Source: Hyphomicrobiales bacterium
Lineage (GTDB): Bacteria > Pseudomonadota > Alphaproteobacteria > Rhizobiales > HXMU1428-3
Reading direction: 5' to 3'
DNA length: 32,472 nt
NCBI GenBank assembly: GCA_017640685.1
Contig: JAEPQF010000017.1
Location: 6,482 to 38,953, forward strand
Part shown: piece after piece, positions 1-32,472 of the stretch
Layout of the letters: each line of letters opens with the position of its first letter
How positions within the stretch are numbered: position 1 is the first letter of the stretch
Made by a program: the position numbers and the translations under genes
Notes under the pieces: generated by a model
The model's input: the letters and a program-made list of their open reading frames with translations, nothing else
Databases searched by the model: none
What the model was told of the DNA's origin: nothing

Positions 1-31
1 GGCTTCAAAAGGCAACTCATTAAATAAATTA

Positions 32-68
32 AAAAACCCCACCTGATTGATTTTCAGGTGGGGTTTTT
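32..68. terminator. Bidirectional rho-independent terminator
   Basis: A ten-base-pair GC-rich stem (CCCCACCTGA with its complement at 54-63) is flanked by A5 on the left and T5 on the right, so it can end transcription from either side. It lies just past the stop of the minus-strand DUF3108 gene and probably also serves a gene to the left of the window. Confidence 0.85.
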
Positions 69-95
69 AGTTGTGAAGTCTAGGCTTAAATTGAA

Positions 96-1007
96 TTAGC
101 GAGCCAGAGCAATATTTCCAGTTTTAGATCCGGATACTTTAAAGCTGTCCAATTCAGCACTTGCTGTTCCAATCATAATTGGTACAACAATTTTATAAGG
201 CACATACATTTTCGCCTTTGGCAGAGGTACCAGCCAAATCTCTAAACCCTTTGAATTCGCCATGTAAGAAACGGCTTTGTTTTTACGCTTGTGCCCAGCT
301 ACAGGCTTATATTTAGCGCGGCATACAAAAGCTGTACGAGACTGTCCGTTTGAAAGCTCTGCATAAGCTTTTCGTTTGAAACTTAAAGAGACATTAAAAC
401 GCTGGCGGCCATCAAAAATCTTAATGCTGCGATTACAAGCTCTTGTGCCATTTGTAAGACTTGGGGCTTTGTCTGTAAAAGCAAGCATGGCACTCAATGG
501 GTCAACAACATTTCTCAAATGAGATTTATTAACAGCAATCCGTTTCGGGTGTGGGCGGTTTGGTGGAACGGCCTTAATTTTTTTCACGCCATTGCGTGAG
601 AAATTCATGCGTATCGCTTCAGCCTTTTCATCGCTGCGGGCTGAAAAAGCGTAAATATTTGGGCGAGGTTTATAGCCGTAAATATAACCATTACTGGCAA
701 CAGAGCTCTTCCATTTGTAAAATCCAAGAAACGCTTTAAATTTAGCAGAACCCTGCATTTTATAGCGATTGCCAGACTGAGCCGATGCAAAGTGAAATTT
801 ACCACTGCCAACAGGGGCGTTAATCTTATAAACAGCCTGAACAGTCGTCTCACCAGCATGAGAAGCAGAAACACTAAACGGTACCAAAGAAACTATAAGT
901 GAGAAAGAAAGAGATTTAAGAAGTTTGTGAGAACTCTTATATCTTTTTGAATTTTTCTGATGAACGCCCCAATTGAAAACGCCAGTTCTATTCAGACAAT
1001 TTTTCAT
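96..1007 (-). CDS. DUF3108 domain-containing secreted protein
   Basis: This 303-residue protein has a basic N-terminus, a hydrophobic segment at about residues 29-47 and a likely signal-peptidase site after SASHA, so it is probably exported to the periplasm. The mature part has the beta-rich pattern of DUF3108: an early 'Y.I...GSGKFHF' strand, a central 'DPLSAMLAF' block, 'C...IKIFDGRQRFN', and a late 'PYKIVVPI' strand before the C-terminus. Its biochemical role is unknown; family members are predicted periplasmic or outer-membrane-associated. The gene is divergent from rpmB, a pairing I recall from many alphaproteobacteria. The n-region before the signal core is unusually long (about 28 residues) and no internal ATG offers a better start. 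Family assignment is by motif recognition only. Confidence 0.75.
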   Translation of the reverse strand: MKNCLNRTGVFNWGVHQKNSKRYKSSHKLLKSLSFSLIVSLVPFSVSASHAGETTVQAVYKINAPVGSGKFHFASAQSGNRYKMQGSAKFKAFLGFYKWKSSVASNGYIYGYKPRPNIYAFSARSDEKAEAIRMNFSRNGVKKIKAVPPNRPHPKRIAVNKSHLRNVVDPLSAMLAFTDKAPSLTNGTRACNRSIKIFDGRQRFNVSLSFKRKAYAELSNGQSRTAFVCRAKYKPVAGHKRKNKAVSYMANSKGLEIWLVPLPKAKMYVPYKIVVPIMIGTASAELDSFKVSGSKTGNIALAR

Positions 1008-1198
1008 AATATATTACCCAACAAAAGCTGAATTCAGCTTATTACCATCACCAATCAATATTAATCCCAATCAATTAAGGATTAGATTATGGAACACTAA
1101 ATCTTAAAATTTAAAAAATTTTACCAACAGTCCCACTTAAAAAACATACCAAACGCAGCAAAGCTAAGTTTAGAAGAGTTAGTGGCAGCGAACGAACT

Positions 1199-1234
1199 TG
1201 TTATGTGACCAGAATGAGCTCATAACAATTGTTA
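1199..1234. repeat. Clustered inverted repeats TTGTTATG / CATAACAA / TAACAATTGTTA
   Basis: TTGTTATG at 1199-1206 is matched by its exact complement CATAACAA at 1221-1228. The right arm overlaps the perfect 12-base palindrome TAACAATTGTTA at 1223-1234. This could be a binding site for a dimeric regulator, or only a structure-forming AT-rich stretch. No target gene can be assigned; the DUF3108 start is about 190 bases to the left. Confidence 0.4.
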
Positions 1235-1516
1235 ACAGGCCTAAAGCTTGATTTGGTCAAATCTATGGCTAAATTTCTTAACTCTATAACCTTTAAAGAT
1301 GAAAAGATCTTAATAAGGCCACATAATAATCAGTTTTAAAGCCAAGAAATTTATTAAAGATGGTCCACTATGCTATTACAAGTATTCAGACCTTTATGAC
1401 AAGAACATAAAGCAAACATGGCTTTTATTTTTTACAAATAGGCGAAAGAGGCACTATTTTGTGGAACTATGATTGAAAAGCTTTTCATAAAAATGAAAAA
1501 CAGGCGCCCGTAACCC

Positions 1517-1546
1517 TTGACGGTAAGGGAAAAAGTGCATTATAAA
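1517..1546 (+). promoter_or_regulatory. Sigma-70-type promoter for rpmB
   Basis: TTGACG at 1517-1522 and TATAAA at 1541-1546 are separated by 18 bases (TTATAA one base earlier gives 17). Transcription would start near 1553 and leave a leader of about 280 bases before rpmB. It is the best -35/-10 pair seen in this gap. Confidence 0.6.
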
Positions 1547-1835
1547 GGGCCGCTTATGCACAAGATTTTTTCTGGCGCATAAATTTTCTCAATAAACTGA
1601 GGTTAAGTGATTAAGCTAGCAATGTCTTTTGGGGCACTGCTAAAATCAGAGCCTATTTCGAATTTTTTGAAATATTTACTTTGATACCGCAAAGATGATC
1701 CTTTAAGAACCCCGATTGAGAGAAGAATCGTTTTTTCAAGCACGAATTAAGAGTGCGGCTCTATTTTATCTTTGTTGAAACCATGTTGGTTGAGATGCAA
1801 ACTAATTTAGAAGCAAGTTTATAAGGATTTAAGAG

Positions 1836-2129
1836 ATGTCACGGCGCTGTGAATTAACAGGCAAGTCAGTGCAGTCAGGCAACAATGTTAGCCATGCGCA
1901 CAATAAAACTCGTCGTCGTTTTTTGCCAAATCTATGCAATGTAAGCCTACAAAGTGAAAGCTTGGGCCGCAAATTCAACCTTCGTGTTAGTGCACATGCA
2001 CTTCGCTCAGTTGAACACCGTGGTGGGTTAGATGAATTTCTAATCAAAGCTCGCAAAACAGAGCTTTCAATTGCAGCACGTCGCATCAAACGCGAAATTG
2101 AAAAGAAAGCTGCCGCAGCAACTGCGTAA
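1836..2129 (+). CDS. rpmB: 50S ribosomal protein L28
   Basis: The 97-residue product begins with the L28 signature [10 protein letters not shown], followed by '[19 protein letters not shown]', and ends in a basic Lys/Arg/Ala tail. Length and order of motifs match alphaproteobacterial L28, a component of the large ribosomal subunit. An AAGGA ribosome site at 1823-1827 sits eight bases before the ATG. The gene is alone between its promoter at 1517-1546 and its terminator at 2158-2184, so it is probably transcribed as a single-gene unit with a long leader. Only one cysteine is visible near the start, so this is not the four-cysteine zinc-binding form. Confidence 0.97.
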
Positions 2130-2157
2130 AGCACTCTTTTTTTGAAGAAGAATTTAT

Positions 2158-2184
2158 AAGCCAGGCCTTCGCGCTTGGCTTTTT
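2158..2184 (+). terminator. Rho-independent terminator of rpmB
   Basis: The arms AAGCCAGG (2158-2165) and CTTGGCTT (2174-2181) pair over eight positions, one of them G-T, around an eight-base loop. The 3' arm runs into T5. It lies 29 bases after the rpmB stop. Confidence 0.8.
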
Positions 2185-2198
2185 CTGTTGGCACATGA

Positions 2199-2224
2199 GG
2201 TTGCTACTGGGCATCTGAAGCACC
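2199..2224 (+). repeat. Hairpin repeat copy 1 (GGTTGC...GGGCATC...GAAGCACC)
   Basis: A member of the interspersed hairpin family seen at 4174, 9475, 27861, 27912, 29419 and 30669. This copy reads CTGGGCATC where most have GTGGGCA, and its arms GGTTGC/GCATCT mismatch at the position that covaries in other copies, so it is probably decayed. It lies between the rpmB terminator and the end of the convergent phytase-like gene. Confidence 0.6.
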
Positions 2225-2231
2225 ATAAACT

Positions 2232-3326
2232 TTACTTCCAAGCTACTTTCCAGTTTTTAGGCAAAGCAAATTGCATGAGTAGTGTCTGTTGAAAACCATT
2301 GAAATTATCATCTGAAAGCAAGGTAATGATCGTCTCGCCTTTTTTATTGGTGTGAGCAGAAATACCTTCCATATTATCAACCACATGATCATGATTATTA
2401 GCTTCAAGCACAATGCGGCCCCTGATTGGTCGCTTCGATAAAAGTTCAGATTGCTTCACATAGCGAACGCGAATATTCACCGTTAAAAACTTGTAGCGCC
2501 GCTCTAAAAGCAACAAGTCCCCATTAGGAAGACTAACGGCATCAGTAATTCGGTATTTATCAAGAGGTGGCGGTGTAAAGCGTATCTTCCTGATTTTACC
2601 TTTGCGAATGACCCAGCCAATAAAATTCCCATTTTTATCTTTTTTAGATTGGGTGATAGCAACAAGCGCACTTTTATACTGCCCGCCTCTTAAAACCGCC
2701 ATTGCCTCTAAGCCCGCATTGCCGCGTAGCCGCCGTGTAATGGAAGGAAGTTTCAAATAATGAGGCGCAGAGTTAATTCCTTTTTTGCCAATGGTGAACC
2801 GGCCAATACGGTGGTTATCTTCAAATGAAATAAGCGCTTTGCCAAAAAACTTATCAGAATTTAACAGTGTGATAGCTTCTGCATCTCGGTCTTTAGACCG
2901 CTTTAAAACCTTACCCTTTTTAGAAAGAAGCGGTCCAACCAAAGCTTCTTTAGGAGCATCTAAGCGTTGGTTTTTGTAAGAAAGGTCAAGCATCGCCCAA
3001 AATCCGGCATCAGAAACAAGCGCAAGTTTTTTGCCCTTCTTTGAAATCGCCATGCCAGATAAGCCACCCCAAAATGGCGAAGGCGAAGAAAGAGAATAAC
3101 CATTTTTAAAAATCAAAGACCCAAAAATTTTTTGCCCCGAGCCACCCCGCTTAAAAGCCACAGCTCTGGTTTTTAAGCTAATTTTTTGAGGAGTGAGTTT
3201 GGTGATATCTGGTTTTGAACCAGCATGAGCAGTTTGTGCTTCCATATAAAGAACAGTTGCGCAAATGATTAATAATTGTGTTGCGAAACAAGAAAATTTT
3301 GATTTCATGATCAAAAACCACTTCAT
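2232..3326 (-). CDS. Esterase-like activity of phytase family secreted protein
   Basis: This 364-residue protein starts with a signal peptide (about residues 7-36, cleavage after TAHA) and is likely periplasmic. The body shows landmarks of the phytase-like beta-propeller family PF13449: 'GLSGMAIS' and 'LALVSDAGFWAMLDL' near the start, 'RDAEAI', 'GNAGLEAMAV' in the middle, and 'DNMEGISAH' with 'LLSDDNFN..QQTLLMQF' near the end. The family is named from sequence similarity; substrate and reaction are not established here. A second ATG six codons downstream (3308) would leave a more typical short n-region and may be the real start. The gene converges on rpmB, and no partner gene is apparent. Confidence 0.85.
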   Translation of the reverse strand: MKWFLIMKSKFSCFATQLLIICATVLYMEAQTAHAGSKPDITKLTPQKISLKTRAVAFKRGGSGQKIFGSLIFKNGYSLSSPSPFWGGLSGMAISKKGKKLALVSDAGFWAMLDLSYKNQRLDAPKEALVGPLLSKKGKVLKRSKDRDAEAITLLNSDKFFGKALISFEDNHRIGRFTIGKKGINSAPHYLKLPSITRRLRGNAGLEAMAVLRGGQYKSALVAITQSKKDKNGNFIGWVIRKGKIRKIRFTPPPLDKYRITDAVSLPNGDLLLLERRYKFLTVNIRVRYVKQSELLSKRPIRGRIVLEANNHDHVVDNMEGISAHTNKKGETIITLLSDDNFNGFQQTLLMQFALPKNWKVAWK

Positions 3327-3668
3327 AAAAATTCACTCCGTATCTGAAGGTCTTCTCTTCTTTAGTTTGTTTATAATCTTAATTGCAAGCGAAGAGTACT
3401 AAATCTCAACAAAACAGCTTTTTCTAGACAAATCAGCGCTTCATTCACAGTGTGACAATTCACACATCTATTCTTTTCGGGATCTCCTATTGTCAAATCA
3501 TCAACAGCGCACAAGTTCAGTCTGAACGGAGCTAGCGCGGTTTGAATTTTGGGAAACCTAAAGCGCTTATAAAAAGCGAGTACAGATAAACTGAACGCAA
3601 AAAACTGTACGAGAAAAGCAAAGCGCAAATGAGATTAAAAACAGATTTCAAAATATCGGAGAAATACA
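3327..3668. other. Intergenic region between two divergent secreted-protein genes
   Basis: About 340 bases. It holds the perfect 16-base palindrome GTGTGACAATTCACAC at 3450-3465, which resembles a CRP-type site but has a four-base rather than six-base centre. A minus-strand 85-codon ORF at 3371-3628 has no family resemblance and no convincing ribosome site, so I do not call it. The right end carries the ribosome site of the next gene. Confidence 0.5.
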
Positions 3669-3938
3669 ATGAACACTTTAAAAACAATGATCATCAGCGC
3701 AATCGCAGTTCTAACAATCAGTTTCACAGCACTAACCGCTTCAGCAAGCGACGCCAACGCAGGCGGATGGAAAAAACACTACTACGGTCATAACCATTAT
3801 TACGGTTATAACTATGGCTACAAATATAAGCGCGGTTACTATGGCAAGAAATTCTACAAAAGAGGCCACTTTAAATTTAAGAAGTTCAACAAGGGTCGTA
3901 AATTCCGCAGAAACTTCCGCCGTAATTTCCGCCGCTAA
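3669..3938 (+). CDS. Small secreted Tyr/Gly/Lys/Arg-rich basic protein
   Basis: An 89-residue protein of unknown function. Residues 1-26 form a clear signal peptide (KT start, hydrophobic core, ASASDANA). The mature part is very low in complexity: a Tyr/His/Gly-rich middle ('HYYGHNHYYGYNYGY') and a Lys/Phe/Arg-rich tail ending in the duplicated motif RRNF. It is strongly basic and exported, so contact with the cell envelope, polysaccharide or nucleic acid is possible, but nothing in the sequence proves a role. GGAGA at 3658-3662 is well placed before the ATG, and a strong terminator follows at 3973-4003, so this is a single-gene unit. Compositional bias makes homology assignment unreliable. 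Confidence 0.75.
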   Translation: MNTLKTMIISAIAVLTISFTALTASASDANAGGWKKHYYGHNHYYGYNYGYKYKRGYYGKKFYKRGHFKFKKFNKGRKFRRNFRRNFRR

Positions 3939-3972
3939 GTGAGCAAAGAATAAACGGAATAAAAAACAAAAG

Positions 3973-4003
3973 AAAACCGGTCTCAAAAGGGATCGGTTTT
4001 TTT
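3973..4003 (+). terminator. Rho-independent terminator
   Basis: AAAACCGGTC (3973-3982) pairs with GATCGGTTTT (3991-4000) over ten positions including one G-T, with an eight-base loop and a run of seven T. It ends the small secreted-protein gene. Confidence 0.9.
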
Positions 4004-4041
4004 ATTTTGAATAATTCCAGACCATCCAGACGAAGAAGGAG

Positions 4042-4365
4042 TACTGCCCTCTCTCAGGGCAGTAGGACATGGCGAAGCGCCAGCGTAGCCCGGCGCGTTG
4101 CGCCGCACCTCGTAGGCTCAAACGCGATAGCGTTTGAAATAGCCGTGAGAGATAAAAAAACGCCGCACAGTGCGGTTGCTAGTGGGCAACCTGAAGCACA
4201 TCAAAGAAGTAGGTCCGTAGCTATCGCTGCGGACTAGCCTGTGAGTTATTTTAGAGATTTCCCCCAATCAGCTGAAGCCGAAAAACGTAGGCCGAAGGCC
4301 GTCAGCGCTTAGCGCTGCACCTCGTAGGGCGGCCACTTCTTGGCCATCGCCCGTGAGAGAAAATA
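4042..4365. repeat. Mosaic of palindromic repeat modules downstream of cobT
   Basis: At least eight hairpins are packed into about 320 bases. Examples are TACTGCCCT/AGGGCAGTA (4042-4064), CGGCGC/GCGCCG (4091-4105), TCAAACGC/GCGTTTGA (4118-4137), a GTCCG..CGGAC stem (about 4214-4234), GGCC/GGCC (4290-4300) and CAGCGC/GCGCTG (4303-4317). Two modules share the ends GCACCTCGTAGG (4105-4116, 4317-4328) and GTGAGAGA (4145-4152, 4353-4360) but enclose unrelated stems. The left flank GGACATGGCGAA (4065-4076) and the right end GTGAGAGA recur in the mosaic at 27818-27990. The region lies between a terminator and the 3' end of cobT. ORFs through it are artefacts. Confidence 0.75.
4174..4200 (+). repeat. 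Hairpin repeat copy 2 (GGTTGC TAGTGG GCAACC)
   Basis: A well-preserved copy with fully paired arms GGTTGC/GCAACC, loop TAGTGG and the tail TGAAGCACA. It is embedded in the mosaic downstream of cobT, between the two GCACCTCGTAGG modules. Confidence 0.75.
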
Positions 4366-4378
4366 AACCTAAAAAATT

Positions 4379-6226
4379 CTATTTTTTAGACTTCTCATCA
4401 AAAAGCTCGGTGAGTTTATCAATCATGGCGCCAGCTAGATCTTCGGCATCAGTAATCGTAACGGCACGTTTATAGTAACGGGTCACATCATGTCCAATGC
4501 CAATGGCAATGAGTTCAACTTTTGAGCGGGTTTCTATTTCATCAATCACATTGCGTAAATGCTGCTCAAGAAAATTGCCAGGATTAACGCTCAAAGTTGA
4601 GTCATCAACAGGCGCCCCATCAGAAATAACCATCAAGATTCGGCGCTGTTCTGGCCGAGCTAATAAGCGTTTATGAGCCCAGGTCAGTGCTTCACCATCG
4701 ATATTTTCTTTCAAAAGGCCTTCGCGCATCATCAAGCCCAAATTATTGCGCACCCTGCGCCACGGGCTGTCAGCTGTTTTAAAAATAATATGGCGAATGT
4801 CGTTCAAGCGGCCAGGTTGTCCGGGCTTACCAGCCTCTTCCCAAGCACCGCGTGCGTCGCCGCCTTTCCAGGCCTTAGTGGTGAAACCTAAAATCTCAAC
4901 CTTCACACCACAGCGCTCTAATGTGCGCGCAAAAATATCAGCGCAACTTGCAGCAATCATAATAGGTCGACCACGCATGGATCCTGAATTATCGATTAAG
5001 AGGGTCACAACTGTATCGCGAAATTCTGTGTCTGCCTCTTGGCGAAATGAAAGTGGTGAAAGCGGGTCGGTCACAACACGAGACAAACGAGCGGCATCAA
5101 GCACGCCTTCTTCAAGATCAAATTCCCAAGACCGGTTTTGTTGTGCCAGTAACTTTCGTTGTAATTTATTGGCAAGACGGGAAACAGCTCTGTTCAAGCT
5201 TTCTAATTGCCGGTCAAGTAAGCCGCGTAACCGTTCAAGTTCACTAGGTTGAGCTAAATCTTCTGCAGTGACAACTTCATCAAACCGTTTGGTGAAAATT
5301 TTGTAGCCAAAAGCTTCAGGAACTTCAAGCACGGAAAAATTAGGAAGTGCAGCTTGTTCTTGTGCGGGGTTTGTCTGCTGTTCAGCGTCTCCATCTCCAA
5401 TCGATTGATCGCTATAATCTGTATCTTCGCGCTCATCACCATCACTATCATCTGAAGGGTCAGCCTCACCATCAGAACTGTCCTCATCAGGAAGGCCGCC
5501 ATCTTGATCTTCGAGCAAATCTTCAGAGTCGTCACTAAGCACTTCACTGTCAGAATCCCCCTCTTCAGAACCAGGCTTGTCGGCTCCAGTTTCAATATTG
5601 AGAGTCTCTAATAGATTCATAATTTCAGTTGAATAAGCGTCTTGATCATGAATAACTTTTGATAGAGAAGAAAAAAGATCATCTGATTTTTGCGCGAGTT
5701 CTTCACGCCAGTGATGAGCAACGTCAGCAGCTTTACCGGCAAGGGGTTTGCCTTGCATGGCTTCTCGCGCCAATAAACTAAGGGCCGTGTGAAGAGCAAC
5801 ATCATCTGAGCTGAAAATTGGATTGGTATAACGGGTCTCTAATTCATTTTGTTGCCGTGCCCACAAATTTTCTTCCATGCCAGCCATGCGTTGAGAGCCG
5901 ATCATCTCATAGCGAACTTCTTCTAAAGCGTCGTAAATCTTGCGAGCGTCAGCATCATATGGCACGCGCTTTTGATGGGCACTAGCATTATGACAGCTCG
6001 CTTTCAAGCTAAGGCTATCTGCCATACCACGCATAACTTTCACGTCGCTGGCTGTTGGTTTTAGCGGCAGGTCAGGTAGCAAAATGCTGTCACCAGTCAT
6101 CGTGGGACCATCTTGACCAAATGTCATTTGCAAATCTTCATTGCCAGAAACGGCGCGCGCGCAGCCTTTCAAAGCCTCACGAAATTTCTCTTTCGCTTTA
6201 TTATTCTGATTTGTAGACGATGGCAT
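4379..6226 (-). CDS. cobT: Cobaltochelatase subunit CobT
   Basis: CobT is one of the two AAA+/VWA helper subunits that, with CobN, insert cobalt into hydrogenobyrinic acid a,c-diamide in aerobic cobalamin synthesis. The 615-residue protein has an N-terminal helical region (about 1-215), a very acidic linker (about 216-290, runs of Asp/Glu/Ser), and a C-terminal von Willebrand A domain with a complete MIDAS motif DNSGSM (D412, S414, S416) and the later '[13 protein letters not shown]' strand. Length fits the family. It follows cobS by 32 bases on the same strand, so the two are almost certainly co-transcribed. AGGAT precedes the ATG. CobN and the other cob genes are not in this window. Confidence 0.95.
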
Positions 6227-6258
6227 CGGTCAATCATCCTAACCTAAAGCCAGATAAC

Positions 6259-7251
6259 TTAGCTTAAAGCTAGGCTAGCTGTTGATTGCGGAAGGTCTTC
6301 ATCAAAACATCTTTGATAAAATTCAGAAACAAGACCTTTTTCAAGCTCATCACATTTATTCAAGAAGCTAAGTTGGAAAGCAACGCCAATATCTTCAAAA
6401 ATAGCAGCGTTCTCAGCCCATGTAATCACTGTCCGTGGGCTCATAACTGTTGAAAGGTCTCCATTGATAAGAGCGCTTCTTGTCAAATCAGCCACGCGAA
6501 CCATTTTGGAAATAACTTCAGAACCGTCTTCAGTGGCCGCTAAATCTTTTACCTTAGATTTAACAATCTCAACTTCATCATCATGAGGAAGGTAATTCAA
6601 GCTCGCCACAATCGACCACCGGTCCATTTGTCCTTGGTTGATTTGTTGGGTGCCATGATAAAGGCCAGATGTATCACCAAGGCCAATTGTATTGGTTGTT
6701 GCAAACAAGCGAAAGGCAGGGTGCGGGCGAATAACTTTACTTTGGTCAAGCAAAGTAAGTTTACCTGAAACTTCTAACACCCGCTGAATAACGAACATCA
6801 CATCTGCCCGGCCAGCATCATATTCATCAAAAACCAGGGCCGTGTTTGATTGAAGCGCGTAAGGCAAAATACCTTCTTTAAACTCTGTGATTTGCTTACC
6901 ATCTTTCAAGACAATGGCATCTTTACCAACCAAATCGATCCGGCTGACATGGCTATCCAGATTAACCCGCACACAAGGCCAATTTAAACGAGCTGCCACT
7001 TGTTCAATGTGCGTTGATTTACCAGTACCATGATAGCCTTGCACCATAACACGGCGATTATGTTTAAAGCCGGCTAAGATCGCTAATGTAACTTCCCGAT
7101 TAAAAAGATAGTCTTTGTCAATTTCAGGAACATGTGTGTTAGCTTCACGAAAAGCTGGTACCTTCAGGTTACTTTTAAAACCAAACACATCTTCAACAGC
7201 AACTTCACTATCTGGCATCATTTCTTCAGCAGGGATATTCATAGCGGTCAT
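6259..7251 (-). CDS. cobS: Cobaltochelatase subunit CobS (AAA+ ATPase)
   Basis: CobS is the ATPase partner of CobT; together they form the chaperone-like ring that drives CobN-catalysed cobalt insertion. The 330-residue protein shows Walker [10 protein letters not shown] (residues 72-80), Walker [11 protein letters not shown] (138-147), a sensor-1-type segment '[13 protein letters not shown]', and a late '[13 protein letters not shown]' arginine-finger or sensor-2 region. This is MoxR-like AAA+ architecture at the usual CobS length. The start is uncertain by three codons (ATG at 7251 or 7242). It precedes cobT by 32 bases and follows the J-domain gene with a gap of about 230 bases, so it may have its own promoter. 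Confidence 0.96.
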
Positions 7252-7480
7252 TTAACAAAAGTCCATTTCTCGAGCGAATACAAAGCTTATTTTATTTGTC
7301 ATTTTTATATCAGTATTTATAGACCACTCTATAGAAAAATTATCAACTCTTTGAACCTATTTTATTGGGAAAATAGCTTTCACAATGAGCTCAGAACGAA
7401 ATCTGATGAAACTTTTATCGCAATATGCTGGCAATTGACGATAAATTGCGTGTTTATTTGCAAATGGAAAAGGCACTGCT

Positions 7481-8068
7481 TTAAACCATCCCAACTTTTT
7501 TCAAATAGTTATAAGCGGTAATAACTTCAGCAAGCTTTTCTTCAGAATTGCGATCACCACCATTTAAATCGGGGTGATGCCGTTTAACCAGTTCTTTGTA
7601 GCGAGTTTTTATGTCATCTTTAGAGGCGCTGGCAGGCAAGCCAAGATCATCGAGTGATTTCCGCTCCATATTGCGAAGACGGCGCCCTCCAGCGGTCTTT
7701 GGTGCTGTATCAGCGTCTTCATCTTCGATAAAATTCAACGGATCATGAATTGAGCGTTGCCCCTTTTTAAGAGCCTCTTTTTCTTTGAAGGCCCATGTAG
7801 GGCGATGACCTGTTGTATTTTCTTTTTGATAATCAACAATATCATCGGCATCCATACCAACAAAATAATTGTATTTTTTATTATATTCACGTACGTGATG
7901 CTGGCAAAAAAGGTAATATTCACCCTCTTTATCTCGGCCTTTAGGCGCTGGGAACTTACCAGGTCTATTACAACCACGCCAATTACAAACGGGCCCTTCT
8001 TCTTGCTTCGAACGGTCGTCTTCTGGCTTAACACGAATAGAATCAAAATATTTAGATGTGAGTTTCAT
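7481..8068 (-). CDS. J-domain (DnaJ-type) protein with N-terminal Cys motif
   Basis: The last 60 residues of this 195-residue protein form a J-domain: 'LGLPASASKDDIKTRYKELVKR', the HPD triad at residues 165-167, then 'EEKLAEVITAYNYLKK'. J-domains stimulate the ATPase of DnaK-type chaperones. The N-terminal part carries Cys28, Cys33, Cys55 and adjacent His57-His58 in a pattern (C-x4-C ... C-x-HH) that could bind zinc; this is an inference. The gene sits upstream of cobS on the same strand and is divergent from bolA, an arrangement I recall from many alphaproteobacteria. Its client is unknown. Nothing looks truncated. Confidence 0.85.
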   Translation of the reverse strand: MKLTSKYFDSIRVKPEDDRSKQEEGPVCNWRGCNRPGKFPAPKGRDKEGEYYLFCQHHVREYNKKYNYFVGMDADDIVDYQKENTTGHRPTWAFKEKEALKKGQRSIHDPLNFIEDEDADTAPKTAGGRRLRNMERKSLDDLGLPASASKDDIKTRYKELVKRHHPDLNGGDRNSEEKLAEVITAYNYLKKVGMV

Positions 8069-8531
8069 AAAAACCTATATATCTGGTTGCCTAGAGTTAA
8101 TTAAGGGTTTTAAAATTGTCTAATTAAGGCCAAAGCCATTGCGAACCAACCTCATATATGAAAACCTTGGCAAGAGGTAGGTCAAAAAGATCAGCGCCCT
8201 GATTTGCTAAGACAAAGATCAATCAGCCAGAACAATACGATCCAGAATGAGTTTTCTAAAAACGAAAGAAAAAGCTTCAGCAAAATTTAATGAGATCAGT
8301 TCTAACAAGTGATCATCTTTAAATAGTGTGTTATCTAGTCATAAAAGGAAATTACAGACCTATTTTACCAGACTTAAGGGTTTAACTTGATCAATCGAGA
8401 TTATCTTACCACAAAAAAGGGAAGTATCGGTCTCAAAGGGCGTCGCACTATAGCCTAAATTTGCTCTCACGAAAACAAAAGAAGGGAGCGAAATCTAATT
8501 TTTTTACTATGAGAATTTAAGAAAGCGAAAA
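8069..8531. other. Intergenic region between J-domain gene and bolA
   Basis: About 460 bases between divergent genes. No gene, clear promoter pair or strong hairpin could be picked out by eye. Short ORFs here, such as a 14-codon one near 8158, lack ribosome sites. It presumably contains both divergent promoters. Confidence 0.5.
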
Positions 8532-8816
8532 ATGTCAGTTAATCATTCAGACCAAACATCAATGGCAGATATTATCAGCGCAAAATTAAATGAGGCCCTT
8601 GCACCCACATCTCTTGAAGTGATCAATGAAAGTCACATGCATGCAGGCCATGCAGGCTCACCAGGAACAGGCGAGAGTCATTTTCGTGTTAAAATTAGTT
8701 CAAATGAATTTACCGGCAAATCAAGGCTACAAATTCATCAAGCAATCAATAAAATTTTAGCTGAAGAGCTAAATGGCAAAATTCACGCTCTGGCAATCGA
8801 GGCAAAAGCTCCGTAA
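8532..8816 (+). CDS. bolA: BolA family protein
   Basis: The 94-residue protein matches BolA: an N-terminal helix 'ADIISAKLNEALAPTSLEVINESH', the 'H.GH...GESHFRVKISSNEFTGKSRLQIHQAIN' core with the conserved FxGKxxxxxH helix-turn-helix-like segment, and a closing 'IHALAIEAKAP' strand. BolA proteins work with monothiol glutaredoxins in iron-sulfur cluster handling and affect cell shape and stress responses. No glutaredoxin gene is nearby. It lies about 170 bases before the atp promoter and is divergent from the J-domain gene. AAGAAAGCGAAAA before the ATG is only a weak ribosome site. Confidence 0.92.
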   Translation: MSVNHSDQTSMADIISAKLNEALAPTSLEVINESHMHAGHAGSPGTGESHFRVKISSNEFTGKSRLQIHQAINKILAEELNGKIHALAIEAKAP

Positions 8817-8981
8817 AATTGGAAGATAAACTCCAAATCAAAAAATATAGAAATTTCACATTTTTTGGCTTTTGATAATAAAAAAACACCCAAAAAGTGG
8901 AGTATTTTGCCGGAAAAACAAAATATTTCTCAAATTAGAAAATTAATTCGCGACAAATCACCTAAAAGCAGGTTCGAGCGC

Positions 8982-9010
8982 TTGACAGCGGAAAATGGCA
9001 AGACTATGGT
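8982..9010 (+). promoter_or_regulatory. Sigma-70-type promoter of the F0 operon
   Basis: A consensus -35 box TTGACA (8982-8987) and a -10 box TATGGT (9005-9010) are 17 bases apart. Transcription would begin near 9017, shortly before atpI. The position argues that the ORF running across it (8865-9062) is not a gene. Confidence 0.7.
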
Positions 9011-9039
9011 CCAGCCCGCTGAGGGAGCTGTGATCAGAC

Positions 9040-9429
9040 ATGATCAAAGACCCAAAAAATGAGGTATCAATGCCATCTCCATCTGACCAAGATGAAAAAA
9101 GCACCTTAAAGGGTGACAAATCCCTTGAGGATAGATTTGGTCAGCTCAAGGAGCAAATGGATACCGTCCAAGAAAGTAAGGCAAATAAAACGCCTGAACG
9201 GGATGGAAACGCCATTGGCAAAGCTATGCGCATGGGTACCGAATTTGTGGTTGCAGTTCTGGTTGGCGCATTTTTAGGATGGCAATTTGATACGTGGTTT
9301 GATACGAAGCCACTATGGCTCATTCTATTGATGCTTATTGGTTTTGGCGCAGGTGTGAATAATGTCCTGCGACTAGCTAAAAAAGAACGAGAAGCTGAGA
9401 GTTTGGGTGAAAAAGACCATAATCAGTAA
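9040..9429 (+). CDS. atpI: ATP synthase subunit I (AtpI/AtpZ family)
   Basis: The 129-residue protein has a charged N-terminal third, then two membrane segments around residues 68-105 containing 'VVAVLVGAFLGWQFD' and 'LWLILLMLIGFGAGVNNV', the hairpin typical of AtpI, which helps assemble the c-ring or supply magnesium. It is the first gene of the F0 operon, directly after a consensus promoter. Two starts are possible: ATG 9040, with GAGGGAG 12 bases upstream, and ATG 9070, with GAGG five bases upstream and a product of 119 residues. The second has better spacing. atpB follows after a gap that carries a hairpin repeat. Confidence 0.9.
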   Translation: MIKDPKNEVSMPSPSDQDEKSTLKGDKSLEDRFGQLKEQMDTVQESKANKTPERDGNAIGKAMRMGTEFVVAVLVGAFLGWQFDTWFDTKPLWLILLMLIGFGAGVNNVLRLAKKEREAESLGEKDHNQ

Positions 9430-9474
9430 GTCACAGTGGCAAAGTATGCACCTGAGGCAAAAATTAATAAGCAC

Positions 9475-9500
9475 GGTTGCTTGTGGGCAACCGAAGCACA
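9475..9500 (+). repeat. Hairpin repeat copy 3, inside the atpI-atpB gap
   Basis: GGTTGC TTGTGG GCAACC followed by GAAGCACA: a fully paired copy of the interspersed hairpin family. It lies in the 87-base spacer between atpI and atpB, six bases before the atpB ribosome site. An upstream GTG at 9436 would read through it in frame with atpB, but that is probably fortuitous. Confidence 0.75.
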
Positions 9501-9516
9501 GAAATGGAGATGCAAC

Positions 9517-10308
9517 GTGGCAAGTGAAAATGGCGGTTTAGATCCAATTCACCAGTTTGAAATTAAGACGTTATTTCCAATGGAATTCTTTGGTGTTGAC
9601 GCCTCTTTCACGAATTCAACACTTTATATGGTCCTAGCCGTTGGTCTAAGCGCTGCATTCTTAATTTTCAGTATGCGCGGCAGAGCATTGGTTCCAGGTC
9701 GTTGGCAATCCGTCGCTGAAATGATGTATGAATTTATAGCCAACCTCGTTCGCCAAATCTTAGGCACTGAGGGCATGAAATTCTTCCCACTTGTTTTCAC
9801 ACTCTTTATCTTCGTGCTATTCTGTAATGTTATTGGCCTATTACCTGCAGATCTTTTCGGCATCATTCCAATCCCACATGCTTTCACTGTAACAAGTCAC
9901 ATCATTGTCACCTTTGCATTAGCTATGTTGGTTATGACAGTCGTTGTTGGTTACGGTCTCTTCAAGCATGGGCTTGGATTTTTTAAATTATTCATCCCTG
10001 ATGTACCTTTGGTGCTTTTACCAATCCTTGTACCAATTGAAATTATTTCTTTCCTATCTCGTCCGATTAGCCTATCTCTTCGTCTTTTTGCGAATATGCT
10101 AGCGGGGCACGTGGCAATGAAAGTTTTTGCTGGTTTTATTGTGAGCCTTGGATCGTTAGGAACATTAGGTATTTTGGCATCTGTCATGCCGTTCGCAATT
10201 GGTGTGGCATTAACTGCACTTGAGTTTTTGGTGGCGTTCTTGCAAGCCTTCGTGTTTGCAACGCTAACCTGTATTTACCTTCGGGATGCTATGCACCCGT
10301 CGCATTAA
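9517..10308 (+). CDS. atpB: F0F1 ATP synthase subunit a
   Basis: Subunit a forms the proton half-channels of F0 against the c-ring. The product has the expected series of hydrophobic helices, the conserved '[13 protein letters not shown]' N-terminus, '[11 protein letters not shown]', and '[17 protein letters not shown]' with the essential arginine, then the last helix '[24 protein letters not shown]'. I start it at GTG 9517 because GGAGA (9506-9510) sits six bases upstream and the protein then begins close to the family N-terminus, giving 263 residues. The longer frame from GTG 9436 adds 27 residues without family character, encoded partly by hairpin repeat copy 3. It lies between atpI and atpE. 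Confidence 0.95.
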
Positions 10309-10412
10309 AGAAATTAGAGCGTTTTATTTGAATGAAGGAAACATCAGTAAAACGTTCTTTGAAACAATTCAATTTTTGAATTACAGCTATTTCGAAACTA
10401 AAGGAGCCTAAA

Positions 10413-10637
10413 ATGGAAGTTGAAGCAGCTAGAATGATTGGTGCTGGTATTGCGTGTCTCGGTATGGGCGGCGCAGGTATCGGTCTTGGTTTGATCTTTG
10501 GTAATTATCTTGCTGGTGCACTACGCAACCCTTCAGCAGCTCCAGGTCAATTCACAAACCTACTTCTAGGCTTTGCGTTGACAGAAGCGCTTGGCATTTT
10601 CTCGCTTGTTATCGCATTCCTAGCGCTATACGGCTAA
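10413..10637 (+). CDS. atpE: F0F1 ATP synthase subunit c
   Basis: The 74-residue c-ring subunit forms a helical hairpin: helix 1 with the glycine-rich packing motif '[16 protein letters not shown]', a polar loop 'RNPSAAPGQ', and helix 2 with the proton-carrying glutamate E58 in '[15 protein letters not shown]'. The sodium-binding residue set is not obvious, so proton coupling is the default inference. AAGGAG lies eight bases before the ATG. A very strong hairpin directly follows the gene (10648-10688), which may raise atpE expression relative to the downstream b subunits, in keeping with the many c copies per complex. Confidence 0.97.
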
Positions 10638-10647
10638 TACAATAAAT

Positions 10648-10688
10648 AAAACTGGAGTTTTAATGAGAAATCTTAAAGCTCCAGTTTT
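10648..10688 (+). terminator. Strong hairpin after atpE, partial terminator or mRNA stabiliser
   Basis: AAAACTGGAGTTTTAA (10648-10663) pairs with 10673-10688 over 16 positions with one G-T and a nine-base loop. The tail is ATCTTTT rather than a clean T run. Because it sits inside the atp operon, partial termination or 3'-end protection of atpE mRNA is likely. Further small stems follow at 10697-10714 and 10840-10854 in the 295-base gap before the b' gene. Confidence 0.7.
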
Positions 10689-10932
10689 ATCTTTTAAGAT
10701 TTTTTGAAAAATCTAAACCAGCAACTTTGTGCTGAAATAAAATTGCAATCTGAGTTTATCTCATTCAATTTTATAAAAACAAAGACAAGAATTCTAAAAA
10801 GCCCTCGTAGATTTGAATGTAAATTCGAGAGGCTGACAAACACGTAAATCGTGTAATCTAAAGATACATAGATGTGCCAGATATTGATTTGTAATTTGGC
10901 AATGTCTAGTGACAAGCTTAGGATAAGTGACC

Positions 10933-11463
10933 GTGGCAGAAAAAAGCAATACTACTCACACTGAAGTCCCGGCAGATGGCCATAAAGCGGTGTTTCCACC
11001 ATTTGATAGCTCAAAATTTGAAGCACAACTTGTTTGGCTCGCCATCACCTTCATCATTTTATATGTTGTAATTTCTCGTATGGCCTTGCCACGCATTGGC
11101 GAAGTTCTAGAAGAACGTCAAGACCGCATCCAAAGAGATATGGATGAAGCCAATCGCTTGAAAGAAGAAACAGACAAAGCCATTGCAAATTATGAAGAAG
11201 CATTGGCAACAGCTCGCCAAAAAGCAAACGGAATTGCGGAAGAAACTCGCGCAAAACTAAAAGCTGAAATTGATGCCGAGCAAAAAGCTGTCGAAGAAAA
11301 AATCAGCAAAAAAGCAGAAAGCGCTGAAAATCGCATTGCCAAGGCAAAAGAAGAAGCTTTTGGTGAAGTAAACAAGATCGCTCAATCGACAACAGCTACA
11401 ATTGTTGAAAAGCTGGTTGGAGCAAAACTATCAGATCAAGATATTGAACAAGCTTTGAAATAA
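10933..11463 (+). CDS. atpF2: F0F1 ATP synthase subunit b'
   Basis: The 176-residue protein has a short N-terminal tail, one membrane helix 'AQLVWLAITFIILYVVISRMALPRIGEVLEERQDRI' in the first third, and a long Ala/Glu/Lys coiled coil to the end: the architecture of the divergent b' peripheral-stalk subunit of alphaproteobacteria and chloroplasts. The frame opens at GTG 10927, but AGGA (10920-10923) is spaced better for the GTG at 10933, giving MAEKSN. It lies after atpE and before atpF; the b/b' heterodimer forms the stator stalk that holds F1 to subunit a. Confidence 0.92.
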   Translation: MAEKSNTTHTEVPADGHKAVFPPFDSSKFEAQLVWLAITFIILYVVISRMALPRIGEVLEERQDRIQRDMDEANRLKEETDKAIANYEEALATARQKANGIAEETRAKLKAEIDAEQKAVEEKISKKAESAENRIAKAKEEAFGEVNKIAQSTTATIVEKLVGAKLSDQDIEQALK

Positions 11464-11527
11464 GTAGCGATTATAAAAATCGGTTTAATAATTATTCAAA
11501 GTAAGATCTTAAGAAAGGTCGCAAAAT

Positions 11528-12019
11528 ATGAGTTTTTTAGCAGATCCATCTTTTTGGGTATCTATATTTTTCTTCACATTTGTCGCACTATTGGTTTGGA
11601 AAAAAGTGCCAGAGCTAATTGGCAGTGCATTAGACAAACGCTCAGCTGACATTCAAAAAGAATTGGATGAAGCCCGCAAACTTCGTGAAGAAGCCCAGCA
11701 TATCTTGGCTGAGTATCAAAGAAAAGCAAGAGAAGCAGAACAAGAAGCTGAAGGCATTGTAGCCCAAGCGAAAAAAGAAGCTGAAAATTTCGCAAAAGAA
11801 ACACGCGAGAAATTAGAAGAAACTTTAGAGCGTCGCTCAAAAGCTGCTGATCTAAAAATCGTACAAGCTGAAGCAAAGGCTGTTGAAGAAGTAAGAACAG
11901 CTGCTATTGATGCAGCAGTAAAAGCTTCTGAAACGCTTCTAGCAGGCCAAGCAACTGGCTCAAAAGGTGATGAGTTGATTAACCAGTCAATCTCTGAACT
12001 AAAAGATCGTATGAACTAA
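11528..12019 (+). CDS. atpF: F0F1 ATP synthase subunit b
   Basis: The 163-residue protein starts with a single membrane helix ('DPSFWVSIFFFTFVALLVWKKVP') followed by a continuous charged coiled coil ('DKRSADIQKELDEARKLREEAQ...') typical of subunit b. It pairs with b' from the preceding gene to form the peripheral stalk. AAAGG lies upstream of the ATG, and the gap to the b' gene is 64 bases. It is the last gene of the F0 operon; a near-perfect terminator follows. The F1 genes atpHAGDC are not here, as is usual in alphaproteobacteria, where F0 and F1 operons are separate. Confidence 0.95.
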   Translation: MSFLADPSFWVSIFFFTFVALLVWKKVPELIGSALDKRSADIQKELDEARKLREEAQHILAEYQRKAREAEQEAEGIVAQAKKEAENFAKETREKLEETLERRSKAADLKIVQAEAKAVEEVRTAAIDAAVKASETLLAGQATGSKGDELINQSISELKDRMN

Positions 12020-12045
12020 ATTTAGATCTTAAAATAAGAAATTTT

Positions 12046-12081
12046 AAAAACCGAGTTCTATTACTAGAGCTCGGTTTTTTT
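12046..12081 (+). terminator. Rho-independent terminator of the F0 operon
   Basis: AAAAACCGAGTTCTA (12046-12060) pairs with 12065-12079 over 15 positions with one G-T around the tetraloop TTAC, and runs into T7. It lies 26 bases after the atpF stop. Confidence 0.92.
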
Positions 12082-12169
12082 GTGCCCTAATTTTTGTTGC
12101 TTCAAGTTTTATCTAACTAAGAATTAAGATAAAGTTTCAATGACAAATGCAGTGATAGGCTGAGTAAAA

Positions 12170-12559
12170 ATGACAGAGAAAACTGAAAATGAACGTTTCG
12201 AAAGAGGTCACGCCCTTTTAAACAAAATTCACGGCACCACAGGCCAAGATGTATTGAAAGGTATAAGCGAAACCTCTCCAGACCTCAGCAAGTTCATCAC
12301 TGAATATGCCTTTGGTGATATTTACTCTCGGGACGCATTAGCTTTGAGAGATCGACAAATTGCTACGATCGCGTCGCTTATCACCCTAGGTGATGCGTCG
12401 AGTGAATTAAAAGTTCATATCAAAGCTGGGTTAAATGTCGGCCTTACCAAAGAGGAGATCATTGAGATCATCTTACAAATGAGCCTTTATGCCGGTTTTC
12501 CCAGAGCGATTCACGCTATAAAAGCCGCCAAAGAAGTTTTTGAAGAGCAAGAAGATTAA
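12170..12559 (+). CDS. Carboxymuconolactone decarboxylase family protein
   Basis: The 129-residue all-helical protein matches the CMD family in length and motifs: 'F..EYAFGDIYSRDALALRDRQIATIASLITLG' in the first half, then 'ELKVHIKAGLNVGLTKEEIIEIILQMSLYAGFPRAI' with the conserved histidine and the 'YAGFPRA' turn. The CxxC of AhpD-type peroxidases is absent, so it groups with gamma-carboxymuconolactone-decarboxylase-like proteins rather than AhpD. Most such stand-alone members have unknown substrates, and no aromatic-degradation genes are nearby. The ribosome site is weak (GGCTGAG). It has its own spacer after the atp terminator and a shared terminator after it. Confidence 0.88.
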   Translation: MTEKTENERFERGHALLNKIHGTTGQDVLKGISETSPDLSKFITEYAFGDIYSRDALALRDRQIATIASLITLGDASSELKVHIKAGLNVGLTKEEIIEIILQMSLYAGFPRAIHAIKAAKEVFEEQED

Positions 12560-12582
12560 AGTTGCACTCCCCCAACAAAAAA

Positions 12583-12632
12583 ACACCAGACCAGTTTGAG
12601 CACTCAAGCCAATATCTGATCTGGTGTCTTTT
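12583..12632. terminator. Bidirectional terminator between convergent genes
   Basis: ACACCAGA (12583-12590) pairs with TCTGGTGT (12620-12627). The stem extends by CAG/CTG past one mismatch, and an inner TTGAG/CTCAA stem forms in the loop. The plus strand ends in CTTTT. The minus strand ends in T7, so it also suits the small minus-strand gene at 12733-12912. Confidence 0.7.
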
Positions 12633-12732
12633 AGGTTAAATAGACCTACCGAAACTCGTCTGAGGGGAGGGAGGGGAGGATAAAATCTCGGTTCGATCTA
12701 TTTCTAAAAACCTTAATTAACAAATTCTATCC

Positions 12733-12912
12733 TTATGGAAATAATACAACATCTACATCTTCAGAGTTTGGGAATTCAAGGCTGTTAAGATCTAAAGAAT
12801 TTGGAAATTCTAGAGAGTGTGTATTTACAGAACTTTCAAATTCAGCAAATGCTGAAACAGAACCACCAACAAGTGAAAATAGAACAATAGATAAAGCGAA
12901 TAATTTTTTCAT
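12733..12912 (-). CDS. Small secreted peptide (59 residues) with an internal duplication
   Basis: A small gene that is easily missed because of its size. The 59-residue product starts MKKLFALS, has a hydrophobic core and a cleavage site after SAFA at about residue 23, and so is probably exported. The mature 36 residues contain the block SLEFPNS twice (residues 34-40 and 44-50, split by LDLN) and end in DVDVVLFP; they are acidic, without cysteines or histidines. A strong ribosome site GGAGAAG lies four bases before the ATG. A GCCACA/TGTGGC inverted repeat (12938-12962) lies in its leader, and a terminator working in its direction lies downstream. I recognise no family. Confidence 0.65.
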   Translation of the reverse strand: MKKLFALSIVLFSLVGGSVSAFAEFESSVNTHSLEFPNSLDLNSLEFPNSEDVDVVLFP

Positions 12913-13279
12913 AAATCTTCTCCGATTTTAATTTTCTGCCACATTGCTTTGTGCCGTGTGGCTTGCGTTGAAAAGAACATGGCCCATCGCGCTGAGAAAA
13001 AAAAGAGCACCTCACAGCCCCGTGAAATCGTTTGATAATGAAGGAGAAAAAGTATGTGTTTCGTGATCAATCCTCACGAGTGCGTGAACCCTGCTCGCGA
13101 AAATGAGAGGAAAAACAAGAGCTTTGCTCGCATTCGCGTGAAGACAAAGAAGCTGCTGTTAATTCATCAATGAAAAATGAAGAGTAAATTTATAAAAAAG
13201 AAATAAAGAAAGGGGCAGCCCAATCCAGATTGAAAGATATGATAGGGAAAGGGGGCTCGCTAAAAGAACAAGCAATATT
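12913..13279. other. Intergenic region between the small peptide gene and the SMP-30-like gene
   Basis: About 370 bases. It contains the inverted repeat at 12938-12962 upstream of the small peptide gene, and a possible 39-codon plus-strand ORF at 13054-13173 listed separately. Nothing else is recognisable, and no good terminator for the gcv operon is visible at its right end. Confidence 0.45.
13054..13173 (+). CDS. Possible small basic ORF (39 residues), low confidence
   Basis: ATG at 13054 is preceded by AAGGAG with good spacing, and the frame runs 39 codons to TGA. The product begins MCFVINPHECVNPAREN and ends in a Lys/Arg-rich stretch. There is no signal peptide, no family resemblance and no clear promoter or terminator, so it may be chance. 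It is listed because the ribosome site is the best in this gap on the plus strand. Confidence 0.2.
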   Translation: MCFVINPHECVNPARENERKNKSFARIRVKTKKLLLIHQ

Positions 13280-14356
13280 TCATTTCTTCAAAATTCCCAA
13301 CCGCCCCTCAGTCAAGCTGGTAACAATAATACTGTCACCCACATTTAAACCACCCGTCACCATGGCGTAGGCGCCTTTAGGGTCTTGAAGCGTTTCTAAA
13401 ATTTTCCCCTCACCGGAAAACTTCACAGCAAAGCCATAGCGTTGAGGTTTCGGGCGAATAGCCTCGGGCAATCTCATCATCACTTTGCGTAAAAAAGGGT
13501 AAGAGGAAAGCATGTCCAAAGGAACTGAGCGAGGGCTAACTAAGCCAACCCAAAAAGTTCCATCAGGATTGTCATTAATATTATCAGGAAAGCCAGGCAA
13601 GTTTTCAAGCAGCACTTCTGTTTGTCCTGTCTTTTCACCTTTAAGCCAGTGCTTTAAAATACTGTATGTACCCGTCTCAGCAATGAGCAAATAGCTATCA
13701 TCTTTGGCAAGAGCAATGCCGTTCGCAAAATTCAAATTTTTAAGCACTGTGCTTGTTTGTTTTGTTTGAGGATCATAAGAGAGCACGCGCCCATTGCCCC
13801 CATGGTCAACCAAATCAAGTAGTGAGGCCGGCAAAGTTCCACCAGCAGCTTTGGGCGAAAATTTTTGCGAAGCATCAGTAAAATAAATTATACCATTACG
13901 AGTGATATCTAAATCATTCGCATAAATAATCTGTTGCCCATCAGAAGATTGATTAGTGAGAATTTCAACGTCGCCAGTTGAGGTTATTTTCAACAAACCC
14001 TGATAAGGATCAGCGCCATAAAGAGTGCCATCTGAAGAAACTTCAAGGCCTAAAACGCGCCCCTTTGGATCAGCAAATTCTGTAACTGATTTTGTTTGAA
14101 GATCGACTTTAAGGACCTTACCAGAATGAGTGGAAACATAGAGAGTATCATCGGCTCCAAGTGCGGCATCTTCTGGCCCAGTTTCACCATTGAGGTCAAT
14201 AAAATCGAGATTTTTTAAAAGTTGATTGGGTTGAAAAGCACCAACATACCCAACAGAAGTTGGTGCTTTCCACGCTACAGGGTCAACCGGAACTGGCCAA
14301 AATAATAAATAGGCCAGTAAAACTGCAACCAATATGAGTGAGATGCGCCCTATCAA
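13280..14356 (-). CDS. SMP-30/gluconolactonase/strictosidine-synthase-like protein
   Basis: A 358-residue protein with an N-terminal membrane anchor or signal ('ISLILVAVLLAYLLFWPVPV', residues 5-24) followed by a six-bladed beta-propeller: 'GPEDAALGADDTLYVST', 'DPYQGLLKI', 'YANDLDITRNGIIYFTDAS', 'FANGIALAKDDSYLLIAET', 'LPGFPDNINDNPDGTFWVGL'. These blocks match the strictosidine synthase-like branch, which usually has lactonase or esterase activity; the substrate is unknown. It starts with a TTG that overlaps the gcvPB stop codon (TTGA), so translation is probably coupled and the gene belongs to the gcv transcript. A functional link to glycine cleavage is not evident from the protein. Confidence 0.85.
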   Translation of the reverse strand: MIGRISLILVAVLLAYLLFWPVPVDPVAWKAPTSVGYVGAFQPNQLLKNLDFIDLNGETGPEDAALGADDTLYVSTHSGKVLKVDLQTKSVTEFADPKGRVLGLEVSSDGTLYGADPYQGLLKITSTGDVEILTNQSSDGQQIIYANDLDITRNGIIYFTDASQKFSPKAAGGTLPASLLDLVDHGGNGRVLSYDPQTKQTSTVLKNLNFANGIALAKDDSYLLIAETGTYSILKHWLKGEKTGQTEVLLENLPGFPDNINDNPDGTFWVGLVSPRSVPLDMLSSYPFLRKVMMRLPEAIRPKPQRYGFAVKFSGEGKILETLQDPKGAYAMVTGGLNVGDSIIVTSLTEGRLGILKK

Positions 14357-15927
14357 TTTGAAGAACTTTCAAACCGCAAAATAGGTTTCCTTGCAGCTGC
14401 CGTTTCATCAAGTCGGCGACGAGGTGTATGCACGGGTGCTTGATGGAAAGCCTCTTCAGTCTCACCTGCCTTTGCTTCTTCAATTAAAGAAGCTAGCGTC
14501 TCAACAAAAAGATCAATGCTCGCTTGAGATTCACTTTCCGTTGGCTCAATAAGCATCGCCCCCTTACAAACAAGCGGGAAATATATCGTCATCGGATGGA
14601 AGCCCTCATCAATAAGTCGCTTGGCGATATCAAGTGTTGTCACACCTGTGCCAGCTAGGCTGCTCTCATCAAATAAAACTTCATGCATACAGGCCTGATC
14701 ACCAAAAGGCTGGTTGAGAAGGTGCTTGAGTTTAGCACGAACATAATTGGCGTTAAGAACAGCGTCACCACTTGCCTGAGCCAGACCATCAAGACCATGA
14801 CTAAGAATATAAGAAAGCGCTCGCACATACATGCCCATCTGGCCATGGAACGCGGTGAGACGACCAAATGGCTCAGCCTCAGTATCATCGCCGTCTTCAT
14901 GTTCGATCAATGTTAACCCATCATCACTTTTTTGCAAAAACGGAACAGGTGCAAACGCTGAAAGACGTTGCGAGAGAACAACTGGCCCAGAACCAGGCCC
15001 CCCGCCCCCATGAGGAGTTGAGAAGGTTTTATGCAAATTAAAATGCATCGCATCAACGCCAAGATCACCAGGGCGAACCCGCCCCATAATCGCGTTAAAA
15101 TTCGCACCATCGCAATAAAAATACCCACCAGCTTCATGAACAGCGTCTGCAATAGCTTTAATCTCGCGCTCAAATAACCCGCAGGTGTTAGGGTTAGTCA
15201 GCATAATACCAGCAATGGTCTCTGCACCATTTTCCTCAATGGCTGTTTGAACAGCATGAGCACGAACAGTGCCATCTGCATCTGCTGGAATAGAAGCAAC
15301 CTTGAACCCAAGTTGCGCCGCTGTGGCAGGGTTTGTGCCGTGCGCACTTTCAGGCACAAGCACAATATTACGAGAGCTATCAGCAGCCTCTAACGCAGCT
15401 TTAATCGCCATCATGCCACAAAGCTCACCATGGGCCCCAGCTTTTGGAGAAAGCGCAATGGCTTCCATGCCAGTCAACTCAAGCAGCCAGTGCGAAAGTT
15501 GCTCCATTAACTGGAGTGCCCCTTGCACGCTTGATTGCGGTTGAAGTGGGTGAATATCTGTAAAACCAGGTAAACGCGCCATCTTTTCGTTCAAACGTGG
15601 GTTGTGTTTCATCGTGCAAGACCCAAGCGGATAAAACCCACTATCAATGGCATAGTTTTGTTGGCTTAAGCGAACATAATGACGAACAGCTTCAGGTTCT
15701 GATAATCCAGGCAAACCGATTTCACCTGCGCGCTCAAGCCCGCCAAGCATGTTCTCAGTCTCAGAACAATCGGGCAAATCAACACCGGTTTTGTCAAGTC
15801 CCCCCACTTCAAAAAGAAGCGGCTCATTCATCAACAAACCTTTATGACCGCTATAGCTGTCTTGTGTTTCAATGTGGTCGTCAGTGCTTTCTTGTGGGCG
15901 CGTTACCCGTCCTTTATTATTAAGCAT
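14353..15927 (-). CDS. gcvPB: Glycine dehydrogenase (decarboxylating) subunit 2
   Basis: GcvPB is the PLP-binding half of the split P-protein, which decarboxylates glycine and passes the aminomethyl group to lipoyl-GcvH. The 524-residue protein shows 'GFYPLGSCTMKHNPR', 'PKAGAHGELCG', 'ESAHGTNPATA', 'MLTNPNTCGLFE', 'YYCDGANFNAI'-like residues at about 269-280, and the PLP-lysine segment 'HFNLHKTFSTPHGGGGPGSGPV' with Lys300. A strong AAGGAGG ribosome site lies inside the end of gcvPA, and the genes overlap by eight bases, so the two halves are coupled. It carries about 30 extra N-terminal residues relative to the conserved start ('LLMNEPLLFE'). Confidence 0.96.
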   Translation of the reverse strand: MLNNKGRVTRPQESTDDHIETQDSYSGHKGLLMNEPLLFEVGGLDKTGVDLPDCSETENMLGGLERAGEIGLPGLSEPEAVRHYVRLSQQNYAIDSGFYPLGSCTMKHNPRLNEKMARLPGFTDIHPLQPQSSVQGALQLMEQLSHWLLELTGMEAIALSPKAGAHGELCGMMAIKAALEAADSSRNIVLVPESAHGTNPATAAQLGFKVASIPADADGTVRAHAVQTAIEENGAETIAGIMLTNPNTCGLFEREIKAIADAVHEAGGYFYCDGANFNAIMGRVRPGDLGVDAMHFNLHKTFSTPHGGGGPGSGPVVLSQRLSAFAPVPFLQKSDDGLTLIEHEDGDDTEAEPFGRLTAFHGQMGMYVRALSYILSHGLDGLAQASGDAVLNANYVRAKLKHLLNQPFGDQACMHEVLFDESSLAGTGVTTLDIAKRLIDEGFHPMTIYFPLVCKGAMLIEPTESESQASIDLFVETLASLIEEAKAGETEEAFHQAPVHTPRRRLDETAAARKPILRFESSSN

Positions 15928-17272
15928 TGAGCGCCTCCTTTAATTCAGCACATAACTCATTGATATGATCATCACTCACAGTTTCTGTTGCTGCTATAAT
16001 AAGAAGATTTTCAACATCCGGTCGGTCAGGCCAAAGGCGTGATGCGGGCACACCGGCCAAAATATTCTTCTTCACCAAAGTCTCCACTGTTTGCTCAGCT
16101 GACTGTTTAAGACGGACGGTAAATTCATTGAAGAAACTTTGGTTGATAATCTCAACACCATCTATGTTTGATAAAGCCTTTGAAAGTTGCACGGCTTTAG
16201 AGTGATTAAGGGCCGCAAGTTTTTTCATGCCCCTTTCACCAAGCAAGGTCATATGAATGCTAAAAGCAAGGCAACAAAGGCCAGAGTTCGTGCAAATATT
16301 AGATGTCGCTTTCTCACGGCGAATATGCTGCTCACGTGTTGAAAGAGTGAGCACAAAGCCGCGCTTACCATCAGCGTCAATAGTTTCACCACAAACCCGG
16401 CCCGGCATTTGCCGTACATATTTTTGGCGGCATGCAAAAAGCCCCAAATAAGGACCACCAAAATTAAGGCCATTGCCTATAGATTGCCCCTCGGCAATCA
16501 CAATATCCGCACCCATGTCGCCTGGGGCTTGCACCGCCCCTAAGGAAACAACTTCAGTCACAACAGCTATGAGCAAAGCGCCCTTCGCTTGCGCTGCTTC
16601 TGCGATGGGTTTGAGATCATAAAGAGAGCCGAACACATCAGGTGTTTGCACAACAACACATGAAGTTTCATCGTCAATTTTGGCAATGAGATCATCCGTA
16701 GCAGATTGCCCAGCCACCACTTCAGATTGGTCAACCTGAAAAGAACTCATATGCGATAGGGTTTTCACCACACTTGCATAATGAGGATGTAGATTGCCAG
16801 AAAGCAAAGCCTTCTTGCGTCTTGTAATGCGGTGCGCCATTAAAACAGCCTCACCACAGCCAGTTGAGCCATCATAAAGAGAAGCGTTGGCAATTTCAGA
16901 GCCAAGAAGATTTGCCACTTGAGTTTGGAACTCAAATAAATATTGCAATGTCCCTTGGCTGATTTCTGGTTGATATGGTGTGTATGATGTTAAAAATTCT
17001 GACCGTTGAATGAGATGATCAACACTTGCTGGTACATGATGGCGATAGGCTCCACACCCCACAAAAAACGGGCCATCACCAGCGGCTCGGTTTAAACCTG
17101 AAAGTTGAGATAAGTGCTGTTCAACTTCCATCTCAGATTTATGAGGTGGCAAGGAGGTGGGCGGTTGCTCTTGCGGTGTACCCGCTTGCTCAAATAAATC
17201 TTCAATGGAAGCAACACCGATCGTGTCAAGCATCGCTTGGCGTGTGCTCTCAGTATGTGGCAAATATCGCAT
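15920..17272 (-). CDS. gcvPA: Glycine dehydrogenase (decarboxylating) subunit 1
   Basis: GcvPA is the N-terminal half of the split P-protein and forms the complex with GcvPB. The 450-residue product starts 'MRYLPHTESTRQAML', then 'FFVGCGAYRHHVPASVDHLIQRSEFLTSYTPYQPEISQGTLQYLFEFQT', 'NASLYDGSTG' and 'GQSIGNGLNFGGPYLGLFA', all diagnostic. Length matches the subunit-1 family. AGAGA precedes the ATG by eight bases. It follows gcvH by 13 bases and overlaps gcvPB by eight, so it is firmly in the operon. Many alphaproteobacteria have a fused GcvP of about 950 residues; the split form seen here is the alternative arrangement. Confidence 0.96.
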   Translation of the reverse strand: MRYLPHTESTRQAMLDTIGVASIEDLFEQAGTPQEQPPTSLPPHKSEMEVEQHLSQLSGLNRAAGDGPFFVGCGAYRHHVPASVDHLIQRSEFLTSYTPYQPEISQGTLQYLFEFQTQVANLLGSEIANASLYDGSTGCGEAVLMAHRITRRKKALLSGNLHPHYASVVKTLSHMSSFQVDQSEVVAGQSATDDLIAKIDDETSCVVVQTPDVFGSLYDLKPIAEAAQAKGALLIAVVTEVVSLGAVQAPGDMGADIVIAEGQSIGNGLNFGGPYLGLFACRQKYVRQMPGRVCGETIDADGKRGFVLTLSTREQHIRREKATSNICTNSGLCCLAFSIHMTLLGERGMKKLAALNHSKAVQLSKALSNIDGVEIINQSFFNEFTVRLKQSAEQTVETLVKKNILAGVPASRLWPDRPDVENLLIIAATETVSDDHINELCAELKEALNA

Positions 17273-17285
17273 CGAAAAAATCTCT

Positions 17286-17663
17286 TTATTGGTTCTCTTT
17301 TACAAAGGCGTCATATTGAGCGCGGTCCATTAGTTTGGTCAGCTCATCTTCATTAGTAATCGTTTGTTTGAAAAACCATCCAGCCCCTTCAGGGTCTTCG
17401 TTTGCAAGGGCAGGGTTTGCGGCCAAGTCTTCGTTCATCTCAGTTGTTTCACCTGCAATTGGTGTGTAGACCTCACTCGCAGCTTTCACAGATTCAACCA
17501 CAGCCGCTTCATCACCTTGTTTAAAGCCGCGGCCAGTTTCAGGTAGTTCAACAAACACAATGTCACCCAATTGACTTTGTGCGTAATGGGTAATGCCAAT
17601 GGTGGCGACACCATCTTCAACAGAAACATATTCATGAGATTGGCTGTAATAAGTTTTAGTCAT
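17286..17663 (-). CDS. gcvH: Glycine cleavage system H protein
   Basis: GcvH is the lipoyl shuttle between GcvP, GcvT and lipoamide dehydrogenase. With the start at ATG 17663 it has 125 residues, including 'HEYVSVEDGVATIGITHYAQSQLGDIVFVELPE' and the lipoylation site 'AVVESVKAASE' with Lys60. The open frame extends to a TTG at 17675, but that codon overlaps the GGAG ribosome site of the ATG, so the shorter start is right. It lies 66 bases after gcvT and 13 before gcvPA. The gcvT-gcvH gap has an AT-rich perfect palindrome TATTTTTAAAAATA (17698-17711). Confidence 0.97.
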   Translation of the reverse strand: MTKTYYSQSHEYVSVEDGVATIGITHYAQSQLGDIVFVELPETGRGFKQGDEAAVVESVKAASEVYTPIAGETTEMNEDLAANPALANEDPEGAGWFFKQTITNEDELTKLMDRAQYDAFVKENQ

Positions 17664-17729
17664 CAAAAACTCCAAATGTAAAATTAAGCAGATCTATTAT
17701 TTTTAAAAATATTATTATTAACGAGTGAG

Positions 17730-18884
17730 CTAGTGCTGTGTTGGGCGTTTCGCATTATAAGTTCTATAAGGCGTAAACGGTAGGTCAGTGACCCGCCAAA
17801 GCGATTTTCTCCCCCGAACTTCCACAAAAATTGATGTACCTAATTGATCATGAGGCAGCGTGACATAGCCCATCGCAACAGGCCCCCCTATGGTTGGCCC
17901 AAAACCACCACTGGTAACGACCCCAATTTCTTGCATCTGCTCATTAAACAATTTCGCCCCTTCTCGAGCGGGAGCCGCAGGACCATCAGGCAATAAACCA
18001 ACGCGACGTTTAGAAGGGCTATTAGCCACCTGGTTAAGAATGACAGTATCACCCAAAAACCCACCCTCCTGCCGGCGTCTCTTATTCATAATCCATGAAA
18101 GGTCAGCTTCAATGGGTGTAATGCTTGTATCAATGTCATGGCCATAAAGACAAAAACCGGCCTCAAGGCGCAAACTATCTCTGGCGCCAAGGCCAATAAG
18201 CTCAACATCCGGGTGGCTCATAAGCATCTTTGCAACGCGGCTAGCATCTTCATTGGCAAGAGAAAGTTCAAAACCATCCTCGCCTGTATAACCACAGCGA
18301 GAAACACGGCATGGTACATCAAAAAAATTGGTATCGATTTCTGACATATAAGGCATACCAACAGCTTCACCGCACCACACCGCCATAATTTTTTCAGCAT
18401 CCGGCCCTTGAAGAGCAAGCAGTTGGCGATCATCTAAAATTTTAAAATCGACCTCATCCGGCAAATAGGAGCTGATGTAAGCATAATCATGAGATTTCCG
18501 CCCCGCATTAACCACCAAGCCAACTATATGAGTCCCATCAGCTTGAACGCGGTGCGTGATCATCAGGTCATCTTCAATACCGCCCTGTTCATTGAGAAGA
18601 ACTGAATAGCGCAATCGCTCAGGCTTGAGGTTTAACACATCACCAGGGACGATTTTTTCTAAAGCACGGGCCGCAGTTTCATAATTTTCAGCAATAAGTT
18701 CTGCTTGCCCCATGTGAGAAACATCAAACAAACCAACTGTTTCGCGGCAATAAAGATGTTCTTGCTTGATGCCCTTCTCATAGTAAAGAGGCATAGAATA
18801 ACCAGCGAATTCCACCATTTTTGCGCCATGCTCAAGGTGCAAATCATGAAATGCCGTTTGTTTCAGTTCATTTTGTTCAGACAT
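17730..18884 (-). CDS. gcvT: Aminomethyltransferase (glycine cleavage T protein)
   Basis: GcvT transfers the methylene group from aminomethyl-lipoyl GcvH to tetrahydrofolate and releases ammonia. The 384-residue product has 'HLEHGAKMVEFAGYSMPLYY', 'VGLFDVSHMGQ', 'LLALQGPDAEKIM', 'RCGYTGEDGFELS', 'GLGARDSLRLEAGFCLYGHD', and the C-terminal barrel 'GFLGDTVILNQ ... RRVGLLPDG'. These include the folate-site aspartate and the substrate-entry segment. The start has GGAG nine bases upstream. It is the first gene of the operon, and its leader is a tandem glycine riboswitch, so the whole gcv cluster is expected to be induced by glycine. Confidence 0.97.
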   Translation of the reverse strand: MSEQNELKQTAFHDLHLEHGAKMVEFAGYSMPLYYEKGIKQEHLYCRETVGLFDVSHMGQAELIAENYETAARALEKIVPGDVLNLKPERLRYSVLLNEQGGIEDDLMITHRVQADGTHIVGLVVNAGRKSHDYAYISSYLPDEVDFKILDDRQLLALQGPDAEKIMAVWCGEAVGMPYMSEIDTNFFDVPCRVSRCGYTGEDGFELSLANEDASRVAKMLMSHPDVELIGLGARDSLRLEAGFCLYGHDIDTSITPIEADLSWIMNKRRRQEGGFLGDTVILNQVANSPSKRRVGLLPDGPAAPAREGAKLFNEQMQEIGVVTSGGFGPTIGGPVAMGYVTLPHDQLGTSIFVEVRGRKSLWRVTDLPFTPYRTYNAKRPTQH

Positions 18885-18962
18885 AGTCGCTCCGCTCTAA
18901 CAGAAATTTTGACCTAAATTTGGGGCAATAAAAGCCACTCAAAATAACAAGCCATACCCCCC

Positions 18963-19241
18963 TTCTGTCGCGGAACCTGAGAGATTTATAGAATTGATAA
19001 TTTTTTAATCATCAATTCAAGGGTTGTTAGCTACATTCGCTTTTAAAGCTAAATGCAAACCCCTTTTTCCCCGTGGGTGAGAATGAAACATCATTCTACT
19101 TTCCAGAATGTCATTAGAAGCTGCGATCCTTTTGCCTGAGAGTTTCCGGGGGGGTTGCTCCTTCGGCGTCAGAAACTTTACTGGCAAATAACAGGTTACC
19201 CCTGAGACTTGCAAAAATAAGTTCTGATCTCTCTCGCAGTC
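18963..19241 (-). promoter_or_regulatory. Tandem glycine riboswitch upstream of gcvT, second aptamer enlarged
   Basis: Read on the minus strand, aptamer 1 (about 19241-19122) has P1 CTGCGA/TCGCAG, GAGAGA, the hallmark GACGCCGAAGGAGCAA and AACTCTCAGGCAAAAGGA: a canonical type, though with a long P2. Aptamer 2 (19108-18963) has P1 TTCTG/CAGAA, a P2 of AGAATG/CATTCT, a degenerate core CACCCACGGGGAAAA in place of CACCGAAGGGGAAAA, then a large P3 region with an 11-base-pair side hairpin (GAATTGAT arm), and closes with AATCTCTCAGG. Such tandem switches turn gcv expression on with glycine. About 80 bases of possible expression platform follow before the gcvT start. No clean terminator is visible there, so control of translation is possible. 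Confidence 0.9.
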
Positions 19242-19265
19242 GTTAACTGACAATATGTAGTGTGA

Positions 19266-19293
19266 ATGATAGGCAACTTCGTGAAGAAGTCAA
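19266..19293 (-). promoter_or_regulatory. Sigma-70-type promoter of the gcv operon
   Basis: On the minus strand TTGACT (19293-19288) and TATCAT (19271-19266) are 16 bases apart. Transcription would begin near 19259, just upstream of the glycine riboswitch, giving a leader of about 375 bases. Confidence 0.65.
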
Positions 19294-19379
19294 ATATTCC
19301 TTTGATCATTCCCAGCATTTAATGGCACAATAAACGAATATTTAGTACACTCTTTTCGGAAAATGCGAGGAGTAACCCC

Positions 19380-19895
19380 ATGATGAAAAAGCTTGAAGAA
19401 CGGCCTCTCTCAAAAGAAAACCCCATAGAAGTCCCTGTTGATTTACCTCACACATGTTTAAAAGATGCTGACTGGGCAGATGCGTTTGAATATATCAGCC
19501 CGGTGACTTATGAAAACAGCAGAGCTGCCGCAGAAAACTCACTAACAAACTTCCCATCTTGGATTGAAAATCTATTAGCTCTGAGAGATTTTTTTGCGAA
19601 AAAAATTGGCCTGAAAACAAGAGATACCTTTACCAGTTCGCCAAATAAGCAATTGGACTTAATAGGTTTTTTTCCAGTTTGCGAAGAAACAAATGAACGA
19701 ATTATCTTAGGTTTTAACGATTGGCACTTAGATTTCCGCCTCATTGTTGAACAAGTCAAACTTCAAGATAATAAAGCGAAAATCAGGGCAACCACATTGG
19801 TAAAGCGCAACAATATTTTTGGCAAAGCTTACCTAAGTCTCATCAGCCCTTTTCATAAACTGATAGTACCGCGGGTTCTAAAAAGAACCCATTGA
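19380..19895 (+). CDS. DUF2867 domain-containing protein
   Basis: The 171-residue protein contains the DUF2867 pattern: 'DADWADAFEY', 'PSWIENLLALRDFFAKKIGLK', 'IGFFPVCEETNERIILGFNDWHLDFRLIV', and the closing 'ATTLVKRNNIFGKAYLSLISPFHKLIVPRVLKR'. The family is uncharacterised. AGGAG lies before two adjacent ATG codons (19380, 19383). It is divergent from the gcv operon and convergent with the lipoprotein gene. A seven-base-pair hairpin (19873-19890) overlaps its last codons without a T run. No functional link to its neighbours is evident. Confidence 0.85.
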   Translation: MMKKLEERPLSKENPIEVPVDLPHTCLKDADWADAFEYISPVTYENSRAAAENSLTNFPSWIENLLALRDFFAKKIGLKTRDTFTSSPNKQLDLIGFFPVCEETNERIILGFNDWHLDFRLIVEQVKLQDNKAKIRATTLVKRNNIFGKAYLSLISPFHKLIVPRVLKRTH

Positions 19896-19915
19896 TCTGC
19901 TAACTTGACTAGTTT

Positions 19916-20638
19916 TTAAGATTTTTCAATTTTGTCAAAGCCGATGAATAATCTGAAATCTTTACCTGAACGACCTTCAGTTAAAGGAATATCGATTTTT
20001 TTGACCATTGAGAAATAACCAATTGGCTTTCCTTGTTCAATATTCACAGGAACGGCAATTTTGGTATTTTTTAAGATCTTGCCTTTTTTATCTGTAAGGT
20101 AGATATGCAATGGAAGTTGTACTTGGCCTGCTTGACCTTTAGGCCCTAACAAAACCCGGCCAGCAAAGCCAACTTTCACATGAGCAACACCAGGTTGTAA
20201 CACACACTCGCGGGCAGCTTTGGTGAGTTCACCGCGATAGCGTACGGCTAGGCCATCACCATAACGACCAACGTCATAAACCGTGAGAAAGCGCTCAGCA
20301 TCCCAAATTTTAAATTTAGTACAAAGACTTGCTTGTTTTGCCCCTTGGTCAAGCGCTGTCACTTCTTGCTTGGCTTCAGCAAGAAGACGGTCTTCACTTA
20401 AAACTTTCTGAGCGGCTGAAGGTTCTTGTTTCTTTTCAGAAGAACCAAAAACACTGCCACCTAAATTGCCAAATGAGGGAACACTACCAAGACTACAGCC
20501 AGTAAGCACGACGCCAAGAAAAGAAATCAGAACAATCCGAAAAACTTGCGATATCGCAACAAAATTTCTGGCAAAACAAAAGGTTGCAACCATAACGCGT
20601 TGCAAAAGTGACAAAAACGGCATTAAAAACGTCCCCAA
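19916..20638 (-). CDS. Putative lipoprotein of unknown function
   Basis: The protein (240 residues from the longest start) has a hydrophobic segment 'FRIVLISFLGVVLTGCSLG' with a lipobox LTGC (Cys48), so it is probably a lipid-anchored envelope protein. After a Ser/Gly/Gln-rich linker it has a soluble domain of about 150 residues ('CTKFKIWDAERFLTVYDVG', 'VKVGFAGRVLLGPKGQAGQVQLPLHIYLTDKKGKIL', 'RLFIGFDKIEKS') with the strand pattern of a beta-sandwich. The real start is probably downstream of 20638, for example ATG 20593, which would give an ordinary-length signal. I do not recognise the family. It converges on the DUF2867 gene and is divergent from ispH. Confidence 0.7.
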   Translation of the reverse strand: MGTFLMPFLSLLQRVMVATFCFARNFVAISQVFRIVLISFLGVVLTGCSLGSVPSFGNLGGSVFGSSEKKQEPSAAQKVLSEDRLLAEAKQEVTALDQGAKQASLCTKFKIWDAERFLTVYDVGRYGDGLAVRYRGELTKAARECVLQPGVAHVKVGFAGRVLLGPKGQAGQVQLPLHIYLTDKKGKILKNTKIAVPVNIEQGKPIGYFSMVKKIDIPLTEGRSGKDFRLFIGFDKIEKS

Positions 20639-21041
20639 ATGGTGAGTGCATCTTTGGTAAATTAGCGCAACTCTCTAGATCACAAAAATCATCAAAAAAT
20701 AGATAATAAAGATAGAACTCTCTTTTTAAAAATTATTTTATCAACTCTGGTGATCTATTCAAGACAAACTCAAAATTAATTATATTGCACTTTCACCATA
20801 TAAATAGATTATAATTATAAGTTTTAAAGCAAACTCATAATACGTATTTTGTTGAACAAACACCCAAAAATAGTCAACAAATATGTCTATGAATTTTAAA
20901 GCCTAAGAATAATGATTTTTCTGGCAAAAAAAAGATCGTCAATACTGAAATAATGTACTTCTCTTCAAAAAGCAGATAAATCACTTAACAAAGTAAATTT
21001 TTGCCTGAAATTATGAAAATAAATAAGGTTCCAAAGAAAAA
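20639..21041. other. AT-rich intergenic region between lipoprotein gene and ispH
   Basis: About 400 bases, very AT-rich, between divergent genes. The perfect eight-base inverted repeat TTTGTTGA / TCAACAAA (20848-20855 and 20874-20881, 18-base spacer) is the only structure noted. No convincing gene or promoter pair could be singled out. Confidence 0.45.
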
Positions 21042-22019
21042 ATGAACGGTAAAGATACAATGAGCGAACCAAAAGAAACATTGGATATACTATTGGCTGC
21101 TCCTCGCGGCTTTTGTGCCGGTGTGGACAGGGCCGTGCAAATTGTTGAGCTCGCCTTAGAGAAATATGGCGCTCCAATTTATGTGCGTCATGAAATCGTT
21201 CATAATAAATATGTGGTTGATAGCTTGAAGGAAAAGGGTGCTGTTTTCGTTGAAGAGCTCGATGAAATCCCTGACACAGAAGCTCCCGTTATTTTCTCAG
21301 CTCACGGTGTTGCCAAAATCGTACCTGAAGAAGCCAAAAGACGAAATTTCTTCTTTCTAGATGCCACCTGTCCATTGGTTTCAAAGGTCCATATTGAAGC
21401 TGAAAGATTATATGACAAGGGAGCCGAAATCATCCTAATAGGGCACGCCGGTCACCCAGAAGTGATTGGGACTATGGGGCAATTACCAGATGGTGCGGTT
21501 ACGTTAGTGGAAACAGTGAGCGACGCTGAAAAGTTTGTCCCTGTTGATCCGAAAAATCTAAGTTTTATCACGCAAACAACATTGTCTATTGATGACACGA
21601 TTGAAATCGTCAATATTTTAAAACAGCGCTTTCCTGAAATTCAAAGCCCTAAAAAAGAAGACATCTGTTACGCAACAACAAATCGCCAAGAAGCAGTGAA
21701 GGAAATTGCTGAACAAGTCGATTGTCTTTTAGTTGTTGGCGCTCCGAATAGCTCGAATTCAATGCGTCTTGTGGAAGTGGGAGAACGCGCTGGTGCAAAG
21801 CTTGCCGTTTTAGTACAAAACGCGTCTGAAATTCCATGGGACAAAATCAACGGATTTACAAAAATCGGGATAACAGCAGGGGCTTCGGCTCCAGAAGTTT
21901 TGGTAGATGAAATCATCACGTCTTTTAAAGATCGTTATGAAACCACTGTTTCAATCATCACAACAGCCACAGAAAATGTAGCCTTTAAACTTCCCCGCCA
22001 ATTGCGAGAAAAAGCTTAA
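21042..22019 (+). CDS. ispH: 4-hydroxy-3-methylbut-2-enyl diphosphate reductase
   Basis: IspH catalyses the last step of the MEP isoprenoid pathway, reducing HMBPP to IPP and DMAPP with a 4Fe-4S cluster. The 325-residue product keeps the three cluster cysteines (Cys25 in '[11 protein letters not shown]', Cys110 in '[11 protein letters not shown]', Cys209 in '[10 protein letters not shown]') and the substrate-binding segments '[12 protein letters not shown]', 'FSAHGV', '[14 protein letters not shown]', 'TQTTLS' and '[13 protein letters not shown]'. Either ATG 21042 or ATG 21060 could start it; neither has a strong ribosome site, and the second lies nearer the conserved part. It leads the group ispH-thrB-GST-rnhA on the same strand. 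Confidence 0.97.
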
Positions 22020-22062
22020 AAAGAATAAATAACAAGGCAAGATAGCCTCTGAAAGAATATGC

Positions 22063-23031
22063 ATGGCAGTATATACAAACGTCTCCGATCAACAGTTAAA
22101 TGATTTTCTAAGCAGCTTTGATTTAGGCGCTCCCAAGTCGTTTAAAGGTATCGCTGAAGGAGTTGAAAACACCAACTTTTTATTAGAAACAGAAAAAGGC
22201 AGATATATCTTAACCCTCTATGAAAAACGGGTGAATAAAGATGATCTACCCTTCTTCCTAGATTTAATCGAACACCTCGCAAAAGGTGGCATCACTTGCC
22301 CAACCCCTATTCGAGACCAAGAAGGCAATAGCTTGCTTATGTGCGCAGGGCGGCCAGCTGCGTTGTTTACATTTCTGGATGGCATGTCAGTGCGTTGGCC
22401 AACTGCCCATCACTGTGGTGAACTTGGTAATGCTATGGCCAACTTCCATCAAAGCGGTTTGAGTTTCAAAAATACAAGAGCCAATAGTTTTACCATTAAG
22501 GGCATGCAAGAGTTTTATCAGGCCATTGAAGGTGATATAAATTCAATAGATCAAAATTTAGTAAGCCTTATTGAAAATGAACTCGACTTTCTCACGGCCA
22601 ATTGGCCAACAGATTTGCCAAAAGGCATCATTCATGCAGACCTATTTCCAGACAATGTTTTCTTTCTCAATGATCAAGTCTCTGGTCTGATCGATTTTTA
22701 CTTCGCCTGCTCAGATTTTTTAATTCTCGACATCGCTATCACATTAAACGCTTGGTGCTTTGAAAAAGACGTTAGCTATAATGTCACCAAAGCAAGCCGG
22801 TTATTAAATGCGTACAATAAAAAAAGACCAATAGAAGCAAATGAATTAGAAGCTCTGCCAATTATAGCGCGAGCAGCCGCACTTCGGTTTTTACTCACAC
22901 GCACAAATGATTGGCTGATCGTGAATGAAGGCGCATTGGTGGCGAAAAAAGATCCGTTAGAATATCTTCGTAAATTAAAATTTCATCAATCCATCACCAA
23001 TCCAGGCTCATATGGCTTTCAAATCAGTTAG
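22063..23031 (+). CDS. thrB: Homoserine kinase (ThrB, APH-like type II)
   Basis: The enzyme phosphorylates homoserine for threonine synthesis. The 322-residue product belongs to the aminoglycoside-phosphotransferase-like type, not the GHMP type: 'GIAEGVENTNFLLET...YILTLYEK' forms the ATP-binding lobe, 'GIIHADLFPDNVFF' the catalytic loop (His191, Asp193, Asn198), and 'GLIDFYFAC' carries the metal-binding Asp211. Length is typical. It follows ispH by 43 bases and precedes the GST-like gene by 50, so co-transcription is likely. The ispH-thrB-rnhA order is one I recall from Hyphomicrobiales and relatives. Confidence 0.95.
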   Translation: MAVYTNVSDQQLNDFLSSFDLGAPKSFKGIAEGVENTNFLLETEKGRYILTLYEKRVNKDDLPFFLDLIEHLAKGGITCPTPIRDQEGNSLLMCAGRPAALFTFLDGMSVRWPTAHHCGELGNAMANFHQSGLSFKNTRANSFTIKGMQEFYQAIEGDINSIDQNLVSLIENELDFLTANWPTDLPKGIIHADLFPDNVFFLNDQVSGLIDFYFACSDFLILDIAITLNAWCFEKDVSYNVTKASRLLNAYNKKRPIEANELEALPIIARAAALRFLLTRTNDWLIVNEGALVAKKDPLEYLRKLKFHQSITNPGSYGFQIS

Positions 23032-23081
23032 TAAAAGAGAAAGTTAAAAAATCAAGGATCACAAAGAGGCAGAGAAATAAA

Positions 23082-23711
23082 ATGACGAAAATCCAACTGA
23101 CATGTTTTGCTCAATCTGGAAATGCTTATAAAGCCGCCCTTATGCTCAACCTCTGCGGCGCAGATTGGGATGCAAAATTTGTTGATTTCTTCAATGGAGA
23201 AAGCAAAACACCTGAATATTTAGAACTCAATGAAATGGGTGAAGTTCCAGCGTTGATCGATGGAGAGAAAAGCCTCTCTCAATCTGGGGTCATCCTGAAA
23301 TATCTCTCCAAAAAGTTTAATAAGTTCGATGCAAAAACGGAAGATGAAGAACTAGAAATCTTAAGATGGCTCTTATGGGATAATCATAAACTAACGGGTT
23401 ACGTAGCAGCCCTAAGATATCTCCTACAATTCGCCAAAACGGGCGAAACAGATGTGACCCAGTTTTTAAGAGCTCGCATCAAACCTTGCTTGAAGATACT
23501 TAACAACCATCTTGAAAATAATGCTTTTGCCATTGGTGATGAACCAACCATCGCAGACATTTCAATGTGTGGATATCTCTTTTGGCCAGACGAATTTGGT
23601 GTCTCTTGGGCTGATTATCCTGCTATTGCCTCATGGTTAGACCGCATAAAAGCGCTTGATGGTTGGGTGCACCCATATGAATTGATGCCGGGTCATCCGT
23701 TAAAAGACTAA
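23082..23711 (+). CDS. Glutathione S-transferase family protein
   Basis: The 209-residue protein has a thioredoxin-fold N-terminal domain with the glutathione-site features Val55-cisPro56 ('GEVPALIDG') and 'SQSGVILKYL' (Gln67-Ser68), followed by an all-helical C-terminal domain ending with the capping motif 'FAIGDEPTIADISMCGYLF'. Ser or Tyr at the usual N-terminal catalytic position is not clear ('CFAQSGNAYKA'; Ser12 is a candidate). The substrate is unknown. It is inserted between thrB and rnhA, which are often direct neighbours, and GAGG precedes the ATG. It is probably part of the ispH transcript. Confidence 0.9.
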   Translation: MTKIQLTCFAQSGNAYKAALMLNLCGADWDAKFVDFFNGESKTPEYLELNEMGEVPALIDGEKSLSQSGVILKYLSKKFNKFDAKTEDEELEILRWLLWDNHKLTGYVAALRYLLQFAKTGETDVTQFLRARIKPCLKILNNHLENNAFAIGDEPTIADISMCGYLFWPDEFGVSWADYPAIASWLDRIKALDGWVHPYELMPGHPLKD

Positions 23712-23796
23712 ATAAAATTATGAGCAGGTAAAAACAATTTATGGCACTGCATCTTTCAAGCATGAAAGCAGTCAGCTCTAAGAGGGTGAGAAAAAA

Positions 23797-24252
23797 ATGT
23801 CCAACGAAGAAGAAGACGCAATCATCATCTACACCGATGGTGCCTGTTCAGGCAATCCTGGTCCTGGTGGTTGGGGCGCTGTTCTTATAAAAGATGATCA
23901 CCGCAAAGAAATAAATGGCGGCGAAGCTGAAACAACCAATAACCGCATGGAACTATTGGCTGCAATCGAAGCTCTTAACGCTTTAAAAGCAGCGCCGTCT
24001 AAAGTCGTGCTTTATACGGATTCAAACTACGTGAAAGGCGGCATTACATCTTGGATTCATAACTGGAAAAAAAACGGTTGGAAAACTGCCAATAAAAAGC
24101 CCGTTAAAAACGCCGACCTTTGGCAAGCTCTGGTTGAGGCTGAAGAGAAACATAACGTCACATGGCGCTGGGTCAAAGGCCATGCTGGCCACCCAGAAAA
24201 CGAACGAGCCGACGAACTCGCCCGTGATGGCATTAACAAAATTGAAGCTTAA
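23797..24252 (+). CDS. rnhA: Ribonuclease HI
   Basis: RNase HI cleaves the RNA strand of RNA-DNA hybrids. The 151-residue product has all catalytic acids: Asp14 in '[21 protein letters not shown]', Glu52 in '[14 protein letters not shown]', Asp75 in 'VLYTDSNYV' and Asp139 in '[10 protein letters not shown]', plus the active-site His129 in 'VKGHAGH'. The basic handle region '[16 protein letters not shown]' is present. GAGGGTGAG is a strong ribosome site. It is the last gene of the ispH-thrB group; a GTCTGGC/GCCAGAC hairpin (24297-24324) lies just after it but lacks a T run. Confidence 0.97.
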
Positions 24253-24314
24253 TTTATGAGTCTACGGCCTAGTATTACAGCCTCTCAAAGAGACAAGTCT
24301 GGCAAAATATGTCT

Positions 24315-25214
24315 TCAGCCAGACCATAGTTCAGTTTTCGGATAAAATTGCGACCAGGCAAACCAAAACGCTTGGTGACTGCCAAGGTCAGCTCCGTCTT
24401 TATCAACTGCCTTGATGCCACCAGCATCAAGTTTCAATTGTACATTTTCAAAAGCAACGTCTTGCCCTTTTTTCAATGCGATAAAGGCTTTGCTACGCTG
24501 AAATGCAACCGGTTTGCCAGAAGCCGTAATGACACCAATAATATCTTCATGCACTGACAATCGTGGATCAACATCACCAACGGGGAAAATGGGGCCGTTG
24601 GCATCGCGATTATTACGAAAATCAAAATCACGACCAAGCGCAAGCTCTTCCACCAATACGGTTGTCTGAGGGTGGGCCTTTTTCCATGTTCCCCAATCAG
24701 TTGTGACAACACTGGCCTGGCGTAGTTGCACGTTTTTCTTGGCAAGTGAGCCAGTTACAGCCTTGCCTTTAAATGTATCAAAAACCGAAAATGTATTGAT
24801 GTCATACATCACTTTATTCGATCTGATGAGTAACCCTGAGGTCCGTAAAATCGGTCGCTTAACCCCAGCTGGCACCCGGTCAGTAAAGTAAGCCTGCGCA
24901 GCCCCGCACAAAGTGCAGTAAGGAATACCAAGATGACGCCCTCCTAAAGTGTCATTGACCATTTCGCGAACTTCCATGATCCGGCGCGGATAAGCTCGAA
25001 ATTCACCATTGACCTCTATGCCAAATACAATGTCTTTATCTTTCAACCAAGTGGCATCTTTTGCTTTAATAACCTTCGGATTGTCGGCAGCAGGAATGCA
25101 GTTACACTCATCATCAGTTTTGTTATATTTACGGTCATCAATGAGAACACCGCCCCAAGAGACATGTCGCCAATCAATATCACCTTCAACGAAAATCTTA
25201 TCCCAGCCAGGCAC
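24315..25214 (-). CDS. DUF3179 protein, C-terminal piece of an interrupted gene
   Basis: The 299-residue frame carries the recognisable DUF3179 domain: 'IDWRHVSWGGVLIDDR', 'DIVFGIEVNGEFRAYPRRIMEVREMVNDTLGG', the Cys pair 'PYCTLCGAA' (Cys100, Cys103), 'GLLIRSNKVMYD', and a closing 'HQAFWFAWSQFYP'. It would start at a GTG (25214) with no ribosome site. The same frame continues upstream through nine codons to a TAA and then into the 152-residue ORF, so this is most likely the C-terminal part of one protein and not a separate gene. Function of the family is unknown. Confidence 0.75.
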   Translation of the reverse strand: MPGWDKIFVEGDIDWRHVSWGGVLIDDRKYNKTDDECNCIPAADNPKVIKAKDATWLKDKDIVFGIEVNGEFRAYPRRIMEVREMVNDTLGGRHLGIPYCTLCGAAQAYFTDRVPAGVKRPILRTSGLLIRSNKVMYDINTFSVFDTFKGKAVTGSLAKKNVQLRQASVVTTDWGTWKKAHPQTTVLVEELALGRDFDFRNNRDANGPIFPVGDVDPRLSVHEDIIGVITASGKPVAFQRSKAFIALKKGQDVAFENVQLKLDAGGIKAVDKDGADLGSHQAFWFAWSQFYPKTELWSG

Positions 25215-25241
25215 AACACTTGTGAAAATTTCGCGCTTTAC

Positions 25242-25700
25242 TTATAAATATTGAGGAGGCGCAGGTACATCCCAAGCGATAAGATGATCAGTAATTCCAC
25301 CCCAGGCATTCGACTTCGCGAGATCCTTACCAAGTAACAGTGAGGCAGCTTCAGCAAGAGTGTCATGTAACTGTTGACCCGCAGTAAAGCGCATCAAATC
25401 AGTAATAATCCAAACAAGTCGTGGATCTTTCGATTGCACAATTTCGTTCAAGGCAACCGTCTGATCGCGTCCCCAAACCGATTGTTTCATCGCATCAACA
25501 AACGCCATCTTCACAGCTGTTTGTATGTCTTTAGAAAGCGGTCCTTTTGGGATAGCAGGTGGTTTGCCGAACTCTTCAATCACATAACTGGGGAGTGGTT
25601 TTCTTTCTTCAGCGCTAAGAGAACCTAACCACATCAATGAAAACAGAACGAATAACGCAGCTAAAAGCAAGCGTGATAGAGAGAAGACTGCCGATACCAT
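25242..25700 (-). CDS. DUF3179 protein, N-terminal piece of an interrupted gene
   Basis: The 152-residue frame begins with a signal peptide ('FSLSRLLLAALFVLFSLMWLGSLSA', residues 6-30) followed by a helical region 'SKDPRLVWIITDLMRFTAGQQLHDTLAEAASLLLG' and 'WGGITDHLIAWDVPAPPQYL' just before TAA. This type of HEAT-like lead-in precedes the DUF3179 domain in long family members as I remember them. The stop is in the same frame as the downstream piece, with only nine codons between it and that ORF's first start. If the stop is real, the cell makes only an exported N-terminal fragment. Confidence 0.6.
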   Translation of the reverse strand: MVSAVFSLSRLLLAALFVLFSLMWLGSLSAEERKPLPSYVIEEFGKPPAIPKGPLSKDIQTAVKMAFVDAMKQSVWGRDQTVALNEIVQSKDPRLVWIITDLMRFTAGQQLHDTLAEAASLLLGKDLAKSNAWGGITDHLIAWDVPAPPQYL

Positions 25701-25809
25701 AGATGAGCCTTTCGAGAAATTACTGCCATTATAAAAGAGAACGAATGATTAAGGAGGGGCACTCGAACTCTATGACTACAGTTTCGGCTTGTTCCAAGTT
25801 TCTGGCAAA

Positions 25810-26895
25810 TCACAACACATCAGTATTTTGTGAAGAGCAACTAAGATCACTTATTTGCAAACCAAGCCTTTGAGAAATATTCAATATTTGGGAGGCGTGT
25901 TCAGCTCTAACAATAAAACCAAAATACTCATCAGAGCCCATGTCCCAGCCGAAATAAGTATACTCTTTTTCCAAAAGCCAATTTGCGAAGGTCTTTAGCT
26001 GATCATCAATAGGTGCGCTATCATCTATGTAAGTTGGAGAAAAAGGCTCGAAGCCATGAGTGTGTAGAAGTCTATTGAGTTGGTCTAGCACCTCATTTGA
26101 AGCTTTCCAATCAACGCGGAGCATTACTTGATTATCATCATTTTGTAGGGCTTCTACAGCTTTTAAAAAAGCACAATAAAAACCTTGGTCATAATGATCT
26201 TGAAAATGAGACCATGCTTTTTCTTGTAATTGTTTCGGGCAGTCCTCAAGAAGCAAATCGAAAAATTCTTTATAATCTTCAGCAGGGCGAATGAGTTTAT
26301 TTCCACTCTTCACATATGAGCTCTTGTTTTGCAGATGCTCAAGCCCCTCCATGTCAATTTTCGATAGAGACGTAATACTCTCAAGACATGAAATATCTTC
26401 AACTGGTGTGTTGGAGATATTCAAGGTTGTGAGCTTTTTGAATGTAGCAAGAGGAGTGAGATCTTTCACAGAGCTTTTAGCTATCTCTAACCAGTTGAGT
26501 TCAGGCGTATTTTGAAGACAAGACAAATCCGAGATGGGGCAGTTATTGAGGAATAACTCAGTAAGACAAAGCTTATTAGACAGAGGCGACAAATCAGTTA
26601 TAGGAGTGTTGCTCGCATCAATAATTTCTAGATTTTCCAAATGTGCCAGAGGTGAAAGATCCTCAATGGCTGTGCCTGAAATATTTAAAATTCGAAGTTT
26701 ATGTAAATCTTGTAACGGGCTTAAATCGGTTATTGAACTATCAATCAAAAATAAACGCTCAACATTTTTAAAATATTTCAACTTTGAAAAGTCATTAATG
26801 TTAGCAGAGTTCAGAATGTTGACATATTCAAAATGATCACAGTCTTCCAAAGTTTGAAATTGAACATCACTTTCAATATTAATGTAGTTTTCCAT
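25810..26895 (-). CDS. Leucine-rich-repeat protein with a C-terminal globular domain
   Basis: The 361-residue protein has about six leucine-rich repeats of 21-23 residues (about residues 45-185) of internalin type: 'ITDLSPLQDLHKLRILNISGTA', 'IEDLSPLAHLENLEIIDASNTP', 'ITDLSPLSNKLCLTELFLNNCP' and so on. These form a protein-binding solenoid. Residues from about 200 form a second domain with 'VMLRVDWKASNEVLDQLNRLL' and 'YFGWDMGSDEYFGFIVRAEHASQI', which reminds me of DUF6630-type domains, tentatively. There is no signal peptide, so it is probably cytoplasmic. It lies between the broken DUF3179 gene and the PaiB-like gene with no sign of an operon. The role is unknown. Confidence 0.8.
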   Translation of the reverse strand: MENYINIESDVQFQTLEDCDHFEYVNILNSANINDFSKLKYFKNVERLFLIDSSITDLSPLQDLHKLRILNISGTAIEDLSPLAHLENLEIIDASNTPITDLSPLSNKLCLTELFLNNCPISDLSCLQNTPELNWLEIAKSSVKDLTPLATFKKLTTLNISNTPVEDISCLESITSLSKIDMEGLEHLQNKSSYVKSGNKLIRPAEDYKEFFDLLLEDCPKQLQEKAWSHFQDHYDQGFYCAFLKAVEALQNDDNQVMLRVDWKASNEVLDQLNRLLHTHGFEPFSPTYIDDSAPIDDQLKTFANWLLEKEYTYFGWDMGSDEYFGFIVRAEHASQILNISQRLGLQISDLSCSSQNTDVL

Positions 26896-27020
26896 TTCAG
26901 CCCCGTTAGCAAATAGATAAAAATTACTCGTTTTTTTGTAAAAACTTTAAGGCATTAATGGGGTTGTGAATTGAGGAACTGAAGCATGCTTAAAATAGTA
27001 TAGCTCAGTATAACAACTTA

Positions 27021-27656
27021 CTATTTGCTAAATTGTTGAACCATGTCGGAGATTAAAAAAGCGCCTTCAGTATCTTCTAATTTTAAGCCTTCTTGTACGC
27101 CAGCTCTATCAAGCTTATCTTTATTTTGGCTAACTTTCCATTTGCCGACTAATTGAGTTATTTCAATTTCAACCCCAACAATACCTTTAAACTGTTTTGC
27201 TAAATAGTTCTGAGGAGCATCAGAAACTTCCCAGCTGTCCTCTCTGTCGTCTTCTTGTCTTTTACTAATTTCAACAAGGTGCTCAAGCAACCACTCGTCC
27301 TCAGTTTTAAAAGTAAGCGTGCCATGGGCATGAACAACAGCATAGTTCCAGGTGGGAACAGCCTTGCCATGTTGCTTTTTAGAAGGGTACCAATTAGGAG
27401 AGATATAAGCTTGAGGGCCATGAAAAATCGCTAGTGCTTCCATAGAATTATCGCGCTCTAACCAAAGCGAGTTTCCCTTCGCTATATGCGCCCGAATGAC
27501 CCCTTTTTCAGATAATTCAGGGTGAAGCACGAGCGGTAAATGATCAGCATTTATATGTCCGTTTTGACTAGAGATTAAAGTCGCAAAGGGATGGTCGAGC
27601 ATCAGTTGATGCATGGTCTCAATATCTTCAATTCTAAAAATAGCCGGCTGAAACAT
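27021..27656 (-). CDS. PaiB family FMN-binding-fold protein
   Basis: The 211-residue product matches the PaiB family (split-barrel FMN-binding fold, named after a Bacillus regulator of sporulation and protease genes): 'HPFATLISSQNGHINADHLPLVL', 'IRAHIAKGNSLW', 'IFHGPQAYISPNWYPSKKQHGKAVPTWNYAVVHAHG', 'IVGVEIEITQLVGKWKVSQNK' and 'DRAGVQEGL'. Whether it regulates genes or acts as a flavoprotein here is unknown; no paiA-like acetyltransferase is adjacent. I choose ATG 27656 because AGGA lies eight bases upstream. The frame extends to ATG 27677, but that would place the ribosome site inside the coding part. Confidence 0.88.
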   Translation of the reverse strand: MFQPAIFRIEDIETMHQLMLDHPFATLISSQNGHINADHLPLVLHPELSEKGVIRAHIAKGNSLWLERDNSMEALAIFHGPQAYISPNWYPSKKQHGKAVPTWNYAVVHAHGTLTFKTEDEWLLEHLVEISKRQEDDREDSWEVSDAPQNYLAKQFKGIVGVEIEITQLVGKWKVSQNKDKLDRAGVQEGLKLEDTEGAFLISDMVQQFSK

Positions 27657-27860
27657 TTTATCTTCCTGATGAAACAAACATACCTCAGTTTAACAAACCG
27701 AACCGCTGGGTAAAGCTTATTAATTGCCTGATGCTTGTACCTGTTGCTGGTGGGTAATTAGAGGCACACTTAATAAAGCAGTTAGATAAAAAAGAAATTT
27801 TAAGTGCAAAGAAAGAGCTCAGCCCTTTTCAGGCTGAGGAACATGGCGAAATACCAGCGC

Positions 27861-27885
27861 GGTTGCTAGTGGGCAACTGAAGCGC
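27861..27885 (+). repeat. Hairpin repeat copy 4 (GGTTGC TAGTGG GCAACT)
   Basis: Same loop TAGTGG as copy 2, arms GGTTGC/GCAACT (closing G-T in place of G-C), followed by GAAGCGCTA. It lies immediately after the conserved left flank of the second mosaic. Confidence 0.75.
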
Positions 27886-27911
27886 TACTAAAAAGCGCGG
27901 TTGCACCTTGC

Positions 27912-27937
27912 GGATGCTTTGTGGGCATCTAAAGCAA
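27912..27937 (+). repeat. Hairpin repeat copy 5 (GGATGC...GCATCT), nested
   Basis: Arms GGATGC/GCATCT carry a T-to-A change on the left matched by A-to-T on the right relative to copies 2-4, so pairing is preserved. The copy lies between an outer GGTTGC (27899-27904) and GCAACC (27943-27948), as if inserted into the loop of another copy. Confidence 0.7.
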
Positions 27938-27987
27938 ATAAAGGCAACCTAAAGCGCCACAAAAAAGCAATAGCCGTGAGAGAAAAT

Positions 27988-28446
27988 TTAACTATCTTTA
28001 AACACGCGCTCGCGTTTTTCGTGGCGTTCTTGAGCTTCAAGAGACAAGGTCGCAATTGGGCGAGCGTTTAAGCGAGCAACCCCAATCGGTTCGCCACTTT
28101 CTTCACAATAGCCATATTCACCTTGATCAATACGAGAAATAGCTTCATCGATTTTAGAAATCAGCTTACGCTGTCTGTCTCTTGTACGAAGTTCCAAAGA
28201 ACGATCTGTTTCTGACGTTGCTCTATCAGTAATGTCAGGGTGTTTTTCACTATCATCTTGAAGATGCTGAATGGTTTCTTTGGTCGCTTCTAAAATCTCT
28301 GCTTTCCAGCTTAGTAGTTTTTGGCGAAAATACTCAAGCTGTAGCTCATTCATAAATGGCTCGTCATTCGAAGGGCTATAGCCTTCAGGCAGAATGACAC
28401 GGCCATCTTCAGTTTTTGAAACTTTTGAATTTTTCTTTGTTGCCAT
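27988..28446 (-). CDS. dksA: RNA polymerase-binding transcription factor DksA
   Basis: DksA binds the RNA polymerase secondary channel and, with ppGpp, tunes rRNA and stress promoters. The 152-residue product has the helical N-terminus 'MNELQLEYFRQKLLSWKAEILEATKE', the coiled-coil tip 'DITDRATSE' with Asp71 and Asp74, and the C-terminal 'GEYGYCEESGEPIGVARLNARPIATLSLEAQERHE' region. Only one of the four zinc cysteines of E. coli DksA remains (Cys114); the others are Ser, Leu or Ala-type residues. I recall this from other alphaproteobacterial DksA proteins, so it does not mean loss of function. GGAGAGGG is a strong ribosome site and a promoter lies upstream. The stop codon touches a repeat mosaic. 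Confidence 0.93.
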   Translation of the reverse strand: MATKKNSKVSKTEDGRVILPEGYSPSNDEPFMNELQLEYFRQKLLSWKAEILEATKETIQHLQDDSEKHPDITDRATSETDRSLELRTRDRQRKLISKIDEAISRIDQGEYGYCEESGEPIGVARLNARPIATLSLEAQERHEKRERVFKDS

Positions 28447-28507
28447 TTTTCCCTCTCCTTAACTCACGCGCCGAACTTCCGTCGAATTTATTAATGAGTG
28501 TGAATGG

Positions 28508-28535
28508 TATTTAAAGTGATCGGTGTGGAAGTCAA
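28508..28535 (-). promoter_or_regulatory. Sigma-70-type promoter of dksA
   Basis: On the minus strand TTGACT (28535-28530) and TAAATA (28513-28508) are 16 bases apart, about 60 bases before the dksA start codon. This would place the start of transcription near 28500. Confidence 0.55.
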
Positions 28536-28631
28536 GTGAAACTAAGTTTTCTGATTAATCAAAAGAGTAAAATTTGGTTAATATCACATTTTCGGCGTTA
28601 GTTAACAGAGCCGAATGACAGTGATATAAAT

Positions 28632-29057
28632 TTATTGAGACTTTTGCTGGGCAAGCTTAGCTAACTCAACTTCTGCCCTCAGTTCAATGGAATGAAGAAC
28701 TTTCTTCAAATTGGGGCTGTCCTCAAGCTTTTGTGGGTTTGTTGCAAGTGTTTTCAAGCGATTGAGCGTAGAAGGAGCCACACGACCATTTAAAAGGCCT
28801 ATTTTGAGCTGATCAAGCATGTTTAGCATGTCATTTCCACGCTTAACAGCCACTTGAGCCTGTGTTTTAGAGCTATCAACTTCCTGAGCGCTTAAAAGGG
28901 CGCCAATATTGTTGATATTAGAACTGGCTTGCGCACCAGTTAATGTTGCAGCTGGTGTTGGTACATTGATTGAAAATGTCGCGCCAGATGAATTTGCCGC
29001 TGAGGAAGAGGATTTCTTCTTGGTTCTGGCCAAATCTTTAGGTTTTTCAATCCGCAT
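28632..29057 (-). CDS. fliX: Flagellar assembly regulator FliX
   Basis: FliX is an alphaproteobacterial protein that, in Caulobacter, couples completion of the early flagellar basal body to activity of the sigma-54 activator FlbD. The 141-residue product starts MRIEKP, has a low-complexity Ser/Ala/Thr segment (about 15-50), and then the conserved helical part 'GNDMLNMLDQLKIGLLNGRVAPSTLNRLKTLA', ending with 'LHSIELRAEVELAKLAQQ', the family's hallmark C-terminus. GGGGTGA precedes the ATG. It is divergent from flgI, as in Caulobacter, and this fits the sigma-54-type promoter found before flgI. Confidence 0.85.
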   Translation of the reverse strand: MRIEKPKDLARTKKKSSSSAANSSGATFSINVPTPAATLTGAQASSNINNIGALLSAQEVDSSKTQAQVAVKRGNDMLNMLDQLKIGLLNGRVAPSTLNRLKTLATNPQKLEDSPNLKKVLHSIELRAEVELAKLAQQKSQ

Positions 29058-29328
29058 ATAAAGTCACCCCATTAAGAAAAGAATAAACGAACTCTATCAC
29101 AAATTGCTTTTTCCAGCACTGAAAGCTGAAAAAAACCCACATGAACTTAACTGTATTCTTTTCTTATAGGCAATTTCTTAACAACTAGGTCATTTTTGCC
29201 GAGAAAACAGAAAAAAAGAAAAATAAGACCGGCAAAATTTACCCTTTTCAGCTGTTCTCCCCCCATAAAAAAAGAAAAGCAAACAAATAATCAAATAAAA
29301 ACAACAGGTTACATTGAGGTGATCCTTC

Positions 29329-29344
29329 TGGCACGGTTCTCGCT
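29329..29344 (+). promoter_or_regulatory. Sigma-54-type (-24/-12) promoter of the flgI operon
   Basis: TGGCACGGTTCTCGCT has GG at 29330-29331 and GC at 29342-29343 with exactly ten bases between, and the -24 box TGGCACG is consensus; the -12 box is CGCT in place of TGCT. Transcription would start near 29355, about 115 bases before flgI. The location before a class III-type flagellar gene next to fliX fits known regulation in Caulobacter. Confidence 0.65.
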
Positions 29345-29418
29345 AACTTAAGAGGCAAATGTGCGGAATTTTATTATTGCCCGTATTCATATGCTCTGAA
29401 CTCGGTAGTAACAGCGAC

Positions 29419-29448
29419 GGTTGCCATGTGGGCAACTGAAGGAGCACC
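29419..29448 (+). repeat. Hairpin repeat copy 6 in the flgI leader
   Basis: GGTTGC CATGTGG GCAACT followed by GAAGGAGCACC. The loop is one base longer than in copies 2-4, and GGA interrupts the usual GAAGCAC tail. It lies between the sigma-54-type promoter and the flgI start, so it is transcribed in the flgI leader. Confidence 0.7.
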
Positions 29449-29469
29449 AAGAAGAAAAGCTAATAACTG

Positions 29470-30630
29470 ATGATGAACAAAGATAAATTAAAATTCCTGT
29501 TTAAGAGCGTGAGGCAAAAAGCAATCATCTTATTGCTTGTTTGTGGTCAGCTTTTTTCAGTTTCGATTACACCGGCCTTTGCATCATCTAGAATCAAAGA
29601 TTTGGTAGATTTTGAGGGCATTCGCGAAAACCAATTGGTTGGCTATGGCCTCGTTGTTGGCCTCAATGGCACAGGCGATAGTTTAAATAATTCCCCCTTT
29701 ACCAAACAATCACTTCAAGCCTTGTTAGAGCGCTTGGGGGTGAACACAAGGGAATCAGACCTAAGAACTGCTAATGTGGCCGCAGTGATGGTCACAGGCA
29801 ACCTCCCGCCCTTTGCTACACAAGGGACTAGAATGGACATCACCGTCTCTGCCATTGGTGATGCAAAAAGCCTCCAAGGTGGCACATTATTGGTAACCCC
29901 TCTTTTAGCAGCTGATGGCAATACTTATGCTGTGGGCCAGGGCCCAGTGGCGGTTGCAGGGTTTAAAGCTGAAGGGGATGCCGCAAGTATCACAAGAGGT
30001 GTGCCAACGGTTGGTCGCATTTCAAATGGTGCGATTATCGAGCGTGAAGTGAAATACGCATTAAAAGACCGCCGCACAATGCGCCTTGCCTTAAGAAACG
30101 CAGATTTAACAACAGCCAAACGTATCGCCGCAGCCATCAATACCTATACAAGTGAAAAGACGGCCTATGCTGTTGACCCAGCAACAGTGCGCCTGGATGT
30201 ACCTTATTCTTATCGAGGAGACATCATCGGCTTGCTGACGGATATCGAACAATTACGCATTAAACCCGACCAACAGGCCAAAGTGATCATTGATGAAAAC
30301 ACGGGCATCATCGTGATGGGCAAAGACGTTAAAATATCTACCGTCGCCATTGCTCAAGGAAACTTAACAGTCACTATTGCTGAAACCCCAGTTGTCAGCC
30401 AACCAAATGAGCTCGCCCCTGAAAATGCTGAAACTGTCGTAGTGCCACGAACAGCAGTTGGCGTGACGGACGATAAAGAAAAGAAACTCGCAATCCTGCG
30501 AGCGGGTGTCACCTTAAGAGACTTAGTTGATGGTTTAAATGCGCTAGGCATTGGCCCAAGAGATATGATCGCTATTCTGCAAGCGATTAAATCAGCTGGC
30601 GCCCTACAAGCAGAAATCGAGGTGCTCTAG
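29470..30630 (+). CDS. flgI: Flagellar P-ring protein FlgI
   Basis: FlgI forms the peptidoglycan-layer bushing (P ring) around the flagellar rod. The product has an N-terminal signal peptide (about residues 16-38, cleavage near AFAS) and the hallmark opening 'SRIKDLVDFEGIRENQLVGYGLVVGLNGTGD', then 'TANVAAVMVTGNLPPFATQGTRMDITVSAIGDAKSLQGGTLL', 'TRGVPTVGRISNGAIIE' and the C-terminal 'LRDLVDGLNALGIGPRDMIAILQAIKSAGALQAEIEVL'. Length (386) is normal. Two adjacent ATG codons (29470, 29473) can start it and no strong ribosome site is near; AAGGAG at about 29438 is too distant. It heads flgI-flgJ-flgN. Confidence 0.97.
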   Translation: MMNKDKLKFLFKSVRQKAIILLLVCGQLFSVSITPAFASSRIKDLVDFEGIRENQLVGYGLVVGLNGTGDSLNNSPFTKQSLQALLERLGVNTRESDLRTANVAAVMVTGNLPPFATQGTRMDITVSAIGDAKSLQGGTLLVTPLLAADGNTYAVGQGPVAVAGFKAEGDAASITRGVPTVGRISNGAIIEREVKYALKDRRTMRLALRNADLTTAKRIAAAINTYTSEKTAYAVDPATVRLDVPYSYRGDIIGLLTDIEQLRIKPDQQAKVIIDENTGIIVMGKDVKISTVAIAQGNLTVTIAETPVVSQPNELAPENAETVVVPRTAVGVTDDKEKKLAILRAGVTLRDLVDGLNALGIGPRDMIAILQAIKSAGALQAEIEVL

Positions 30631-30661
30631 CGCTCCGCCCAAAAGTGGCACCGGTTTTGGG
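30631..30661 (+). repeat. Palindrome resembling a common rhizobial intergenic repeat
   Basis: Directly after the flgI stop, CCCAAAA (30638-30644) and TTTTGGG (30655-30661) flank GTGGCACCGG, preceded by CGCTCCG. From memory, elements of the form CGCTCCGCCCAAAAGTG...CGGTTTTGGG are abundant between genes in Hyphomicrobiales. The hairpin repeat copy 7 follows within eight bases. Confidence 0.65.
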
Positions 30662-30668
30662 ATAGCAC

Positions 30669-30693
30669 GGATGCGTAGTGGGCATCTGAAGTG
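30669..30693 (+). repeat. Hairpin repeat copy 7 (GGATGC...GCATCT)
   Basis: GGATGC GTAGTGG GCATCT followed by GAAGTG: the second copy with the compensated GGATGC/GCATCT arms. It lies in the flgI-flgJ gap after the rhizobial-type palindrome. A shorter degenerate relative (GCACGGTAGG..CTGAAGTGC) follows at about 30706-30724. Confidence 0.7.
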
Positions 30694-30757
30694 TAAAGAA
30701 GAATGCACGGTAGGCTCTGAAGTGCAAAAAAGGAACGCTTTAAAAAGGGATTAACAA

Positions 30758-31147
30758 ATGGCGGATCAATTAGGTATATCAGCGTTTCAAGCATACGCAG
30801 CGCCGAAACAAACAATTAAATCATTGGCAAACTCAGTCAGGGCTAAAGCTGAAGTATTTCAATTACAGGACAATTCAGCCACTGAAAAAGGCAATACAGA
30901 AAAGCGTAAAGACCCAAACGTTTTAAAGGCCGCAAAAGAATTTGAAGCCAGTTTTCTCACCGCCATGCTTGAGCAAATGTGGACGGGCATAGAAGCTGAA
31001 GCCCCATTTGGTGGTGGCCATGCTGAAAAAGTTTATCGCTCCATGGTGGTGGGTGAATATGCAAAATCAATTTCTGCAGCTGGTGGCATCGGCATCGCAG
31101 ACCATGTTTATAGAGAAATTTTGAGTGCACAAGAAGGACGAAGTTAA
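30758..31147 (+). CDS. flgJ: Rod-binding protein (FlgJ N-terminal domain, CheL-like)
   Basis: The 129-residue protein consists of the FlgJ rod-binding domain alone: 'DPNVLKAAKEFEASFLTAMLEQMWTGIEAEAPFGGGHAEKVYRSMVVGEYAKSISAAGGIGIADHVYREI'. In enteric bacteria this domain caps the growing rod and is fused to a muramidase; the enzyme domain is absent here, as is usual in alphaproteobacteria, where the gene is also called cheL. GGGAT precedes the ATG. It is separated from flgI by 127 bases containing two repeat elements and from flgN by one base, so flgJ-flgN are translationally close. Confidence 0.9.
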   Translation: MADQLGISAFQAYAAPKQTIKSLANSVRAKAEVFQLQDNSATEKGNTEKRKDPNVLKAAKEFEASFLTAMLEQMWTGIEAEAPFGGGHAEKVYRSMVVGEYAKSISAAGGIGIADHVYREILSAQEGRS

Positions 31148-31148
31148 A

Positions 31149-31628
31149 ATGAACAATGCACAAATAGCACCTGAAGTTGAAAATATGTCAAAGCATGATG
31201 CCCAGCATTTATGCGAACAATTATATAATACAACGCATGAGCTCATCTCACTGTTAGATCAGGAAACTGATTTGCTAAGGAAAGCAAAGACGCAAGAAAT
31301 CACACCCTTCCATGTGAGGAAAGGAGCGCTAACGGCAACTTTGTCTCATCATATGGCGCGATTTCAAAACAACGCAGACCAAATGAGACAATTAGCTCCA
31401 GATGAGTTAAAGAATTTACAAAACCAGAAGAAAGAATTCCAGCGCTCGATAGAGGCCAATCATGCAGCACTCACTGCGATGCAAGCTGTATCGGAACGTA
31501 TTTTACAAACCGTTGCAAACAAAGCTGCCAAGAAACAAAATGGTCCAGAGGTTTATAATGCTGGCGGTCATCTAGGCAATGCAGGTGTTCAGCGCAGCGC
31601 CGCCATTAACATCGATACAAACCTTTAA
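31149..31628 (+). CDS. flgN: Flagellar export chaperone FlgN-like protein (FlbY-like)
   Basis: The 159-residue protein is mostly helical: 'DAQHLCEQLYNTTHELISLLDQETDLLRKAKTQEI', 'FHVRKGALTATLSHHMARFQ' and 'EFQRSIEANHAALTAMQAVSERILQTVANKAAK' fit FlgN, the chaperone for the hook-filament junction proteins FlgK and FlgL. Its place after flgI and flgJ equals that of flbY in Caulobacter. I start it at ATG 31149, one base after the flgJ stop and ten bases after AAGGA. A GTG at 31125 would extend it eight residues back into flgJ. The C-terminal tail is Gly/Asn-rich. A terminator follows. Confidence 0.75.
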   Translation: MNNAQIAPEVENMSKHDAQHLCEQLYNTTHELISLLDQETDLLRKAKTQEITPFHVRKGALTATLSHHMARFQNNADQMRQLAPDELKNLQNQKKEFQRSIEANHAALTAMQAVSERILQTVANKAAKKQNGPEVYNAGGHLGNAGVQRSAAINIDTNL

Positions 31629-31696
31629 CTCTTTTAAGAATACGTCCTTTGAAAAAGAGTGCATTTAAAAATTAAAAGGCAAATATATATTTGCGC

Positions 31697-31733
31697 AAAA
31701 CAGGTTATTTCTTAACGGAATGGCCTGTTTTTT
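31697..31733 (+). terminator. Rho-independent terminator of the flgI-flgJ-flgN operon
   Basis: AAAACAGG (31697-31704) pairs with CCTGTTTT (31724-31731). An inner ATTTC/GGAAT stem with two T-G pairs continues the helix to about 15 positions with loop TTAAC, and T6 ends it. Confidence 0.85.
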
Positions 31734-31854
31734 ATTGAGAATTTTTAGATTTGTTTTGTTGTGAAATATAGCGTAAGACTTTATTAACCCTAAACTTAAG
31801 TCAGTTAGTCTTGTTAAGATTTCTTTTCCTTACCTTTCATATAACCGATTGTGT

Positions 31855-31892
31855 CGCACACGAAACATGTGCGTCCGTCTCGCAGGGAGACG
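31855..31892 (+). promoter_or_regulatory. Two tandem hairpins in the flagellin mRNA leader
   Basis: CGCACA/TGTGCG (31855-31873, seven-base loop) is followed two bases later by CGTCTC/GAGACG (31876-31892, five-base loop). Both lie 30-70 bases before the flagellin start. In Caulobacter, FlbT controls flagellin mRNA through its leader, so a similar role is possible here; that is an inference. Confidence 0.55.
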
Positions 31893-31924
31893 AGTAACAA
31901 CAACCTAGAAAAGGTATGCGTAAA

Positions 31925-32472
31925 ATGGCTGAAACCACACTATCAAGTGCTGTTCGCACGAATCTATTGTCACTTCAATCGACAGCGAATGCACTAGCAA
32001 AAACTCAAGAAAAACTAGCAACAGGTCTTAAAGTGAACAGTGCGTTGGATGACCCAACAGCATTTTTCACAGCGTCTTCATTGAACAGCCGCGCGAATGA
32101 CTTGTCACGTTTGCAAGACTTTGTTGGCAACTCAGTTCAAACACTGAAAGCTGCTGACGAAGGCATTCAAGCGATTACTAAATTGGTTGAAAGTGCTGAA
32201 GCGACTGCTCGTCAAGCATTAAACTCAGCTGGTAACACAGCTACAGCAACAGGTAACGTTGACACAGGTGCATCTGGTTTTGACACTTTCACGGCGACAA
32301 ACACCAGCTCAAACACAGTGACAACAGCAAACTTCAATGATTTTGAAGCTGAAGTAACTGGTTCAAACGTCACTGGTCTTTCAGGTTCAACGGACCTTGC
32401 ATCTGACACAGCGATTAGCAACGGTGAAACACTAACCATCGCTCTAGATGGTGGTTCTGCGTCAACTATCAC
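31925..32472 (+). CDS. Flagellin, N-terminal part (runs off the window)
   Basis: The frame is open for 182 codons to the window edge. It starts MAETTLSSAVRTNLLSLQSTA and continues 'LAKTQEKLATGLKVNSALDDPTAFFTASSLNSRANDLSRLQDFVGNSVQTLKAADEGIQAITKLVESAEATARQAL': the D0/D1 helices of flagellin with the TLR5-region-like segment in the alphaproteobacterial form. After that comes a Thr/Ser/Asn-rich variable domain. I use ATG 31925, ten bases after AAGG; an in-frame ATG at 31916 is too close to the ribosome site. The gene lies about 300 bases after flgN with its own leader. Which flagellin paralogue it is cannot be told. Confidence 0.93.
   Translation, partial: MAETTLSSAVRTNLLSLQSTANALAKTQEKLATGLKVNSALDDPTAFFTASSLNSRANDLSRLQDFVGNSVQTLKAADEGIQAITKLVESAEATARQALNSAGNTATATGNVDTGASGFDTFTATNTSSNTVTTANFNDFEAEVTGSNVTGLSGSTDLASDTAISNGETLTIALDGGSASTI

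Follow-up and report, generated by a model that had tools for sequence, protein, structure and literature searches.

A mosaic four-hairpin repeat with covarying, reassorting stems in a Hyphomicrobiales genome and other Alphaproteobacteria

Results

The repeat at the locus and its relatives in the window

The window analyzed here, that is, the whole stretch of 32,472 nucleotides from contig JAEPQF010000017.1 of the Hyphomicrobiales bacterium assembly GCA_017640685.1, carries a repeated element of ~125 nt, designated F1, one full copy of which lies beside cobT on the plus strand at 4028-4155. This copy is full length, free of insertions, and the best scoring in the genome (143.1 bits; top match G000:C88:10509-10636) under R1, a covariance model built on 20 insertion-free copies from the same genome, with this copy among the training set. 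The layout of F1 can be written as ACGAAGAAGGAG - P1 - GGACAT - P2 - P3 - C N C(xyC)G N' A - P4 - GTGA(Gy'x')A-rich, in which constant boxes link four hairpins (P1 to P4), a 3-bp helix (P5) that pairs xyC on the 5' side of P4 with Gy'x' on its 3' side, and a lone covarying pair (N/N') in the linker J3/4.

In the window copy, the 5' constant box ACGAAGAAGGAG (4030-4041), delimited by a profile of 120 copies, is followed by the P1 hairpin TACTGCCCT-ctctc-AGGGCAGTA (4042-4064; seven model pairs, from sequence and covariation), the constant linker GGACAT (4065-4070; from sequence and the alignment of the genome's own copies), P2 (4071-4090), and P3 (CGGCGC-gtt-GCGCCG, 4091-4105; from alignment and covariation). 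J3/4 (CACCTCGTA, 4106-4114) contains the lone pair A4107-T4113 and the 5' strand of P5 (CTC, 4109-4111), P4 (4115-4144) has a GGC/GCC base (4115-4117/4142-4144) and a variable upper stem (TCAAACGC/GCGTTTGA), and the 3' tail GTGAGAGATAA (4145-4155) holds the 3' strand of P5 (GAG, 4149-4151) and an A-rich end, all on the plus strand. The stems of P1, P3, and P4 are variable from copy to copy, and P2 occurs in at least three interchangeable forms, namely GGC..GCC with an inner helix (GC/GC in this copy), GGCAGC/GCTGCC, and GACGCC/GGCGTC.

Further copies on the plus strand are less complete. A remnant of the 3' part of F1, delimited by eye, occupies 4161-4248 and consists of a hairpin of a second family, F2, placed in J3/4 (GTGC-GGTTGC-TAGTGG-GCAACC-TGAA-GCAC, 4170-4199), a P4-like hairpin of its own, and the tail TGTGAGTTA; the same arrangement is found in other copies. 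A variant without P1, F1b, lies at 4281-4363 (ACGTA-GGCC/GGCC-GT-P3 CAGCGC/GCGCTG-CACCTCGTA-P4 GGGCG..GCCA/TGGC..CGCCC-GTGAGAGA) within an R1 match of 42 bits at 4199-4363. A third copy, at 27804-27986 (49 bits), has P1 CTCAGCC/GGCTGAG, GAACATGGCGAA, and the tail ATAGCCGTGAGAGAAAA, with its middle replaced by F2 hairpins; by eye, these are a hairpin at 27857-27885 and another at 27895-27957, in the loop of which a second F2 (27910-27935) is nested. The fourth R1 match in the window is on the minus strand over 4028-4155 and reaches 14 bits. Upstream, also on the plus strand at 3507-3598, lies an element of a third family, F3 (TTCAG..CTGAA, AACGGAGC..GCGAGTAC), with an F2-like hairpin nested at ~3534-3566.

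An earlier, sequence-only reading of this region had described two modules with GCACCTCGTAGG on the left, GTGAGAGA on the right, and unrelated stems between them, and both are present as described. In the first, GCACCTCGTAGG at 4105-4116 precedes TCAAACGC/GCGTTTGA (4118-4125/4130-4137) enclosed by GGC(T)/(A)GCC, with GTGAGAGA starting at 4145; in the second, GCACCTCGTAGG at 4317-4328 precedes GGGCG/CGCCC (4327-4331/4348-4352) and GCCA/TGGC (4332-4335/4341-4344), with GTGAGAGA starting at 4353. The recurrence that it reported at 27838 was also confirmed, although the sequence there is GGAACATGGCGAA and differs by one base from the GGACATGGCGAA claimed. Its coordinates left out the 5' box at 4030-4041, and the F3 family, the additional covarying helix, and the replication-type orientation described below lie beyond it.

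Two other features of the window were recorded. A small plus-strand reading frame at 3669-3938, with a signal-like start and rich in Y, G, H, and K, lies in the cobT intergenic region and, by eye, is absent from the matching stretches of three relatives (G002, G003, and G004). A glycine riboswitch aptamer (RF00504, 61.7 bits) is found on the minus strand at 19114-19246, upstream of the minus-strand frame 17730-18884, which resembles gcvT.

Copy number and distribution

The repetition of F1 is not due to chance, as GCACCTCGTAGG has 42 exact copies genome-wide compared to none for the reversed pattern, and TAGCCGTGAGAGA with at most one mismatch has 95 compared to 2 for its control. At least 145 copies were detected by R1 in the 3.5-Mb draft genome, a lower bound because only 150 of 786 candidates were scored. 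F1 is present in all eight genomes of the genus, with at least 21 copies in each, in at least 12 of 53 other genomes of the order (up to 57 candidates scored per genome), and in at least 22 of 385 sampled Alphaproteobacteria from 15 families, the home genome included (9 candidates scored per genome); at that same depth of 9 candidates, the other carriers in the class sample, at least 21 of 384, are all from outside the order. Among the pattern-scan matches listed, the carriers include Methyloligella sp. DHS20C07, Rhodomicrobium sp. DHS20C08, Cohaesibacter sp., Henriciella sp. OFTM158, and OFTM, SZUA, and BMS3 metagenome-assembled genomes, F1 being a repeat of marine alphaproteobacteria.

The window copy had no match in 72,556 plasmid records and none in phages, and a gapped pattern with 20 specified F1 bases had none in viral contigs, so carriage by a virus or plasmid was set aside as far as these queries reach. 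No Rfam family matched over F1 in the window, and for six distant loci there were only two matches with E<1, both far below the gathering threshold and outside the element. Our search of the open-access literature yielded no description of F1, although it may have been described elsewhere.

The pairing is conserved while the stems change

It is clear from our results that the stem sequences of F1 change while their pairing is kept, both within one genome and across genomes. In an alignment of 20 own copies made from sequence only (A1), 94.4% of 554 cells are paired, two-sided changes occur in 18 of 29 pairs, and covariation is 0.407, compared to 0.141 for shuffles and at most 0.061 for slid partners. 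A second alignment, A2, comprises 31 matches fitted to R1, drawn from 16 genomes besides the home one (4 in the genus and 12 in other families); with P5 added, 95.2% of cells are paired, 30 of 32 pairs show two-sided changes, and covariation is 0.586, compared to 0.121 (shuffled) and at most 0.105 (slid). Alignments fitted to a model lean toward it, a bias of which A1 is free, and the P5 columns of A2 were not fitted to P5 because R1 does not contain this helix. For 61 wider-genome matches, partly overlapping those of A2, the corresponding values are 93.3%, 31 of 32, and 0.422 compared to 0.093.

P5 and the lone pair were followed separately at 341 anchored sites, 124 from the home genome and 217 from others. 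P5 is CTC/GAG at 171 of these, CGC/GCG at 46, ATC/GAT at 8, GTC/GAC and GGC/GCC at 6 each, AGC/GCT at 2, and AAC/GTT at 1, for a sum of 240 paired sites, and the lone pair is C-G at 134, A-T at 69, and G-C at 70, for a sum of 273; the remaining sites are mismatches or false anchors, the latter falling in P2 (AGC/GAG rows and own G-T rows). The six outer pairs of P1 are kept in 40 of 40 parsed own copies, compared to 17.6% when arms are swapped between copies, and in 54 of 60 copies of G002 and G004, compared to 21.9%. Not all copies are intact, as many own rows of a further alignment (A3) are without P5, often because J3/4 is occupied by F2. On the modeled strand, G-U pairs outnumber A-C in the stems (132 to 84 in A3, p=0.001; 19 to 12 in A2; 9 to 4 in A1), which is a modest bias only as a clue to the folding strand. 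A helix between CATGG after P1 and CCGTG in the tail, proposed from an RNA fold and one compensating copy (L001), was rejected because other families have CAAGG with the same GTGA tail. One copy in the home genome (L138:1501-1622, contig C99) is of the type found in other families, with a CGC/GCG P5 and GGTA/TACC at the base of P4, and possibly reflects transfer or an old lineage.

The check proposed in the sequence-only reading was applied to the 42 exact GCACCTCGTAGG sites. GTGAG follows within 150 bases at 37 of 42, and within 60 at 36 of these; at the other 5, the tails are altered (by eye) and the hairpin is still present. Of the 37 cores, 31 fold with at least seven pairs, compared to 43.5% of shuffled cores; five of the six that did not are short cores of the CCxGAGC..GCGAGG type, one of them imperfect, which the energy fold left open, and the sixth reflects an early GTGAG inside the P4 stem. 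These 37 cores begin in 26 different ways, and the comparison of the 42 sites therefore revealed neither a shared core nor flanks without a hairpin.

Stems assort as modules and host nested hairpins

Between copies, the alleles of P1 to P4 assort almost independently. The 40 parsed insertion-free copies of the home genome carry 19 P1 arms and 24 P4 arms in 36 P1 x P4 combinations, and mutual information among the alleles of P1, P2, P3, J3/4, and P4 is near that of shuffled data (z from -1.0 to 2.1), as it is for 60 insertion-free copies of G002 and G004 (z from -1.1 to 2.2); with 36 combinations in 40 copies, the test of the P1-P4 pair is a weak one. Matching sites in relatives hold a copy, no copy, or a copy with exchanged stems. 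G002 and G004 share a syntenic block of ~94 kb whose aligned pieces are 79 to 97% identical, and within it one pair of copies (A50432/B50221, named for G004/G002) has P1 CTCATCCC/GGGATGAG compared to CTCAGCCC/GGGCTGAG, another (A80539/B80453) has P2 GGCAG..GCTGCC compared to GACGCC..GGCGTC, and others, A33900/B32993 and A35998/B35650 among them, are nearly unchanged. At some sites F1 is found in just one of the two genomes (B12389 and A45214). At the window site beside cobT, the model detects copies in G000, G002, G003, and G004, and none at the cobT loci of G005, G006, and G007; G001 has only a weak match (27.8 bits) ~1.2 kb away. The F1b position (4281-4363) is occupied in G003 by an F1b copy that differs in its P3 and P4 stems and the 3' half of which, by eye, is common to a neighboring copy, and G002 and G004 have an F1 with an unlike P4. 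No clean insertion site was found among the G002/G004 alleles, the alignments being too diverged around the sites to give exact ends; insertion itself was not caught because these alleles differ by replacement around the element.

F2 (GCGC-GGTTGC-TAGTGG-GCAACC-TGAA-GCGC-A-rich) and F3 (GATCAG..AACGGAGC..GAGTACGG..CTGATC) occupy J3/4 and the loops of all four hairpins, P1 to P4, and are also nested in one another. Of 106 parsed own copies (44 of the 150 aligned were left unparsed in this count), 54 are simple and 52 contain long segments. P1 carries an insert in 26, and 24 of these still keep at least six of the seven outer P1 pairs; a hairpin may thus accept another in its loop because its stem and the boxes are left undisturbed. 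F2 lies on the same strand as F1 in 153 cases and on the opposite strand in 5. The sequence-only reading had offered two alternatives, an element that keeps structure rather than sequence and the stepwise insertion of hairpins into hairpins, and our data support both, for different parts of the element. The changing cores that it described are, however, native stems with reassorting alleles rather than the insertions.

Gene conversion or template switching among copies would best account for the exchange of modules, and template switching could yield some hairpin covariation without selection. One could go further and attribute the covarying stems to this process altogether, with template switching rewriting both arms and gene conversion spreading the result. 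Template switching is described in PMC8794818 as able to create and fix perfect stems, and the whole-stem replacements at matching sites, together with the shared 3' half in G003, fit such an account. However, P5 and the lone pair in J3/4 covary though they are not simple hairpin arms, P5 in fact spanning P4, the boxes and scaffold persist across families, and the interrupted P1 stems stay paired; we regard an origin of the covariation wholly without selection as unlikely.

The ends of the element and the search for a mover

The two ends of F1, ACGAAGAAGGAG and GTGAGAGAAAA, are not inverted copies of each other, so the terminal inverted repeats of MITEs are lacking, and the flank profiles of 120 copies gave no sign of a target-site duplication, nor did the G002/G004 alleles provide a clean empty site. 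In the same profiles, an A-rich tail of ~8 nt follows GAGAG, beyond which conservation ends, and the 5' boundary is fuzzy, with weak conservation out to about -20.

One Pfam profile for each of two mover types was run over 61 genomes, with those of the genus being drafts of 78 to 99% completeness. Y1_Tnp (PF01797) had no match in the home genome and was found in just one of the eight genomes of the genus and in 15 of the 61 overall, and RVT_1 (PF00078) was found in two of the eight; neither follows F1 over the 61 genomes, and an association with RAYT/Y1 or with a reverse transcriptase was rejected.

These counts bear on the idea that F1 is an RNA-copied, SINE-like retroelement, with folded RNA being reverse-transcribed at nicks or forks and the new copies ending in an A-rich 3' stretch. 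The tail after GAGAG, the A-runs that by eye also follow F2 and F3, and RNA-like motifs would be expected of such an element, but with an RVT_1 domain in only two of the eight genomes, and with A-richness that may be mere A+T-rich intergenic composition, we consider this origin quite unlikely.

The Y1 profile likewise bears on whether F1 is a GTAG-type REP/BIME element moved by RAYT (TnpA-REP). All 20 aligned copies of the home genome have CG(T/G)AG immediately 5' of P4, as GTAG precedes REPs, and copies in the genome G018 alternate in pairs like BIMEs. The pairing of P5 across a hairpin also recalls that between guide and cleavage site in IS200/IS605 elements, as outlined in parts of PMC8266576. 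Against this, all eight genus genomes have at least 21 copies while seven of them have no Y1_Tnp, F1 comprises four hairpins over ~125 nt rather than a single palindrome of 20 to 50 nt, and its strand polarity appears opposite to the use of the lagging-strand template by the GTAG strand. Movement by a RAYT thus seems to us unlikely.

Orientation follows replication-type composition in the home genus

In the home genus, the strand of F1 follows the third-codon-position GC skew, a composition of replication type. Where a contig of the home genome has two or more copies, these lie on its common strand in 111 of 113 cases, as are 64 of 67 and 58 of 58 in the G002 and G004 stretches (122 of 125 in sum, orthologous copies being counted in both genomes). 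Across six G002 contigs, the plus strand has a negative GC3 skew in all 18 stretches with plus-strand elements and a positive one in all 12 with minus-strand elements. TA skew agrees with the element strand in each of the six contigs, which plain GC skew did not separate (+0.018 for C6 and between -0.018 and 0 for C3, C5, and C7). For own contigs with enough data, GC3 skew agrees in 34 of 37 (p=1e-7), the three exceptions being near zero. On the three G002/G004 contigs where a marker gene could be placed, the elements oppose rpoB and 16S on G002:C1 (plus against minus for both), rpoB on G004:C3 (minus against plus), and 16S on G004:C18 (plus against minus), while on G005 C1, rpoB shares its strand with the closest of the elements listed, at a distance of 200 kb; G005 and G007 have a few minority-strand copies. 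If, as is general, the leading strand is the G-rich one and the one with rpoB and the rRNA genes, then by GC3 skew and marker genes the modeled strand would be the leading-strand template. In a genome of another family (G032), all 20 copies listed are strand-consistent over six contigs with at least two copies, and in G018 the copies listed form inverted pairs with no strand bias. These G018 pairs (L109 and L336; contigs C10, C12, C26, C49, C54, C59, C70, and C95) are F1-like, closely spaced, and opposite in orientation, like BIME/REPIN doublets.

Such polarity is also a property of chromosome-organizing sites; KOPS and Chi are replichore-polar elements kept by selection, and F1 might be another, rather than a mobile parasite. 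The polarity is near absolute and one 100-kb stretch of G002 contains 24 F1 matches, as such a role would predict. However, F1 is patchy, with no match in 41 of 61 order-sample genomes (at most 57 candidates scored each) or in 363 of 385 class-sample genomes (9 scored each), it is present or absent between relatives, it hosts unrelated nested hairpins and leaves decayed remnants, the unrelated F2 has the same polarity, and G018 has none. We consider an organizing function very unlikely.

The genes around F1 are of no consistent kind. By crude reading frames, the 51 copies with both neighbors called comprise 18 with both neighbors on the same strand, 19 between convergent genes, 13 antisense to both neighbors, and 1 between divergent genes, so that 37 of 51 lie 3' of a same-strand gene; another 6 copies fall within a called frame and 10 border on the edge of one. 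A conserved neighbor gene was sought among the reading frames beside 12 distant copies, and the ten of these proteins that were scanned each represent a different, unrelated Pfam family. This argues against a riboswitch, as does the lack of a consistent position upstream of related genes, orientations being mixed. One F1-like copy (L118 in G059, 1501-1601) lies antisense to both neighbors between an rplQ frame (PF01196) and an rpoA-like frame.

A cellular role as a structured RNA (a cis-regulator, an sRNA, or an mRNA 3' stabilizer amplified in untranslated regions) would suit the prevalence of positions after a same-strand gene, the single copy between divergent genes, the UUCG and GNRA loops and tandem G-A pairs seen by eye, and the excess of G-U over A-C. 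Nonetheless, the strand of F1 tracks the contig rather than the gene, 13 of the 51 copies are antisense to both neighbors, the neighboring proteins are unrelated, Rfam gave no match, and copies are polymorphic between relatives, which makes this role rather improbable.

Discussion

Taken together, we consider it somewhat better than an even bet that F1 is a non-autonomous mobile element recognized by its structure, which spreads at replication forks in the form of a folded single strand and whose modules are exchanged between copies; its mobility, its enzyme, and the nature of its folded strand are what we infer. Copies would spread as a folded single strand, either ssDNA or RNA, and recognition would be by shape together with the constant boxes, as the boxes and the fold look like the unit of recognition. 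A putative enzyme would join the folded strand to DNA at the replication fork with a fixed polarity. Existing copies may then exchange hairpin modules via gene conversion or template switching during replication, producing the mosaic.

By kind, F1 is a bacterial interspersed mosaic/palindromic element, and a categorically new mover is the bolder case. In that bolder case, F1 would be a class-wide family of parasites moving as a folded nucleic acid and defined by shape (four hairpins, P5, and the lone pair) rather than by sequence. Its copying at forks, always in one polarity, would be the work of an enzyme different from RAYT, IS200/IS605 transposases, and known reverse transcriptases, and the unrelated F2 and F3 would share this machinery and nest in the loops. 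We put this forward tentatively, as something we would sooner doubt than accept.

Most of what is known of palindromic repeats in bacteria concerns short sequence families associated with Y1 transposases. F1, in contrast, retains a multi-hairpin fold across many alphaproteobacterial families even as its stems reassort within one genome, and in the home genus its copies keep almost invariably to one replication strand. Two old questions thereby become testable from sequence alone: how both sides of a stem change together and how palindromic repeats spread with no transposase in sight. The many natural stem variants are also ready material for studying the fold, and further copies can be located directly with the covariance models.

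Within Hyphomicrobiales, the rhizobial RIME and the Bru-RS of Brucella are also intergenic palindromic repeats. Repeats of the REP type in Sinorhizobium are reported as transcribed (PMC2873474). REP and BIME elements are characterized, in sections of PMC8266576 and PMC3733652, by high copy number, intergenic location, hairpin formation, a GTAG-type tetranucleotide at the foot of the hairpin, and mosaic arrays, and F1 resembles RAYT-associated elements of this kind in all of these respects. It differs in having P5, variable covarying stems, and replichore-type polarity in the home genus.

With the ends of IS200/IS605 elements, as treated in parts of PMC8266576, F1 would share a folded single strand and, given that P5 covaries in such a position, bases 5' of a hairpin that pair with a site beside it, and the arrangement of P5 and GNAG may, by analogy, recall the guide and cleavage site of IS200/IS605 and REP elements set out there. 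A preference for one replication strand is likewise described for IS608 and ISDra2 in PMC6006769; the polarity of the modeled F1 strand appears opposite to that of an IS608-like element active on the same strand. F1 is, moreover, a short unit with dozens of stem variants and no transposase gene in sight. It would thus work like a single-strand element, and its membership in IS200/IS605 or REP is unsupported because Y1 is missing from seven of eight genus genomes and the polarity appears to be the opposite one.

The mitochondrial RHE, double-hairpin elements, and GC clusters, according to parts of PMC2800124, are dispersed hairpins in tandem or clustered arrangement, the mobility of which is inferred from presence and absence, with RNA and DNA routes being debated. 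F1 likewise consists of dispersed hairpins that are present or absent between relatives, a likeness of kind only, and is set apart from them by its location in bacterial chromosomes, its larger constant scaffold, its strand polarity, and the nesting of separate families within its loops.
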